Assembly: GCA_025924315.1 (NCBI GenBank)
Contig: JAICIO010000001.1
Location: 1-64,000 of the forward strand
From: Phycisphaerae bacterium
GTDB lineage: Bacteria; Planctomycetota; Phycisphaerae; Tepidisphaerales; Tepidisphaeraceae
Direction: 5' to 3'
Length of the DNA stretch: 64,000 bases
The notes under the pieces were generated by a model. The model was given only the letters and a program-made list of their open reading frames with translations, had not been told where the DNA came from and did not search any database. Position numbers and translations under genes: made by a program. Shown here piece after piece: positions 1-64,000 of the stretch (within the stretch, counting starts at the first letter, position 1; each line of letters opens with the position of its first letter).

Positions 1-784
1 CCCAGCCCGTGATTGATTCTACGGGCCGAAGCGTCACGGGGTCCACCGCGGCGACGTAATCGATGGAAACCGGCACTCGGCCGAGGTTTCCGACGTCGAG
101 CAGGATATTCTGCATCGTCGCGATGAGCCGATTCGTCTGGCGCACTCCCTCCGCCACCTGATCGCGCGCGGCGAACAGCGCTTTGCTGATCGACAGCGCC
201 CGTTCGCGCTCATCTTCCGACAGATAGCGATTGCGGCTGCTCTTTGCGAGGCCATCCGCCTCGCGCACCGTCGGGCCCGGCACAATCTCTATCGGCCAAT
301 CGAGTGCATCCGCCATCGCGCTGAGCATCCGAAGCTGCTGAAAATCCTTCTGCCCGAATACTGCGACCTGCGGCTGAATGATGTTGAACAACTTCGCGAC
401 GACCTGGCACACGCCGCGAAAATGCCCCGGCCGATGTTTTCCTTCCATCACGTCGCTCAGCTGCGGCAGATCGACGATCACCTGGGGCAGATCCGGGCGA
501 TACATCTCGTCTGCGCTCGGGTGGAATATCAGATCCACACCTAACTCGCGGCAAAGTTGCAGGTCCTGCTCGATCGGCCGCGGATACCTGTTGAAATCCT
601 CCCGCGGGCCAAATTGGGTTGGGTTCACAAAGATGCTGACGGCGACGTGTGGCGCATATTCCTTCGCGAGCTTGATGAGCGAAAGATGCCCCTCATGCAG
701 CGCGCCCATGGTGGGCACGAGCGCGAGCTTGCCGAGCTTGGCCCGCTCCTCCCGACAACCGGAAATCGTCTCAACCACGGTCAT
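1..784 (-). CDS. panC: Pantothenate synthetase, 3' end cut by window edge
   Basis: Cytoplasmic enzyme that joins pantoate and beta-alanine with ATP to make pantothenate, the coenzyme A precursor. Translating the minus strand from the ATG at 784 gives about 261 residues with no stop before the window edge; the family is about 280 long, so only a short C-terminal piece is missing. Visible signatures are PTMGALHEGHLSLI near residue 25 (HIGH-type nucleotide motif), FVNPTQFGPREDF, GVCQVVAKLFN, VFGQKDFQQL and a KSSRNRYLS loop. It is divergent from alr, with 75 bp between the two starts. Family assignment is secure. Confidence 0.93.
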   Translation of the reverse strand, partial: MTVVETISGCREERAKLGKLALVPTMGALHEGHLSLIKLAKEYAPHVAVSIFVNPTQFGPREDFNRYPRPIEQDLQLCRELGVDLIFHPSADEMYRPDLPQVIVDLPQLSDVMEGKHRPGHFRGVCQVVAKLFNIIQPQVAVFGQKDFQQLRMLSAMADALDWPIEIVPGPTVREADGLAKSSRNRYLSEDERERALSISKALFAARDQVAEGVRQTNRLIATMQNILLDVGNLGRVPVSIDYVAAVDPVTLRPVESITGW

Positions 785-859
785 GCTGGGAAGTCTACCG
801 GAGGAGGCGCGCATGCACCATTCGCGCTTTGCTGGACGAAGTGGCCGGTTCCCGATTGA

Positions 860-1801
860 ATGTGCGACATGCAACCGAGTCCGAATGTGCGGGTGCGGAT
901 CAATCTCGCGCGGATTAAGCAGAATCTTCAGCACGTGAAGATTCAAACCGGCGTGCCGGTGTACGCGGTGGTGAAGGCCGATGCATATGGACTCGGCGCG
1001 GTGAAAGTCGCGGAAGCAATCAAAGACATTACCGACGGATTCTGCGTGTTTCGATTGAAGGAAGCGATCGACGCACAGCTTTGGCAGCGGACGAAGAAGC
1101 GCGTGATTGCGCTCGGCCCGCCGGAGGCACGGCTCGATCCGATTCCGTACATTGAACAAGGTGTAACGCCGGCGGTCACGACGGTCGAGCAGGCGAAGGC
1201 GCTCCGCGCCGCCAAGCCGATCCTCTGCGTGGACACCGGGATGCAGCGCTTCGCCTGTCCGCCGGAGCAGGTCGCGGAGGTGTTGAGCGCGGGGGACATT
1301 CACGAAGCGTTCACCCACGGCACACGGATCGAGCATGTCGAAAAGTTGAAAAAGTCGGTGGGGCGAAGTGATGTGAAGCTGCATGCGGCGGCGTCGGCGC
1401 TTCTGCACGAGCCGGCCGCGTACCTCGATGCGGTGCGACCTGGGGCGGCGCTCTACGACGGCGCTGTTCACGTCTCCACGCGGCTCGCTGAAGTGCACGA
1501 AAGTATCGGCCCGGCGGGTTACAGCGGCTTCGTTGCGCCTCGTCACGGTGTGATCCTGGCGGGTTATTCGAACGGCTTGCGAAAGGGTGTGTGCTCGATT
1601 AACGGCAAGACGCGAAACATCCTCGAAGTCGGCATGCAGTCCGCGTTCGTCGAGATCGACGAATGCGACAAGGTCGGCGATGAAGTGGTGCTGCTCGGTG
1701 AATCGAATCCCGAGACGCTCATCGCCGAACAGTGGCCATGCAGTTCGCAAGAAGTGCTCGTCACGCTCGCGAGTTCGGGCGTGAGAGTTTACGAGTCGTA
1801 G
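860..1801 (+). CDS. alr: Alanine racemase-like PLP enzyme (short form)
   Basis: Fold-type III PLP enzyme expected to interconvert L- and D-alanine for peptidoglycan. The PLP lysine lies in VVKADAYGLG near residue 38, substrate and cofactor loops are seen as CVDTGMQRF and RPGAALYDG, and the C-terminal domain keeps AGYSNGLRKG (position of the second catalytic tyrosine) and INGKTRNILEVGMQ. At 313 residues it is 50-60 shorter than usual; the middle of the barrel, around THGTRIEHVEK, looks condensed. The stop codon TAG is the first triplet of a palindromic repeat. Substrate specificity is inferred; another amino-acid racemase is possible. Confidence 0.8.
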   Translation: MCDMQPSPNVRVRINLARIKQNLQHVKIQTGVPVYAVVKADAYGLGAVKVAEAIKDITDGFCVFRLKEAIDAQLWQRTKKRVIALGPPEARLDPIPYIEQGVTPAVTTVEQAKALRAAKPILCVDTGMQRFACPPEQVAEVLSAGDIHEAFTHGTRIEHVEKLKKSVGRSDVKLHAAASALLHEPAAYLDAVRPGAALYDGAVHVSTRLAEVHESIGPAGYSGFVAPRHGVILAGYSNGLRKGVCSINGKTRNILEVGMQSAFVEIDECDKVGDEVVLLGESNPETLIAEQWPCSSQEVLVTLASSGVRVYES

Positions 1802-1872
1802 GGTGCGCTTTAGCGCACCGGTTATCTCTTCGTCGAAAAACGAATAACCGGTGCGCTGAAGCGCACCCTACG
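1797..1872. repeat. Palindromic repeat family A, copy 1 (TGCGC version)
   Basis: The left arm GTAGGGTGCGCTTTAGCGC and the right arm GCGCTGAAGCGCACCCTAC are reverse complements apart from one base, joined by a 15-20 base spacer bordered by GGTTAT/ATAACC. Each arm is also a small hairpin (TGCGC/GCGCA). The TAG at the tip ends alr. Six further copies lie in this window. Confidence 0.95.
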
Positions 1873-1928
1873 ATGGCGAACGTTCCGTCCTTTGACGTTT
1901 TCCGTTTCACCATCTACCTTTAATTGCA

Positions 1929-3398
1929 ATGAACTCCGCTGCGTTTCAGCAATGTATCAATCCGGGTTGCAAGGCGACCTATGGCATCGACGAGGTGAAA
2001 GTCGCCTGCACGAAATGCGGCAACTTGCTCGACATCCTCTACGACTGGTCGCGGATGACGATGCCGAAGAATCTCAGTTATTTCGAGCACCGGTGGGCGA
2101 CGAAAGGGACGAAACTCGAAGGGCAGCTCGATTTTTCCGGCGTGTGGCGCTTCCGCGAACTGATGCCGTTTTATCGCAGTGAAGACGACATCGTCACGAT
2201 CGGCGAAGGCCGCACGATGCTTCAGCAGGCGGATCTGCTCGCGCGCCAAATGAAGATGAAGCCGGGGAATCTCCTGCTGCAGTATGAAGGTCTCAACCCC
2301 AGCGGAAGTTTCAAAGACAACGGCATGACGGCGGCCTTTACGCACGCGAAGATCGTCGGAGCGAAAAAGGTCGCGTGTGCTTCGACGGGCAATACCAGCG
2401 CGAGCCTCGCGATGTTTGCCGGCTTTGCCGAGATGCAGGGTATCGTCTTCATCGGCAGCGGAAAGATCTCGTTCGGAAAGCTCTCGCAGGCGCTCGATTA
2501 CGGCGCGCTCACGCTGCAGATTAAGGGCGATTTCGACGCGTGCCTTCGCCGCATTCGCCAGATCGCGGTGGATATTCCGAAGCTGGGCATCTACCTGATG
2601 AACAGCGTGAATCCGTTTCGCCTGGAAGGGCAGAAGAGCATCATGTATCGCGTGCTCGAAGCGCGCGACTGGCAATCGCCGGACTGGATCATCGTGCCCG
2701 GCGGAAATCTCGGAAACTGCTCCGCATTCGGCAAAGCGTTCATGGAGCTCAAAGAGCTCGGCCTCATCAAGAAAGTGCCGCGCCTGGCGGTCATCAACGC
2801 GAGCGGCGCGAATACCCTGAACACGCTCTACAGTGGACAAGGCGTTCGATGGAATGATGGAAACTGGGACGCGCAGGCGGCGCAGAAACTCTACGCCGCG
2901 ATGGATGAGGCGAACTATCACGCTCACACGCTCGCGAGCGCGATCGAAATCTCGCGTCCGGTGAATCTGCCCAAGGCGCTGCGCGCGCTCGACGTCATGA
3001 ACGGCGTCGTGCGCGAAGTAACGGACGAAGAAATCCTCGAGCACCGCGCGATGGTCGCGCGGTGGGGGTTCGGCTGCGAACCCGCATCGGCCGCAAGCGT
3101 CGCCGGTCTTCGCAAATTGATGGACGAGCAGATCATTTCGCCGAGCGATTCGGTCGTCTGCATCCTCACCGGTCACGAGCTGAAGGATCCGAACGCCACG
3201 GTGAAATACCATACGGGCATCGACATGAAGAGCGTGCAGGACTCCGCCCCGCGAGAAACGCCGCATGGCAAACTCTCGAATCCACCGGTGCAGGTAGACG
3301 ACGATCTCGCGTCGATCGTCAAAGCCCTCGGCGGCGATCCGGGTCTGGTGAAGGGCATCGAGATGTCGTCCCCGTCTGTTTCACTCGACGAGTTTTAG
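1929..3398 (+). CDS. thrC: Threonine synthase
   Basis: PLP enzyme converting O-phosphohomoserine to threonine. The 489 residues begin with a zinc-ribbon-like segment (two CxxC-type pairs at residues about 9-34) as in the archaeal/plant-type enzymes. The PLP lysine is in [11 protein letters not shown] near residue 130, followed by [11 protein letters not shown] (phosphate-binding SGNT type) and VPGGNLGN. The C-terminal region ([15 protein letters not shown]) completes the fold. The start is the first ATG after the repeat; no Shine-Dalgarno is seen. Repeats flank the gene on both sides and dapB follows, consistent with shared aspartate-family metabolism. Confidence 0.93.
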
Positions 3399-3404
3399 TC
3401 CACT

Positions 3405-3478
3405 GTAGGATCCGCTTCAGCGGACCGGTTACTCATCGTTCAAAGAGCAAATAACCGGTCCGCTGAAGCGGACCCTAC
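3405..3478. repeat. Palindromic repeat family A, copy 2 (TCCGC version)
   Basis: Same architecture as copy 1, but the inner stem reads TCCGC/GCGGA in both arms, so all four stem segments have changed together. It lies 7 bp after the thrC stop and ends just before dapB. Confidence 0.94.
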
Positions 3479-3490
3479 GAAGAGGCAACC

Positions 3491-4279
3491 ATGACTTCAA
3501 TCGCAATGACAGGCGCTGCGGGGCGGATGGGGACTCGGCTGGTGGCGCTGGCGAAAGCGGCGGGGGATTTTGAGATTCTCGCGGCCATCGAGCGCGTCGG
3601 GCATCCGGCGCACGCGCGCGACGCGGGCGAAGTCGCGGGCGTCGGCGCGATTGGGCTGCCGATCATGAGCGATCTCCGCATCACGCCACAGGTGCTGATC
3701 GATTTCTCCTCTCCCGAATCGATGCGAGCGTGGCTGAAGATCTGTCGCGAGAAGAAGATCGCGATGGTGATTGGGACGACCGGATTGAACGAGGCCGATC
3801 ACAAGCTCATCGACGAAGCCGCGCGCGACATCGCGGTGCTCCAGGCGCCGAATATGAGCCTGGGCGTGAACCTGATGTTCAAGGTGGCCGAGCAACTCGC
3901 GAAGACGCTTGGCGATGATTACGACATCGAGATCGTCGAAGGGCATCATCGTTTCAAGAAGGACGCGCCCAGTGGCACGGCCATGGGATTGGCGGATGCG
4001 ATTTTAAAGGCGAAAGGGCGATCGCGCGATTCACTGCGATACGGTCGGCACGGCGACGATGTCGTTCGCAAGCCGGGCGAGATCGGAATGCACTCCCTGC
4101 GCATCGGCGACGAGGTGGGGCGTCACACGGCTTACTTTGCGGCGCTCGGCGAGCGGCTCGAGCTGACGCACGTCGCGACGAATCGCGACACGTTTGCTCA
4201 TGGGGCGCTGAAGGCGGCGCGGTGGCTCGCGCAGCAGAAGCCGGGCCGGTATTCGATTGCGAATATGCTCGGAATCTGA
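3491..4279 (+). CDS. dapB: 4-hydroxy-tetrahydrodipicolinate reductase
   Basis: NAD(P)H-dependent reductase of the diaminopimelate/lysine pathway, supplying the cross-linking amino acid of peptidoglycan. At 262 residues it has typical length. The N-terminal Rossmann motif is GAAGRMGTRLV (residues 8-18), IGTTGLN follows at about 97, and the active-site signature GHHRFKKDAPSGTAMG is near residue 153. The gene is bracketed by two family A repeats. Nothing abnormal is seen. Confidence 0.95.
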   Translation: MTSIAMTGAAGRMGTRLVALAKAAGDFEILAAIERVGHPAHARDAGEVAGVGAIGLPIMSDLRITPQVLIDFSSPESMRAWLKICREKKIAMVIGTTGLNEADHKLIDEAARDIAVLQAPNMSLGVNLMFKVAEQLAKTLGDDYDIEIVEGHHRFKKDAPSGTAMGLADAILKAKGRSRDSLRYGRHGDDVVRKPGEIGMHSLRIGDEVGRHTAYFAALGERLELTHVATNRDTFAHGALKAARWLAQQKPGRYSIANMLGI

Positions 4280-4288
4280 GACGGGCTT

Positions 4289-4360
4289 GTAGGGTGCGCT
4301 TCAGCGCACCGGTTATTTGCCTTCGAGAATGAATAACCGGTGCGCTGAAGCGCACCCTAC
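4289..4360. repeat. Palindromic repeat family A, copy 3 (TGCGC version)
   Basis: Left arm GTAGGGTGCGCTTCAGCGCA and right arm TGCGCTGAAGCGCACCCTAC are perfect reverse complements, extended by CCGGTTAT/ATAACCGG around a short A/T-rich spacer. It lies 9 bp after dapB, between convergent dapB and a 40-codon minus-strand gene, and could act as a bidirectional terminator. Confidence 0.96.
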
Positions 4361-4384
4361 GCGCAACGCGCTGCTAGAAGTTCG

Positions 4385-4507
4385 CTAATGAATGAAGAAC
4401 ACGATCGTCGCCAACGTCGCAACATAACCGGCGCTGAGAACAATCACTCCCATGATCCAATGAATCGGATGGCGTTTTTCGGGATCGTACTTAACTGGCG
4501 TGCCCAC
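4385..4507 (-). CDS. 40-residue single-pass membrane peptide
   Basis: Unrecognised small protein with a GTG start at 4507 preceded by a strong GGAGG ribosome site 6 bases away. The translation begins VGTPVKYDPEKRHPIHW (first residue read as Met), continues through about 20 hydrophobic residues (MGVIVLSAGYVATLATIVFF) and ends IH. A charged N-terminus followed by one membrane span suggests a small inner-membrane protein or a subunit of a larger complex. The ribosome site and clean topology argue for a real gene. No function is assigned. Confidence 0.62.
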   Translation of the reverse strand: MGTPVKYDPEKRHPIHWIMGVIVLSAGYVATLATIVFFIH

Positions 4508-4681
4508 GGTTGGACCTCCAAAACATCTCTTGTCCACACCCCCGTCAGCTTGCCCTGTTCGATCGCTTACAGAAAGCGAAAACGAGCGGGATTCTTGGCC
4601 GGCGTCCGATAATCCGGCCGTTTATCACAGGTATGACGCAAGGGCGATGCCAGTGTTCGCTACGAATCATGCGAAGTGAAA

Positions 4682-4909
4682 TCAGTGCGAAGAGGCGAGA
4701 CCGACAAGTGGCTTGGCGAGATCTTCCGACGCGACGGAACCGTCGATTGTCGGGTGAGATGCTTCCCACTCGCGCTCGATCTGCTGAACGAGCGGCGTCG
4801 GTGGATACCCGTAGCCCAGCTCCATCTCGTGTGTGGAGCACACGTTGGCGCAGTACCCCAGGAACAGCGCCACCCCAAAGAGCCCGGCCATTTTCAGCCA
4901 AAGCCTCAT
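4682..4909 (-). CDS. Small secreted or membrane-anchored hypothetical protein
   Basis: A 75-residue frame with a hydrophobic N-terminus (KMAGLFGVALFLGYCANVC), then a short polar region (PPTPLVQQIEREWEA). A GGGGTTGGG sequence directly precedes the ATG. The segment could be a signal peptide or a membrane anchor with two cysteines, but it is not a good lipobox. It is not recognised as a family member. It lies upstream of the 40-residue peptide gene on the same strand, 174 bp apart. Confidence 0.45.
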   Translation of the reverse strand: MRLWLKMAGLFGVALFLGYCANVCSTHEMELGYGYPPTPLVQQIEREWEASHPTIDGSVASEDLAKPLVGLASSH

Positions 4910-5004
4910 CCCAACCCCGTTGAAGTGCCACGGGGATCATAACGGGGTGTGCCAGGTGATTGGTAGCATAATCGACCGGAATTGCGGTCGATTTTGGAGG
5001 GAAA

Positions 5005-5077
<73 letters not shown>

Positions 5078-5127
5078 GAGACGCGGAACTTTAGCCGCGT
5101 GGGAAAAGTTGTCAAGCAAACGTCGGC

Positions 5128-5190
5128 ATGTTCAGCCGCGAGCTTGCTCGCGGAATCGTGGACCTCGCGAGCAAGCTCGCGGCTAAACAT
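5128..5190. repeat. Palindromic repeat family C
   Basis: Left arm starts ATGTTCAGCCGCGAGC and right arm ends GCTCGCGGCTAAACAT; they are near-perfect reverse complements, and each contains an inner palindrome (CGCGAGC/GCTCGCG). It lies between tRNA-Lys and the end of the PpiD-like gene. Confidence 0.92.
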
Positions 5191-5226
5191 CGTTCCGTTC
5201 GAGCACGCGCGTCCTCATTACTTCTC

Positions 5227-7227
5227 TTATTGTACGCTCGCGCTCGCGGTTTCGTTCTTCTTTGGATTCTCTTCGTGGTAGCCGACGCGGGTAGCGAGTT
5301 CGTTGTAGTTGAACCAGTGGTTGTAAATTTCGATCTCGAGCTCGTGGGCGATTTGCTGCGAGAAGATGTCGCCGGCCATCGCCATCATATCATCGTTTCG
5401 CCAGGCGGGCTTCACATCTTCCAGCTGCGCGACGAGCACTTTTCCCGCCGCGGGTAGCTCGATCAGGCTGGTCGGATGCGGATTCTTCTGATTCGCGAGC
5501 GTCAGGAGATTGAACGCCTGCTCGAGGAAGTTCGCCTTCGCGGAAGGATCGACCTCGTAATTCGGGATCTCGACAGTCGGGCGATTGGCGAATGGGCCGG
5601 TGGTCGTGATCATCTTGCCCGCGCCGATTGCAGCGTTGGAAAGGTTGCTCTTGGCGGCCGATTCCATCACCTGCTTGGCCTGCGCCTTGGCGAGTTCATA
5701 CGCCTGCGCTTTTTTCCAATCGGCTTCGACCGCGGCCTTCACTTCGTCCAGAGATGCGGGCTTGTGTGACGGGTCGACCGCGGTGAGGCGGAAGACGTAA
5801 TCGTTCTCGCGCATGTCGCGCAGCACCTGCGACGGCTGCCAGATCGCGATCGAGCGATCGCTCTTCTGTCCGTTCATGAATGGCTCCGCCAGGCGCGTCG
5901 CGTACATGCTGAACGGGATGTTTTCCTGAAGCGATTGCCCAATACCGGCCAGTGCCTCAAGCTGCTTATCGTCTTTGAATGTATCTGCGATGGATGCAAC
6001 GGTCGGCAGCACACCGGTCTGCTTTTGAATGTCGGCGGCGAGCTTTTGCAGATATTCGTAGCTGTCGAATGGCACGCCGTACGCGGTCATTGGCGCGGGC
6101 TTACTTGCCGCGGACGCGGTCGCAGTTGTCGGCGCAGTCGTCGATCCGACGGCGGTGTGATACGCCATCCAATCCTGTGTCATGCGGCTTCGAATGCGAT
6201 TGATGATGTCCGTCTGCAGCTCGTCCACCTGCGGATCCAGAACGGCCCGCATCGCTTCGTCGCGAACTTCGGCAAATGGCTTGGTCGTCGGCTGAGTCGA
6301 AGCGACCGCGCGCGTCGAGGGGCCGGTCGATGCCTGCGAAGTCGGCCGCGTCGTCGAGGCTTGAGTTGCCGGCGTCGTCTGGAACTGGCTTTGATGCTCG
6401 AGATAGTATCGCTGCGCGTCCACCTGCCAGAGATAGTCGTCCTTCTTCGCTTTGACGTACTTCTTCACCTCGTCGCGCGAGACCGACAGATACTGCAGCT
6501 TCACGCGATCCGGGTATCGATAGCCGAAGCCGAACGGATCGCTCGCGCTGGTCGTCGATGCAGGCTCTTTGTCCGCGTACTTAGTGAACTGCTCCTGCAG
6601 TTGCTGCGTCGTCGGATTCTGCACTCGATTGGCGAAATCGCTCGACTTGAATTCCACGAGGTCGGTCGAGATCTGCTGGCCCTGCGTCGCCAGTTCGTAC
6701 TGCCTTACCGGCTCGCTAAGCTTCACTAGATCACGCTGCTGGTTGAACGAACCTTGCACGGTTAGAAGATCGACAATCGCCTGGCGGAGCAAGTCCGCGT
6801 TGTCCGCCTGCTCGATCGGGAGCAAACGGCCGTCGCCGGATGGTGTGGCCGCGGTTTGCAGCAGCTCCTGCATCGCCTGTTCGTTGGGCTGCGCGCCGAT
6901 CTTTTTGGCTTCGCGTTCGAGCAGATAAAACATCGCCGGATGTTCCTCGAATTGCTCGAGCGTCTGCGGCGAGAACATCACCTGAACGATCGGAACCCAT
7001 CTCTCCTGCGGGTTGTTACCCTGAATCAACACGTGCTTGAGCGCGTCCCACTCCAACTGCGATGCCCGAATATTTTCCGCGTAGATTTTCTCGTCGCCGA
7101 GATGTCCCATCAGCGTATTGCGAGACTGCGGAGACGGACGCAGCGCATTGGGCAGGATGAACACGATCATCAAAAACGACGCGAAGATCGCGAGCAGCTT
7201 CTTCTGGTGCTTACGGAGAAAGTTCAT
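5227..7227 (-). CDS. PpiD/SurA-like membrane-anchored chaperone (peptidyl-prolyl isomerase family)
   Basis: A 666-residue protein with a short basic cytoplasmic N-terminus, one membrane span at residues about 11-29 (LLAIFASFLMIVFILP) and a long periplasmic region. The first 200 residues after the anchor resemble SurA_N_3/PpiD N-terminal domains. Residues about 270-330 are rich in Ser/Thr/Ala/Pro and look like a linker. A canonical parvulin motif is not obvious, so catalysis is uncertain; a folding or chaperone role for exported proteins is inferred. It follows the TPR gene by 23 bp, which suggests an operon. Confidence 0.62.
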   Translation of the reverse strand: MNFLRKHQKKLLAIFASFLMIVFILPNALRPSPQSRNTLMGHLGDEKIYAENIRASQLEWDALKHVLIQGNNPQERWVPIVQVMFSPQTLEQFEEHPAMFYLLEREAKKIGAQPNEQAMQELLQTAATPSGDGRLLPIEQADNADLLRQAIVDLLTVQGSFNQQRDLVKLSEPVRQYELATQGQQISTDLVEFKSSDFANRVQNPTTQQLQEQFTKYADKEPASTTSASDPFGFGYRYPDRVKLQYLSVSRDEVKKYVKAKKDDYLWQVDAQRYYLEHQSQFQTTPATQASTTRPTSQASTGPSTRAVASTQPTTKPFAEVRDEAMRAVLDPQVDELQTDIINRIRSRMTQDWMAYHTAVGSTTAPTTATASAASKPAPMTAYGVPFDSYEYLQKLAADIQKQTGVLPTVASIADTFKDDKQLEALAGIGQSLQENIPFSMYATRLAEPFMNGQKSDRSIAIWQPSQVLRDMRENDYVFRLTAVDPSHKPASLDEVKAAVEADWKKAQAYELAKAQAKQVMESAAKSNLSNAAIGAGKMITTTGPFANRPTVEIPNYEVDPSAKANFLEQAFNLLTLANQKNPHPTSLIELPAAGKVLVAQLEDVKPAWRNDDMMAMAGDIFSQQIAHELEIEIYNHWFNYNELATRVGYHEENPKKNETASASVQ

Positions 7228-7250
7228 TTCAAAAGGTCTCTGGCTAAAAG

Positions 7251-8327
7251 TTACCGGGGTTTGAGGCGCTGCAGGTTTTCCTGCGCGACCTTCGCCGCGG
7301 GGTCGTCTTTATATTGCGAAGCGACCTGTTCGTACACCTGCTGCGCGGTTTTTGTGTCGCCGAGGGCTTCGTAAACTTCGCCGGTCTTCACGAGCGACTC
7401 GGCCACGTGCGGCTTGCCCGGCTGGTCCTTAAAGTGCGCCACCACCCGCATATAAGCGATGCCGGCGTCTTTCAATGCGTCGGTATTCTTGCTCGCACTC
7501 GCCAGGCCGAACTGTGCCTCCGCCAAATCGAACAGCGCGTCCGCTTGTTGCGAGGGATCTGTGATTTGTGACTTGGCTGGCGTAATCTCGTCGATCGCCT
7601 TCTGATAATCCTTGGCCTCCAGGAACTTCGACGCGTTCAGCAGCTTTCGACGCACGACCGCACCCGCGGCCGCGGGATCGTTTGGATTCTTCGCCAGCAG
7701 GTCGTCAATCTGCGCCTGCAGCTTGTCCGCCGAGGCATCATCCTTCTTCGCGTGATACAAATCGCTCTGAAACGTCAGCAGGCCGATCTTCTGCGCGTCA
7801 GTAATCCCGGCCTGTTGAAGCGCCGTCGAAACATTCCCAATCGCGGTGTCGAGGTACGTCGAATCCGCCGCGGGCATCTGGATTTTATTCTTCGCCGCGC
7901 GCGGGTCTTTAAGAATCTGTTCGATCTGCGCGTCCGCGACCGCATCAAATCGACCACTCTTCAGCGCCGCGTCCTTCAATCGCGCGCTCGCCCAATCCTT
8001 GAGCCACGGCCGACTGCTCGACCGCATCGCTTTCGTGTAACCATCGACCGCTTCATCAAACTTCCCCGCCGCGAATGCATTCTCCGCCGCGGTGAAGGCT
8101 GGGTCGTCGTCCAGCGCGATCTTCTGCACACGTGAAAGATCACGTGATGCATCGCGCCCGTCGGGGCCCTGGTAATAAATCTTTCCGCCGTCGATCTTGG
8201 TGATCTTGAGGTTTTCGAGCGCCAGCGCATTGGTGCTCGCGCTGCCGATCCAGAGCGTGTCCGCGCGCAAAGTGCCGACGACAACAATCGCACCGAAAAT
8301 GAGAAACTGCTTGATCAACTTGCTCAC
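7251..8327 (-). CDS. Exported TPR-repeat protein
   Basis: A 358-residue protein starting with GTG. An N-terminal signal peptide (FLIFGAIVVVGTLRA) is followed by a small region with KITKIDGGKIYYQGP, then helical repeats with TPR spacing (AENAFAAGKFDEAVDGYTKA; KTGEVYEALGDTKTAQQVYE). It probably acts as a periplasmic scaffold. It is directly upstream of the PpiD-like gene (23 bp gap), so the two may work together in envelope protein handling. No enzyme motif is visible. Confidence 0.7.
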   Translation of the reverse strand: MSKLIKQFLIFGAIVVVGTLRADTLWIGSASTNALALENLKITKIDGGKIYYQGPDGRDASRDLSRVQKIALDDDPAFTAAENAFAAGKFDEAVDGYTKAMRSSSRPWLKDWASARLKDAALKSGRFDAVADAQIEQILKDPRAAKNKIQMPAADSTYLDTAIGNVSTALQQAGITDAQKIGLLTFQSDLYHAKKDDASADKLQAQIDDLLAKNPNDPAAAGAVVRRKLLNASKFLEAKDYQKAIDEITPAKSQITDPSQQADALFDLAEAQFGLASASKNTDALKDAGIAYMRVVAHFKDQPGKPHVAESLVKTGEVYEALGDTKTAQQVYEQVASQYKDDPAAKVAQENLQRLKPR

Positions 8328-8343
8328 GCCGATGAACAGAAAA

Positions 8344-8425
8344 TGCAGGAGAGGGGGGTCGAACCCCTACACCTTTCGGTACAGGATCCTAAGTCCTGCG
8401 CGTCTGCCAATTCCGCCACTCCTGC
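8344..8425 (-). tRNA. tRNA-Leu (anticodon TAG)
   Basis: Class II tRNA with acceptor GCAGGAG pairing with CTCCTGC and discriminator A. The anticodon stem CAGGA/TCCTG encloses the loop CTTAGGA (anticodon TAG). A long variable arm and a T-arm with GGTTCGACC follow. Confidence 0.94.
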
Positions 8426-8463
8426 GGTGGAATTCCTGATTAGATGCGGCGGGAATGACCGTG

Positions 8464-9231
8464 TCAATTAGCCCCTTGTAACCGCCGCAACGACGGCTCA
8501 CGCAGCATTTTCCGCGGCTTGAGGGTTACCACGTCACGGTCGTCGAGGTAGCCATCGAGAACGTCGGACATTCCCCACATTTCATAGCGGATGGTGAAGT
8601 GTGAGGCATCGTTCGGCTCGGCCGAACCGAAGTACATCCGCACATTCGGTGGGACCCGCCGAGTACCGCTCGCAATGCTGTACGCGAAGCCGAACGAGGT
8701 GTACGACGGTGGTTGTTTCAGCGTCGCGGGGATGATGGCGCGAGCTTCGTAATTGAAACCGGGGAAGAACTGCCCGGTGAAGTACCGCGCTTCGGGAAAG
8801 TAGCGAACCACGACCAGGCGCCGATTTCCCGCCTGAGACGTGCGCTCGTGAAGAAACACAATGGCGCCGTAGGGCTGGCCAGGCCACGGCTGATATCCCG
8901 CCCCCGCAAGCGTGCCGAAGCGAGTCCAGCATTTGGGAACGCACGCCGCAGCGTTCGTCGGATGCGCAGGCGTGCCGAATTGAACGCGGTTCAGGACGTA
9001 CGCTGAGTAACCCGACCCACGCGCGAGGAGCTTGCTGGCATCCGCGATATCCTCCTCATACGCAACTTCATCCTGGGGCGTCGCGTAGGACATGCATTGC
9101 CGCTGCCAAGAGAGAAGGGACAAGCGGTCCCACGCCGAGCGACCCCATCGCCAACCTGCATATGAAATGAAGACGAGTAGAGGAAGAATGATTGCCGCGC
9201 GTCGGAGCCATCGTCGACGCCGGGTCATCGA
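8464..9231 (-). CDS. Hypothetical single-pass membrane protein
   Basis: About 255 residues if started at the internal ATG (9231), which gives a basic N-terminus MTRRRRWLRRA before a membrane span (AIILPLLVFISYAGW). The exterior part contains GTPAHPTNAAACVPKCW and aromatic-rich segments (FFPGFNYEARAI) but no recognised domain. A longer frame starts at 9264. Membrane or periplasmic location is inferred from the N-terminus. The adjacent genes give no clue to function. Confidence 0.6.
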   Translation of the reverse strand, partial: SMTRRRRWLRRAAIILPLLVFISYAGWRWGRSAWDRLSLLSWQRQCMSYATPQDEVAYEEDIADASKLLARGSGYSAYVLNRVQFGTPAHPTNAAACVPKCWTRFGTLAGAGYQPWPGQPYGAIVFLHERTSQAGNRRLVVVRYFPEARYFTGQFFPGFNYEARAIIPATLKQPPSYTSFGFAYSIASGTRRVPPNVRMYFGSAEPNDASHFTIRYEMWGMSDVLDGYLDDRDVVTLKPRKMLREPSLRRLQGAN

Positions 9232-9407
9232 ACGGCCATACTCAAGCTGCACTGCGGCGGTCATTAAGCACTCAGACGCTCAGAAATCGAAAGGGTTCTC
9301 GGCGCTCGTCGTTTCGTTTATGCGTCGATCTCGAGAACCGACGCGAAGTGGCAGGCGGCGTTCGATACCCGCTTGCGATTTCGCGTCTGTTCTCAGTCAA
9401 TTCGAGA

Positions 9408-10790
9408 CTATTTCAGCGTCGCCTTCACGACTTCCTGCACCTGCGCGATGCATCGCTCCGCGGTCGCTTTGTCGGGGGCTTCGGCGATGATGCGCATGAT
9501 CGGTTCGGTGTTGCTCGGCCGGGCGTGGACCCAGGCGCGCTCTTTGTCCCAGTCGATTCTTATGCCATCTTGCGTGTCGATCTTTTCGCTGGCGAACTTT
9601 TGTTTCACCGCGGCGACGGCGCGGTCGGCGTCTTCTCTTCGGCACTCGAATTTCGTCTTCACGATTTCGTATTTCGGGATCTCAGCGACGAGCTGGCTGA
9701 GCGGCTTTCCCGTGGCGGCCATCAGTTGAAGCACGTACGCCATGCCGACGAGGCTGTCGCGACCGGGGACGATGCGGGGGTCGATCACGCCGCCGTTGCC
9801 TTCGCCGCCGATGACGGCGTTTTCGCGCAGCATCGTCTGCACGACGTTCGCTTCACCCACCGGCGTCCGGATCACGCGTCCGCCGTTCTTCGCGGCGATG
9901 TCGTCGAGCATGCGGCTCGTCGAAAGATTGGTGACGGCGATGCCTTTGCGCTTGCTCAGCACCCATGCGGCGCAGAGCGCAAGCGAATATTCTTCGCCGA
10001 TGTAGGTGCCGTTTTCGTCGATGATCGCGAGTCGATCCGCATCTGGATCCTGCGCGAAACCGACGGCCGCCTTCTGCCGCTTCAGCTCGTCCGCGAGTTG
10101 GGTGAGGTTTTGCGCGATCGGCTCGGGCTCGTGCGGAAATTGTCCATTCGGTGTGTTGTTCAGATGAACGAGCAAACAGCCGAGCTTGCTGAGCAGCGTC
10201 GCGCTCGTGACGCAACCGGCGCCGTTCACGCTGTCAACGACAACCTTGAACCGCTGGCCGGAAATTCCGTTGTTGTCCACGTAATCGAGCACGCGCTTCA
10301 CGTGCAGCGCGTGCGTGTCCGAATTCTTCTTCGCGGAGATTAGCTTCTCGACGCGGACGTAATTGTTCGCTTGCGCGAGATACAGTTCCTTAATCTTGTT
10401 CGCGTCTTCGGGTGGCAGGGCGGACGCGCTCGAGTTCAGGAATTTCAGCCCGTTCCACATGATCGGATTGTGAGATGCGGTCGCGATCACGCCCGCGTCG
10501 GCATTCAGATGCTTCACCATCATCGCAACGCCGGGAGTCGTGACGATGTCGAGGTCGATCACTTCAACGCCGGAAGCGACGAGCGCTGCGGTCGCGGCGT
10601 CGCGCACCCAGGAACCGCTCGGCCGCGAGTCGCGCCCGAAGACCACGACGAAGTGCGTTCCGTTGATCGGCTTCTGCGTCTGATTGAGCCAGACCGCCAG
10701 TGCCGAAGCCATGTTCGACACCACCGCGGGTGTTAAGGTCCCACCAATCGTCCCGCGCGTCCCGGACACCCCGATCATCAATGCTTCCAT
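9408..10790 (-). CDS. Phosphohexomutase (phosphoglucosamine/phosphomannomutase family)
   Basis: The 460-residue protein has all four alpha-D-phosphohexomutase signatures: GVSGTRGTIG at the N-terminus, the catalytic region TASHNPIMWNGLKF together with GRDSRPSG, the metal loop DPDADRLAI, the sugar loop GEGNGGVIDP and the phosphate loop RPSNTEPIMRII. The family isomerises hexose or hexosamine 1- and 6-phosphates for envelope precursors. GlmM-type use of glucosamine-6-phosphate is plausible, but TASHNP is also found in phosphomannomutases, so the substrate is open. It is divergent from cysE. Confidence 0.88.
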   Translation of the reverse strand: MEALMIGVSGTRGTIGGTLTPAVVSNMASALAVWLNQTQKPINGTHFVVVFGRDSRPSGSWVRDAATAALVASGVEVIDLDIVTTPGVAMMVKHLNADAGVIATASHNPIMWNGLKFLNSSASALPPEDANKIKELYLAQANNYVRVEKLISAKKNSDTHALHVKRVLDYVDNNGISGQRFKVVVDSVNGAGCVTSATLLSKLGCLLVHLNNTPNGQFPHEPEPIAQNLTQLADELKRQKAAVGFAQDPDADRLAIIDENGTYIGEEYSLALCAAWVLSKRKGIAVTNLSTSRMLDDIAAKNGGRVIRTPVGEANVVQTMLRENAVIGGEGNGGVIDPRIVPGRDSLVGMAYVLQLMAATGKPLSQLVAEIPKYEIVKTKFECRREDADRAVAAVKQKFASEKIDTQDGIRIDWDKERAWVHARPSNTEPIMRIIAEAPDKATAERCIAQVQEVVKATLK

Positions 10791-10978
10791 GCGATTCCCT
10801 CAAAACGTACCCCTCTATCGGCATTATTCGTTTGCCCCCTGTGCTCGCAAGGGTTACCATTTGACCTATGCATCGTACCGCCTGCTGTTGTTGACCCCGC
10901 CGATTCCTGCGTTCGTCGCTTTCCCGCGTCGATTCTCCTACACTCGTCTGTTCGAATCGCTTTCCCGATTCGTGCTTT

Positions 10979-11944
10979 ATGGACCGCAACGAACTCAATG
11001 ATCAGTTGCCCGGCGTCGTGAATCGCCTCGTGACGAGCATGATGGCCGAGCCGCGCATGCAGCACCTCACACGCGTTTACCTGCCCAACCGTGATGCGAT
11101 CGTTCAATGCATCGAAGGACTGCGCGAGCTGATTTATCCCGGGTATTTCGGCAAGCAGGGACTCACACGCGCCAATCTCCCGTTCCGCGTCGGCGAGCTC
11201 GTGATGGAACTGAGCGACATGCTCTACGAGCAGGTCCGCGTGTGCCTGCGCTATCGTGAGAATATCCCCGGACAGAACGGCGATTCGCAGGACTGCAAGG
11301 CGTGCGACGCGGAGGCGGCGCGGATTGTGGCGCTCTTTTTCGATCGCCTACCGAGCGTTCGCGAGATGCTTGCCAGCGATGTCGAGGCAGCCTTCGAAAG
11401 CGATCCCGCCGCCCAGAGCACGGACGAAACGATTTTCTGCTATCCGGGCCTTTTCGCGATTACGGTGCAGCGGCTCGCGCATGAGTTTTATGATCTCGAT
11501 GTGCCACTTCTTCCGCGAATCATGACGGAATACGCGCACAGTTTTACGGGGATCGACATTCACCCCGGCGCGCGGATGGGGCGGCGATTTTTCATCGATC
11601 ACGGCACGGGCGTGGTGATCGGCGAAACGACGATCATCGGCGACAACGTGAAGATTTATCAGGGTGTGACGCTCGGCGCGCTGGCGCCGGCGTATGGCCA
11701 AATGCTTCGCGGGCAGAAGCGGCATCCGACGATCGAAGACAACGTCACGATCTACTCCGGCGCGACGATCCTGGGAGGCGAAACGATCATCGGTAAAGGT
11801 TCGGTGATTGGCGGAAACGTGTTCATCACCGCGAGCGTTCCGCCGTTGAATCAGGTCAGCGCCGAACCACCGAAGCTCAAGTACCGCGACCGCCGACCGA
11901 AATCGCAGCGCGAGGTTGAGTTTCCGATGGATTTTCAGATTTGA
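10979..11944 (+). CDS. cysE: Serine O-acetyltransferase
   Basis: Makes O-acetylserine from serine and acetyl-CoA, the first step of cysteine synthesis. The 321 residues comprise an N-terminal helical domain (about 1-180) and a C-terminal left-handed beta-helix with the hexapeptide-repeat motifs [17 protein letters not shown] and [20 protein letters not shown] (about 190-290). The His of IDHGTG is the expected catalytic residue. The long N-terminal domain matches the bacterial EpsC/SATase form. It stands alone, with cysK not in view. Confidence 0.92.
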
Positions 11945-12007
11945 GTGATGTTCGTACGAAACGCGAAGTGTTGCGTTGAAACATCATCCGGAATAACCGC
12001 GCCGTCG

Positions 12008-12063
12008 TGACACGGGCTTTTAGCACGTGCGAGCGGCTTTGCACGGGCTGGAAGCCCGTGTCA
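12008..12063. repeat. Palindromic repeat family B, copy 1
   Basis: Ends TGACACGGGC and GCCCGTGTCA are perfect reverse complements, and inner segments (GGGCTTTTAGCACGTGC; GCACGGGCTGGAAGCCC) form further hairpins. The left inner hairpin has decayed compared with copy 2 at 26069. Confidence 0.85.
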
Positions 12064-12106
12064 GGATCGCGGCTCCTGTGGCACGGTGTTTGAAATCACT
12101 TTGGCA

Positions 12107-12442
12107 ATGCGACCCACATTCGCCATTCTCCTCGCCGCCTGCATGATCGGATGCGCCGCCAAGCCGAAAGCTCCCCAGGCGACGCAAACGCTCGACAAGC
12201 CCGAATACGAGCCGCGCGTCTCGACCGCGCTCGTCTTCGATCCTCCGATCGCAAAGTACGATGAGCCCGTCGTCCTCGCCCGCAGCGACCGTGAGCCCTT
12301 CGCGGTCCTCGGCTATGACCAGACCACCACGACGGTATTCAACACTTACTACAACGACACCCAGTACGGCCCCTCCGCTTTGCCCAGCCTCTGGTTCCAA
12401 CGACAGGCCATCAGCGAGCGCTTCGGGGTCAGCTTTCGCTGA
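12107..12442 (+). CDS. Small lipoprotein of unknown function
   Basis: About 111 residues starting at the ATG at 12107. The signal peptide MRPTFAILLAACMIGC ends in a lipobox (MIGC), so the mature protein should be lipid-anchored. The rest is polar with an aromatic C-terminal half (YYNDTQYGPSALPSLWFQRQ) and no known domain. The gene lies between cysE and the HU-like gene on the same strand, with intergenic gaps large enough for its own promoter. Confidence 0.6.
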   Translation: MRPTFAILLAACMIGCAAKPKAPQATQTLDKPEYEPRVSTALVFDPPIAKYDEPVVLARSDREPFAVLGYDQTTTTVFNTYYNDTQYGPSALPSLWFQRQAISERFGVSFR

Positions 12443-12585
12443 TTTTGACGGTTCTGACGCGGTTTTTGAGCCTTATTCCTTGCTGCTGCGCGGTTTGTAA
12501 AAATTCTTCTTGATCGTCCCGCCGCTTCTGCACATCATACCCTACGTCTGTTGCCCATCGACTGTTAAACCCATTCGGGGAAGCC

Positions 12586-12966
12586 ATGGCCACCATCACC
12601 AAGAAGGAACTGATCGACCGCATCGCCGATGGCACCAACCAGCGGCGCGTGCAGGTCAAACGGATCGTTCAGCAGTTCCTCGACGAGATCGTCAACGAGC
12701 TGGGCAAATCGAACCGCCTGGAGTTTCGCGACTTCGGGGTTTTCGAAACGAAGATCCGCAAAGCGCGCAAAGCCCAGAATCCCAAGACGTTGGAACCGGT
12801 CGAGGTGCCCGAAAAGCGCACGGTGAAGTTCAAGGTCGGCCGGCTCATGAAGCAAAAGCTCGGCGAATTGTCCGGCGCCCAGATCGATGACGAGGCCGGG
12901 GATATCGCGGAAATGAGCGATCACGGCGCTGACGAAGATCATGACGAGGGCGATGGCCAGGAGTAA
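12586..12966 (+). CDS. HU/IHF-family DNA-binding protein with acidic tail
   Basis: Residues 1-95 are a full HU/IHF module: TKKELIDRIADGTN, then VNELGKSNRLEFRDFGVF and a beta-arm segment with RKARNP-like KARKAQNPKT, ending VKFKVGRLMKQKL. Such proteins bend and compact DNA as dimers. The last 30 residues are unusual, being strongly acidic (DDEAGDIAEMSDHGADEDHDE), which could tune DNA affinity or bind partners. The DNA-contacting proline of the arm (NP) is kept. Confidence 0.9.
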   Translation: MATITKKELIDRIADGTNQRRVQVKRIVQQFLDEIVNELGKSNRLEFRDFGVFETKIRKARKAQNPKTLEPVEVPEKRTVKFKVGRLMKQKLGELSGAQIDDEAGDIAEMSDHGADEDHDEGDGQE

Positions 12967-12988
12967 GTTGGAACATGCCGCCCGGCGC

Positions 12989-13027
12989 GGGGGGACGGGG
13001 CGGGCGGGGGCGGGAGGTTTTTAAAAA
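12989..13027 (+). other. G-run cluster, possible G-quadruplex, followed by a T5A5 palindrome
   Basis: Five runs of three to six G occur within 26 bases (12989-13014), separated by one or two bases, followed by TTTTTAAAAA (13018-13027) and then a C-rich stretch containing GGGGCCCC and CCCCCC. It fills the gap between the HU-like gene and bioF. The motif meets the usual quadruplex pattern; function is inferred only. Confidence 0.5.
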
Positions 13028-13113
13028 CGCGGGGCCCCAGCGCACCCCCCGGCGGCCCCAGCGCGCCGCGCCGGGCGACATTCTTTCGTCTCCTGCTCTA
13101 AACTCGCCGGTTC

Positions 13114-14289
13114 ATGAACGAAGAGCTTTCCCGTCTCCTTCACGAAGACCTCGAGCAGCGTCAGGCGAATCACCTTTTCCGACAACGCGAAGTCGTTGAG
13201 CCGATTGATTCCACGCATGTGCTGATCGATGGCAAGCAGTACGTCAACTTCTCGTCCAACGATTACCTCGGCCTGACCCATCATTCAAAAGTTCTGGATG
13301 CAATCGCGCGCTCGGCACAATCGAGCGCCGGCAGTGGCGCCGCCGGTTTGATTACCGGCTACACATCGCTTCATCGAGATGCTGAAGATGCGATCGCGCG
13401 GTGGAAGGGCACTGAAGCCGCGATTCTTTTGCCCAGCGGATATCAAGCCAATCTCGGGGCAGTACAAACGTTGGCATCGGTGGCGCAAGCACGCGGCCGG
13501 GAAGTGCGATTCTTGATCGATCGGCTTGTGCATGCGTCGTTAATCGACGCGGTGCGCGCGACGGGCGCCGAGTTTCGCGTCTTTCCCCACAATGGCATGA
13601 CGAAGCTCCAAAGGGTGCTCGCGCAGGGAAGGGCGACGCAAGCGTCGCCCCTACAAGTTGTCATCACTGAGTCGATCTTCAGCATGGATGGTGATGCGGC
13701 GGATGTCGCGGCGATTGCAGAACTGAAAGGGCAATACGATTTCGTTTTGCTTCTCGACGAAGCGCACGGCAGCGGCGTTTATGGGAACGACGGCGCAGGA
13801 TATGCGAATGAACTCGGCTTCGATTCGCTCGCGGACATTTCGATCGTTACGCTATCCAAAGCAATGGGCCTCGCCGGTGGAGCCATTTGCGGATCGAAAT
13901 TGTTCATCGACGGCGTGCTGAATCACGGACGGGCATACATTTATTCGACGGGCATTGCACCCGCAATTTGTGCGGCGATTCCTGCTGCGATCGAAGTGAT
14001 GCGCGAAGAACGGGAGCGACAAGCACGAGTCCGCTCGCTCGCACGCCGCGTGCGCGACGCGCTCTCGATTTCATCGACGCCGAACGATTCGCCCATCATC
14101 CCAGTGGTGCTCGGAGAGGTAGCTCGCGCGATCGAAGCATCCGTGCGAATGCGCGAACTCGGAATGCTCGTGATTGCCGTTCGCCCTCCAACCGTTCCGC
14201 GCGGGAGCAGTCGACTGCGCGTCACGCTTTCGTGCGATCACCTTGATGATGAAGTGAGCAAGCTCATTGATGCGCTCAAGCGCGCATGA
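13114..14289 (+). CDS. bioF: 8-amino-7-oxononanoate synthase-like alpha-oxoamine synthase
   Basis: PLP enzyme that condenses pimeloyl-ACP/CoA with alanine in biotin synthesis, or a close relative such as glycine C-acetyltransferase. The 391 residues show YVNFSSNDYLGL near residue 50, the SGAGSGAAG-like glycine motif, VITESIFSMDGD, LLLDEAHGSGVYG and the PLP lysine in TLSKAMGLAGG at about residue 250. A palindrome at 13631-13650 is translated in frame within an otherwise variable loop (QGRATQASPLQ). No other biotin gene is in view, so the exact acyl donor is inferred. Confidence 0.85.
   Translation: MNEELSRLLHEDLEQRQANHLFRQREVVEPIDSTHVLIDGKQYVNFSSNDYLGLTHHSKVLDAIARSAQSSAGSGAAGLITGYTSLHRDAEDAIARWKGTEAAILLPSGYQANLGAVQTLASVAQARGREVRFLIDRLVHASLIDAVRATGAEFRVFPHNGMTKLQRVLAQGRATQASPLQVVITESIFSMDGDAADVAAIAELKGQYDFVLLLDEAHGSGVYGNDGAGYANELGFDSLADISIVTLSKAMGLAGGAICGSKLFIDGVLNHGRAYIYSTGIAPAICAAIPAAIEVMREERERQARVRSLARRVRDALSISSTPNDSPIIPVVLGEVARAIEASVRMRELGMLVIAVRPPTVPRGSSRLRVTLSCDHLDDEVSKLIDALKRA
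13631..13654. repeat. Half-palindromic element inside bioF
   Basis: GGGCGACGCAAGCGTCGCCC is a perfect 8-bp stem hairpin followed by CTAC. Read on the minus strand it is GTAGGG plus a hairpin, the same layout as one arm of the family A repeats. It is translated in frame within bioF. Confidence 0.6.
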
Positions 14290-14317
14290 AAAAGCCCACC
14301 GCTAAAGCCGTGGGCTT
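14289..14317 (-). terminator. Rho-independent terminator reading leftward
   Basis: On the minus strand AGCCCACGGCT, loop TTA, then AGCGGTGGGCT forms a stem with one mismatch, followed by TTTTTC. It lies 67 bp beyond the end of the putative anti-sigma gene and touches the bioF stop, so it may also help to end bioF transcripts. Confidence 0.6.
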
Positions 14318-14383
14318 GATGAATGCATCTTCAACATTCAGCGCGCAACACGCAATGTGCCCCGCGCCGGTCCGTAGCGCGCC

Positions 14384-14665
14384 TCACGCATGGGGGCGCG
14401 TGTCGGCGAATTGCGGGCGAATCGTGTGACGCGGCTCATGATCCGCGTCGGCGATCCGCGCCATCGTGCGCGACGCGAGGTCGGCAGGCGGATCAAATTC
14501 CGGGAGCTGATCGAGCAGGCTCAGCACCTGTTCGACCGCGTCGAGACGCTTCTCAAATTGTTCACGGACGGACACAGCAAATACCTCGTTCAGTTGACCT
14601 GACGCCTTGCGATCGAGCAGAAGGTCGATCGCGCGACGATCCATATCATCCGGTATGGTTTTCAT
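14384..14665 (-). CDS. Small putative cytoplasmic anti-sigma protein
   Basis: About 93 residues from the ATG at 14665. No membrane segment is present. The sequence is helical and acidic: LDRKASGQLNEVF, then RLDAVEQVLSLLDQLP, ending with PPADLASRTMARI, a type of ending commonly seen in anti-sigma proteins of ECF systems. The sigma gene is upstream on the same strand (gap about 173 bp). The role is inferred from this context and from the PPADLA motif; there is no visible zinc-binding HxxxCxxC motif. Confidence 0.45.
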   Translation of the reverse strand: MKTIPDDMDRRAIDLLLDRKASGQLNEVFAVSVREQFEKRLDAVEQVLSLLDQLPEFDPPADLASRTMARIADADHEPRHTIRPQFADTRPHA

Positions 14666-14838
14666 CAGATCCCCAGACAATGCCGGTGGGCGGCACCATT
14701 ACCGCCAGACCTACTCCCACCCTTTGTTCTCCTGCACAATCCAGACGCCAGATTTGACGTTCCAGACATGCCGGCGGTTGTACGAACCGCCAACCATTTC
14801 TGAGTTCGAGCTCGAATGAACTCGCCCTCTGACAGTCG

Positions 14839-15567
14839 TTACGACGCGGACTTGTTCTGGTTCATTGTCCGCCAGCGATCTGCAAAATGTGCGACCGCCG
14901 CATGAAGCCTTGATTTCACGGTCCCCAGCGGAATCTCCAGAATGTCGCTGATCTGCTTGTAGGGAAATTGATGAAAATAGGAAAGCAGCAAAATTTCCCT
15001 AAGATGTTCTGGCATCGACATTACAGTGCGCTGGACGGCCTGCTGCAGCTCTTCCCGCTGGATCGGCTCGTCAGGAAACGCCTGAGTCGATTGCATGAGG
15101 TCCATGAACTCGCCGCTTTCGTCGTCGCCCGGGTTGATCGACGCCTGAAGCGGATTGGTCGGCCGGCGTGCCTGTGACCGAATCAGATCGCGCGCCTTGT
15201 TGGCCGCGATCGTGAACAGCCACGGGCGAAACCGCCGGCTCGGATCGAACTGATCCGCCGACTGGTGTACCTGCAAGAACGTTTCCTGGAACACGTCGTC
15301 CGCAGCCGCCCGGTCACCTAAAAAGCGAACGAGAAAGTGAAACAGTTCGCGCTGGTAACGCTGCACGAGTTGCGCAAACGCCGCCTTGTCGCCCTCGCGA
15401 TATGCCGAGAGCAACTGCTCATCGGTTCGTTCCGGCGTGGCGGGAGGTTGTGGCATTAAACTGGGCATGGCGCGTCGCTCGGTCGTCCCGGGATGAGCTT
15501 GAGCCTTGCCGTCTCGACTCGCGGTCGAGCGTGAATGACCGTTGCCATCGTACGTCAAGCCATTCAT
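14839..15567 (-). CDS. ECF-family RNA polymerase sigma factor
   Basis: The core region has sigma-2 (FAQLVQRYQRELFHFLVRFLG, DDVFQETFLQVHQ, RPWLFTIAANKARDLIRSQ) and sigma-4 (MPEHLREILLLSYFHQFPYKQISDILEIPLGTVKSRL, split in the protein by usual spacing). It should direct RNA polymerase to a small regulon. The start is uncertain: ATG at 15567 gives a 37-residue polar extension, while ATG at 15468 starts nearer to the first conserved residues. It is followed by the small putative anti-sigma gene. Confidence 0.9.
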   Translation of the reverse strand: MNGLTYDGNGHSRSTASRDGKAQAHPGTTERRAMPSLMPQPPATPERTDEQLLSAYREGDKAAFAQLVQRYQRELFHFLVRFLGDRAAADDVFQETFLQVHQSADQFDPSRRFRPWLFTIAANKARDLIRSQARRPTNPLQASINPGDDESGEFMDLMQSTQAFPDEPIQREELQQAVQRTVMSMPEHLREILLLSYFHQFPYKQISDILEIPLGTVKSRLHAAVAHFADRWRTMNQNKSAS

Positions 15568-15683
15568 TGCAGGTCCCAAAGTGACCAGCTATCGTGTGGC
15601 AGTCAAGAACAAAAACCGCCACGCGACGGCGAGTTACAAGAAATATAAGTCCAACTCCCTACTCTCTGTAACGTACAAATCGT

Positions 15684-16769
15684 ATGCCTGTTGATCCGTC
15701 CCATCTCCCCAAAGCAGAATTTTTCGGCCTGCTGCCCGATGAATTCCATGCGCTCGTCGCGCGATGGGGCTGGCCGAAATTCCGCGCCAAACAGGTCCGC
15801 GATTGGGTTTACCAGAAGATGGTGACCGATCCGCGGAGCATGACGAATCTTTCGAAACATGATCGTGAAAAGCTTCTCGATACTGTGAACTTCGAAAGCG
15901 CCCAAATTATTCGCCGCCAGGACAGCAACGACGGCACGCGCAAGCTCCTCCTCGCCTGGGGAACCGCTAACGCCGAAACGGTGATGATCCCCGACGCCGA
16001 CCGTCGCACCGCCTGCGTCAGTTCGCAAGTTGGGTGCCCTGTAGGCTGCAAATTTTGCGCGAGCGGATTGAACGGCGTGAAGGGCAATCTTACGGCGGGC
16101 CAGATCGTCGAGCAGATTTATGCCCTGAATCGCATCCTCAGCGCGCAACAGGAGCGAATCACCAATATCGTCTTTATGGGCATGGGCGAGCCGATGTCGA
16201 ATTACGCGAACGTGATGAAGGCGATTCGAATCCTTCACGACCCGCAGTGCCTGAACATCGGCGCCCGGCGGATCACGATCAGCACCGTCGGCGTGCCGTC
16301 GAAAATGCGCGAACTCGCGAAGGAAGACCTGCCCTTAAACTTGGCGATCTCGCTCCACGCGCCGAGCGAACCACTTCGACGGGAACTGATCCCTTGGGCG
16401 GAGCATTTCTCGCTCGACGAAATCCTCGGCGCTGCGCGCTACTACTTCGACCAAACCGGCCGCGAGATCACGCTGGAGTACATCCTGCTTTCGGGCGTGA
16501 ACGATCAAGCCGAGCACGCGCGTCAACTCGCCAAGCTCTGCAAAACGCTGCGCGCGAATGTGAACCTCATCCGCTACAACGAGGTCGAATCGCTGCCGTT
16601 TAAGCGGCCGACGGCGGACGACGTCGTTACCTTCCAAAATATCCTTCGCAATGCGGGAGTGAACGCGCACGTGAGAAAGTCCAGAGGACGAGACATTGAC
16701 GCCGCATGCGGACAACTGCGACGGAACGAACAGCAGTCGGAAGATCAGCCCGTTCAGATCTCAGTCTAA
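15684..16769 (+). CDS. rlmN: Dual-specificity 23S rRNA/tRNA adenine C2-methyltransferase
   Basis: Radical SAM enzyme methylating A2503 of 23S rRNA and A37 of some tRNAs. The 361 residues contain the cluster motif CPVGCKFC (CxxxCxxC) near residue 117, preceded by the conserved CVSSQVG cysteine region, then VFMGMGEPMSNY and ISTVGVPSKM. The C-terminal catalytic cysteine lies in the DAACGQL sequence around residue 347. Length and motifs are normal. It has its own gap upstream, and a repeat follows. Confidence 0.95.
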   Translation: MPVDPSHLPKAEFFGLLPDEFHALVARWGWPKFRAKQVRDWVYQKMVTDPRSMTNLSKHDREKLLDTVNFESAQIIRRQDSNDGTRKLLLAWGTANAETVMIPDADRRTACVSSQVGCPVGCKFCASGLNGVKGNLTAGQIVEQIYALNRILSAQQERITNIVFMGMGEPMSNYANVMKAIRILHDPQCLNIGARRITISTVGVPSKMRELAKEDLPLNLAISLHAPSEPLRRELIPWAEHFSLDEILGAARYYFDQTGREITLEYILLSGVNDQAEHARQLAKLCKTLRANVNLIRYNEVESLPFKRPTADDVVTFQNILRNAGVNAHVRKSRGRDIDAACGQLRRNEQQSEDQPVQISV

Positions 16770-16774
16770 TCTTG

Positions 16775-16864
16775 TCGCGAAGGCGCGAAGGAACGCGAAG
16801 ATTCGCGGAGTGACGACAGAGCAGATGGTCTTCGCAGCCTTCGCGGCTCTTCGCGTCTTCGCGA
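16775..16864. repeat. Inverted repeat family E (CGCGAAG-rich)
   Basis: The left part TCGCGAAGGCGCGAAGGAAC and the right part TTCGCGTCTTCGCGA are imperfect reverse complements built of a CGCGAAG-like unit repeated about three times per arm. It occupies most of the rlmN-mfd gap. Confidence 0.75.
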
Positions 16865-16915
16865 TAGACTCTTTTCCTTTACGATTGAAGCGATCGTTCC
16901 TATCATTACTCCCGT

Positions 16916-19900
16916 ATGAGTTCACCCATTCCCGACGCCATCGGGCGGCTTGTCGCTGCGCCGGAGATGCTCGTCATTGCGCGGGCGCTTAAAGAATCCC
17001 ATGTTGTCACCGCCTCAGGCCTGTGGGGAAGTTCCGTCTCCGCGGTCGTAGCGTCGGTGAAACAGGAACTGAACCGGCCGATTCTGCTGATCTGTGGACA
17101 TCTCGACGAGGCCGACGACCTCGCCGATGACGTTGAACTCTTTACCGGCACGCGGCCGGAAGTCTTGCCCGCACTCGAACTTTCGGGTTCGCTCGGCCAA
17201 ATCTCCGAAGAACAAGTCGCCAATCGCCTGAACCTCATCGCGCGGCTCGGGCAGGGTCACGACAAGAATTCGGTCCTCGTCACGCCGATTCACGCGCTCA
17301 TGCAGTCGGTGCCGAGTCGAGGTCAACTCAGCAACCTCATTCGCACCATCCATGTCGGCCAGGAACTCGAACCGGAAAAACTCATCGTCTGGCTCGCCGA
17401 TCACGGCTACAACCGGCTCGATCAGGTCGAAGTCCCCGGTGATTTTGCGGTGCGCGGCGGGATCATCGATGTGTATTTGCCTGGCGAATTTGAAGAATCC
17501 GCGGGCGAAGTCGGGCTGACCGTTCGCATCGATTTCTTCGGCGATCAGATCGAATCGATCAAGCACTTCGAGCTCGACACGATGGGCTCGCGCGCGTCGC
17601 TCGATTCCGTTCGACTCATCGACCTGAAGGGCAACATCGACACCGCGGACGCGACGCATCTCTTCAACTACCTCGATCGCGAAACGATCGTCGTCTTCTG
17701 GGCGCCGCTGGAAATCGCCGAGCAGTCGAAGGCGTACATCGACCGATTGCCGGAAGCGAAGGGCGTTTATCCGCTCAGCGCGATCCTTCGTCACGCGAGC
17801 GATTTTCCGCGCCTGGAGCTCAGTCAGTTCGACCAAGGATCATCGACCGCGAATCCAACGCTCGTCGGCGGACAGCAAGTCCCGCATTTCGATCTGCCTG
17901 TTCGATCACTGCAGCGCTTCGAAACCGAAGCGAAGAAAGCGATCGTCGAGTTGAAGGAGCTGTCGGCGACGCACGACATTACCGTCTTCTGCGAAAACGC
18001 CGGCGAAGCGCAGCGCTTCGGCGAACTGATCGAGCAGGACGCCCCCGGCCTGCGCGAGAAGATCGAAATCCCCATCGGCTACCTGCATCGCGGGTTCATG
18101 TACGAGCCGCTTGCGGTTTCGCAGATCGACACGTCTGCATTCGCGAAACCGCAAGCGGAGATAAAACCGCTCGCGCTCCTTGGCCATCACGAACTCTTCC
18201 ACCGCTACGAGATGCGCCGCCGGGTGAAGAAGGTGATCGCGTCGCGGCCGGTGGATTCGTTCCTCGATCTGAAGGTCGGCGATTACGTCGTGCACGTCGC
18301 GCACGGCATCGCGAAGTTCACGGGGATGCAAACGATTCAGAAGGAAGGGAAGAGCGAAGAGTATCTCACGCTACGCTTCGCCGACAACGCGACGCTGCAC
18401 GTGCCGGCGGCGCGGATTAACCTGATCCAGAAATACATCGGCGGATTTCACGGCCATCCGCAGCTGTCGCGCCTCGGTTCCGGAGCTTGGGAAAAGCAGA
18501 AGGCGAAAGTCTCCGAAGCCGTCATGGACATGGCGGCCGAGCTGATCGACATCCAAGCTGCGCGCAACGCCGAAGCGGGCCTCGCCTATCCCCCGGACAC
18601 CGAATGGCAGCGCGAGTTCGAAGCGGAATTTCCCTACGAACCGACCGCCGACCAGGTCACCGCCGCGGAGGACATCAAGCAGGACATGCAAAAGCGCCGC
18701 CCGATGGATCGCCTTCTTTGCGGCGACGTCGGATACGGCAAAACCGAAATGGCGATGCGCGCCGCGTTCAAGGCGGTCGAGTACGGCAAGCAAGTCGCGA
18801 TCCTCGTGCCCACAACCGTGCTCGCCGAGCAACACTATCGCTCGTTCAAAGAGCGCATGGTGAATTACCCCTTCGTCGTCGATTCTATCAGCCGATTCAA
18901 AACCACGCGGCAACAAAAGGAGATCGTCCAGAAGCTGAAGGAAGGGGCGATTGACATCCTGATCGGCACGCATCGCCTCATCAGCAAAGATGTCAACTTC
19001 AACGACCTCGGACTGGTCGTCATCGACGAAGAGCAACGCTTCGGCGTGACACATAAAGAGCGATTGAAGCAGATGCGCAAAACGGTGGACGTGCTGACGA
19101 TGTCCGCGACGCCGATTCCGCGAACGCTTCACATGTCGATGCTTGGCCTGCGCGATATCTCATCGCTCACGACGGCGCCGCAGGATCGCCGCAGCGTGGT
19201 GACCGAAGTGATGGCGTACGACCCGAATCGCATCAAGCTCGCGATTTTGCGTGAGCTGCAGCGCGAAGGGCAGGTCTACTTCGTTCACAATCGCGTGCAC
19301 AACATCATCGAGGTTGCGGAGACGATTCAGGCGATGGTGCCGGACGCGCGGATCCTCATCGGTCACGGTCAGATGGCCGACGGTGAGATGGAAGACGCGA
19401 TGCTGAAGTTCATCCGCCACGAGGCGGACATCCTCGTCTGCACGACGATCATCGAATCGGGCCTCGATATTCCGAATGCCAATACGATCATCATCAACAA
19501 CGCGGATCGATTTGGGTTGAGCGAATTACACCAGCTCCGTGGTCGCGTCGGTCGTTGGAAGCATCGAGCGTATTGCTATCTGCTCCTTCCGCCGGACCGT
19601 CCGGTCACGCCCGTCGCCGCGAAGCGATTGAAGGCGATCGAGGAATATTCGCACCTCGGCGCCGGCTTCAAAATTGCAATGCGCGACTTGGAGATTCGTG
19701 GCGCGGGCAACATTCTTGGCCCGGAGCAATCAGGCCACATCGCGACGGTGGGTTACGAGATGTACTGCCAGCTGCTCGAAGACGCCGTGCGGCAATTGAA
19801 GAATGGAGCGAAGCCATCGACGCCGGATGCACACGTCGATATCGGCATCAGCGCATTCATCCCGAAAACGTACATCGCCGGCGACCGCCAGCGCATGGAC

Positions 19901-20491
19901 ATCTATCGGCGGCTGACGCGCTGTACGAGCGTGGAAATGCTTCACCTGCTCGAGCACGATATGACGGACGCGTTCGGCGAATCGCCGCGGCAGGTGAATG
20001 TGCTCTTTGCACTGACCGAACTGCGCCTCCTCGCGGGCGTGTACGGCATTGAAAGCATCATCAAGCATGAGCCGGATGTGGTGCTGACCGTGCGCGATGG
20101 GGCGAGGGCGCAACTGGCGCTCGTCGGTGCGCCAGGATCCTTGCGCGTGATCGATGAGAAGACCGTTTACCTGCGCATGCCGCCGACGTTCATGGAATCC
20201 GAAACGCTGCTCATGACGCTGCGGAATTTGATGCGCAATGCATACGATAAGGAGAAGCATGTATCAGCTCCTCCTGATCTGGACGAACGCGCTGTTGCTT
20301 CGCCGGCACCTGCGCCCTCGCCACAGCCCGCGAAAGCTCCGGCTAAGCCGCAAGCGGCGCAAGCTCCGAAGGTGAATGCGAAGGATCCGTCTGTGGAGTT
20401 GAAAAAACTCGCTTCACTTCGCGCGGCCGGAATTCTCACGGAAGAGGAGTTCGAGAACGCTAAGAAGCGATTGATGGCGAGCGCGAAATAG
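16916..20491 (+). CDS. mfd: Transcription-repair coupling factor with C-terminal SHOCT tail
   Basis: ATP-dependent translocase that removes stalled RNA polymerase and recruits UvrAB. The 1191 residues contain UvrB-like N-terminal domains (about 1-350), the polymerase-interacting domain (DYVVHVAHGIAKFTG, about 451), helicase motifs GDVGYGKTE (about 602), DEEQRFG (about 703) and SATPIPRTLHMSM, and the TRCF C-terminal domain (about 960-1080). The last 75 residues are unusual: a Pro/Ala linker, then LKKLASLRAAGILTEEEF, a good match to the SHOCT motif. The gene ends 3 bp from the convergent oxidoreductase gene. Confidence 0.95.
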   Translation: MSSPIPDAIGRLVAAPEMLVIARALKESHVVTASGLWGSSVSAVVASVKQELNRPILLICGHLDEADDLADDVELFTGTRPEVLPALELSGSLGQISEEQVANRLNLIARLGQGHDKNSVLVTPIHALMQSVPSRGQLSNLIRTIHVGQELEPEKLIVWLADHGYNRLDQVEVPGDFAVRGGIIDVYLPGEFEESAGEVGLTVRIDFFGDQIESIKHFELDTMGSRASLDSVRLIDLKGNIDTADATHLFNYLDRETIVVFWAPLEIAEQSKAYIDRLPEAKGVYPLSAILRHASDFPRLELSQFDQGSSTANPTLVGGQQVPHFDLPVRSLQRFETEAKKAIVELKELSATHDITVFCENAGEAQRFGELIEQDAPGLREKIEIPIGYLHRGFMYEPLAVSQIDTSAFAKPQAEIKPLALLGHHELFHRYEMRRRVKKVIASRPVDSFLDLKVGDYVVHVAHGIAKFTGMQTIQKEGKSEEYLTLRFADNATLHVPAARINLIQKYIGGFHGHPQLSRLGSGAWEKQKAKVSEAVMDMAAELIDIQAARNAEAGLAYPPDTEWQREFEAEFPYEPTADQVTAAEDIKQDMQKRRPMDRLLCGDVGYGKTEMAMRAAFKAVEYGKQVAILVPTTVLAEQHYRSFKERMVNYPFVVDSISRFKTTRQQKEIVQKLKEGAIDILIGTHRLISKDVNFNDLGLVVIDEEQRFGVTHKERLKQMRKTVDVLTMSATPIPRTLHMSMLGLRDISSLTTAPQDRRSVVTEVMAYDPNRIKLAILRELQREGQVYFVHNRVHNIIEVAETIQAMVPDARILIGHGQMADGEMEDAMLKFIRHEADILVCTTIIESGLDIPNANTIIINNADRFGLSELHQLRGRVGRWKHRAYCYLLLPPDRPVTPVAAKRLKAIEEYSHLGAGFKIAMRDLEIRGAGNILGPEQSGHIATVGYEMYCQLLEDAVRQLKNGAKPSTPDAHVDIGISAFIPKTYIAGDRQRMDIYRRLTRCTSVEMLHLLEHDMTDAFGESPRQVNVLFALTELRLLAGVYGIESIIKHEPDVVLTVRDGARAQLALVGAPGSLRVIDEKTVYLRMPPTFMESETLLMTLRNLMRNAYDKEKHVSAPPDLDERAVASPAPAPSPQPAKAPAKPQAAQAPKVNAKDPSVELKKLASLRAAGILTEEEFENAKKRLMASAK

Positions 20492-20494
20492 TGG

Positions 20495-21574
20495 TTATTT
20501 TCCCATCACGCTCATCGCCACGGGTATTGCAAAGGGACAGGTTCGCGCGATATCCATCGTGAAGGCGGACCACGTCGATGATGAAAGCAACTTGGCGATC
20601 GCGCGGCATGAGAAGCTTCTCGCTCGCCAGAGTTTGTCGAAGTGCGTGGCGAGGCGATGGACGGATCCGCCAGCAATCGCTTCGACGGCGAGTTCGGCAC
20701 TTCGCATCGCAAGCCCCATTCCTTCGCCGCCGACGGGTTCAAGGGCGGCGGCGCTGTTGCCTAGTGGGATGATTCCTTCCGGCCACGCGCGCGAGACCGC
20801 GAAGCGCGGAAGCGGGGCCGCGAGCCAGGGACCGATTCGCCTTGCACCTTTGAGGCGCCGCTTCAAGGCGTCATTGCGATCAACAATCTGATTGAATGCG
20901 GCGTCAATGTTCCCACGATGCGCGGCGATGAGTGCGGCGGGGATGCTGAATGCGGCGTTGGCGCGATTCTGCTCGATCGGCGCCACTCCGCCGTAGTGAT
21001 CGTGCACCCCGAACATCTCGATTGCATCACGGGCTCCGCTCACCTTTTCGAAATGCGTTTTGATGCCGAAATCGCTTGTTTTCTGCGGCGGGTCCGGAAG
21101 CAGCGAACCTTTCCCGTCCGCCAGCAAAACGATCGGTGCCGTGTGCTCGGTCCATTCGTTCGTCTCTAGATTGCGCAGGCAAACGCGCGGCGACTGTCCT
21201 GGAATCAACTTTTCACATCGCACGGGCTGAAGAACCATCGCGCCACTTCGCCGTGCTTCATCGAGCAGAAACTGGTCGAACGCGACACGCGAGATGCCCC
21301 ACATCGATCGCGGCAAGGGCATCTCGATCGATTCGCCGTTCGTCGCATAAAGGATTGTTCGCCGCAGCTCGATCGGGCGAAGCGATCGAAATGAATCGAC
21401 AAGATTCAAACGCGACAGAATCTGGAAGCCGGTGTTGCTGAGACATTCGCCGCAGACTTTGTCACGCGGGAAGCGATGCTGCTCGACCATTCGGACCTGC
21501 CATCCCGATCTCGCGAGCAGGATGGCGGCCACACTGCCGGCGGGGCCCGCGCCGATGATCAGGGCGTCGCGCAT
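20495..21574 (-). CDS. FAD-dependent oxidoreductase (geranylgeranyl reductase-like)
   Basis: Starting at ATG 21574 gives about 359 residues. The N-terminal dinucleotide fold IIGAGPAGSVAAILLARSG is followed by EQHRFPRDKVCGECLS, typical of the geranylgeranyl reductase/halogenase-like flavoprotein family, and a second FAD segment GNSAAALEPVGGEGMGLAM. The substrate cannot be told from the sequence; reduction of isoprenoids or a tailoring hydroxylation is plausible. It is divergent from the B12-domain gene with about 90 bp between starts, a shared control region. Confidence 0.78.
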   Translation of the reverse strand: MRDALIIGAGPAGSVAAILLARSGWQVRMVEQHRFPRDKVCGECLSNTGFQILSRLNLVDSFRSLRPIELRRTILYATNGESIEMPLPRSMWGISRVAFDQFLLDEARRSGAMVLQPVRCEKLIPGQSPRVCLRNLETNEWTEHTAPIVLLADGKGSLLPDPPQKTSDFGIKTHFEKVSGARDAIEMFGVHDHYGGVAPIEQNRANAAFSIPAALIAAHRGNIDAAFNQIVDRNDALKRRLKGARRIGPWLAAPLPRFAVSRAWPEGIIPLGNSAAALEPVGGEGMGLAMRSAELAVEAIAGGSVHRLATHFDKLWRARSFSCRAIAKLLSSSTWSAFTMDIARTCPFAIPVAMSVMGK

Positions 21575-21667
21575 CAGCCCCATCATAGGAATCGGTAGCG
21601 CGAATCGCATCGCAAAAAGCGTTGGCCGATCTGGTCAAGCGGCTTAGGATGCTTCACGGATACAGGA

Positions 21668-22333
21668 ATGGATCCGCAAAGCGCCAAGCCGGAGCGCCTT
21701 CGCGCCGGAACATATCGCAGATATTGGGCCGCGCTGTTGCGCCGCGATGTTCCACAGGCTCGCGACATTGTGCGGTTGCAGCTGCAGCAACTCACCGCGC
21801 AGCAGATCTACATGCGGCTGTTTCTTCCCGCATTGAATTTGAGCGGCGTGAAATGGGCCGCGGGCGAGATTTCGCATCGCGATGAGCATTTCATCACGTA
21901 CAACACGCTTCGATTGATGCGAATCGTCCGGCGGGAGATGGTCGTCGAAAACCCGACGGGGCACGTTGTCATCGCCGCGGGCGTGGCGCAGGAAAGTCAT
22001 CGCATCGGCCTGCGGATGTGCTGTGATTTTCTTCAATCGGACAATTGGCGAATCGTCTGGCTTCGTGGAACCGAACGCGCTGTGCTGCGCGAAGCGATCG
22101 CCGAGCACAAGCCGGACATGCTGATGTTCAGTATCGGAATGCAGCAAGGAATCGAGCCGACGCGGCGGCTGATTCAGGAAGCGCGACGAAGCAGGTTTCA
22201 CGGAACCGTTGCGGTGGGAGGAAGGGCGATCCTGGAAAATCGCGCGATTGTCGAGGCAATGGGCGCGGATCTGACGGCGGACAATGCGTTGCAGTTATTG
22301 CGAAAAGTGAAGCCGCTCTTTCGCCAAACGTAG
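21668..22333 (+). CDS. Stand-alone cobalamin-binding photosensor-like domain (CarH/LitR type)
   Basis: The 221-residue protein has a helical cap followed by a B12-binding Rossmann domain. The cap carries W-x9-EH (W at about residue 63, EH at about 73), the signature of adenosylcobalamin photoreceptors such as CarH. The B12 domain has ESHRIG at about 109 (the DxHxxG loop with Asp to Glu) and a late VGGRAI glycine motif. No MerR DNA-binding domain is present, unlike CarH. Its role as a light or B12 sensor acting through a partner is inferred. The stop TAG lies in a family A repeat. Confidence 0.75.
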   Translation: MDPQSAKPERLRAGTYRRYWAALLRRDVPQARDIVRLQLQQLTAQQIYMRLFLPALNLSGVKWAAGEISHRDEHFITYNTLRLMRIVRREMVVENPTGHVVIAAGVAQESHRIGLRMCCDFLQSDNWRIVWLRGTERAVLREAIAEHKPDMLMFSIGMQQGIEPTRRLIQEARRSRFHGTVAVGGRAILENRAIVEAMGADLTADNALQLLRKVKPLFRQT

Positions 22334-22405
22334 GGTGCGCTTCAGCGCACCGGTTATTGGAAGCGTTCAAAAGGCGAATAACCGATGCGCTAAAGCGCAA
22401 GCTAC
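22330..22405. repeat. Palindromic repeat family A, copy 4 (partly decayed)
   Basis: The left arm is intact (GTAGGGTGCGCTTCAGCGCA), while the right arm has drifted (ATGCGCTAAAGCGCAAGCTAC). The TAG of the left arm is the stop of the B12-domain gene. ndk ends 17 bp further on the other strand. Confidence 0.92.
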
Positions 22406-22421
22406 AAGACCGGCTTTCCGA

Positions 22422-22892
22422 TTATTCCGGCGAGCCTTTGGCCATGTCGTACACCCAACTCTGCGAAACCGGCTGCCAGTCCAGCAGCTCATCGCTCTTG
22501 AAGAAGAGGCCCAGCTCGCGCGTCGCACTCTCCGGCGAATCCGATCCGTGAATCAGGTTGAACGAGTTCGAAACGCCGTAATCGCCGCGAATCGTTCCGG
22601 GTTCGGCTTTGGATCCGAAGGTCGCGCCCATCATCTTTCGCGAGATCGCGATCGCGTCTTTCCCCGCCAGCGCCAGCACGACAACCGGCGAGCTGGTCAT
22701 GAACTTCACGAGGCCCGGGTAGAACGGCTTGCCCTTGTGCGGCTCATAGTGCGTCTCTGCCAGCGATTGCGGAATCTTCATGAGCTTGGCGCCCACGATC
22801 TGCAGGCCCTTCTTTTCAAATCGCGTGATGATTTCACCGATGAGATGGCGTTGAACGGCGTCGGGCTTGAGGATGATGAGCGTGCGTTCCAT
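22422..22892 (-). CDS. ndk: Nucleoside diphosphate kinase
   Basis: Transfers the gamma phosphate of ATP to other nucleoside diphosphates. The start is the ATG at 22892 (MERTLIILKPDAVQRHLIG), giving 156 residues, slightly longer than the usual 140-150. Conserved residues include KPDAVQRHLIG near the N-terminus, GTIRGDYG (about residue 99-106) and the active-site histidine in NLIHGSDSPESA. An open frame extends upstream antisense to the next gene, but the family alignment fixes the start here. Confidence 0.95.
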   Translation of the reverse strand: MERTLIILKPDAVQRHLIGEIITRFEKKGLQIVGAKLMKIPQSLAETHYEPHKGKPFYPGLVKFMTSSPVVVLALAGKDAIAISRKMMGATFGSKAEPGTIRGDYGVSNSFNLIHGSDSPESATRELGLFFKSDELLDWQPVSQSWVYDMAKGSPE

Positions 22893-23036
22893 GATGTCTC
22901 CGAATGAAAGTGGGCTGAGGGTTATATCCGATGGGGTGTTTCGAGGAAAGAAGCTGCTTGTACCCTGCGGGATTTCCAGAATTTCGCGCAAACTCCGGAC
23001 GTGTAAGAATCGACAAGGTTGATGACCGGATACCTC

Positions 23037-24701
23037 ATGAGCGAACCGACAGACGCCGAGCTGATCCGACGCATTCGCGAAAGCGGTGATACTTCCGCGT
23101 TTGGGCAGCTCGTCAAGCGGTATCAGGGACATGTGTACGGCCTTGCCTATTCGCTGCTGCGCGACTGGGCGGAGGCGCAGGATCTTACGCAGGAGACCTT
23201 CGTCCGGGCGTATGTGAACCTCGGCGCCCTGCGCGAGCCGGATCGGTTTGCAGCGTGGCTCAGGCGCGTGGCGTTTGGGACGTGCATGGACTGGCTCAAG
23301 GCATATCGGCCGGAGTTGTATCGATCGTTGGGCGATTCGCCGGAACTCGATGATGTCCCGGATACGGTCGATGCAATGACCCCGCCGGAGCTGGCGGCGC
23401 GGTCGGAGATCGCGGCAAACGTGGTTGCGGCGGTCAACAACCTGCCGAGCAAGTACCGCCTGCCCCTGATGATGTTTCATCTCGATGGCTTGTCGTACGA
23501 AAAGGTGGCGGAGTTTCTCGACATTCCGCTGGGCACGGCCAAGTGGCTGATCCATCGCGCCAAGCAGATGCTGAAACCCGCGCTCAAGGCTTATGCGACG
23601 GAGGTGAGCGCCGTGGTGGAAGAAACATTTAATGAGCACAAGCTGCCGAAGGAATTCGCGGAGCAGATTGGCGCGCTGGTGAAAGCTGCCGGGGCAGGCG
23701 ATGCCAAGACGGTGAAGATGTTGCTCGACGCCGATCCGAATTTGGCCGCGAAGAAAGACGAGCGGGGTGTGCCACCGATCCGCGAGGCGGGGTCGCACGG
23801 CCATCGGGAGATTGTCGATCTTCTGCTCGCGCGCGGGGCGGACATCAATGCGAAAGATGACGGCTCGCAGTGGTCGGCCCTGAACCTCGCTGCGATTTAT
23901 GGTCGAATGGATGTCGTCCAGTTCCTCGTCGAGCGCGGCGCGGAGGTGGACATCTTCACAGCGTGTTCGCTGGCGAAGCTCGACCGCGTGAAGGAGCTTC
24001 TGGCGCGCGATCCGCGCCTGGTTCATACGTACGGGCCGGATGGCGCCACGCCGCTTCATTTCGCGGTGGGGTGGCACGTTGAAAAGCTGGCGCGCGAGCA
24101 GGGGATCGAGCCGACAGCAATTGCTCAACTGCTTCTCGATCGTGGCGCGGATGTGAACGCGAAGGATTCGTGGCACGGCGGAAGCGTTTTGAAATGGGCG
24201 GGCGCGGGAACGGGAAACCTGTTGTCGACGTTCATTCGCGCGCACGGCGCGGTGCTGGATGTTTTTGAGGCGAGCGAAATTGGCGACCTGAATCGCCTCG
24301 CTGAATTGATTGAGAAGGATTCATCGCTGGTCGATGCGCGGACGCCGTCGCGCGACATCATGGGCGGGGCAAACACGCCGCTGCATCGCGCGTGTTGGCA
24401 CGACCGAGCCGAGGCGGCCGCATTTCTGCTCGACCGCGGCGCGGATATCGAGGCAAAGGACGGCGATCACGGCGCGACTCCGCTGATCTATTGCGCCTGG
24501 CGCGCGAATTTGGAAACGGCCCGACTTCTCCTCGATCGCGGGGCGAACATCGACGCGACGAACAAATACGACGAGACTTCGCTCAAGATCGCCAGCATGG
24601 GCGCATCCGGTGGCTTGAAACGGCACCATTGGGCGCGACCGGCCGATAAATACGGCCCGCTCGTCGAGCTCCTCGATGCCGCTTCACGAAAAGCGAACTG
24701 A
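23037..24701 (+). CDS. ECF sigma factor fused to ankyrin repeats
   Basis: Residues about 5-80 form sigma region 2 (FGQLVKRYQGHVYGLAYSLL, AQDLTQETFVRAYVNL) and about 110-175 region 4 (LPSKYRLPLMMFHLDGLSY, FLDIPLGTAKWLIHRAKQML). A linker leads to six or more ankyrin-type repeats (VDLLLARGADINAKD, AQLLLDRGADVNAKD, ATPLIYCAWRANLETARLLL) filling residues about 205-540. The fusion suggests that protein-protein contacts of the repeats control or target the sigma factor, so no separate anti-sigma may be needed. The start could also be ATG 23022. It is divergent from ndk. Confidence 0.9.
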   Translation: MSEPTDAELIRRIRESGDTSAFGQLVKRYQGHVYGLAYSLLRDWAEAQDLTQETFVRAYVNLGALREPDRFAAWLRRVAFGTCMDWLKAYRPELYRSLGDSPELDDVPDTVDAMTPPELAARSEIAANVVAAVNNLPSKYRLPLMMFHLDGLSYEKVAEFLDIPLGTAKWLIHRAKQMLKPALKAYATEVSAVVEETFNEHKLPKEFAEQIGALVKAAGAGDAKTVKMLLDADPNLAAKKDERGVPPIREAGSHGHREIVDLLLARGADINAKDDGSQWSALNLAAIYGRMDVVQFLVERGAEVDIFTACSLAKLDRVKELLARDPRLVHTYGPDGATPLHFAVGWHVEKLAREQGIEPTAIAQLLLDRGADVNAKDSWHGGSVLKWAGAGTGNLLSTFIRAHGAVLDVFEASEIGDLNRLAELIEKDSSLVDARTPSRDIMGGANTPLHRACWHDRAEAAAFLLDRGADIEAKDGDHGATPLIYCAWRANLETARLLLDRGANIDATNKYDETSLKIASMGASGGLKRHHWARPADKYGPLVELLDAASRKAN

Positions 24702-24748
24702 TCGACCGACGTTTGCCGATGTTCTGCGGTCGGATCGCCCGACACGCT

Positions 24749-24922
24749 ATGGATTTGTTGCTGATCGGAAGCATGGTCGTCGGGCTCTGGGCATTCTTCG
24801 CCATCGTTGGCAACGAGCGCCAGCGCCGGGTGCAAAAGCTGCAATACGAGCTGGATTTGGCGGCTCGACGCCAAGCCGAAGCGAACGCCCAAAAGGCCGA
24901 AGAAATCCCCGTTTTAGGCTGA
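24749..24922 (+). CDS. Small membrane protein with coiled-coil tail
   Basis: 57 residues from the ATG at 24749: an N-terminal membrane span (LLLIGSMVVGLWAFFAIVG) then a charged helix (NERQRRVQKLQYELDLAARR). A longer upstream frame exists but would add an odd polar leader. The compact span-plus-helix layout suggests a real small membrane protein, perhaps related in role to the next gene, which also combines membrane spans with charged helices. Unrecognised family. Confidence 0.5.
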   Translation: MDLLLIGSMVVGLWAFFAIVGNERQRRVQKLQYELDLAARRQAEANAQKAEEIPVLG

Positions 24923-25026
24923 TTTTTCCCATCTTTTCGCACAACTTCCAACCAGATCGCAATCGCTTGTTCCCGTTCCAAGTCACTAATTGACAGAAAC
25001 TTCGACCGCGCTCTACACTCCGTGAG

Positions 25027-26058
25027 GTGGACAACCTGAATCATTTGACGGAGGTTAGCCGCGTGGAACAACAACGATCGACCGCGTCTTTCGTCTGGGT
25101 GTATCCTGTCGCGTTTGTCCTTTCCCTCATCATTCTGGCTGCCGGCGTTTACCTTGTCGCGAAGTACCAATCATGGACGCTTCTGGCGGCCGGTTGCGTC
25201 AGCGTCACGGGTGTGCTGGCTGTCTGGCCGCTCGCGCTGACGATGCAGGCCAACCGGCAGTGCAATGAAGACCAGATCAAAGCCGCCCTCACGCCGATCA
25301 ATGAGCGGCTCGAGCAGTATTCCGTGATGCTGCATACGATCAGCGATCAACAGCTTCTGAGCGATCGCGCCAAGAGCGTCGCCTTCCGCGAAAAAGATCG
25401 CGACGCGGTGCGCCGAGCCCTGCAGGAAGAAATCGCCAAGCAGGATTGGGAAGCGGCGCTCGTGCTCGTGGACGAGATGGAACGGGCGTACGGATATCGC
25501 CAGGAGGCCGATCGGTTCCGCCAGCAGATCAACGCCGCCCACGATCAATTCTCGCGTCGCCAGATCGCGGACGTCGTTTCGGTCATCGACCGTCACACGC
25601 GGTCAGAACAGTGGCAGGCGGCCGTGCGTGAGGCGGATCGGCTCCGCCAGATGTTCCCGAATAACGATCAGGTGAAGAACCTGCCGGTCGAGATTGAAAA
25701 TCGTCGCCAGGCGCACAAGAAGCAGTTGCTCGACAGCTGGAACGAGGCAGTCAATCGCAAGGACGTCGATGGCGGGATCGAGATTCTCAAGAAGCTCGAT
25801 TTGTATCTGACGCCCTCGGAGGCCGAATCGATTCAGGAACAGGCCCGCAACATCTTCAAGCAGAAGATGGAAAATCTCCGCACGCAGTTTTCGGTGGCGG
25901 TGCAGGATCACAACTGGCAGGAAGCGATCCGCGTCGGCGAGTCGATCATGATTGACTTCCCGAACACGCAGATGGCGAAGGAAGTCCGCGAGAAGATGGA
26001 CGCCTTGCGTCAACGCGCCAACGAGCCCGCCAGCAAGACCGCGATGGCGAGTGCCTGA
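25027..26058 (+). CDS. Membrane protein with long helical/TPR-like domain
   Basis: 343 residues from a GTG start. Two membrane spans near residues 22-45 and 48-68 (VYPVAFVLSLIILAAGVYLV; LLAAGCVSVTGVLAVWPLAL) are followed by a 270-residue charged helical region with TPR-like pairs (DWEAALVLVDEMERAYGY; NWQEAIRVGESIMIDFP). Probably an inner-membrane scaffold with a large soluble domain. No enzyme signature is present. The GTG at 25027 follows GAGGT, which may serve as the ribosome site of an upstream frame. Confidence 0.68.
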   Translation: MDNLNHLTEVSRVEQQRSTASFVWVYPVAFVLSLIILAAGVYLVAKYQSWTLLAAGCVSVTGVLAVWPLALTMQANRQCNEDQIKAALTPINERLEQYSVMLHTISDQQLLSDRAKSVAFREKDRDAVRRALQEEIAKQDWEAALVLVDEMERAYGYRQEADRFRQQINAAHDQFSRRQIADVVSVIDRHTRSEQWQAAVREADRLRQMFPNNDQVKNLPVEIENRRQAHKKQLLDSWNEAVNRKDVDGGIEILKKLDLYLTPSEAESIQEQARNIFKQKMENLRTQFSVAVQDHNWQEAIRVGESIMIDFPNTQMAKEVREKMDALRQRANEPASKTAMASA

Positions 26059-26068
26059 TGCAGGTCTG

Positions 26069-26131
26069 TTGTGACACGGGCTTTTAGCCCGTGCTTGAAC
26101 CGTCAGCACGGGCTAAAAGCCCGTGTCACAA
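26069..26131. repeat. Palindromic repeat family B, copy 2 (intact)
   Basis: TTGTGACACGGGCTTTTAGC and GCTAAAAGCCCGTGTCACAA are perfect reverse complements, and each arm has an inner CACGGGC/GCCCGTG hairpin. It lies between the membrane protein gene and ligA. A lone fragment (AGCACGGGCTA) near 29263 may be a third, broken copy. Confidence 0.93.
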
Positions 26132-26170
26132 TCACGCACGTCACTCGCAGCGCGATATTTCTCCGACTAA

Positions 26171-28363
<2,193 letters not shown>

Positions 28364-28366
28364 CTT

Positions 28367-28443
28367 GTAGGGTGCGCTTCAGCGCACCGGTTATTCTCGT
28401 TTTCGCGAGCATGACATAACTGGTGCGCTGAAGCGCACCCTAC
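28367..28443. repeat. Palindromic repeat family A, copy 5 (TGCGC version)
   Basis: Starts 3 bp after the ligA stop. Left arm GTAGGGTGCGCTTCAGCGCA and right arm TGCGCTGAAGCGCACCCTAC are perfect reverse complements around a 25-base spacer that itself can pair partly. Confidence 0.96.
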
Positions 28444-28554
28444 GCCAGTGATTAAAGAAAATTAGTGCCTTTCGTGCATCCGCGGGCGCTGTGCAGGCGT
28501 AATATTGTGGGTATGGTATTTGCGGAAGTAGAGTGCCCATTCTGAGAAACGACA

Positions 28555-29250
28555 ATGCCGCCGACTGATCAGCTTGAAGCGCCCATCCATGATCGCACCG
28601 CGCCAAACGAAGGCACGCCGGCGGATGCTGCGACCACGCCGCTCTCTGAAGTTCCCGATCCGCAGAATCGGACGCTGAAGCCCACCCCGGTTCCACCTCC
28701 GCGACATTTCGATGAGCCCAAGACGTTGTTCGACAAGGTCGAAGCGTTCATCAGCAAGCTCTCCGTTCGTGATAATTTCTGGCACAGCATCTGTTCGCTT
28801 ATCTGGCTTCCGCTGGCGTTTTACAGCGGAATCAAGATGAAGCAGATCGACACCACCACCTTCGCGGCGTACCTGCCGTTCCGAAGGTTCAACCGCAACT
28901 GGTATCGCGCGATGGCGGGTGGGGCGCTGCTCGCGAATTCCGAAATCGCGGGCGGGATGTATGTTTTCGCGACCTGCGGCGGGGATTACACCGTCGTCTG
29001 CAAGAACCTGAACTACACATTCCTGCGCCCGTGCCTCGGCCCGGCCGTCTATCGCATGACGCCGCGGGAGAACATCAAGGAACACCTCGCGCACGGCGGC
29101 GAGTTCAACATCACGCTCGATCTGGAAATTCAGCAACAGGCATTTAAGGAAGGCGAGCGCGACCGCCGGGTGGGGAAATGCGAAGTGACGTTCCACGTCA
29201 CCCCCAAGCTGCATCACAAGAAGAAAGCGCTGCGGAAAGCGGCGAAGTGA
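28555..29250 (+). CDS. Hypothetical protein with a proline-rich N-terminus and central membrane-like segment
   Basis: 231 residues. The first 60 are Pro/Thr-rich and polar, then a segment at about 75-90 (SICSLIWLPLAFYSG) is moderately hydrophobic. The C-terminal part is a mixed alpha/beta sequence (NITLDLEIQQQAFKE; KCEVTFHVTPKLHHKK) with no recognised family. It lies 42 bp before a multi-span membrane protein gene, so the two may be cotranscribed. Confidence 0.6.
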   Translation: MPPTDQLEAPIHDRTAPNEGTPADAATTPLSEVPDPQNRTLKPTPVPPPRHFDEPKTLFDKVEAFISKLSVRDNFWHSICSLIWLPLAFYSGIKMKQIDTTTFAAYLPFRRFNRNWYRAMAGGALLANSEIAGGMYVFATCGGDYTVVCKNLNYTFLRPCLGPAVYRMTPRENIKEHLAHGGEFNITLDLEIQQQAFKEGERDRRVGKCEVTFHVTPKLHHKKKALRKAAK

Positions 29251-29292
29251 TTTTGATTTGTAGCACGGGCTACTAAAAGACGTCATCTCTTC

Positions 29293-30522
29293 ATGACCGT
29301 TCAAGATTCCGTCACCCCATCCGAAAGCCAAATAGGTCCCTCGGATGCGTCGCGCATTTCGTGGCTCGGTTGGGCTGCGTATCTGGGCGCGAGCTGGACC
29401 TGGTGCATCGGCATGTTCCTGCCGGTGCTGCTCGTTCGCGACTACGGTTTCTGGGGATGGCTCGTCTTCGCGGTGCCGAATGTAATCGGTGCGGCGGCGA
29501 TGGGCTGGGTGATGAATTCCCGCGAGCGCTCGCGGCGGGTGATCGATCAGCATCGCCTCGCATGCATCGCGTTTTCACTCGTGACGATCATTTTCCATGT
29601 CTTTTTCACGTCGTGGTTCGCCCGCGGAGTGATCGGGCATTGGGCAATGCCGGCGCTGGTTGCGATTGCGCTGCTCGGCTGGATAGTCGGCCAAAATCGA
29701 CAACGCGCCGATGTGTGGATGGGCTTCTTCGCGCTTTTCATTTCCGGTGCGATTTTCGTGGTCCTGGTCGTGTGGGAAGCGAGGCTTCCGATCGCTCACG
29801 CTCCTCTCTCGATGAAGATTGGCGGCGATGCGCTCGTCTGGCTCGGGGCTGTCTGTGCGTTCGGCTTCGCGTTCTGCCCTTATCTGGATCTCACGTTTCA
29901 CCGCGCACGACTTGAGACGAGCGACGACGAAGCAAAGTCGGCGTTTCAAATCGGGTTTGGAGTTTTCTTCCTGGCGATGATTCTCTTCACCTTGTGGTAT
30001 TCGCGTTTTCTGGGCTCAACGCGACCGTTTCCGCGATTTGAAATTCCGGGATTGGCGATTCCGCTCGCCGGCTTTCTCGTTGTGCACATTTTGATTCAAA
30101 ACGGCTATACGTGCGCGTTGCACTATCGCGAGGTGCGAAAGCACATCAACGGGCAACTCGCGACAATAATTCTGCTGCTCGTGCTCGCAAGCGTGATCTT
30201 CTTCGGCTACTTCCGCGTCGAGAAATGGCCATTCTTTGACGGCCGCCTGGGTGAAATCGTTTATCGCTATTTCATGTCGTTTTACGGTCTCGTTTTTCCC
30301 GCGTACGTCTGGCTCTGCATGGTGCCGTTCCGTCGGCGGCCGCTCATTCCGCCGCTGTTCATCTTCGTTGTCGCGACGGCGCTGGCGGCGCCGTTCTATC
30401 GGCAGGCCTTCATTCGCGGGAACATGGTCGAGGTGTCTTACGGTCTTGGCCTGCTCACCATCGCTCGCGTCCTACTCTACATTCCACGACCGGGCGCAAA
30501 AATTGCTCTTTCTCGCCCGTGA
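29293..30522 (+). CDS. Multi-span membrane protein of unknown function
   Basis: 409 residues with about ten hydrophobic spans, starting at about residue 25 (WLGWAAYLGASWTWCIGMF). Charged loops include MNSRERSRRVIDQH and LETSDDEAKSAF. No transporter signature is recognised. The even distribution of spans indicates an integral inner-membrane protein. It follows the hypothetical gene by 42 bp, and the glucan phosphorylase gene begins 88 bp downstream. Confidence 0.65.
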   Translation: MTVQDSVTPSESQIGPSDASRISWLGWAAYLGASWTWCIGMFLPVLLVRDYGFWGWLVFAVPNVIGAAAMGWVMNSRERSRRVIDQHRLACIAFSLVTIIFHVFFTSWFARGVIGHWAMPALVAIALLGWIVGQNRQRADVWMGFFALFISGAIFVVLVVWEARLPIAHAPLSMKIGGDALVWLGAVCAFGFAFCPYLDLTFHRARLETSDDEAKSAFQIGFGVFFLAMILFTLWYSRFLGSTRPFPRFEIPGLAIPLAGFLVVHILIQNGYTCALHYREVRKHINGQLATIILLLVLASVIFFGYFRVEKWPFFDGRLGEIVYRYFMSFYGLVFPAYVWLCMVPFRRRPLIPPLFIFVVATALAAPFYRQAFIRGNMVEVSYGLGLLTIARVLLYIPRPGAKIALSRP

Positions 30523-30610
30523 AGCTGTATCGTTTGGGCGAAATAGCCGAAAATAGAGTTGTAGGACGTAAACGTCTAAGGAAGATTCCGCGCACGGAAG
30601 GTAACCGATC

Positions 30611-33187
30611 ATGGCAGATTCGACTGGGCCGCAAATTCGCACGTTTCAGGTCTTTCCCGACATTCCGCAGGCCCTGGCGCCGCTCATGGAGCTGGCGCAC
30701 AATTTCTGGTGGATGTGGCATCCCGACGCCGTGGAATTGTTCCGCCGGCTCGATCGCAAGCTGTGGGATGAGGTGAATCACAATCCGGTTCGCATGCTCG
30801 GTGCGCTTTCGCAGGAGCAATTGAAGGACGCCGCCGAAGACGAAGGCTACCGCGCGCACCTCCGCCGTGTGTACGACGCGTTTCAGGAACATCGCAACGA
30901 AAAAGGTTGGTTCAATTCCGCCCACGCGGAAGACGACAAATTGCGCGTGGCGTATTTCTCCGCTGAATTCGGACTGCACGAATCGCTGCCGATTTATTCC
31001 GGCGGCCTCGGCATCCTTGCGGGCGATCATCTCAAAAGCGCCAGCGAAATCGGCCTGCCGCTCGTCGCGGTCGGCTTGCTCTATCGCAACGGTTACTTCC
31101 AGCAGTATCTCTCACCCGACGGTTGGCAGCAGGAGGCGTATCCTGAGCTCGACTTCTACAACATGGCGGTCGAGAACCTGAAATACACCGATGGCTCGCC
31201 CGTGCGCGTGCGCGTCGATCTGCCCGACAACTCCGTTTTCTGCCAGGTATGGAAGGTGAAGGTTGGGCGCATTCCGCTCTATCTGCTCGACACGAACCTG
31301 GCGGAGAATTCGCCCGCCGATCGCGACATCACCAGCCGGCTCTACGGCGGTGGAAGCGAAATGCGCATCAAGCAGGAGATCGTGCTCGGCATCGGCGGGG
31401 TGCGCGCGCTCGAAGCGCTCAACATCCAGCCGACGATCTTTCATATGAACGAAGGGCACAGCGCGTTTTTGGCGCTGGAGCGCACCCGCGTCATGCTCGA
31501 AAGCAGCGCGATGACCTTCGATGAAGCGCGCCAGCAGGTGATGTCGACGAACGTCTTCACGACGCACACGCCCGTCCCCGCCGGCATCGACTTCTTTTCG
31601 CCGGAGCTGATGCTCAAGTATTTCAAGAACATGATCCCGCAGCTGAAGCTCGACGACGAAGGCTTCCTCGCGCTCGGACGCGAAGACGTGATGAATAAGA
31701 AGCAGGGCTTCTCGATGGCGGTGCTCGCCATTCGATTGGCCGACCAATACAACGGCGTATCGAAATTGCACGGCGATGTTTCGCGTCACATGTGGCACAA
31801 CATCTGGCCGGAGGTTCCGCCGGACGAAGTGCCGATCCGGTCGATCACCAACGGTATTCACGTCCGCTCGTGGCTCTCGCAGGACATGAGCTTCCTGTTC
31901 GATCGATACCTGGGCGAAGGCTGGCCGACTCGACCCGCCGACCAGAGCATTTGGGAAGACGTCGATCAAATTCCCGATGAAGAACTCTGGCGTGCCCACG
32001 AGCGCTGCCGCGAGCGCCTCGTCGGCTGGGCGCGCGGACGGCTCAAAGAACATCTCACGAAGCGCGGCGCATCAAGCGAAGACATCGCCATCGCGGATGA
32101 AGTGCTCGATCCCGAAGCGCTGACCATCGGTTTCGCGAGGCGTTTCGCGACGTACAAACGCGGCGCGCTGTTGCTCCGCGACGCGGATCGCCTGCGCGCA
32201 CTGATCGCCGACACCAAGCGCCCAATCCAGTTCGTCTTCGCCGGAAAAGCGCACCCGGCCGATCAGGAGGGTAAGGAGCTGATCCGCGCCATTGTTCAGT
32301 TCGCGCGGGACGCGAGCGTGCGCCGGCGATTCGTTTTCCTCGAAAACTACGACATGAATGTCGCGCGTTATCTCGTCCAGGGCGTCGATGTGTGGCTCAA
32401 TACCCCGCGGCGCCCGTACGAAGCTTCCGGCACCAGCGGCATGAAGGCGGCGTGCAACGGCGTGCCGAACTGCTCGATCCTCGATGGATGGTGGGTCGAA
32501 GGTTACGCGATCGATCCGAACTCCGGCTGGGCGATCGGCCGCGATGAGACGTACACCGACACAAATTACCAGGATCAAATCGAAAGCCAGGCGCTCTACA
32601 CGATCCTCGAAAAGCAGATTCTCCCGCAGTTCTACAATCGCGGGCCGGACAACGTCCCGCGCGAGTGGATCGGCCGAATGAAGGCCTGCATGCGGCATCT
32701 CACCCCCGTCTTCAACACCAACCGGATGGTGAAAGAGTACACCGAAAAGCTGTATCTCCCCGCGTTCCACCGCGGGCTTCAGCTCGCCGCCAACGGCATG
32801 GAAGGCGCCCGCTCGCTGGCGAAGGCGAAGGACGAACTGCGGCACAAGTGGGGCAACATCAAGGTCATCGGCGTGCACACGAGCGGCAACGGCCACTACA
32901 AAGTCGGCGAAACGATGCAGGTCGAAGCGATGGTCGATCTCCCGGACCTCGACCCCGGCGCGGTCCAGGTGCAACTCTACGCCGGCCACATCAACGCCAG
33001 CGGCGAGATCGAGGACCCGCAGGTGTTCCGAATGAACTACGCGCGCCAACTCGCGCCCGGCCGTCATGTCTTCGCTGGCGAAATCCAATGCAAGCTGAGC
33101 GGAAGACAAGGGTTCGCGCTTCGCGTTCTACCCGGCTACAAAGACCTCGCAACGCCGTTCGAGCCCGGATTGATCATTTGGAATTAA
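30611..33187 (+). CDS. glgP: Alpha-glucan phosphorylase with N-terminal DUF3417
   Basis: Phosphorolyses alpha-1,4-glucans (glycogen) to glucose-1-phosphate. The 858 residues begin with a DUF3417-type segment ([19 protein letters not shown]), typical of the short bacterial phosphorylase class, then [43 protein letters not shown] and the PLP lysine in [13 protein letters not shown] at about residue 612. The C-terminal extension after residue 770 is typical of this subclass. No other glycogen gene is in view. Confidence 0.93.
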
Positions 33188-33263
33188 GCCCGGAACTCTA
33201 TAGCGAATTCGACTGAGCTTCACGACCGCTCACAGCGCAGCGTCGGCTGGCATTTCCCGGATT

Positions 33264-34022
33264 CTACCTTGACGCCAATTCCATGGCCTCGCGCGCCGCG
33301 ATTACCTGTTGCGCGAGAATCGCGATCCCGAACGCCACGCACGGAATCACCATGAGGAAGCGATAAATCCCATCCTGGTCATGCCACGCTGCGCCCGTAG
33401 AAGTTCCCGCGACAACGACCGGCAGCCCGACGAGAAGGATTATGGCGATAATCCACACGCGACATGCAACCATCAACGGGTATTCGTACAACCGCGTCGC
33501 GACGAACTGCAGATAGAGAAAGACGAGTGAGAATTCCACGACGAGATGCAGCACAATGATATCGGAGCAGATTCGAAGCGAGTGAACGGTCAAGGAATCG
33601 ATGATCGTCGCTGGCACGACACACACGGAAACGAACAGGCATCGGCGGAAGATGCGCCAGCGATGCGCATCGACGTCCCAAGGATATCGCCAGGCGAGCG
33701 TGATCCCGAAACCAGATGCGGCAGCCAACGCGATCGGGCGGCAGGCATTGCCGGCGCGGGTCAATATCTCATGCGACGAAGTTCCGAGCAGAATCGAAAC
33801 CATCAACAGGACGAGCGTCGCAATCAAGGCGACTGCCCCGAAGGAAAACTCCCGCAGCCAACGAATATTCGTCCACGCGTTGTCGCGAAGAATCGACCGC
33901 GCGACCGAAAGGCCGCATTCAGGACATTCGGCTCCGAGTGAAAGGCCGATCAGCTGATACCCACAACCGATGCAGACCGATCGAGCATCGTCGAACCTCT
34001 TCTCATCCACGGGCGAGTGCAT
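33264..34022 (-). CDS. Membrane protein with N-terminal zinc ribbon
   Basis: 252 residues. A ribbon CIGCGYQLIGL...CPECGLSVARS at residues about 17-45 (two CxxC pairs) is followed by about six membrane spans (FGAVALIATLVLLMVSILLG; LVGLPVVVAGTSTGAAW). This arrangement recurs at 34867 and in other forms near 62-64 kb. The ribbon probably stabilises a cytoplasmic domain or mediates protein contact. No function is known. Confidence 0.68.
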   Translation of the reverse strand: MHSPVDEKRFDDARSVCIGCGYQLIGLSLGAECPECGLSVARSILRDNAWTNIRWLREFSFGAVALIATLVLLMVSILLGTSSHEILTRAGNACRPIALAAASGFGITLAWRYPWDVDAHRWRIFRRCLFVSVCVVPATIIDSLTVHSLRICSDIIVLHLVVEFSLVFLYLQFVATRLYEYPLMVACRVWIIAIILLVGLPVVVAGTSTGAAWHDQDGIYRFLMVIPCVAFGIAILAQQVIAAREAMELASR

Positions 34023-34096
34023 AGCGCACCCTTCGAATCATAATCGTCACCGACGCGTAATTATCGCTGACACCCCATTGAAATGAAAGCTCGATC

Positions 34097-34870
34097 TCAG
34101 ATCATGTCCGTCCGCATGTCCGGCAGGAAGGGCAGCTTCGTGCGAATTGCTTCCACCAGCTTGGGATCGAGTTCGGTCGCAAATATGCGCTCCTGATTCC
34201 CTGCATCTGCGACAATCACGCCGGTTGGATCAACGACGACACTTCGGCCGGGATAGCGAAGGGTGGGATCGACGCCGCAGCGATTGAGCCCGATCACATA
34301 GCACTGATTCTCAATCGCTCGCGCCTGCAGAAGCGTCAGCCAGTGCGTGATTCTCGCTTCAGGCCAATTCGCGATCACCACCATCAGCGTCGCACGGCGT
34401 TTGACTGCTCGACGGAAGATTTCGGGGAAACGCAGATCGTAGCAGACGAATGGCGCGACGGTGAAATCGTTCCACTTGAACGTCACGATCTGCGCGCCCG
34501 GCGCGTAACAGTCGTGCTCTCCGCCCAGCGTGAAGGGGTGAAGTTTGCAGTAGCGCGCAATTCGTTTGCCAGACGGGTCGAAAACAAGCGCCTCGTTTCG
34601 CGGCTTTGCCGTTTCGCAGGCCAATGCCACACCGCCGATTACTGTCACGCCGAATTCCTTCGCCGTCTCTGCAAGAAATGACGCTGTCGCCCCGTGGAGA
34701 TCCTCCGCGATCTTCGCGGTGTTCATGCTGAATCCGGTCGCGAACATCTCGGGCAAGACGACGAGCGAATCGCGCACTGGCGGAGTCCTCTCGAGCAGTT
34801 TCCGCACGCGTTTAAAGTTCGCAGCGGGATCTTCCCAGCTGATGTCGAGTTGGATGCCGTAGAAATTCAT
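34097..34870 (-). CDS. Nitrilase-superfamily amidohydrolase (omega-amidase-like)
   Basis: 257 residues with the Glu-Lys-Cys catalytic triad of the carbon-nitrogen hydrolase family: Glu in LPEMFATGFS (about residue 40), Lys in RYCKLHPF (about 109) and Cys in FVCYDLRFPE (about 142). The closest resemblance is to omega-amidase/YafV-type enzymes that hydrolyse alpha-ketoglutaramate. It overlaps the previous gene by four bases (ATGA), showing translational coupling. Confidence 0.85.
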   Translation of the reverse strand: MNFYGIQLDISWEDPAANFKRVRKLLERTPPVRDSLVVLPEMFATGFSMNTAKIAEDLHGATASFLAETAKEFGVTVIGGVALACETAKPRNEALVFDPSGKRIARYCKLHPFTLGGEHDCYAPGAQIVTFKWNDFTVAPFVCYDLRFPEIFRRAVKRRATLMVVIANWPEARITHWLTLLQARAIENQCYVIGLNRCGVDPTLRYPGRSVVVDPTGVIVADAGNQERIFATELDPKLVEAIRTKLPFLPDMRTDMI

Positions 34871-35673
34871 GCTGTCGTGCTCGTGAGCGACCGCTGAAGA
34901 ACGGCGTCATCGATGGCCCGTCGCAATCGGACGAGAACCGCGACTGCGGTCGAATAACTGCCGATGAACCAAACACCGCAGAGCATTGCCGTGACCATAA
35001 TAAGCGGCGTCGGCGAGAACGGCCGGACGTTCGCCCAGACGAAGAGCGCAATTACCGGCGGGACAATCATTCCCGCGGGCAGCGCCCACATTACATGTCG
35101 CGAAACACTCGCCAGCCGCGTGGAGCCGATTTGCTCCGCCGACGCTGAAAGATACGCGAACGTCAGCGCGATCGCCGCGGCCCACAAGATGATCATGAGT
35201 GTTAGCGGATAAAACCACAAAACGAATCCGCGGAGCTCGTTGATCCACAGCCCCAGCCCCGCGAGCGAGGCCACCAGCACCATCGCGCGCATGCTCCGCC
35301 GCACCCAACCCCACCAGTGATCGCATTGTGCAAAAAGCGTCGGCGAACCGAGAAACCACGCGCCCAGTGCGCCGAGAATCACCACAAGCGGCAGAATCTC
35401 GAGGAAAAACGGGTAATGCGTCAGTCGAAGAAAATCGTTCGTGATGCTGCAAATGAGTGCGACCACAAGAATGATCTGCGCCGCGAACAGCACGAAGAGC
35501 CCAGCGCGCACTCGCCGCGTCCAAGCGCGATCCTCGCGCTGCCATTCGTGCAGCGCGTGCAAGCCGAGCGACCAGTCCGTCGGCAGCGCACATTCCGGGC
35601 AATGCGACCCCGCGGGCAGGCCACGCAAAACGTAACCACATCGCCCGCAACTCGCATCAAGTGAATCGCTCAT
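34867..35673 (-). CDS. Membrane protein with N-terminal zinc ribbon, paralogue
   Basis: 268 residues from the ATG at 35673 (the in-frame TTG just before it is a weaker start). The ribbon CGRCGYVLRGLPAG..CPECALPTDW is at residues about 8-32, followed by six or so spans (AGLFVLFAAQIILVVALIC). It resembles the gene at 33264 in layout. It sits upstream of and overlaps the amidohydrolase gene, so the two are translated together. Role unknown. Confidence 0.68.
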   Translation of the reverse strand: MSDSLDASCGRCGYVLRGLPAGSHCPECALPTDWSLGLHALHEWQREDRAWTRRVRAGLFVLFAAQIILVVALICSITNDFLRLTHYPFFLEILPLVVILGALGAWFLGSPTLFAQCDHWWGWVRRSMRAMVLVASLAGLGLWINELRGFVLWFYPLTLMIILWAAAIALTFAYLSASAEQIGSTRLASVSRHVMWALPAGMIVPPVIALFVWANVRPFSPTPLIMVTAMLCGVWFIGSYSTAVAVLVRLRRAIDDAVLQRSLTSTTA

Positions 35674-35685
35674 CAATTGCCTCGC

Positions 35686-36141
35686 TCATCGCACCACGCG
35701 CGCCGTCTGCGCATCGTCCGGATGCAGTCCCATGAGCGCATCATGATCGATATTGCACACCAGGCCGTGCTCCGACCCATCATGCGTTCCGCGATGCGTG
35801 TGAACGGACACAAAATCCGGAAGGTTGAACTTTTTCATCAGCGCCTCCGCGTCGAGCATCGCATTCTCGAAGTAAACCCACATGCGGCAATTGTGGCCCC
35901 AATAGGATCCCATCGCCCGCACCTTCACGTCCAGCGATCGGATGTAATCCTCGACGGGTTTGAGATGCTCGCAAATGCCGGAGTCCCGATACAGCTCATC
36001 CGCCTTTGCGCCTTTGCCAGCGTTGCGGTACTGAATCGCGAGGCTGTCGCGAAGCCGTTGCGTTTCGCGATGGTGTGCGCCTTGCGCGTGGAGCGTGTCT
36101 TGGTACTGCCGCTGAAGTTTGTGCAGGCTTGCGAAGCTCAC
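35686..36141 (-). CDS. Hypothetical cytoplasmic protein
   Basis: 151 residues from a GTG start preceded by AGAGG. N-terminal charged helical region (LHKLQRQYQDTLHAQGAHH), then EYIRSLD-like and aromatic motifs, and a histidine-rich C-terminal end (HTHRGTHDGSEHG). No family is recognised and no signal is present. It is 9 bp downstream of the glcD-like gene on the same strand and 12 bp before the zinc-ribbon gene, so the four form one probable operon. Confidence 0.6.
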   Translation of the reverse strand: MSFASLHKLQRQYQDTLHAQGAHHRETQRLRDSLAIQYRNAGKGAKADELYRDSGICEHLKPVEDYIRSLDVKVRAMGSYWGHNCRMWVYFENAMLDAEALMKKFNLPDFVSVHTHRGTHDGSEHGLVCNIDHDALMGLHPDDAQTARVVR

Positions 36142-36150
36142 GCTGTGCCT

Positions 36151-37617
36151 CTATTGCGGAACCTGCCGCGCCGGTTTCAGCAAGTCGATCCTGAGCTTCT
36201 CGCTCGGGATGAGCTTGCCGGCATTGATGCGTTCTTCCGGATCGAACGCGTGCTTGATTCGGAAGAACTGTTCCATCGTCGGGCGATCGAAGAGGTACGG
36301 CATGAGGTTGATCTTCTCGACGCCCACGCCGTGCTCGCCGGTAAGCGTTCCGCCGATGTCGATGCAGTATTCGAGCATCTTCTCCGCGGCGAGGAGCACG
36401 TTCCGCACCTGCTGCTCATCGCGATCGTCGTAGAGAAAAATCGGATGCACGTTGCCGTCGCCGGCGTGGAACACGTTGTTGATCTGCAGGCCATATTCCT
36501 TGCCGATCTCATCCAGCTTCGCGAGCACCTGCGCCAGCATGCTGCGAGGTACGCAAGCATCCTGCGTGCAATAGCTCGGACTGATTCGTCCAATCGCGCC
36601 GAACGCGCTCTTGCGCGCCTTCCACAACTTCGCCCGCGCCGCCGGATCACCGGACGTCGTGATGCTCGTCACGTTGTATTTCTTGAAGATCTCGACCAGT
36701 TCGTTTTGCTGCTCGTCGAGAATCGCTTCGATCCCGTCGATTTCCGTGAGGATCAGCGCCTGCGTCTCACGCGGGAAACCGAAGTGAAACGCGTCTTCAA
36801 TTACTTCAACCATCCGCCCATCGAGCATCTCCATCGCCGCGGGTAAAAAACCGCGGGCGATGACTTCGCTCACCGCGTTGCAAGCGTCAGCGGTCGAAGA
36901 GAACAGTCCGACGATCGTGCGAAAACTCGTCGCCTTGGGAGCGAGTCGAATCCACAGCGAGGTGATGATCCCAAACGTGCCCTCATGTCCGCAGATGAGT
37001 CCCGGCAGGTCGAATTCGGATTCGTACGCGCCGTTCTTCGCGCCGACGTGCACGACGCTTCCGTCCGCGAGTACCATTTCCATCCCGAGCACATGATTGC
37101 TCGTGACGAAATCCTTCAGCACATGAATTCCACCGGCGTTGGTCGAAGCATTGCCACCCAATGTGCTGGCGCGCTGACTTGAAGGATCCGGCGAAAAGTG
37201 AAACGCGCCGCCACCTGGCACTGCCGCGACCGCATCGGACAGGAACACATTTCGCACGCCCGCTTCGACATGTGCCACGCGGTTTTCGATATCGATCTTC
37301 AGGATGGCGTTCATCCGCACAGTCGAGACGAGCACGCCAAGATCGAATGCGACGCATCCGCCCGTCAGTCCCGTGCCCGATCCGCGCGGAACGATCTGCG
37401 CGCCGTGCTTGCCGAGCAACTTCACCACCTCGACCACTTCGCCCGTCGTCACCGGAAACACCACGGCCGCCGGTCGCGCCTTGGCGATCGTGAAGCCGTC
37501 ACTTTCGTAAACGAACAATTCTTCCTGATCGGTGATGATTCGATCCGCAGGGAGGATTTCGAGCAGCCCGCGAACGAGCGCTTCGCGCGTCACGGGAGGA
37601 TTGTCATTCGTGATCAT
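36151..37617 (-). CDS. glcD: FAD-linked oxidase, glycolate oxidase GlcD-like
   Basis: The start is the ATG at 37617 (MITNDNPPVTREALV), giving 488 residues; a longer open frame upstream is antisense noise. FAD-binding PCMH signatures PRGSGTGLTGG (about 75-85), FHFSPDPSSQRASTLGGNAS and GHEGTFGIIT are present, and the C-terminal end has FHAGDGNVHP and GTLTGEHGVGVEK. Oxidises a 2-hydroxy acid such as glycolate or D-lactate; GlcE/GlcF partners are not visible, so substrate is inferred. It is divergent from the DUF3467 gene across about 48 bp. Confidence 0.88.
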   Translation of the reverse strand: MITNDNPPVTREALVRGLLEILPADRIITDQEELFVYESDGFTIAKARPAAVVFPVTTGEVVEVVKLLGKHGAQIVPRGSGTGLTGGCVAFDLGVLVSTVRMNAILKIDIENRVAHVEAGVRNVFLSDAVAAVPGGGAFHFSPDPSSQRASTLGGNASTNAGGIHVLKDFVTSNHVLGMEMVLADGSVVHVGAKNGAYESEFDLPGLICGHEGTFGIITSLWIRLAPKATSFRTIVGLFSSTADACNAVSEVIARGFLPAAMEMLDGRMVEVIEDAFHFGFPRETQALILTEIDGIEAILDEQQNELVEIFKKYNVTSITTSGDPAARAKLWKARKSAFGAIGRISPSYCTQDACVPRSMLAQVLAKLDEIGKEYGLQINNVFHAGDGNVHPIFLYDDRDEQQVRNVLLAAEKMLEYCIDIGGTLTGEHGVGVEKINLMPYLFDRPTMEQFFRIKHAFDPEERINAGKLIPSEKLRIDLLKPARQVPQ

Positions 37618-37665
37618 TTGCGCCACAATACGCCGCCTTATAAAAGAATCTGTCGAAAGGATTTT

Positions 37666-37992
37666 ATGGCGGAAGAGAATCAGGCTCAATCGGACGGCGG
37701 ACAGCAACAGCAGGGCGTGCCGGTCATGCTCGATGAACGCGAGCTTCGCCGCACGTATGTGAACACGTATCGCATTCACGCGACGGCCGACGAAGTCATC
37801 ATCGACCTCGGCTTCAACATGCCCGACCCGAATCCGCAGAGCGGTCAGGCCCAGTTCCTGCTCAAGATGACCGATCGTGTCGTGATGAACTACGCCAACG
37901 CCAAGCGTCTTTCCGGCTCGCTTACGCAGCTGGTGAAGCGCTTTGAGCAGCAATTCGGCGAGATCCCGATACAGCCCGGCGCGCGGAAATAA
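37666..37992 (+). CDS. DUF3467-family protein
   Basis: 108 residues from the ATG at 37666 (ribosome site GAAAGGA). The polar N-terminus QAQSDGGQQQQ is followed by the DUF3467 pattern RTYVNTYRIHATADEVIID and DRVVMNYANAKRLSGSLTQL. The family is small, found in many bacteria, and of unknown function. Its 3' end overlaps, on the opposite strand, the reading frame that continues the GT2 gene. Confidence 0.8.
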   Translation: MAEENQAQSDGGQQQQGVPVMLDERELRRTYVNTYRIHATADEVIIDLGFNMPDPNPQSGQAQFLLKMTDRVVMNYANAKRLSGSLTQLVKRFEQQFGEIPIQPGARK

Positions 37993-38176
37993 ACGCCTCG
38001 GGGGCGTGCGCTTCAAATAAATCGATCACCAGCCGATCGTCGATCGCCCGCCAGCGATCGCGCGCCCCATGCGCATGCACCGGCGAAAGATTGCTGACGA
38101 TTGCCGCATCAAATTGCAGCTCGCGCGCGACATCGTCCGTCACGATCGGGATTCCGCGATAGCGCCGCTTCGATTT
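37922..38176 (-). pseudogene. In-frame continuation of the GT2 gene beyond a TGA stop
   Basis: Directly after the TGA at 38177-38179, and in the same frame, the minus strand stays open for 84 codons to 37922. The translation begins KSKRRYRGIPIVTDDVA and continues with LQFDAAIVSNLSPVHAH and DDRLVIDLFEAHAPE. These read as the rest of a sensible C-terminal domain following the ADRNL at the end of the GT2 protein. A recent nonsense mutation or readthrough is likely; the last 25 codons overlap the DUF3467 gene and may be meaningless. Confidence 0.55.
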
Positions 38177-39148
38177 TCAGAGATTTCGATCCGCGATCGC
38201 AATGATGTTGAGGTTGCATGCCTGGGCGGCCATCCAGAAGGGGAGAATATTCTTGCCGAGATCGACGAAGAGCACGCTCCGCAGATTCAGCTGCCGCTGC
38301 GCGTGACGGAGGCGCCGTTCGATCTCGTCGATCATCGCGAAGCGCTCGAATGTCTCGTCTGCGATGGCGTTTCGCTTCGCAGAGAGAATGACACGCGCTA
38401 TGCCTTGAGCCAGTCCCGCGAAATAGGCGGTGCGATGCCCCTTCGCGGCGGCGATGAAGTAGTAACGCTTCATCCAATCCATCGCGAAAGGGCGGACCCA
38501 TTTCTCCGGGAAGTGACGTGACGCGAGGACGAGATTGTTGCGCACATCAAGCCGCGTGACGCGCTTGCTGAAGCGCGTCGTCGGCGTCTTGAGATGAGTG
38601 ACGTGCAGATCGTCGAACATCCGCACGTCCCAGCCCGCGTCCATCAGTCGCAGCGAAAGGTCGTACTCCTCGGCCTGCATGAAGAAGTCTTCTGGAAGCC
38701 CTCCGACCTGTTCCAGTGCGATGCGACGAAAGCCGGTTCCGCAGCCGATGAACACGCTCGGATATGCGCTGCATTCGCGGGTGCCGTCAGGAAGCGTGAC
38801 AGTGAACACTGCCGCGCCGAGTGATTCGTATCGACGGAAGTGAGCGACCATTCGTTGAAGCGAATTGCCTTCGGGGAACGAATCGTCATCGAGGAAAATC
38901 ACAAATTCGCCGCGAGCGTGCGCGAGGCCGACATTTTTCGCACAGGGGCCTTTGTTTCGCTGAAGCGCGATCAGGCGGACGCCCAGGTTTTCTTCGATGA
39001 TCGCGTCGACGGTTCCGTCACCGCTCGCGTTATCGACGATGATAATCTCGAACTGCTCGCGGGGAAGGCCACAATCGACGAGACGCCGCAACGTCTGCAG
39101 CAATACCTCGCGGCGGTTGTAGGTCGAGATGAGAAACGTGATGAGCAT
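38177..39148 (-). CDS. Family 2 glycosyltransferase, probably truncated
   Basis: 323 residues from the ATG at 39148. GT-A fold features are FLISTYNRREVLLQTL, IIVDNASGDGTVDAII, the metal-site region VIFLDDDSF and FMQAEEYDLSLRLMDAG. The catalytic domain (about 1-235) is followed by a helical segment and ends abruptly at ADRNL with TGA, while the frame goes on beyond (see 37922). It probably transfers sugars to an envelope glycan; donor unknown. It is the last member of a glycan gene run on the minus strand. Confidence 0.85.
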   Translation of the reverse strand: MLITFLISTYNRREVLLQTLRRLVDCGLPREQFEIIIVDNASGDGTVDAIIEENLGVRLIALQRNKGPCAKNVGLAHARGEFVIFLDDDSFPEGNSLQRMVAHFRRYESLGAAVFTVTLPDGTRECSAYPSVFIGCGTGFRRIALEQVGGLPEDFFMQAEEYDLSLRLMDAGWDVRMFDDLHVTHLKTPTTRFSKRVTRLDVRNNLVLASRHFPEKWVRPFAMDWMKRYYFIAAAKGHRTAYFAGLAQGIARVILSAKRNAIADETFERFAMIDEIERRLRHAQRQLNLRSVLFVDLGKNILPFWMAAQACNLNIIAIADRNL

Positions 39149-39164
39149 TGCTGGTCCTGCTCTT

Positions 39165-39240
39165 GTCGGGTGCGCTTCAGCGCGCGGGTTACTTTCGTCC
39201 ACTGGGCACAACATAACCGGTGCGCTGAAGCGCACCCTAC
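39165..39240. repeat. Palindromic repeat family A, copy 6 (TGCGC version)
   Basis: The right arm TGCGCTGAAGCGCACCCTAC is intact; the left arm has GTCGGG instead of GTAGGG and CGCGCGG in the outer part. On the minus strand the TAG of the intact arm is the stop codon of the GT2 gene at 39237. Confidence 0.93.
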
Positions 39241-40013
39241 GCGGCAAGCGGCAGGGCATGCAGTCCACGCAATGTGCACGGCTGCTCGGGATTAAAATCG
39301 TTGAACGCGAGATTGCGCGGCGGAAGATCCCATTTTTCGAACAGCTTACGATTGTCTTCCGCACCGAAATGCGAGTCGGCGGCGCGACGGTCGTCTTCGA
39401 TCTCATCGTGATCGATCGCGGATTCCCACGCGGGGATAACTTGTAATCCCGTATGCCATGCTTTCAGCGAGAGATCCGGATCCGCAGCGCGGACGTAGTA
39501 GCGTTCGTCGAAATAGTTGAGCTGCTCGAATGTCGATCGCTTCGCTATCGGGAAGTTCGCGTAGAGCGTTCCGCGGACATGGCAGAGCTGGTACTTCTGT
39601 CCCCCGCGCTCGACCTCGTACGCAACATTCCAGTTCGCATTCCACCGGTGAAACATCGCAATGAAGCCGATATTGGCCGGCGACGAATCAATCTGCTCGA
39701 CCGCGCGATCGAGTGAGTCCGCGATTGGACGTGCATCGTCATTCAGCCACGTGAGGTTGCGTCCCGTCGCGGCGCGAAATCCCTTGTTCGTGCCACGCAC
39801 GAAACCTTCCCGCTTCTCCTCGCGGATGATCTTCAGGCGATCGCCGAGGAGGTGCTTCGCGTCCTTCAGGACGAGTGACGTGTGATCGGTGCTGGCTCCG
39901 TCGACGACGACAAGCTCGAAGTCGCAAGAAGTCGTGCGCGCAATCGCTGCGATCGATCGTTGAAGCAGATCAGCGCGATCGCAGGTTGGCAGAACAATCG
40001 AGAGGTCGAACAT
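39237..40013 (-). CDS. Family 2 glycosyltransferase
   Basis: 258 residues. N-terminal GT-A motif LSIVLPTCDRADLLQRSI, then VVVDGASTDHTSLV, GTNKGFRAATGRNLTWLNDD (metal-binding DD) and DERYYVRAADPDLSLKAW. Cytoplasmic, probably acts on a lipid-linked or protein-linked glycan. The C-terminal end PLAA and stop are formed at the edge of a family A repeat. Same strand as hldE, separated by a long hairpin repeat. Confidence 0.85.
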   Translation of the reverse strand: MFDLSIVLPTCDRADLLQRSIAAIARTTSCDFELVVVDGASTDHTSLVLKDAKHLLGDRLKIIREEKREGFVRGTNKGFRAATGRNLTWLNDDARPIADSLDRAVEQIDSSPANIGFIAMFHRWNANWNVAYEVERGGQKYQLCHVRGTLYANFPIAKRSTFEQLNYFDERYYVRAADPDLSLKAWHTGLQVIPAWESAIDHDEIEDDRRAADSHFGAEDNRKLFEKWDLPPRNLAFNDFNPEQPCTLRGLHALPLAA

Positions 40014-40040
40014 TGCAGACTCCGTTATCGATTTCGGACC

Positions 40041-40124
40041 CTGTCATTCTGAGCGAAGCGAAGAATCTCGATATCAGGCGCGTCTTCAGATCCCGAGATC
40101 CTTCGCTTCGCTCAGGATAACTAG
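40041..40124. repeat. Inverted repeat family F (TTCTGAGCGAAGCGAAG type)
   Basis: The left arm ATTCTGAGCGAAGCGAAGAA and the right arm TTCGCTTCGCTCAGGATAA are imperfect reverse complements, with AATCTCG/CGAGAT pairing further in. It fills the gap between GT2 and hldE. The sequence type resembles hairpins I recall from many environmental bacterial genomes; this is memory only. Confidence 0.85.
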
Positions 40125-40140
40125 GCTCTTGTGGCTTTCA

Positions 40141-41706
40141 TCATGACGCCAGCCGGGCGCGGTCGAGGCGCGATTCGCGGTGGTGGATGCTTTCGATCAG
40201 TTTCTCTGCTGCGAGCGGCGCGTTCCCGATGGACTGCACTTCGATCGCGGCGGCGAGGGAGCCGAGTAATGCGGCGGCTTGCAGCGACCCGCCGCAGGCG
40301 AGGGCGAGACTTGCGGTGGCGAGCAACGCATCGCCGCAGCCCAGCGCGTCGAGCGCGTGACTCGCGAAGGCCGGCAAATATTCGCTACGCAATCGGCCGT
40401 CGGAGGCGTCCGGTGTTTCGAGGGGCCAGTCGAAGGTGACTAAGCCTTGTTTGCCGAGCGTGATCATCGCCTGCTTCGCTTCGGTGGCGGTGAGTAATTT
40501 TGAGACCACCGCGCCCAGACCGCTGGAGAAATCGTTCACTGTTTCGCGGAGTTCGCGCTCCGTCGGGCAGAGCAGATCAACCGATTTAAAGCGGAGCAGG
40601 TTGCTCTGCTTTCCGCTCACATCCGCGGTAAGGATCGGCACCTGCTTTCGCAGCGGTTCCATCACTCTCTCGAGCAGTGCGGAGGTGATCAAGCCATAGC
40701 CGAAGTCGGCGAAGATGACCGCGGCCGCCCCATCTGAAGCCGCCAGGATTTGATCCGCCAACGTTTCTTCGCTTCGCGAATCCAGCGGCGCCTGGCCGCC
40801 CTCGTCCGCCTTGAGCATCTTCGTTTCATCGACGAGATAGCGCGTCTTCGTCACGATCTGCCGTCGCTGCGTGAGCGTCGTTAGATCGACTCCACCCGAT
40901 CGCAACCGCATCTCGATTTGTCGTGACGCATCGTCGTCAGCAAGTGACGTGACAAGATGCGGTGACGCGCCGAGCCCCGCGAGATGCATCGCGATCACGC
41001 CGGCTCCGCCGTCGTATTCTTTTCGCTCGAGCACGCGAAGCGCCATCATCGGCGCTTCGCCCGCGACGCCGCTTGTGTCGCAGAAGTTATAGCGATCGAG
41101 AATGTAATCGCCGATCACGAGCACCTTTTGTCCGCGGAAGCGGTGGATGAGATTTTGCAGGTTCTCGCTTGTCAGGTCGTAGCGTGAGCAGAAGCGGCGG
41201 ATCTTTTCATCGTCGAATTCCTCGGCGCGCGGCATGCCGCCGATCAATGCCGTCGAGGAGTAAACGATGTCACCGCTGCTGAAGATGACGCGTCCGCCCG
41301 CGCCGGTCACCGCGTCGCGCTCGCGAAGGAAGCGGGCGTCGTGGCTGTTCTCATATTCGCGGCCCTTCATGTAGATGTCGGGCTGGAGCTGCTGGAGCAA
41401 CTCGACCGCCGTCGCATTCGGATTGAGATAAACGTAATCGACGCACTCGAGTGCAGCGAGACTGGCGGCGCGAAGATCGTCAGGGATCAACGGGCGATTC
41501 GCGCCTTTGTTCACATGCGTGTCGGCGCTGACTGAGACGATGAGGATGTCGCCGAGCGATTTCGCGTGTTGCAGATGATGGATGTGGCCGGGATGGACGA
41601 TGTCGAAGCAGCCATGGCAATGCACAACGGTTTTCCCATCCGTGCGCGCGGCGGATCGAATCGTCAGTAGCTCTGCGAGGGAACAAATCTTTCGACTCTG
41701 CGGCAT
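40141..41706 (-). CDS. hldE: Bifunctional heptose-7-phosphate kinase/heptose-1-phosphate nucleotidyltransferase with reversed domain order
   Basis: 521 residues. The N-terminal part (about 20-150) is a nucleotidyltransferase: GCFDIVHPGHIHHL (HxGH) and MKGREYEN. The C-terminal part (about 195-510) is a PfkB-type kinase: VIGDYILDRYNF, GGAGVIAMHLAGLGA and the catalytic DALGCGDALLA. Classical HldE/RfaE has kinase first, nucleotidyltransferase second, so this is an inverted fusion. It should make ADP- or another NDP-heptose for envelope glycans. It follows the methyltransferase gene by 8 bp in an operon. Confidence 0.88.
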   Translation of the reverse strand: MPQSRKICSLAELLTIRSAARTDGKTVVHCHGCFDIVHPGHIHHLQHAKSLGDILIVSVSADTHVNKGANRPLIPDDLRAASLAALECVDYVYLNPNATAVELLQQLQPDIYMKGREYENSHDARFLRERDAVTGAGGRVIFSSGDIVYSSTALIGGMPRAEEFDDEKIRRFCSRYDLTSENLQNLIHRFRGQKVLVIGDYILDRYNFCDTSGVAGEAPMMALRVLERKEYDGGAGVIAMHLAGLGASPHLVTSLADDDASRQIEMRLRSGGVDLTTLTQRRQIVTKTRYLVDETKMLKADEGGQAPLDSRSEETLADQILAASDGAAAVIFADFGYGLITSALLERVMEPLRKQVPILTADVSGKQSNLLRFKSVDLLCPTERELRETVNDFSSGLGAVVSKLLTATEAKQAMITLGKQGLVTFDWPLETPDASDGRLRSEYLPAFASHALDALGCGDALLATASLALACGGSLQAAALLGSLAAAIEVQSIGNAPLAAEKLIESIHHRESRLDRARLAS

Positions 41707-41714
41707 GCGTCTCC

Positions 41715-42671
41715 TCAGCCGGCCTTTCGTAGAAGCATCTCGATCGAGCGAACGATGAGGTCGTCGAAGTCATCGGTCCGCGCCCGGAAGATCGGCGCAT
41801 AGGATTGGACGAGATCGACGAAGGCGGTGTTGAACTTTTCGAAACAGTCGACGACCTGGAACTGGCGCCCTGCCACATGGAGCATCTGGCGGAATTGCGA
41901 CAGATGCCACTTGTTCACGTTTCGGACGATTCGTCCCTTGCCGCGTGATGCAGCAGACGCATTCAAGTCGTCTTCGCGAAAGAGGAGATGGCAGTAGGGC
42001 ACATCGACGCTCGCCCACTGGTGGGCGCCCTGGGGCGAGAAATAGAGCGGGCCGAAGGATGCGTACAGCACGCCGCCCGGTTTCAGTATCCCATGCAGCT
42101 CACGCAAGACGGCGGGCGGGTCGAGAAAGTGCTCGAACGCGTCGAACGAGAAAACCACGTCGAACTGGTTGCGTGGAAGATCGGATTGCTGAGCGTCGCC
42201 CGCGTGGAATTCGACACCGGCGGAGCGCGCCTCGGGCGAGAAGCGACCGGCTTTCAGATCGAGCGCGGATACGCGGTAGCCCATCTTCGCGAGTGTCGCG
42301 CCGACGAGGCCATCGCCGCAGGCGAGGTCAAGGAATCGTGCACCGGGTGAGCGAAATCGTGCGGTGGCCTTCAGCACTTCGAGCGCGCGGGCGGCGGCCT
42401 TTTCGCGAGGCAGGCGCGCGTCGCCGCGGGTTTGACTTTTTCGGTAGCGCGCGAGCAGGGGATCGAGCTCGGCTGGATCGAGATAGCGGTCGTCGGGAAT
42501 CGCGTCTTCGAATGCGCGGCGGGCCGTCGAGGCCTGAGCTCGGGAGAGCGAATCAAGCGTGTGAAAGATCGCGCGGCGGATGCGGGTTCCGCGCAGCTGT
42601 GTTTTGGCTTCGCCCCATCGATAGAGCGGGTGAATGAGCAGCGACGATGCGTATTGCGCGGCGTCTTCCAT
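41715..42671 (-). CDS. SAM-dependent class I methyltransferase
   Basis: 318 residues. Motif I is FLDLACGDGLVGATLAKMG at about residue 115, motif II GVEFHAGDAQQSDLP and motif III FDVVFSFDAFEHFLDPP, the standard order for class I methyltransferases (Methyltransf_11 type). The N-terminal 100 residues are Arg-rich and variable. It probably methylates a glycan or lipid-linked sugar, given neighbours hldE and two glycosyltransferases. It starts 162 bp from the divergent glycosyltransferase gene. Confidence 0.82.
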   Translation of the reverse strand: MEDAAQYASSLLIHPLYRWGEAKTQLRGTRIRRAIFHTLDSLSRAQASTARRAFEDAIPDDRYLDPAELDPLLARYRKSQTRGDARLPREKAAARALEVLKATARFRSPGARFLDLACGDGLVGATLAKMGYRVSALDLKAGRFSPEARSAGVEFHAGDAQQSDLPRNQFDVVFSFDAFEHFLDPPAVLRELHGILKPGGVLYASFGPLYFSPQGAHQWASVDVPYCHLLFREDDLNASAASRGKGRIVRNVNKWHLSQFRQMLHVAGRQFQVVDCFEKFNTAFVDLVQSYAPIFRARTDDFDDLIVRSIEMLLRKAG

Positions 42672-42833
42672 GACAATGCGACATCATCGGTATCGGCTAA
42701 ACCCCTCTCGCGGCGTGAGATTATCGGACAACAAGGTTTTCGGCCGATACTAACCGCAGGTTCACAAGGAGATTTCCTGCACGCATCCTGCGAAGAAGCG
42801 AGCACATCGACAAGGCAAAGCGCTGATAGTTTG

Positions 42834-44999
42834 ATGCGCGCCGAACGTTGGGCCGAAGCGGCCGACGCGATTGCGGCGCTCGGTGTCGCGGACGAGGCGA
42901 CGCACACTCGTCTGACGCTTTGTCGGAACCTGGCAGCATTGCAGGCGTATCGGCCGGCGGTCTATCGCGCGATCGCGGAGGCGCCGGAGAACGATTGTTA
43001 TTCGATCATCCCCGCGAAGGGCGGGGTGAAAACTGTTGCGCTGACGCAAGCCGACGCGCGGCTGGTATCGCTTTCGGGCGGGAATGATCCGGGCGCCTCG
43101 GTGCAGCATATTGTGGGTCAGCTCGCACCGACGATTCGCGCGGGACAGCCGATTTGTCTGGCGGGGATTGGCGATGGGTATCTGCTGGATTGGGTCGCGA
43201 AGAATCCGCCCGCGCTGCCGGTGGGACGGCCCCATGCGATCGTGATGATCGAGCCGGATGCGCGGCTCGTGCTCGCGTGCCTGATGCTGCACGATTACAC
43301 GGGCGAGAATGGCCCGATCGAACAGAAACGCATTCGCTGGTACATCGGCGCGAGCGCATGCGAAGATTTGAAGCGCGATACGCTCGCGGATGTGATGCTG
43401 CCGTTTCCCACGATCACGGCGCGGCTCGGGCTGCAGTCGAAAGAAATCGACGCGCGGCTGGCCGAGACGATGCTCGAGGCGAATCGGATGAAGGATCGCT
43501 TCATCGCGGAGTACGCCGAGTACGCGAAGGAATTGACGGCGGAGAAGCTGGCCGAGCTGCTCGGCCCGAATCCGCCGCGCAAGCCGCGCGTGCTGCTGAT
43601 GACGACGCGGTTTTCGACGGTATTGCAATTCGCGACGCGCGATTCCGCCGACGCGTTTCGAGCGAATGGGTGGGATGCACACGTGTTGATCGAGCCATCG
43701 CCTCATCACGCGATCAATCGCATCGCCATCGCGCAGGCGGCGGCGGAGTTCAAGCCGGATGTCGTGTTCCAGCTCGATCATCTGCGGCACGAGCACGGCG
43801 GAGTTTTTCCGGCGAATGTGCCATTCGTTTGCTGGATTCAGGATCATCTGCCGAACCTCACGCGCATCGAAGCCGGCCAGAGCATTACGCCGCGGGATTT
43901 TGTGCTGACGAACCGCGAGCATGTGTATCACAAGGATTACGGGTACCCGCTACGGCAGTGCATTTATCTGGACAAGGCCACGCGCGTCCCGCCGATGCCC
44001 GCGAGCTGGGACCAGGATCTGCACGATCTCACCTTCGTGTCGAACTGCTCGCGCGAGCCGAAGGATCTGGCGGACCAGCTCGTCGCGAAGATTTCCAATC
44101 CAATCGCGGCGAATGTCATCCGACGGTTCGCGGATCGGACGATCGAGCGCTACGATGCGGGCGAGTCGCTTTCGACGGCGACCGAGATTCGCGAGGCGCT
44201 CAGTGAGATCGAACGCGAGCAGGGCGTTGAGCTCTGCAAGCTGGTGCAGATGGATCAGCTCATGAGCGCGATCTCGCATCCGTTCAATGACTATCTGTAT
44301 CGACAGCAGGCGCTGCGATGGGCGACCGAAACGGCGCGCGAGATGGGTCTCGACATCGGGTTGTACGGCCAGGGGTGGGAGAAGAATGCGGAGTTCGCGC
44401 AGTTCGCGCGCGGGTATGCGGGTTATGGTGAAGAACTTGAAGATCTAACCCGGCGGACGAAGATCAATTTGCAAATCGTGCCGTTCGCGGCGACGCACCA
44501 GCGATTGCTGGATGGATTAATTTGCGGTGGATTTTTCCTCATTCGCGAGCACGCGGTGAATCGGATTCCGGCGGAGCTGACGGCGTTCGTCGAGAAGCAT
44601 TTCGATCCGAGCGTGCAGACGACGGAACACGCGCTGCGCGTTATTTCACATCAACTACGAGAAGAGTTTGAGCGGTTGCTTGGTGGATACCGCCGCTTGA
44701 TCGACGTGAACGATCCGGTGCAACGAGTGCGAGGATTCAAAGAGCGGGCGCTGGCGGTGAAGTTGCCGGATCTGGATGAAGTCTGTTTCTCGGACCGCGG
44801 CAGTTTCCGTGCGCGGGTAGAGCGATTCATTCAGGATCGCTCGGCGCGCGATGCAGTGATGCAAACGCAACGGCAATTCGTGATGGAGCGGTTTACCTAT
44901 CAGGCGCACATCGAGCGAATCGTTGACGAGATGCGCGATCGGATCGTTGGCGAATCAACGGACGAATTTTGTCTTCCCGCTAAGCCGCAAGCGGCTTGA
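42834..44999 (+). CDS. Large glycosyltransferase-like protein (Maf/MptE-like N-terminal and CgeB-like C-terminal parts)
   Basis: 721 residues from ATG 42834; the open frame extends upstream, so a longer form with an alternative start is possible. Residues about 45-230 resemble the DUF115/Maf-type sugar transferase fold (ICLAGIGDGYLLDWVA, VMIEPDARLVLAC). From about 250, PRVLLMTTRFSTVLQFATRD and FVCWIQDHLPNLT followed by QIVPFAATHQRLLDGLICGG look like the CgeB/family 1-like glycosyltransferase group. It is divergent from the glycan run and is the only plus-strand gene there. Confidence 0.62.
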   Translation: MRAERWAEAADAIAALGVADEATHTRLTLCRNLAALQAYRPAVYRAIAEAPENDCYSIIPAKGGVKTVALTQADARLVSLSGGNDPGASVQHIVGQLAPTIRAGQPICLAGIGDGYLLDWVAKNPPALPVGRPHAIVMIEPDARLVLACLMLHDYTGENGPIEQKRIRWYIGASACEDLKRDTLADVMLPFPTITARLGLQSKEIDARLAETMLEANRMKDRFIAEYAEYAKELTAEKLAELLGPNPPRKPRVLLMTTRFSTVLQFATRDSADAFRANGWDAHVLIEPSPHHAINRIAIAQAAAEFKPDVVFQLDHLRHEHGGVFPANVPFVCWIQDHLPNLTRIEAGQSITPRDFVLTNREHVYHKDYGYPLRQCIYLDKATRVPPMPASWDQDLHDLTFVSNCSREPKDLADQLVAKISNPIAANVIRRFADRTIERYDAGESLSTATEIREALSEIEREQGVELCKLVQMDQLMSAISHPFNDYLYRQQALRWATETAREMGLDIGLYGQGWEKNAEFAQFARGYAGYGEELEDLTRRTKINLQIVPFAATHQRLLDGLICGGFFLIREHAVNRIPAELTAFVEKHFDPSVQTTEHALRVISHQLREEFERLLGGYRRLIDVNDPVQRVRGFKERALAVKLPDLDEVCFSDRGSFRARVERFIQDRSARDAVMQTQRQFVMERFTYQAHIERIVDEMRDRIVGESTDEFCLPAKPQAA

Positions 45000-47969
45000 T
45001 CATTGTGGACCGAAGGTGTTTTCCACTGCCGCGCTGGAGAGGCCGTAGCCGAGACCTGTGGGGAAGATTCCGAATTCGAAGCCGCTTTGCCCCTCGACCG
45101 CATCGTAATAGATCGTCAGGGAAACGAGGAAGCGATCGAAGTTGCGGATGATGGTGAAATTGCTCGTCTCGTTCTGCCGATCCGTGAGGTTGTAGCTCTC
45201 GGAAAACGCCAGCGTGTACTTCGCCGTCAGCATGTAATTGGCGGCGACGGAGGCGATCGTCGAGTTGATCTCCCCGATGTATCGCGTGCCGAGAAAATAG
45301 CCCAGCCGCACATCTCTTTGCACCGCGAGGCCGATCGAGGTCGTCGCCAGATCCTGATCGTCCATGTTCCAGTTGGCGTCGGAGAGGATAACCGTGGAAT
45401 CGCTGATGCGCCAGAGCGCGTCGGCGCCCACATAGCTGCGGGGGATTGAAGCTTCGGGCAGCGAGGGAAAATAGAGCCCGCGGAAACTGGACGGCGTCAC
45501 GCCGTTGTCGTGTCCGGTTGGCGTCGGGAAATTCGTCGAACCCAACTCGTCGGGTTTATTGGTAAACCACGTCGCCGAGACGTTGAGCGAAAAGACATCG
45601 ACGCTGCGCCATTGCCCCGCGCCGCCGCGCTTCGTCTGCCAGCGCTGATGGAGCGCCAGTTGGGCGGCGCTGACGTCGTTGATCTCATCGACACCCTGAT
45701 CGTAAAGGAAAAGCTCGTCGCGGTTCACGTTACTGGCGCTCGTGAACAGGTTCACCTCCGGTTCGATGACGTGGCGAAGGCGATGGATGTCGAAAAGATC
45801 AGACTCGGCGGTGTCATCGACCTTCCAGAACGACGTCATCATGCGAACGCCGGTGCCGGCGAGAACGCGATCTTTCCGACTGCCGCTGGGTGAATCGGAA
45901 TAGCCGGTGTAACGGCCCATCACGTAAGGCATCGTGCGGATCGGGCCCAGCGTCATCGGCCAATCGATTTCCTGTCGGAAATCACCGCGATAGGTGATGT
46001 CATCGTTGGTCCCGGTCTGGCCTTCTGCGGGAATGCCCGGCAACACCGGCGTGTCGTTGCTTTTGTCCGTATCGCCATGGCTCAGTGTGCGGAAACCGAG
46101 ATCACCGAGGCTCGCGCGGCTTTCCTCAAAGTGCAATCCGCTGAAGGTGTTGTCGCTGAAGAGCGTGAGGTTGTCGTCGAAGATGCTGTCGCCGATGCGG
46201 TGATAGCCGATTTCCGGCAGGCGCTCGACTTCGAAATTCTCCTGCAATTGGTCGGCGGTCGTCACGAAATCATTGGGCTGAGCCTGGGCGAACAACGTGA
46301 CTGCTTCGGTCCCCGTCTGGTGCTTTACATATCCGGAGAGATCGTGTGGCAGGCCATTGTCGAAGTCGTTCTCGAACCATTCTTCAAGAAATGTCGGGTC
46401 GGAGGCAACGCCGGCGCGCAGCTGCACCTGCCAATCGTCCGGGAAGAAATGCTGATGCTCCCACTGCGCCTGATAGCGAAGCTCTTTCTCAGGCGTAATC
46501 TCTCCGCGGCTTTTGCCGAGATTGTCGGTGCCGTGATCATCGACGATGTAGCTTTGGAAATCGCCTTGAAAATCCCAGGGCTCCTTGGTCGTTTCGGTGA
46601 TGAAGCCGCCCTGGTATTTACCGTCGAGACCCGTGGCGGGGCCGCGCTCGCCGAAGTAATCGGCGTGGAAGCTGAGATCAAGATCCTCCGGCGGAGGTTG
46701 GCCGAGCGTTTCGAACAGGCCCCACTCCGTGCGAATGTTGGGCCCGAACGCGGTTTTAGTTCCAGTGCGAATCTGCCGCAGTGGCAAGCCTTTTTCCGTT
46801 ACCGATCCGCCGACGACGGGCAGATAGAAAAACGGAACGTGAAACATGTTGAGCGTCGTATTGGTGGCGTAGAAATCGGTTCGCGCGCCAAGCCGCGGAT
46901 CGCCGGTGTCGTACTGCCGGATGTATGCCTTGGATGCGCGAACGCTGTACGAGGGCGTGGCAAAAGAGCTGGTCGACATCTCGACGTGCTCGGCGCGGTA
47001 TTCGCCGAGCGACATCTGCCGCACCACATTCGCGCGGACGATGATCGGCGTTTGCGTCATCGCATCGGACGTGTGAATGACGGCATCGGTGAGGATCGCT
47101 CGATCGGTCGTCACCTCGTAATACGCGCGGTCCGCAGTGAGGCGCTGGTCCGCCTGCGTGTCGAGGTGCGGCGTGTGCGTGATTCGCACGTCGCCTTCGA
47201 GATACACGCCGGCGATCGCGTCTTCCGGCGCGCTGAACTTATTTGCCGCGGCGGCTTCTTTGAACGTCGCGAACTGACTGAAGACGACCGCGCGCTCAGC
47301 GCGCAGCTCGATGAAGTCACCACTCGCGGTGCGGTAAAAGACGTTCACATTTCCCGAGAGCACGAGCGCGATCTTGTTGTCGGGTGTCGATGTGCGACGA
47401 ACATCGTCCGCCTGGATCGTCACAGGCTGAGCCGGCCGCGTCGAAGGCGAGAGGACCGGTTGCGACGTCGGCTCTTCCTCCGGTGCCGGTTGCACGAGCC
47501 ACTGATTGTCGGTCATACCCCGCCCGGGAGCGCGCAGCGGGCGAAGATCGAGCGCCTGGCGATAGATGTCGCTTTCATGACGGTCGATCGCCCGGCGATC
47601 GTCGGCGGTGATGCTGATCGATCCGCGAACCGGAAGCGAGACGAACAGCTGCGTTCCCGTCCGCTCCACAGTGCCCTGCGTGAGCTTGGCGTTCCCAATG
47701 AGCGAGATCTCCGCGGTCATCTCGTCATTGAGCTGCCCAGAAGCGGGCGTGAGCCAGATCACGGCATTGTCAGCACTGAGGGTCGCCTGATCGGTTTTGA
47801 TAGTGACGGGACCTTCGGTCTGGACAACGTTGGTGTTTCCCTCCGTCCAAGTGAACGCGTGCGGCGAGTTGATCGTGAGGTAATCGCTGGGCGGCTGATA
47901 CTGCGCGTAAGCGCGGGGAACGAGGCAGACGAGCGAGACCGCAATCAATCCCATCCAACCCAAACGCAC
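45000..47969 (-). CDS. lptD: LPS-assembly outer-membrane protein LptD-like
   Basis: The GTG at 47969 is preceded by GGAAGGAG and starts a classic signal peptide (MRLGWMGLIAVSLVCLVPRAYAQ split by the start), making about 989 residues. After it come OstA/LptA-like strands (VTIKTDQATLSADNAV; DVRRTSTPDNKIALVLSGN) and then a long beta-barrel-like C-terminal region (LptD domain, RASKAYIRQYDTGDPRLG, FHVPFFYLPVVGGSVTEKG). It would insert lipopolysaccharide into an outer membrane. The weaker frame start at 48008 uses TTG. Confidence 0.85.
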   Translation of the reverse strand: MRLGWMGLIAVSLVCLVPRAYAQYQPPSDYLTINSPHAFTWTEGNTNVVQTEGPVTIKTDQATLSADNAVIWLTPASGQLNDEMTAEISLIGNAKLTQGTVERTGTQLFVSLPVRGSISITADDRRAIDRHESDIYRQALDLRPLRAPGRGMTDNQWLVQPAPEEEPTSQPVLSPSTRPAQPVTIQADDVRRTSTPDNKIALVLSGNVNVFYRTASGDFIELRAERAVVFSQFATFKEAAAANKFSAPEDAIAGVYLEGDVRITHTPHLDTQADQRLTADRAYYEVTTDRAILTDAVIHTSDAMTQTPIIVRANVVRQMSLGEYRAEHVEMSTSSFATPSYSVRASKAYIRQYDTGDPRLGARTDFYATNTTLNMFHVPFFYLPVVGGSVTEKGLPLRQIRTGTKTAFGPNIRTEWGLFETLGQPPPEDLDLSFHADYFGERGPATGLDGKYQGGFITETTKEPWDFQGDFQSYIVDDHGTDNLGKSRGEITPEKELRYQAQWEHQHFFPDDWQVQLRAGVASDPTFLEEWFENDFDNGLPHDLSGYVKHQTGTEAVTLFAQAQPNDFVTTADQLQENFEVERLPEIGYHRIGDSIFDDNLTLFSDNTFSGLHFEESRASLGDLGFRTLSHGDTDKSNDTPVLPGIPAEGQTGTNDDITYRGDFRQEIDWPMTLGPIRTMPYVMGRYTGYSDSPSGSRKDRVLAGTGVRMMTSFWKVDDTAESDLFDIHRLRHVIEPEVNLFTSASNVNRDELFLYDQGVDEINDVSAAQLALHQRWQTKRGGAGQWRSVDVFSLNVSATWFTNKPDELGSTNFPTPTGHDNGVTPSSFRGLYFPSLPEASIPRSYVGADALWRISDSTVILSDANWNMDDQDLATTSIGLAVQRDVRLGYFLGTRYIGEINSTIASVAANYMLTAKYTLAFSESYNLTDRQNETSNFTIIRNFDRFLVSLTIYYDAVEGQSGFEFGIFPTGLGYGLSSAAVENTFGPQ

Positions 47970-48086
47970 TCGCGGACTCCTTCCCAGACCCGAATTCGCC
48001 TGCAACAAGTGAGATCGGCGGGCATTATAGATGGGGGGGAAGGACCGTCAAATTATGGTGAGATCACGACATACAGATCGCGGAGG

Positions 48087-48187
48087 TGGAACCACAAATG
48101 CACACGGATGAACACAGAAGAAAGATCCGAGTCCGAAATACCGTTTAAGCTGCCATCTGTGTTTATCTGTGTTCATCTGTGGTTCCA
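48087..48187. repeat. Inverted repeat family G (TGGAACCACA type)
   Basis: TGGAACCACAAATGCACACG and TGTGTTCATCTGTGGTTCCA are imperfect reverse complements; the inner part contains several ACACAGAT-like words. It lies in the gap between divergent lptD and sppA, so both genes have it upstream. Confidence 0.85.
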
Positions 48188-48262
48188 AACCGATCTTAAT
48201 TGAACTGAAGTCCGTAGGATTTATACTTCATGCGTTCACGCCCGTTCTTTCCGAGGATTGAT

Positions 48263-50152
48263 ATGAAAACTCGTCTCCTGGGGATCGTTCTGCTGTGCGC
48301 GATGTGCACGGTCGCGTTTGCGTCGCCTTCGACACAGCCGGCGTCTGCATCCACTTCATCCAAGAAGCCGACGACCGCGCCGGCGAAATTTCCGACGCCA
48401 GCGGAGCTGATGAAGAAGATGCAGTCGATGGAGAAGGCAAAGTCTTCGCTCGCGAAGGTCGCCTACTTCGACATCAGCGGCGCGATCACCGAGCGTCCCG
48501 CGAGCTTTTCATGGATGGCAGGGCAGCAGGACAATCAGACGCTGCGCTCGCTCCTCGAACGATTGCAGCAGGCGCGCGACGACAAAGACGTTCGCGCCGT
48601 GCTCATCACGATCGAAGACAGCACCCTGAACCTCGCGCAGGCGCAGGAGATTCGCGACGCGCTGGTCGATCTTCGCAAGGCGGGGAAGAAGACCTTCGTT
48701 TACGCTGACTCGTACGACACGACGAGCTACACGCTCGCCAGCGGCGCGACGAACATCTGCATGATGCCCGGCGGAGACATCATGGTCCTCGGCGTCGGGA
48801 TTGAAACCATGTTCTACAAAGGGATCATGGACAAGGCTGGCGTGAAGGCGGACTACGTGCAGATCGGCGAATACAAAGGCGCCGAAGAGCCGTACACCCG
48901 CAGCGAGCCGAGCCCCGAACTTCGCGGCGAGCTGAACCATGTCGTGGAAGCGCTCTACGACCAGATCGTCAGCGGAATCAGCCTCGCGCGCAACATGCCG
49001 TCCGACAAAGTGAAGGATTTGATCGACGACACGCTGGTCCCCGCCCGCGTGGCGAAGGATCGCGGCTTTGTCGATCACCTCGTCGATGAAGATGGGCTGC
49101 GTAGCCTACTGAAGGATGAGTTGGGGAAGGACATCAACCTGGTTCAGGATTACGGCGAGCCGGCGAAGGAAGCGATCGATTTCTCCAATCCGTTCTCATT
49201 CCTCACCGCGATGGCGAAAAAGCCGGCGCCGTCGAACAAGCCCGCGATCGCGGTGGTGTATGCCGATGGCGTGATCCAGGACGGCGACGGTGCAGGCAGC
49301 TTGTTCAGTCAGGGCGGGGTGGGATCCGAAACGATGCGTCAGGCGCTGCGGAAGGCGGCGCGCGATGAGAATGTGAAAGCAGTCGTGCTGCGCATCGATT
49401 CGCCCGGCGGAAGTGCGCTCGCGAGCGAAGTGATGTGGCAGGCGACGCGCCGCCTCGCTGAGAAGAAGCCGGTCATCGTCAGCGTCGGCAACATGGCCGC
49501 GAGCGGAGGTTACTACCTCGCGTCCGCGGGCGATTACATCTTCGCGGATCCGTCGGCGATTGTCGGATCGATCGGCGTCGTCGGCGGAAAGTTCGTCATC
49601 AAGGACCTGTTCGACAAGCTCGGCCTTTCGACCGAGACATTCCAGAAGGGCCGCAACGCAGATTTGTTCAGCCAGAACACGCCCTTCAACGAACGCCAGC
49701 GCCGCCTGATCACCAACTGGATGCGCGGAACCTACGATCAGTTCACCGATCGCGTGATGAGCACGCGCAAGGACAAGATCAAGGACATCGACAAAGTCGC
49801 GCGCGGCCGAATCTTCCTCGCGCAGCAGGCGAAGGACCTTGGCATGATCGACGAGCTCGGCGGAACCGAGTCCGCGATCGCGTACGCTGCTGGCAAGGCG
49901 AAGCTTTCGCCCGGCAGTTACGACATTCGCGTGCTCCCCTCGCCGCGCACGATCGCGGATTACTTCACCGGCGGAGCGGGCGCGGATACCGCGATGCCGT
50001 TCACGCCGAAGATCACGATCTCGCCGGATTCGATTCTCCGAGCGCTGCCCGCCTCAACCAAACAGCTCATCACGCAACAGCTGCAGATGGTTCAATTGAT
50101 GCAGGAGCGACCGGTGGTGCTGATGAGCCCATACGTCGTCAAGATGCAGTAA
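48263..50152 (+). CDS. sppA: Signal peptide peptidase SppA (67K type)
   Basis: Inner-membrane serine protease that clears cleaved signal peptides. The start at ATG 48263 follows GAGG; the N-terminus MKTRLLGIVLLCAMCTVAFA is a signal/anchor, then a Ser/Thr-rich linker. Two S49 repeats are present: the lysine of the Ser-Lys dyad is in GEYKGAEEPYTRSE (first half) and the catalytic serine in NMAASGGYYLAS (second half). The length of 629 residues fits the long form. A strong terminator follows. Confidence 0.92.
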   Translation: MKTRLLGIVLLCAMCTVAFASPSTQPASASTSSKKPTTAPAKFPTPAELMKKMQSMEKAKSSLAKVAYFDISGAITERPASFSWMAGQQDNQTLRSLLERLQQARDDKDVRAVLITIEDSTLNLAQAQEIRDALVDLRKAGKKTFVYADSYDTTSYTLASGATNICMMPGGDIMVLGVGIETMFYKGIMDKAGVKADYVQIGEYKGAEEPYTRSEPSPELRGELNHVVEALYDQIVSGISLARNMPSDKVKDLIDDTLVPARVAKDRGFVDHLVDEDGLRSLLKDELGKDINLVQDYGEPAKEAIDFSNPFSFLTAMAKKPAPSNKPAIAVVYADGVIQDGDGAGSLFSQGGVGSETMRQALRKAARDENVKAVVLRIDSPGGSALASEVMWQATRRLAEKKPVIVSVGNMAASGGYYLASAGDYIFADPSAIVGSIGVVGGKFVIKDLFDKLGLSTETFQKGRNADLFSQNTPFNERQRRLITNWMRGTYDQFTDRVMSTRKDKIKDIDKVARGRIFLAQQAKDLGMIDELGGTESAIAYAAGKAKLSPGSYDIRVLPSPRTIADYFTGGAGADTAMPFTPKITISPDSILRALPASTKQLITQQLQMVQLMQERPVVLMSPYVVKMQ

Positions 50153-50181
50153 CAACGACAATCCGACCGGAAATGTCGAAA

Positions 50182-50208
50182 AGCCCACGGCTGAGCCGTG
50201 GGCTTTTT
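50182..50208 (+). terminator. Rho-independent terminator after sppA
   Basis: AGCCCACGGC, loop TGA, GCCGTGGGCT form a perfect 10-bp stem followed by TTTTT. It begins 29 bp after the sppA stop. Confidence 0.9.
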
Positions 50209-50274
50209 CATGGCACGCACATTGCTCTATCTCTTTTCATCCCGGATGTCCGGGCAATTGAAAGGAGAACGCTC

Positions 50275-50400
50275 ATGATGATGCTTGCAACAATCGCTCC
50301 CCTCGCGGCCGCCGGTTGGTCGCTTATCTACCTCCTCTGTGGCGGTGGACTCGGCGGCGCGATTCTGATCTTCATTGTGCTCAAAGCACTCGGTCGGTGA
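50275..50400 (+). CDS. 41-residue hydrophobic peptide
   Basis: Starts with three Met codons after a clear AAGGAGA ribosome site, 8 bases before the ATG at 50275. The peptide has two hydrophobic stretches (LATIAPLAAAGWSLIYLL and ILIFIVLKAL) around a glycine-rich turn CGGGLGGA, and ends LGR. The glycine spacing is typical of tightly packed membrane helices. It may be a small membrane toxin, regulator or subunit; no family is recognised. It lies between the sppA terminator and a large inverted repeat. Confidence 0.6.
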   Translation: MMMLATIAPLAAAGWSLIYLLCGGGLGGAILIFIVLKALGR

Positions 50401-50407
50401 TCGGAAA

Positions 50408-50534
50408 TCCGAATTCCGAAACCCGAATTCCGAATCAATGTCTAAATGCCCGAATGCCCAAATGATTCATTTGGCTCATTCGGGCATTTGGTCATTCGAG
50501 CATTGATTCGCCATTCGGGTTTCGGAATTCGGGC
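50408..50534. repeat. Inverted repeat family H (CCGAATTCC type)
   Basis: Arms of about 60 bases: the left begins CCGAATTCCGAAACCCGAAT and the right ends ATTCGGGTTTCGGAATTCGG. Inner parts AATGCCCGAATG and CATTCGGGCATT pair in addition. It is the largest hairpin of the window and lies between the 41-residue peptide gene and the 50588 gene. Confidence 0.92.
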
Positions 50535-50587
50535 TTCACTCGTTATTCTTCGCCCCGGGACATTGCACAGGAGCCCGGGGCGTTTTC

Positions 50588-51124
50588 ATGTTCGGCTTTG
50601 GCAAGAAGGATTCGACCGGAGAAGGTCCTCGCGTCAGCACGCGCCTTTGCACGGACAAATTCAACGGCAAATATCCGCACGTCGGACTGTATGACTGCCG
50701 CCAGCGAAAAGTGTGGGTCGCGAAGGCGCTCTCCGGCCAGGCCATTCGCACGTCACACGCGCGCCTGATCACGGGCGCCGAAAACGCCGTCAGCACCGTC
50801 TGGAAAGATCGCTTCCTCTGCTTCTGGTTCTACACCCCAAACACCGGCGAAGGGTACGTGCAGGGCTACCCGATTGATTGGGAAGAAGCGCACCTGCTCG
50901 TCCGGATCGACCCCAACTGGGACTACGACCGCCAGCAATACATCGCCCCCGATTTCACCGATCACGTCAACGCCAACCTCGATCGCCAGTTCAAACACGG
51001 CGAGCGCATCTTCGACTTCTACAAAACCGCCAAACTGAAATACCCCATAAGCCTTCACCTCACGGGCCAGCGCGCCACCGATTCGCAATTCTATGTGAAG
51101 CGCATCGAAGCCGCCGGAAAATGA
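50588..51124 (+). CDS. Hypothetical cytoplasmic protein
   Basis: 178 residues with no signal peptide or membrane segment. The N-terminal FGFGKKDSTGEGPRV is polar, and the body is rich in aromatic residues (FLCFWFYTPNTGEGYVQGYP; NWDYDRQQYIAPDF) and basic motifs. It may be a small soluble enzyme or binding protein, but no family signature is visible. It is separated by 77 bp from the PEP-CTERM gene, on the same strand. Confidence 0.6.
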   Translation: MFGFGKKDSTGEGPRVSTRLCTDKFNGKYPHVGLYDCRQRKVWVAKALSGQAIRTSHARLITGAENAVSTVWKDRFLCFWFYTPNTGEGYVQGYPIDWEEAHLLVRIDPNWDYDRQQYIAPDFTDHVNANLDRQFKHGERIFDFYKTAKLKYPISLHLTGQRATDSQFYVKRIEAAGK

Positions 51125-51201
51125 TCGCAGCAATTCAACGGCTGTAACCCATCGCGGTACCACAGCATCTACAACATTCGAATGAGAAGGAGAATTTGCT
51201 T

Positions 51202-52038
51202 ATGCCGGCGTTTCGTTGCGTGGCGTTAGTTGTCGCAGTCTGTGCCGCTTTTAGTGCAAAAGGCATTCAAGCGAACGGTCTGCTTTACTATGAACCGTTT
51301 AATTACACGCCGGGGTCGTCGCTCAACGGGCAGAATGGCGGTCAAGGCTTCACCCGCGCGTGGTCCGGGGACAACTACAACACCATCGCCTCACCGGGAA
51401 TGACATACACGGACGCGGACAGCAAGCCGCTCACGACCTCCGGAAATCGAATGGTCGAGAACCAGTATTACGCGTTCACCGATCGGAGCCTGACAGGCCT
51501 TGGCGACAGTGGAACTTCGACCTGGTTTAGCTTCATCATCCAGAGCTATGTCGGGTTTGACATGGGCACGGTTCAGTTCCGAGACTCGCTCGGGGCCGCC
51601 GAAAACATCTACTACATGGGACGCGTCAACGGCAGCACAAAATACCGGCTCGTGATGCGCGACGTGAACGCAGCGCAGTACGTGGCGGATAATTCGAACA
51701 GCGTTAGCGTGACGCAACAAGTTTTATTCACAGGTCGAATCGACTCCGGCACAACCGACAACGTGCACATCTGGATCGATCCCGCGCTGTACGACGGCAC
51801 CCCAAGTGACGCGAGCGCCAATCTGGTTCTGACCAACGTCCCACATGTCCCCCTGAATTGGCTTGTCCTTCAGAATGGCAACGACACGTCGGGTACAACC
51901 TCGATCGACGAAATCCGCATCGGCATCAACTACAACTCGGTGGTCCCCGAACCCGCGATGCTCGGCCTGCTGCCCGCATGCGCCATTCTGCTCCGTCGCA
52001 GGCGTCGGCTGGCACCGCCCACCGTATCGTGCCGTTGA
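51202..52038 (+). CDS. PEP-CTERM-anchored secreted protein (LamG-like)
   Basis: 278 residues from the ATG at 51202, which has AAGGAGA 9 bases upstream. The signal peptide CVALVVAVCAAFSAKGIQAN is followed by a beta-rich region (LLYYEPFNYTPGSSLNGQNGG), reminiscent of concanavalin-like/LamG folds. The end VVPEPAMLGLLPACAILL plus RRRRR is a PEP-CTERM sorting signal recognised by exosortase, so the protein is sorted to the surface or matrix. The exosortase gene is not in this window. Confidence 0.8.
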   Translation: MPAFRCVALVVAVCAAFSAKGIQANGLLYYEPFNYTPGSSLNGQNGGQGFTRAWSGDNYNTIASPGMTYTDADSKPLTTSGNRMVENQYYAFTDRSLTGLGDSGTSTWFSFIIQSYVGFDMGTVQFRDSLGAAENIYYMGRVNGSTKYRLVMRDVNAAQYVADNSNSVSVTQQVLFTGRIDSGTTDNVHIWIDPALYDGTPSDASANLVLTNVPHVPLNWLVLQNGNDTSGTTSIDEIRIGINYNSVVPEPAMLGLLPACAILLRRRRRLAPPTVSCR

Positions 52039-52064
52039 GTCCACGATGATCGGCAAAACTCAAT

Positions 52065-54380
52065 CTACTTTGACCCGTAGAGAATTGTCTTGGTCATCAA
52101 TTCCGTCGCGGTCGTGGGGTCATATCCGCTGATGCCATCAACTTCCTCGCCGACCAATCCCGCGCTGAGGTCTTCGGCGCTGTAGATCACCGCGAGCCGT
52201 CCATTCAGCTCAATTCCGCGGAGGCGTGAGGTGCTGAGCGATCCGAACACGCGGCGAGCGAACTCGCGATACTTGATCGAGGAAAGTGTCTGCCCGCCGG
52301 CGCTGAACAGGCCGTGTTCGGTAGCAATTGCTTGGAGCTTTCCGGGCCAAAGCTCCGCGAGCAGCTTATCGACCGTCGCGGCGAAGGTACTGGTTCCACC
52401 CGCGGCGTCGATGATCAGCGTTCCGCCAGATGCGACAAACTTTTTTAGCTCGTCGCACGCAGCGGCGTCGAGTTTCAGCTCGCTCGTACCGGTCAGATGA
52501 GCGAGCTTGTACGACGCGAGCTTCCCTTCACCGAGCTTCACCGGCTCGACCTTCAGATCGATCTTGTGTCGATTGTGAAGTAGCGCGGCGAGCCGTCGCC
52601 AGCCTCCCGGCTCCGGATCCCAATTGCCGGCGTACTGAAGACGAGCAATTGAAGTGCTTCGCTCGGCTTTGATTGAAGGGTCGAGCTTCACGATGTACGT
52701 CTGATCGTGATTCAAACCTTTCTTGTCCGTCGCGTAGAGATAGAGATTCGCGGCCATCTGCAGGAACTCGGTCTTGGCGGCGCCGACCTGCGTCCAGGTT
52801 TTCGACGGATCCGTGTCGGGCGCGAGGATCATCAGCTCGCGCACGCCGTTGCTCAGGCCCATCAAGCCCGGCTGAGTTTTCCACTTACTCGGATCGAACT
52901 GCTGTCCGCGATAGACGAGGTGATCGGCGGGCAAAACTCGGAATTCGTATGTCGGGAACAGCGCGTTCCCGAGCGCGCGAAATCCGTCCGCGAAGTCCTT
53001 TTTCCCGCAATCGGCATTGCCGTAAATCAGGCCGCCTTGCTCGACGAACTTCCGCAGCCGATCGCGCTCCTCGCTCGTAAAGCTCAGCGCTTCATCGCCC
53101 GAAATATACAGGATCGGCGCGTCGTTGAGATCGCCCTCACCGCCGGCATTGAGGTTCACGATTTGCCAGTTGAGATTTCGCTCCGTTTGCCGTCCGATCC
53201 AACGCACCATGTTCGCCACATCGCGCGGCCGCTGGTTCCAATGACCCTCGTGCGCGTCGCCACCCGTCGGCGTGATTTGGTATTGCAGCTTGTTCATCAC
53301 GAGCGGCGAGCGCCCGCGCGATAGAAACAACACCGCGAAGCTCGCATCGACGACGCCCGGCGTCCACTGCTCCGCCGGCGCATTTTCAACCGGTGGATCA
53401 GCCCACGAACCGTCCGCTTGCTGCGTTTTGATCAGCCAATCCGCGCCTTTCTGAAACCAGTCGACATCGCCGATGTATTTGTATCCGCCCGCGACGCCGA
53501 CGCGCTCATACGTATACAGCGTCGAGAACGGAAAATCGCGCACGTATCGCTTCGAGGTGCCGATCTTGTCCGCATTTTTTGCGAGCCAATCCAGTCCTTT
53601 GATGATGGCGGGGTTGTCGACATTGCCTTTGCAATCGAGCCCGCGCGTCCCCGCGAGTGCATCTTGGATTTCATACAGCGTCGCGACCGCCGCAGCCGTC
53701 ATCCCCGGCGTCGTCGGGTAGTAGCTTGGCGTCGTGTAACCCCATCCACCGTCAGCCAATTGATTCTTCACCCATGCTTCTTCGACCGTGTGCCAGTAAT
53801 TCGTCGGGATCTCCACACCCGTCTGCTGCGCCGCCCACAAGCCAAGCACGGCATACTGGCTTCGACTGTGGCTGTACTCCTGATTCTTCGTGTTGATGTA
53901 ATCGTACATGCCCTTCGCTTTGCCCTCGGTCTTCATCATCGAGATCAGAAGCTTCGCGTCCGCCTTCATGAGGTTGCGCACGTCCGGCGTTTGCGGAAGC
54001 AGCAGCCACACCTGGCATCGCACGCCGAGCGCATAAACCCCCATCGTTTTTGACTTCTTCAAAAATGCGACCGCTTTCGCGAGATGCTCATTCGTCGGAT
54101 TCTCGCCGGCGGTCAGAAGCGCGTAGATCGCCAGCGCCGTTCGACCACTCCACTGCCCGGCGCGCGGGCTTTGCTTGACCGTCAAAATCGCTGTGGCCGG
54201 AGGAGAAGGCTCCGCCGCGGGAACAAGCTCCCATGAACCGTCCGGCTGTTGCTGTTGATAGATGTAGTTTTTCGCCTTCGAAATCGCCTGATCGATCTGA
54301 TCGGGCGTCGCGGCGTGGGAGACAGAAGCGATGGCCAACAACGCCATCAGCACAAACGGCGGGGTGAGGCGAGGCGACAT
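52065..54380 (-). CDS. DUF4159 protein with terpene-cyclase/prenyltransferase-like repeats
   Basis: 771 residues with a signal peptide (PPFVLMALLAIASVSHA). Residues about 25-390 contain helical repeats of squalene-cyclase/prenyltransferase type (IYQQQQPDGSWE; QTGVEIPTNYWHTVEE; LADGGWGYTTPSYYPT). From about 410, ILYISGDEALSFTSEERDR, GGLIYGNADCGKK and NALFPTYEFRVLPADH match DUF4159, common in Planctomycetes. Probably periplasmic; its partner is unknown. It is convergent with the PEP-CTERM gene. Confidence 0.8.
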   Translation of the reverse strand: MSPRLTPPFVLMALLAIASVSHAATPDQIDQAISKAKNYIYQQQQPDGSWELVPAAEPSPPATAILTVKQSPRAGQWSGRTALAIYALLTAGENPTNEHLAKAVAFLKKSKTMGVYALGVRCQVWLLLPQTPDVRNLMKADAKLLISMMKTEGKAKGMYDYINTKNQEYSHSRSQYAVLGLWAAQQTGVEIPTNYWHTVEEAWVKNQLADGGWGYTTPSYYPTTPGMTAAAVATLYEIQDALAGTRGLDCKGNVDNPAIIKGLDWLAKNADKIGTSKRYVRDFPFSTLYTYERVGVAGGYKYIGDVDWFQKGADWLIKTQQADGSWADPPVENAPAEQWTPGVVDASFAVLFLSRGRSPLVMNKLQYQITPTGGDAHEGHWNQRPRDVANMVRWIGRQTERNLNWQIVNLNAGGEGDLNDAPILYISGDEALSFTSEERDRLRKFVEQGGLIYGNADCGKKDFADGFRALGNALFPTYEFRVLPADHLVYRGQQFDPSKWKTQPGLMGLSNGVRELMILAPDTDPSKTWTQVGAAKTEFLQMAANLYLYATDKKGLNHDQTYIVKLDPSIKAERSTSIARLQYAGNWDPEPGGWRRLAALLHNRHKIDLKVEPVKLGEGKLASYKLAHLTGTSELKLDAAACDELKKFVASGGTLIIDAAGGTSTFAATVDKLLAELWPGKLQAIATEHGLFSAGGQTLSSIKYREFARRVFGSLSTSRLRGIELNGRLAVIYSAEDLSAGLVGEEVDGISGYDPTTATELMTKTILYGSK

Positions 54381-54424
54381 GAGGTGAACGTAGCGGGGTC
54401 GAGTTACCGTCGCAACATAAATTC

Positions 54425-54508
54425 AACCCGCGGCGCTTCGCTCCGCCGCTAACTATGGAGATCCGACGTCATCTCTCTATTTAGCGGCGGAGCGCAGCTC
54501 CGCGGGTT
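54425..54508. repeat. Inverted repeat family D, copy 1
   Basis: Left arm AACCCGCGGCGCTTCGCTCC and right arm GGAGCGCAGCTCCGCGGGTT pair with two changes; TTAGCGGCGG borders the inside. It is located between the divergent DUF4159 and argD genes. Confidence 0.9.
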
Positions 54509-54546
54509 TCGTCTTTGGCGCATGATTTGTTATTCTCGCCGCCACT

Positions 54547-55749
54547 ATGTCCGAGACGTCTGAAATCCTCGATCGAGCGAACAAGGTTCTTATCAGCAAC
54601 TACGCGCGCCTTCCCATCGTCATGGTGCGTGGTGAGGGGAGCAGGCTCTGGGACTCAGACGGCAAGGAATACCTCGATCTCTTCGCCGGCTTCGGTGGGG
54701 CGGTGCTGGGGCATTGTCATCCCGATCTCGTGAAGGCGGCCACCGATCAGGCGCGCAACCTCTGGCATGTGGGGAATACCTTCTACACCACGCCGCAGAT
54801 TGAGCTGGCGGAGCGGCTCAATCGCTTCGCATTCGAAGGTCAGGCCTTCTTCTGCCACAGTGGCGCGGAGAGCAACGAGGCCGCGGTAAAGCTCGCGCGC
54901 CTGCGCGGGCAGGAGCAGAAGAAGTGGAAGATCATATCTCTGAACAAGAGCTTCCACGGCCGAACGCTCGCGATGATCGCGGCGACAGGCAACCCTGCCG
55001 TGCGCACCGGTTTCTCGCCGGATGTGCCCGGCTTCACCCAGGTCGCGCCCGGCGATTTTGATGCCCTCGCCGCCGCGGTCGATGCCGAGACCGCCGGCAT
55101 CCTCATGGAGCCGATCCAGGGCGAAGGCGGGATTAACCTCTATCCGCCGAACTACGCCGCGAAAGTTCGAAAGCTCTGCGACGAAAAGGGCATCACGCTC
55201 ATCTTCGACGAAGTCTGGACCGGTTGCGGGCGCACGGGAAAATGGTTCGGACACCAGTTCTTTGCCGATGAAAATGGCAAGCCGATCACGCCGGACATCA
55301 TGACGCTCGGCAAGGCTGTGGGAGGTGGATTACCCGTCGGCGTGATGTTCGCCAAGCGGCACGTCGCCAAGCTGCTCGTTCCGGGCAAACATGGAAGCAC
55401 GTTGGGCGGAAATCCCATCTGCATGGCCGTTTCTCGGACCATCTTTGATGTGATCGCCCGCGAGAATCTTCTTGAACATGCCGCTCGATTAGGCGAGCAT
55501 GCGATCTCGCGGTTACGCAACGAACCGCGAATCGCCGGGAAGGTGGCCGACATCCGTGGCAGGGGACTGATGCTTGGGATTGAGCTGAAGTCGCCGCCGG
55601 AAAAGGTCGTCGAGAAGGGCCTCGCGCGCGGGATCGTCATTAACCTGACGGCGCAGAAAGTTATTCGCCTCGCCCCGCCGATCAATATCACACGGGCCGA
55701 TTGGGATCGTGGCCTCGATCTGCTCGTGGAAGTCATCGAACAGGCATAG
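54547..55749 (+). CDS. argD: Acetylornithine/class III aminotransferase
   Basis: 400 residues, PLP fold-type I. Motifs: YLDLFAGFGGAVLGHCHPD (about 37-55), FCHSGAESNEAAVKLARLRG, SFHGRTLAMIAATGNP, EPIQGEGGINL, FDEVWTGCGRTGKWF and the PLP lysine in DIMTLGKAVGGGLPVG near residue 255. Sequence and length fit acetylornithine aminotransferase of arginine synthesis, although related ornithine/GABA transaminases share the motifs. The gene directly precedes a lipoprotein gene (13 bp). Confidence 0.87.
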   Translation: MSETSEILDRANKVLISNYARLPIVMVRGEGSRLWDSDGKEYLDLFAGFGGAVLGHCHPDLVKAATDQARNLWHVGNTFYTTPQIELAERLNRFAFEGQAFFCHSGAESNEAAVKLARLRGQEQKKWKIISLNKSFHGRTLAMIAATGNPAVRTGFSPDVPGFTQVAPGDFDALAAAVDAETAGILMEPIQGEGGINLYPPNYAAKVRKLCDEKGITLIFDEVWTGCGRTGKWFGHQFFADENGKPITPDIMTLGKAVGGGLPVGVMFAKRHVAKLLVPGKHGSTLGGNPICMAVSRTIFDVIARENLLEHAARLGEHAISRLRNEPRIAGKVADIRGRGLMLGIELKSPPEKVVEKGLARGIVINLTAQKVIRLAPPINITRADWDRGLDLLVEVIEQA

Positions 55750-55762
55750 CACCAATAGAAGC

Positions 55763-56722
55763 ATGCACCGACATTCGATCGCGACAACGCAAGGACCGTT
55801 TAGCCGCCTCGCGTGCGAGGCGCGCGCCGTGCTTGCGCTGATCGTCGCGTTGAGCCTGGTCGGATGCGCCGCAAAGAATCAACCGAAACCCAAACCCGCC
55901 CCCACAAGCGCGTCCGCCTTCGACGCCGCCGCCCCGAGAACGCTCTCGCTCGTCCAAAGCTCCGAGCTCCCAGGCGAACCTCCACCGAAAGACGCCCAGC
56001 CCGCAATCCCGATCCTGTTCCAGCTCGAGGTGTATTCGCTCCCGCTGCCTTATGGCACGATCAGCCACAACGAAGACTTCTGGAAGCGCATCAACGAACA
56101 ATGCATCAGCGTCGGCCTTTATGACGCGCTCTATAAAAATGGCATCCGCGTCGGCGAAGCGCCGTACAGCGAGTTCGCACAGTTCAAAAAAGTGATCGAA
56201 GAAAACCCCGGCGTCGGCAAACGCTACGCGGTCGCGGCGCAGACGAGCAAAGACATCGAGATGCCGATGAAGAAGTGCGATTCGCAAACGATCTGGTATT
56301 CGGATGCGAGCGGAATCGGCACCGGCCGCACGTATGACTACGGCGCCACGAACCTCTTCATGCTCTCTTTTCAATCCACGCCGCGAAAGACGGGCGAGGT
56401 ACGAATCAAGCTATGCCCGGTCATCCGCGAGAACCGAAAACGCCTGCAGCTCAATTCGATCGGCGAAGAGACGGAACTCGCTTATGTGACACACCAGAGC
56501 TTCTTCGATTTAGCGATCAACGTGGACATTCCGCTCGAGCATTTCCTGGTGATCGCACCCTCGCCGGAATCGAAATGGTCCAGTTCCCTCGGCGAAGCAT
56601 TTTTACAGACCGACGGCGGGGCGCAAAAGCTCGAGCAGGTCCTGATCGTAATCGCCAAGCCCTATCGGCTCGATGATCAGAATCGCACCACGGTAGACGA
56701 CGAGCCGACCGCGAAGAAGTGA
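55763..56722 (+). CDS. Lipoprotein of unknown function
   Basis: 319 residues with an N-terminal segment RAVLALIVALSLVGC ending in a lipobox (LVGC). The mature part begins with Pro/Lys-rich linker AAKNQPKPKPAPTS, then beta-rich sequence (ILFQLEVYSLPLPYGT; VRIKLCPVIRENRKRLQL). Unrecognised family, probably periplasmic and lipid-anchored. The stop TGA abuts the opposite-strand stop of trpF, the two sharing TGATCA. Confidence 0.65.
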   Translation: MHRHSIATTQGPFSRLACEARAVLALIVALSLVGCAAKNQPKPKPAPTSASAFDAAAPRTLSLVQSSELPGEPPPKDAQPAIPILFQLEVYSLPLPYGTISHNEDFWKRINEQCISVGLYDALYKNGIRVGEAPYSEFAQFKKVIEENPGVGKRYAVAAQTSKDIEMPMKKCDSQTIWYSDASGIGTGRTYDYGATNLFMLSFQSTPRKTGEVRIKLCPVIRENRKRLQLNSIGEETELAYVTHQSFFDLAINVDIPLEHFLVIAPSPESKWSSSLGEAFLQTDGGAQKLEQVLIVIAKPYRLDDQNRTTVDDEPTAKK

Positions 56723-57406
56723 TCACGGTGCGTGCGCATCGTCCGCTAAGCGAACCTCGCGCGCGAACTTTGCCATCTTCTCACGCGATTTCTTCCCGAA
56801 CTCCGCCTCCACACCACTGCAAAGATCAACCCCCCAGGGTCGAACGTCGCGCACCACCTGTTGCACTGTCTCCGGCGTCAACCCACCGGCAAGGATGATG
56901 GGCGCAAGGCCTTCAAAAAGCTTCTCACTGGCGAATTGACGAATGGCCTGCCAATCATTCGGCACGCCACTTCCGCCGTGCGCGATGCCAGGCGTTTCGA
57001 GAATGAACCCCTTCAGGTTCGCCAGTTGCTTTGACCGGATCGCCTCGCGCCAGGACGCAAGCGTTTGCCGAAACGAATCCCGTTCGACGCGCAGCGCTTT
57101 GAGCACATTGAATTCGCGCAGATTCGCGACAACCTCCGGCGATTCGTTCCCATGGAGCTGCACATGACGCAATCGAAGGCGGGATGCGGTTTCGCGCACT
57201 TCATCGGCGCGCGCGTCGAAAAACAATCCGACAGGCGTCACAAAGGCGGGTAGCACGTCGAGAATCTTCTGCGCCTGATCAATCGAAAGACAGCGTTTGG
57301 CGGCCTTGTAGAACACGAGCCCGATCGCATCCGCGCCGCAGTCCGCCGCCGCGACGACATCTTCCGGGCGCATCATTCCACAGAATTTGATCCGAGTTCG
57401 ACTCAC
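56723..57406 (-). CDS. trpF: Phosphoribosylanthranilate isomerase
   Basis: Third step of the tryptophan pathway, on a TIM barrel of 227 residues. The general base cysteine is in IKFCGMMRPED (about residue 8) and the acid aspartate in GLFFDARADEV (about residue 64); QLHGNESPEV, LAGGLTPETVQ and WGVDLCSGVEAEFGKKS complete the family pattern. The GTG start at 57406 is the only plausible choice. No other trp gene lies in view, so the pathway is dispersed. Confidence 0.94.
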   Translation of the reverse strand: MSRTRIKFCGMMRPEDVVAAADCGADAIGLVFYKAAKRCLSIDQAQKILDVLPAFVTPVGLFFDARADEVRETASRLRLRHVQLHGNESPEVVANLREFNVLKALRVERDSFRQTLASWREAIRSKQLANLKGFILETPGIAHGGSGVPNDWQAIRQFASEKLFEGLAPIILAGGLTPETVQQVVRDVRPWGVDLCSGVEAEFGKKSREKMAKFAREVRLADDAHAP

Positions 57407-57439
57407 GCGAGGAATGTTACGCGGCTCGCGTGCGGATTT

Positions 57440-57513
57440 GTAGAGTCCGCTTCAGCGGACCGGTTATTCGCTTTTCGACGGAGGGGTAATCGGTCCGCTG
57501 AAGCAGACCCTAC
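57440..57513. repeat. Palindromic repeat family A, copy 7 (TCCGC version)
   Basis: Left arm GTAGAGTCCGCTTCAGCGGA and right arm GTCCGCTGAAGCAGACCCTAC pair with a few mismatches. The TAG of the right arm, read on the minus strand, is the stop codon of the COG3014-like gene at 57510. Confidence 0.93.
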
Positions 57514-58844
57514 GAAGGCGAAGGAGACGTCGTCGGTGCGTTTTGCGCCATCGCCGGGGGTGGCCACTGGAACGGGCCGGGATTGAAGCGTTGCATGCGG
57601 AAGTAATAGGTCGCCTCGCCTTTGTCAGGGACGACCATATCGCGCCACGTCTGGCGCACGCCGCGGACCATCGGAAACTCGACCGTGATATCGTGCGTGC
57701 CGGGTTCGACTTTGAGCGGCAATAGAAAGATCGTTCGCGGAAGCATTTCCCATTGACGGACGTCGGCCTGGCTCGTCGCTTTGAGGAGCAATCCCGCTCC
57801 GGCGAGCGCAGCGGCGGCGGTGAGATCGCGGCGTTGGGAGCTGCCATACTCGTTGACCCCGCGAACACCTTCGATTGCGCCGGCGGCGAGCAGGCCTGTG
57901 CCCACCACGGATTTCACCGTGCGGATCGTATCGATGCTCTGCCACTTCCGATCCTGCGCCATCGCGAGCAGGTCGATCGTCGGCCGATCGAAACTGTCGA
58001 GATCCATCGCGTGTCCGTCGATCACCACCCGCGGATTCGGGATGCGCCCGGCTTCGTATGGCTTCGGTCCGAAACCGACGATCGCGCCATCAAAATCCGT
58101 CACCTTCTGCGGGCCGTAACCGTATTCGACGACGAGCAGCAGATTCGCCTCCGCGTTGCGATCGTAATCCGCCAGCTGCGCAAGGGAGGGATCGCGCTGC
58201 TTCACCAAATCGAAATTCGCGTGCGCCAGATCCTCGCGGCCAAGCTTCTGCCACGTTCGCGCCAGCATCAGCGTGGCGACGTTGAAGTTGCTCTCGACGT
58301 CTTGGTTTTTCTTCTTGTCTGTGGAGTCGTCGTAGTCGTGCAGCTTGAAGAGCGCATTTTCAAACGCCGCCCGTGCGTTGTTGTAATCGTGCTGGATGTA
58401 GTAGACGAGCCCAAGATCGAAATTGGCCATCGCGCGCTCGAACGGCTCGCCTTTCCAGATCTTGATTTTCTCATCGACAAGAACCGCCCCAAGCGACCGC
58501 CCGCCATCGTTCACGCCCACGCTGTTGATCACCTCGTAGGCACGAAGAAACGCATCCTCCGCCTCGGTGAGGTCATAGTCCGCCAGGGCGGCCGAGCCGA
58601 GACGAACATTGTTGAGCACGAAATTCTCATTCGTCTCTTTCGCGAGCGGACGAAGCTTATTCTGTGCCTCCGGATAATCGCCCGAGAAGTAGTAACTGAC
58701 GGCTTCGCCCGCAGTGCGCTGTTGCTTGGTGGGGCCACACCCGACGAGAATCGTGGTTGCGAGCAGGCAGATGAATGGCGCGCGGCGGAGCCCGCCCCTG
58801 CGGGGCGCCGCTAAACGAGTGGATTGGCCTTCATCTGCTGTCAA
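57510..58844 (-). CDS. COG3014-like TPR lipoprotein
   Basis: 444 residues. Its first codon appears to be TTG overlapping the stop of the preceding gene (TTGA), with no ATG nearby. A signal peptide RAPFICLLATTILVGC ends in a lipobox. TPR-like helices (AVSYYFSGDYPEAQNKLRPL; YYIQHDYNNARAAFENALF) come first and a beta-rich C-terminal half contains LLLVVEYGYGPQKV and RTIFLLPLKVEPGTHDITVEF. The combination resembles the COG3014 family, which is often near LpoB homologues. The first 18 residues are encoded by a hairpin half-element. Confidence 0.65.
   Translation of the reverse strand: MTADEGQSTRLAAPRRGGLRRAPFICLLATTILVGCGPTKQQRTAGEAVSYYFSGDYPEAQNKLRPLAKETNENFVLNNVRLGSAALADYDLTEAEDAFLRAYEVINSVGVNDGGRSLGAVLVDEKIKIWKGEPFERAMANFDLGLVYYIQHDYNNARAAFENALFKLHDYDDSTDKKKNQDVESNFNVATLMLARTWQKLGREDLAHANFDLVKQRDPSLAQLADYDRNAEANLLLVVEYGYGPQKVTDFDGAIVGFGPKPYEAGRIPNPRVVIDGHAMDLDSFDRPTIDLLAMAQDRKWQSIDTIRTVKSVVGTGLLAAGAIEGVRGVNEYGSSQRRDLTAAAALAGAGLLLKATSQADVRQWEMLPRTIFLLPLKVEPGTHDITVEFPMVRGVRQTWRDMVVPDKGEATYYFRMQRFNPGPFQWPPPAMAQNAPTTSPSPS
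58784..58816. repeat. Half-element inside the start of the COG3014-like gene
   Basis: GGCGGAGCCCGCCCCTGCGG, followed by GGCGCCGCTAAACG, forms a small hairpin and resembles one arm of family D (TTTAGCGGCG). It encodes LAAPRRGGLRR, just before the signal-peptide core. Confidence 0.5.
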
Positions 58845-59473
58845 TCGAGAAAACCTTTAACCGCCTGCTTCTTCACTTCGTACCGATCACTCCACAGCAA
58901 ACTGCGGTCCTTCAGGCTCGTGAGTTCATACACGCACAGGTAATAACTGCTGCGGCGCTTTGCATCTTCATTCGTGAGCGAGCTGAAAGTCGCGGTGAGC
59001 GCGTACTCCGGATTCACCGCGTCCGGCGACGGGCCGAGATCGACGCCTTCCAGCTCGCGGCTTCTTAAACGATAGAACGCATCGCGGTTCATGATCCAGG
59101 TGAATTTGTCTGGGGCGTGCTGAGCGAGCAGGCCGCGCAAACGGGCAGTAAACGCCTCCGCCGGCCCGCGCGGCAAGACCTCCGCCGTCATCCGATTTTC
59201 CACCGGCTGCACGACGACTTTCAGCTTGCCCTTCCGCGCGATCGCTTCCTGCACATTCGGCGACGCCAGCAGCTTCATCGCCATGTCGTCCGTCATCTTC
59301 ACGAGATCGGTCGAATCCAGCGCGCTGTTGTGGCCGGCCTGCGTCGCGGATTTGCAGCTCATCGGAAGGAGCCAGAAGCCAGAAGCCAGAAGCCAGTAGA
59401 AAAGCGGCCGGCTTCCGACGACATTCTTCTTCTGGCTCCTGGCTCCTGGCTTCTGACTTCTCTCCACCCTCAC
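58841..59473 (-). CDS. LpoB-like penicillin-binding-protein activator lipoprotein
   Basis: 210 residues from a GTG at 59473 that overlaps the previous stop (GTGA). The first 45 residues come from an inverted repeat; the lipobox LPMSC follows a hydrophobic YWLLASGFWL. The mature part matches the LpoB pattern: KMTDDMAMKLLASPNVQ, KLKVVVQPVENRMTAEV, ALTATFSSLTNEDAKRRSS and YELTSLKDRSLLWSDRYEV. LpoB stimulates penicillin-binding protein synthases from the outer membrane in gamma-proteobacteria. Function here is inferred. Confidence 0.72.
   Translation of the reverse strand: MRVERSQKPGARSQKKNVVGSRPLFYWLLASGFWLLPMSCKSATQAGHNSALDSTDLVKMTDDMAMKLLASPNVQEAIARKGKLKVVVQPVENRMTAEVLPRGPAEAFTARLRGLLAQHAPDKFTWIMNRDAFYRLRSRELEGVDLGPSPDAVNPEYALTATFSSLTNEDAKRRSSYYLCVYELTSLKDRSLLWSDRYEVKKQAVKGFLD
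59364..59465. repeat. Inverted repeat family I, inside the LpoB-like gene
   Basis: GGAGCCAGAAGCCAGAAGCC and TTCTGGCTCCTGGCTCCTGG are repetitive reverse-complementary arms (GCCAGAA/GCCAGGA units) around a 40-base spacer. It covers the GTG start region and the signal peptide of the gene at 58841. Confidence 0.88.
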
Positions 59474-60060
59474 CGCAACACCTTCACTTCGTAATCATTC
59501 ACCCAAACCTGCTCGCGAGTCTTGAGGTTGTCGAGCTCGAACTGAATCAGGAAATAGCTTGTCGCGCGGTTCGGCATCTCCATGACTTTGCCGTAGAGCG
59601 CGTAATCCGGCTGCACGCCGACCGGTTGGCCTTTCACGCCGCCTTGGCCGAAGTTGTCGTTTCCGCCGCCTTCCACTTCGCGCGATTGCAGCTCGTGAAA
59701 CTTCGCCATGTTCTCGATCAGTTGCACGCGTCCGCGGCCGTATTTCGAGAGATTCGAGCGGACGCGCTCGATGAAGATGTCGTAATTCGTCTGTCGATCG
59801 GCCGAGAGGTTATCGACATGATCGACGACGACCGTCCAGCGATGCGGGCTTTCGTTGAGCTCGGGAATGCTGCTGAGAATATCGTTCGCCATCTTGTCCG
59901 ACGCGGCGATGACATCCTTGCTCTGCAACCCACTGTCGCGCGGATCGAGCTGATCGACCGGCGGACGCTGCTCGCCATAATCGTGCGGGCGATCTTCGTG
60001 ACATCCCACCGCACCCAGCATCAATCCTGCGATCGCAATCCCAGCAATTCGTTTCAACAT
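59470..60060 (-). CDS. LpoB-like penicillin-binding-protein activator lipoprotein, second copy
   Basis: 196 residues from the ATG at 60060, with AAGGAGA upstream; signal peptide LKRIAGIAIAGLMLGAVGC ends in a lipobox. The mature region contains ASDKMANDILSSIPELN, WTVVVDHVDNLSADRQTN, RGRVQLIENMAKFHELQSR, PDYALYGKVMEMPNRATS and FELDNLKTREQVWVNDYEV, closer to the E. coli LpoB pattern than the neighbour at 58841. It is the first gene of the minus-strand run and is divergent from 60259. Confidence 0.78.
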   Translation of the reverse strand: MLKRIAGIAIAGLMLGAVGCHEDRPHDYGEQRPPVDQLDPRDSGLQSKDVIAASDKMANDILSSIPELNESPHRWTVVVDHVDNLSADRQTNYDIFIERVRSNLSKYGRGRVQLIENMAKFHELQSREVEGGGNDNFGQGGVKGQPVGVQPDYALYGKVMEMPNRATSYFLIQFELDNLKTREQVWVNDYEVKVLR

Positions 60061-60121
60061 GAACGGTCTCCTTCGATGATCTCTGACGATAGCCCGTACC
60101 GATAGCGCGTTCAATTCGACG

Positions 60122-60149
60122 TTGACACGCATCCGCCTTGTCCTAAGTT
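60122..60149 (+). promoter_or_regulatory. Candidate sigma-70-type promoter
   Basis: TTGACA (60122-60127) and TAAGTT (60144-60149) are separated by 16 bases. It lies in the 198-bp gap between divergent lipoprotein genes and about 110 bp upstream of the plus-strand start at 60259. Confidence 0.4.
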
Positions 60150-60258
60150 AGACACCGCAAACGCAGTTGCGTCAGTTTGTTACCCCGCCGGGCAATCCTT
60201 TTATCGTCCGGCGTGTCTAACCGGTTGGAACAATTGCGTTGGATTTGAAGGAGGCCTC

Positions 60259-61101
60259 GTGCGAACGATCGCTGTGGCTTTGAGTGCAGGTATTTTGCTC
60301 GTGTCTTTCGGTTGTCGGGACAACACGCCTCCGCCGCCGCGCGTGCCGGTTCCGCAAGCGGGTCTATATTCCCCGACCTACCATTACGAGCACATGAAGC
60401 CGCTTCCGCCGCAGGAAAGCGAGCTTCCCGAACCGCCGTTCGAGGATCGCCCGCTGGTCACTCAGCGACCCCCCGAGCAACCCGCTTTCGTGAACGCGTA
60501 CAATGCCGTCGGCCGACCGCGCTTCGCGGTCCTCGTCACCCACACGCTGAAAGGCCTCGACGCGCAGGCAATTGAAAACACGCTTTCCGATTGGATCAGC
60601 AGTAACGGTCAGGTGACGATCATCTCGCCGACCGTCACGCGATCGAAATTGAGCGAAGATCAGATCAAGGGCCTGCAGAATTCCAGTTCAAAGACGCTCG
60701 GTGAAGTGGCCGACCAACTGGGCGTGGATGTCGTGATCCGCGTGGAGGCCGAGCCAACCGATGTTTATCCGAAAGTCGATCGCATTCGCCTCGTCTCGGA
60801 AGCGCTGAACACAAAAGACGCGATCTCGCTCGGCCACGCATTCGTCGATATGCCCATCCCGCTCGAGAAGCCGCAGATCAATGAGTACACACGCTACCTC
60901 GCGCGGAAGTTGATGGATGACATGACGAACACGTGGACGTCACCCGGACCAGCGCCGGTCGGGGCGAACACCGGTGCCGCGACGACATCGGGATCGGTTT
61001 CTCCGAACCTGAATGACCGGAACACGGCACCGATTCCGGCTCGTATTCCCCAACCGAAACAGCCCGGTGGGGCGGTGGTAGCGCCTTCGACGAAACCGTA
61101 G
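60259..61101 (+). CDS. Lipoprotein, possible distant LpoB paralogue
   Basis: 280 residues from a GTG with a strong GAAGGAGG ribosome site. Signal peptide VALSAGILLVSFGC ends in a lipobox, followed by a proline-rich linker (TPPPPRVPVPQAG). The core NAYNAVGRPRFAVLVTHTL, SNGQVTIISPTVTRSKLSE and LGEVADQLGVDVVIRVEAE has the strand-helix order of LpoB/TolB-N-like domains. The tail is Pro/Ala/Thr-rich. A role alongside the LpoB homologues is inferred from position. Confidence 0.58.
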   Translation: MRTIAVALSAGILLVSFGCRDNTPPPPRVPVPQAGLYSPTYHYEHMKPLPPQESELPEPPFEDRPLVTQRPPEQPAFVNAYNAVGRPRFAVLVTHTLKGLDAQAIENTLSDWISSNGQVTIISPTVTRSKLSEDQIKGLQNSSSKTLGEVADQLGVDVVIRVEAEPTDVYPKVDRIRLVSEALNTKDAISLGHAFVDMPIPLEKPQINEYTRYLARKLMDDMTNTWTSPGPAPVGANTGAATTSGSVSPNLNDRNTAPIPARIPQPKQPGGAVVAPSTKP

Positions 61102-61111
61102 AGGCTATTTT

Positions 61112-61190
61112 ATTTAGCCGCGCGGGCTTGCCCCGCGCGAAAGGCCAATCCCTCCGCGGCATCCCCGCGGGGCGAGCCCCGCGGCTAAAT
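61112..61190. repeat. Inverted repeat family D, copy 2
   Basis: ATTTAGCCGCGCGGGCTTGC and GCGAGCCCCGCGGCTAAAT pair with a few differences around a 30-base spacer. It lies between two lipoprotein genes of the Lpo-like cluster. Confidence 0.88.
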
Positions 61191-61217
61191 GAATGCACGT
61201 TCGATCTGAGGAAATTC

Positions 61218-61607
61218 ATGAAATACGCGCTCGCACTGATTTGCCTGACGTTCGTCGCCGGTTGTGGTGTGCATCCGCCGATCCAGGGGCGTGAAGATCC
61301 GTACGCGGCGGGACAAATTCATTTTAACAAGGACGATTTGCGAACGCAGACTGCGGTGGGCAGGCCCGTCGCCACACGCGACGACGCCGGCATTCTTCAC
61401 GTGACCGTCCCCATCCGCAGCGCGATCGACAAACGCCTCTACGTCGATTACCGCGTGACGTTCTTCGACAAGAACGGTCAACCGCTCAACGATCAAATGG
61501 GCTGGATGACTAAGACGCTGGAAATGAACACACCGGACCAGATCACCGTGAGCAGCATGACTCCGCGCGCCGCGGATTTTCAAGTCGATTTCCGCTGGGC
61601 TCGATAG
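61218..61607 (+). CDS. ycfL: YcfL-like (DUF1425) lipoprotein
   Basis: 129 residues from the ATG at 61218, with GAGGAAA 5 bases upstream. The signal peptide LALICLTFVAGC has a lipobox. DUF1425 features follow: DAGILHVTVPIRSAIDKRL, YVDYRVTFFDKNGQPL and MTPRAADFQVDFRW. In E. coli ycfL is beside lpoB, and here the same pair occurs in a cluster of LpoB-like genes. Confidence 0.75.
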   Translation: MKYALALICLTFVAGCGVHPPIQGREDPYAAGQIHFNKDDLRTQTAVGRPVATRDDAGILHVTVPIRSAIDKRLYVDYRVTFFDKNGQPLNDQMGWMTKTLEMNTPDQITVSSMTPRAADFQVDFRWAR

Positions 61608-61704
61608 CCGCGAAGCAACAATCAGGGCCTACAATTCTCCGCGTTGAAAACGGAAGCGTTTTCCCCCATACTATGCGACTCGCGTCTACGGACGCGATGA
61701 GTTC

Positions 61705-61786
61705 GGGCGTGTACCGAAGTGGTCAAACGGGTCAGACTGTAAATCTGATGGCTCTGCCTTCGAAGGTTCGAATCCTTCCGCGCCCA
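61705..61786 (+). tRNA. tRNA-Tyr (anticodon GTA)
   Basis: Class II tRNA: acceptor GGGCGTG pairs with CGCGCCC plus A; anticodon stem TCAGA/TCTGA encloses loop CTGTAAA (anticodon GTA); a long variable arm and T-arm GGTTCGAATCC follow. No CCA is encoded. Confidence 0.95.
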
Positions 61787-61795
61787 CTACCCCAC

Positions 61796-61820
61796 AAATC
61801 CCGCAATCGCTGCGGGATTT
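61796..61820 (+). terminator. Terminator after tRNA-Tyr
   Basis: AAATCCCGCA, loop ATCGC, TGCGGGATTT form a perfect 10-bp stem followed by the T-rich tail CTTCATTTCT. Confidence 0.75.
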
Positions 61821-61964
61821 CTTCATTTCTGGCTTCGTCTGACGCGAGTGAAATTTGGTCACAGTGGTCACTGAAACCGCGCATGGTGCGCCCTACACAG
61901 CGCCCTACAGCCATCAGGACCTTTTTGCTCTTTGAGATGCGTTCCGCCGAGGTAGCATGTCGGC

Positions 61965-62513
61965 GTGAAGCGCCGTCTCTTCCACCTGTTGGGCGCAACT
62001 TCGCTCATACTTTGTCTGGCGACACTCGCGCTGCGCGAGCGAAGCTTTGCATCGTGCGACAATGCTTACTGGGCGGACGAAGAGCATTCCGTTGGGGCGT
62101 CCACATCGAATGGGCAACTGCGTATTGCAATCGAGCAACCGTTGCATCCCGGAGGACTGCATCCTTTTGTCGGCAGACATCTCCAAACAGATCGCCCACT
62201 CGATTTTGCGTCGTCGCGGACGTGGCAAGGATGGGGCATGCATGACCTCGGCATTCACGTCGGAACGCAAATCGGGTACATCACGAAATGGTTCGCTGTC
62301 ATCATTCCCCTTTGGATAATCGCTGTTGTGTTCGCTGTGATTCCCGGTTTTTGGGCGTGGATCGGGTATCGGACGATTGCATTGAAGGTTCGACTGGCGG
62401 AACGAATCATTGAGCAGCGATGCCCAGCTTGCGGATACGATATCCGTGCAACGCCTGATCGCTGTCCCGAATGCGGGACCGTTACGGACTACAAACCCGC
62501 GAAGAAGAAATAG
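61965..62513 (+). CDS. Small membrane protein with C-terminal zinc ribbon
   Basis: 182 residues from a GTG start. A hydrophobic N-terminus (LFHLLGATSLILCLATLAL) and a second span near residue 112-132 (IIPLWIIAVVFAVIPGFWAW) flank an exported segment. The C-terminal ribbon CPACGYDIRATPDRCPECG (residues about 152-170) is the lineage-typical motif. It is the plus-strand member of a paralogue group that continues to 64000. Confidence 0.7.
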   Translation: MKRRLFHLLGATSLILCLATLALRERSFASCDNAYWADEEHSVGASTSNGQLRIAIEQPLHPGGLHPFVGRHLQTDRPLDFASSRTWQGWGMHDLGIHVGTQIGYITKWFAVIIPLWIIAVVFAVIPGFWAWIGYRTIALKVRLAERIIEQRCPACGYDIRATPDRCPECGTVTDYKPAKKK

Positions 62514-62522
62514 GAGACAAAC

Positions 62523-62733
62523 ATGCGTCGATTGATTGCGATCGCCAGTCTTTTGCTCATGGTGGGCTGTGCTACAGGCCGCTGGCAAGTTGTTGGCGAA
62601 CGTTGGCGAACAACCGACTGAGACATTGGTCGATACCCAAACTGGCGACACCTATGCTTACGGCAGCGTTGATGGGAACGTCTCATACCACTGGATAAAG
62701 ATGGGATCGCGACTGGCAACGACACAACCATAG
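62523..62733 (+). pseudogene. Small lipoprotein gene broken by a 10-bp tandem duplication
   Basis: ATG at 62523 encodes MRRLIAIASLLLMVGCATG, a lipoprotein signal with lipobox, but a stop comes after 32 codons at 62619. The 10-mer GTTGGCGAAC occurs twice in tandem (62592-62601, 62602-62611). Removing one copy restores one frame of about 66 codons continuing GEQPTETLVDTQTGDTYAYG to the stop at 62731. This is the expected result of a recent duplication frameshift, or of an assembly error. Confidence 0.8.
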
Positions 62734-62833
62734 CTAACGTTTCGAGAACATACCACTACCCTAAAGCCTTTGCCGGAGCATCCAACCCCAGCACTCTGGA
62801 TCGGTCTGGCGCGCCTTCTCCTCACCGGCGTCG

Positions 62834-63439
62834 TCACGCGTCCACTCGCTCGAGTTCTACAGCCGCAACAGAATTTCCACATTCCGGGCAGCGATCGGGC
62901 GTGGCGCGGAGGTCGTACCCGCATGTGGGGCAGCGGCCGTGCTGATCGTGTCGTCGCCTACGCCAGTAGCCGATGAACCACATCGCGGGGAGCACGGCGA
63001 AAGCGGGCATCAGAAGCCAATGCGGCGCAACAACGGTCAGCAGATAATAGGGGGGCCAATCCCCTTCATGCACGATCCCTGCATCAATGACCACGCCACA
63101 GCGATGAATAAGGTCCGCATTGTCTGAGTGTGATTCCTCTCGCCACGGCTTATCGCCAGCACGAAGGTAACTCCATCGAAAGTGAGGTACGGTCGGATCA
63201 TTCCGGTAAGCATCAATATTGAGTTGATCCGTCGCGGTTTCTCGCATGCACGCAAAGATGATCTCGCCCCTCGAAGAGTCGAGATCGTAGAATGATCGCG
63301 TCCATTTGTCTTCCGCCGTCGAGTCGAGAACAGATGAAAGGTGGTCGTACCTCCAATAACTTCTCGTCCAGAGAGAGACCACGCCGACAAGTAGCAGAGC
63401 GGAGATTGCCGTGAGCACGTTGAACGCACGACGTTTCAT
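62834..63439 (-). CDS. Small membrane protein with C-terminal zinc ribbon, paralogue
   Basis: 201 residues from the ATG at 63439, which overlaps the stop of the next gene (ATGA). N-terminal span AFNVLTAISALLLVGVVSL, an exported middle (SSVLDSTAEDKWTRSFYDLD), a second span (LLMPAFAVLPAMWFIGYW) and the ribbon CPTCGYDLRATPDRCPECG. The open frame extends upstream to 63634 but the family start is here. Function unknown. Confidence 0.72.
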   Translation of the reverse strand: MKRRAFNVLTAISALLLVGVVSLWTRSYWRYDHLSSVLDSTAEDKWTRSFYDLDSSRGEIIFACMRETATDQLNIDAYRNDPTVPHFRWSYLRAGDKPWREESHSDNADLIHRCGVVIDAGIVHEGDWPPYYLLTVVAPHWLLMPAFAVLPAMWFIGYWRRRRHDQHGRCPTCGYDLRATPDRCPECGNSVAAVELERVDA

Positions 63440-63885
63440 GTAGGGAGGCTCTTCGTGGATAAGGGTATTGCGCCACATTCCGGGCAGCGATCGGGCGTGG
63501 CACGTAGGTCGTATCCGCAGCGAATACAAACGCCGCATTTCGCCTTCATCTGTGACCGGCGAAGTAAGGCCCATCGAAGAGGAAGAGCCATCGCGCACAG
63601 CGCGGGGAACCAGTATGGAAACCTTATGAGCCACGGGCTTGTCGCGTTTTCACGTGGCATGCTGAACACGAAGCCAGCAAATGCAAAACGGAATGGCATC
63701 TTCCAAATGCTCCAACCATTAATCAGCACCGCGCCTCTGCGGGAAATGACGTTCATGGGCGTGCCATCAATCGAGTGGCACATCCAATCAGAAAAGCTGA
63801 AATAACTGCGTACCCACAGCAAGATTACTCCCACGCACAGTACCAGCGAGAGCGCGGCCAACATGTTGAACAGGAAGCGTTTCAC
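63436..63885 (-). CDS. Small membrane protein with C-terminal zinc ribbon, paralogue
   Basis: 149 residues. N-terminal span LFNMLAALSLVLCVGVILL, an external region of about 55 residues (shorter than in the neighbour), a second span FPALCAMALPLRWALL and the ribbon CIRCGYDLRATPDRCPECG. It overlaps the downstream paralogue by four bases, so the two are translated together. Sequence divergence outside the ribbon is large. Confidence 0.72.
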   Translation of the reverse strand: MKRFLFNMLAALSLVLCVGVILLWVRSYFSFSDWMCHSIDGTPMNVISRRGAVLINGWSIWKMPFRFAFAGFVFSMPRENATSPWLIRFPYWFPALCAMALPLRWALLRRSQMKAKCGVCIRCGYDLRATPDRCPECGAIPLSTKSLPT

Positions 63886-63942
63886 GGTCGGAAAGTTTAA
63901 TCGGGGAGCGCCAGCAATTCCGTGATTTCCAAAACATAAAAC

Positions 63943-64000
63943 TCATTCCACTTTTGGGACAGCCCCGCATTCAGGGCAGCGATCGGGCGTGGCGCGTAGG
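63943..64000 (-). CDS. C-terminal end of another zinc-ribbon paralogue, cut by window edge
   Basis: The last 19 codons read LRATPDRCPECGAVPKVE then TGA at 63943. It is the same ribbon as in the genes at 62834 and 63436, showing that the paralogue array continues beyond the window. Confidence 0.75.
   Translation of the reverse strand, partial: LRATPDRCPECGAVPKVE

Follow-up and report, generated by a model that had tools for sequence, protein, structure and literature searches.

A Phycisphaerae ECF sigma factor with a C-terminal ankyrin-repeat array and its proposed control by a protein partner

The 64,000-nucleotide stretch of Phycisphaerae DNA analysed here (the window) encodes an ECF sigma factor, P0001, which carries a long C-terminal array of ankyrin repeats in one intact open reading frame of 554 amino acids (23037..24701, + strand). 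P0001 belongs to a small duplicated family, whose members are probably switches controlled by other proteins, and is not a sequencing accident. The favoured reading, held with moderate confidence and by analogy with other extended ECF sigma factors, is that P0001 is soluble and contains its own regulator. Its ankyrin part would dock a cytoplasmic protein encoded away from this locus, and binding or release of that protein would switch competence for RNA polymerase.

In the ORF listing of the window the frame begins with the ATG at 23037 and ends with the stop codon at 24699-24701, and two alternative starts in frame, ATG at 23022 and TTG at 23019, could lengthen the protein by 5-6 residues. 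The N-terminal part contains Sigma-70 region 2 (amino acids 25-89, 23109..23303, + strand; Pfam Sigma70_r2 PF04542, E 1.2e-15), which scores 61.4 bits in a region 2 scan of its own genome, and Sigma-70 region 4 (amino acids 129-179, 23421..23573, + strand; Pfam Sigma70_r4_2 PF08281, E 6.8e-11). Both matches, as well as that to Ank_2 in the C-terminal part, are far over the curated cut-offs. P0001 is an ECF (group 4) sigma factor, with regions 2 and 4, no region 3 or 1.1 and a sigma part of ~180 amino acids, and the NCBIfam model TIGR02937 (sigma70-ECF) scores it at 89.7 bits against a cut-off of 42.9. No specific NCBIfam ECF subfamily (SigW, RpoE, SigM, plancto1 and gvs1 among others) reaches its curated cut-off; the closest is SigW, with 118.3 against 209, and Sig-70_plancto1 gives 61.9 against 183.75. 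Behind region 4 lies a linker (amino acids 185-210, 23589..23666, + strand), defined by alignments and with the pattern E.FNEhKLPpeFaerV, which is common to P0001, its paralogues and relatives from genomes G386, G434 and G506 and from contig C30 of its own genome. Profile matches extend beyond position 200 and so take in part of the linker.

About ten ankyrin repeats occupy residues 205-553 (23649..24695, + strand), as judged from Pfam, AlphaFold2 helix pairs, Foldseek and a consensus scan. With borders drawn by hand, the repeats lie approximately at 205-242, 243-276, 277-306, 307-335, 336-380, 381-410, 411-444, 445-478, 479-512 and 513-551, and insertions are present within those at ~336-380 and ~513-551. 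Pfam ankyrin families span residues ~205-510 (Ank_2, E 8.2e-38), and the AlphaFold2 model has ten successive helix pairs across 205-553, mostly with pLDDT of 72-94 and with dips near 390-400 and 435-450. This model comes from a thin alignment, and confidence in its sigma half is low (pTM 0.48). The best Foldseek matches in the PDB are DARPins and ankyrins, with E values of about 1e-13 to 1e-9. In the consensus scan, four repeats are clearly beyond shuffled sequences (scores 52-85) and two are weaker (30 and 23), the shuffled control having a 95th percentile of 21 and a maximum of 35; the repeats outside these six are visible solely in the AlphaFold2 model and the helix pattern. The tandem units of ~33 amino acids with paired helices, recognized by Pfam, AlphaFold2 and Foldseek, are those of ankyrin-repeat proteins. 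The initial annotation had described one frame with complete sigma-2 and sigma-4 regions and at least six ankyrin repeats in an array of 330 residues, a description which holds, as the array measures ~330-345 residues and the repeat count was conservative.

With mfd and ligA of the window as training genes, the coding log-likelihood is positive in the P0001 frame from ~23007 to ~24537, where this frame is the best of the six almost throughout, and it gives no change of frame at the sigma-ankyrin junction. The signal is near zero at the extreme 3' end of the ORF, which is not taken as the end of the gene because the modelled ankyrin helices run to about residue 553. Two paralogues on other contigs, L010 and L011, have the same sigma-linker-ankyrin order, which makes a sequencing fusion very unlikely, and since they are only 54% and 48% identical to P0001 across the matched parts, they are old duplicates and not assembly copies. 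A sequencing fusion of two genes, a case in which the initial annotation said that its claim would fail, is therefore rejected, as is an assembly fusion, on the architecture of the paralogues with their same junction and on the unbroken coding frame. That P0001 is a non-functional chimera, either an assembly join or a decaying gene, is likewise highly improbable: the 262-contig assembly that supplies the contigs, the missing close fusion homologues in 25 same-family genomes and the frame of a relative from genome G561 (L048), which is broken inside sigma-4, would be in line with it, but the frame of 554 amino acids is intact, the coding signal covers most of its length and both paralogues are still open at such low identity.

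L010 (contig C90, 488 amino acids) consists of a sigma part and an ankyrin part, and L011 (contig C17, 475 amino acids) of a sigma part, about two repeats and a region of ~160 amino acids. This last region of L011 (865-1479, - strand, C17) has no match in Pfam, NCBIfam or the PDB, and may resemble a GyrI-like effector domain. P0001 and L010 are identical at 71 of 95 positions in sigma-2 (75%), at 46 of 57 in sigma-4 (81%) and at 14 of 26 in the linker (54%), and their ankyrin blocks are only ~27-32% identical. The simplest reading of these sequences is a conserved output with a diverged input surface, a pattern that would be expected if the two proteins read different inputs. The three paralogues have no neighbour genes in common, and inspection of their upstream regions by eye revealed no shared promoter motif.

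The divergent neighbour of P0001 is a nucleoside diphosphate kinase gene (22422..22907, - strand; Pfam NDK, E 3.5e-55), which starts 129 bp from the start of the ECF gene and lies outside the system, and farther upstream Pfam recognizes a B12-binding protein and an FAD enzyme. An antisense ORF of 607 amino acids (22422-24245) is rejected as a true gene, its 3' part being the kinase gene and the rest overlapping the P0001 frame, which has clear sigma and ankyrin homology and a higher coding score than the antisense. On the other side, 47 bp downstream of P0001, lies an ORF of 57 amino acids with one apparent transmembrane helix (24749..24922, + strand), followed by a gene for a membrane protein of 343 amino acids (25027..26058, + strand), which has no Pfam match and is conserved together with the short ORF. 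Weak homologues of the short ORF are found in six same-family genomes, and at least four of these have a homologue of the 343-amino-acid protein (49-53% identical) within the flank examined. No homologue of the sigma-ankyrin protein was found in the relatives carrying this pair. Because the pair recurs in relatives without this sigma factor, it is a conserved unit of its own, an unnamed gene pair of the family, and the short ORF is excluded as a partner and rejected as a mini anti-sigma factor.

Among these neighbours (the kinase, the B12-binding protein and the independent pair) Pfam recognizes no anti-sigma gene, in agreement with the initial annotation, which had seen none adjoining. The same absence could suit a C-terminal part that is itself a true anti-sigma factor, fused to the sigma factor and freed by proteolysis as in the IutY/ECF52/53 type. 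P0001 has no transmembrane segment (19-residue hydropathy maximum of 1.1), no Pfam anti-sigma domain is matched anywhere in it and its extension is plain ankyrin, similar to stand-alone ankyrin proteins, which make such a fusion scarcely credible. The built-in anti-sigma factor that the initial annotation had considered is thus unsupported in this strict sense.

P0001 is best read as controlled through a partner protein, by analogy with ECF42 and its TPR extension and with ECF57 and its WD40 extension. In the proposed mechanism, the sigma-2/sigma-4 half would bind core RNA polymerase and choose the promoter, and the C-terminal ankyrin solenoid would be the docking surface for a cytoplasmic protein encoded elsewhere. 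The linker and the first repeats are probably packed against sigma-4, and binding or release of the partner may alter this contact, so that the sigma factor would toggle between states competent and incompetent for RNA polymerase. Autoinhibition that is lifted by the partner is the favoured sign, and each of the three paralogues would respond to a different partner but use similar promoters.

Ankyrin repeats usually bind proteins and their arrays are generic binding scaffolds, which would also suit a simple tether, in which the ankyrin part brings the sigma factor, and RNA polymerase with it, to some place in the cell, or a distant soluble protein sequesters the sigma factor, with no conformational change of activity. 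The ankyrin part also resembles stand-alone ankyrin proteins encoded in this genome, and its fast divergence is consistent with changing targets; both features point the same way. However, the conserved linker adjoining sigma-4 suggests an intramolecular contact, and a tether is considered unlikely. Direct sensing of a small molecule or of the redox state by the ankyrin part, with or without help from the linker, could also be its role, which would make P0001 a one-component sigma factor like ECF41 or CorE, and some linker-bearing relatives do have domains of ligand-binding descent, namely VOC (L042), ATP-synthase-beta-like (L012) and PheS-like (L098) domains. Against this, the usual ligands of ankyrins are proteins, and the ankyrin part of P0001 is poor in cysteine (only Cys 310, 453 and 486) and has no obvious metal site, so direct sensing is judged very unlikely. 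A switch operated by a docked protein partner is the reading that is preferred.

A second set of linker-bearing ECF sigma factors, which is more distant from P0001, groups with support of 92/88 in the sigma tree. The extensions in this set are HEAT repeats (L049/L054), a PheS-like domain (L075/L098), an ATP-synthase-beta-like domain (L012), a VOC/glyoxalase domain (L042, from Paenibacillus) and, in L043 from Tolypothrix, a zinc finger of the ClpX type. L044 (genome G169) seems by eye to have an acetyltransferase-like sequence, which has no Pfam match. P0001 is possibly, and only tentatively, one of a broader undescribed "chassis" set of ECF sigma factors, in which a conserved sigma part and linker would bear soluble sensor modules grafted in each lineage, acting as single-chain switches without an anti-sigma factor. 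Ankyrin, HEAT, VOC, PheS-like and degenerate ATP-synthase-beta-like domains and the ClpX-type zinc finger would be the modules of this set.

Some of these proteins are of interest in their own right. L098 (genome G506, 1507-2847, - strand) joins an ECF sigma factor and a similar linker to a domain similar to PheS, the phenylalanyl-tRNA synthetase alpha (TIGR00468, E 1.5e-13). L043 (2501-3322, + strand), located on a mobilizable Tolypothrix plasmid, has its C4 zinc finger of the ClpX type at the C-terminus of the ECF sigma factor. L012, on contig C30 of the genome of P0001 (469-2118, - strand), consists of an ECF sigma factor, the linker and an ATP-synthase-beta-like region (atpD, E 7e-47), whose P-loop, read by eye, is SMQGVGRI in place of GGAGVGKT; judging from these residues, this region is probably a pseudo-enzyme that serves as a sensor. 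Extended ECF sigma factors are common in this genome: it has 42 sigma region-2 loci, and for ~18 of these the frame is 320 amino acids or longer. Most of the other extended ones seem by eye to have a transmembrane segment followed by other domains, and one (L035) has FG-GAP repeats according to Pfam.

The ankyrin version is rare. A profile built from sigma part, linker and first repeats finds only three genes, all from the genome of P0001, among 26 genomes of the order in which nearly all candidates were scored, and no ankyrin fusion was found elsewhere in 298 genomes of the class and 392 of the phylum, where scoring was limited to a few top candidates from each genome. With a profile of sigma part and linker, the sigma clade is found in 3 of the 392 Planctomycetota genomes (G000, G386 and G561, all with E of 1e-75 or lower), and a gap then extends down to generic ECF sigma factors at 1e-40; among the best few candidates from each of these genomes, the ankyrin version is seen only in that of P0001. 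In a tree of 55 sigma domains, P0001, L010, L011, L047 and L048 form a clade with support of 99/94, within which P0001 groups with L010 (100/89), L047 and L048 are their sister group (100/98) and L011 lies outside. The relative from G386 (L047/L097) has a sigma part 56% identical to that of P0001 and the same linker. It is the nearest intact relative outside the genome of P0001 (L097, 1826-3547, - strand), and its cysteine-rich extension of 330 amino acids has no Pfam or NCBIfam match and no recognised ankyrin repeat. As the nearest relative from another genome is without recognised ankyrins, the sigma clade does not need ankyrins specifically.

Searches of other sequence sets gave no homologue of P0001 in viral contigs and no plasmid record that spans 80% of it, and a scan of genome contigs gave three matches to the ankyrin part only. 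Pfam PSCyt1 ("Planctomycete cytochrome C") occurs ten times in the genome of P0001, whose phylum is read on that ground as Planctomycetota. In the literature searched, which covers a minority of subscription papers, no ECF-ankyrin fusion was found. P0001 would belong to a known kind, the partner-controlled ECF sigma factors with repeat extensions, and ankyrin appears to be new as a type of extension.

Two other loci of the sigma and ankyrin type, L099 (1396-4122, contig C3) and L100 (1804-4977, contig C19), are similar one-strand cassettes of an ECF sigma factor, a membrane protein, another ORF and an ankyrin protein. Each cassette ends with a small protein that has one apparent transmembrane segment and three ankyrin repeats, and the membrane protein of the C3 cassette looks by eye like an anti-sigma factor of the zinc-finger type. 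Ankyrin genes lie near sigma genes in three pairs in the genome of P0001, against ~0.95 expected by chance, which weakly suggests that ankyrins participate in its ECF pathways. A protein-binding solenoid fused to a sigma factor is a direct pull-down bait for the signal, and P0001 and L010, with closely similar sigma parts and unlike ankyrin parts, offer a natural domain-swap setup that separates input from output. If the modules are indeed interchangeable, such sigma factors would be a template for engineered single-chain switches.

Regulatory extensions are present in at least 26 ECF groups, 15 of them unstudied (review, PMC8999054). For the TPR extension of ECF42 and the WD40 extension of some ECF57 members, protein interaction is the proposed mode of action, and in ECF42 a contact between sigma-4 and the proximal extension is predicted (PMC8999054). 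ECF42 proteins such as Sven_0747, with a TPR extension of ~200 amino acids, resemble P0001 in having long soluble C-terminal helical repeats and no adjacent anti-sigma gene (PMC8999054). They differ in the type of repeat, no TPR family being among the Pfam matches of P0001, in their YCII-type neighbours, none of which is seen at P0001, and in being widespread, whereas the P0001 clade is rare. ECF57 proteins, for example WP_015250107.1 of Singulisphaera, also have a C-terminal interaction domain of the repeat type (PMC8999054). In some ECF57 members this domain is made of WD40-like repeats, which Pfam does not match in P0001, and the cysteine pair proposed for sigma-2 and sigma-4 of this group is absent from P0001, the sigma part of which has Cys83 only. 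Singulisphaera is itself a planctomycete.

ECF41 (SigJ) shares with P0001 the absence of an anti-sigma factor and a soluble C-terminal regulatory domain, but this domain has a SnoaL-like fold of the small-molecule type instead of a ten-repeat ankyrin solenoid, and no SnoaL match, the feature of ECF41/56, is found in P0001 with Pfam. IutY/ECF243, ECF52 and ECF53 also join sigma factor and regulator in a single chain, whereas P0001 is cytoplasmic and without transmembrane segment or anti-sigma/ZAS domain; many apparently transmembrane-extended ECF sigma factors are present in its own genome. Stand-alone ankyrin proteins (L027 and L033 of the same genome, H1-H5 of plasmids) align to the ankyrin part of P0001, up to nearly its whole length, with ~28-39% identity, but have no sigma domains. 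By the extension and cysteine features compared, P0001 is outside ECF41, ECF42, ECF57 and the fusions with transmembrane anti-sigma factors, and by analogy it would work most like ECF42, with its TPR repeats, and ECF57, with its WD40 repeats.
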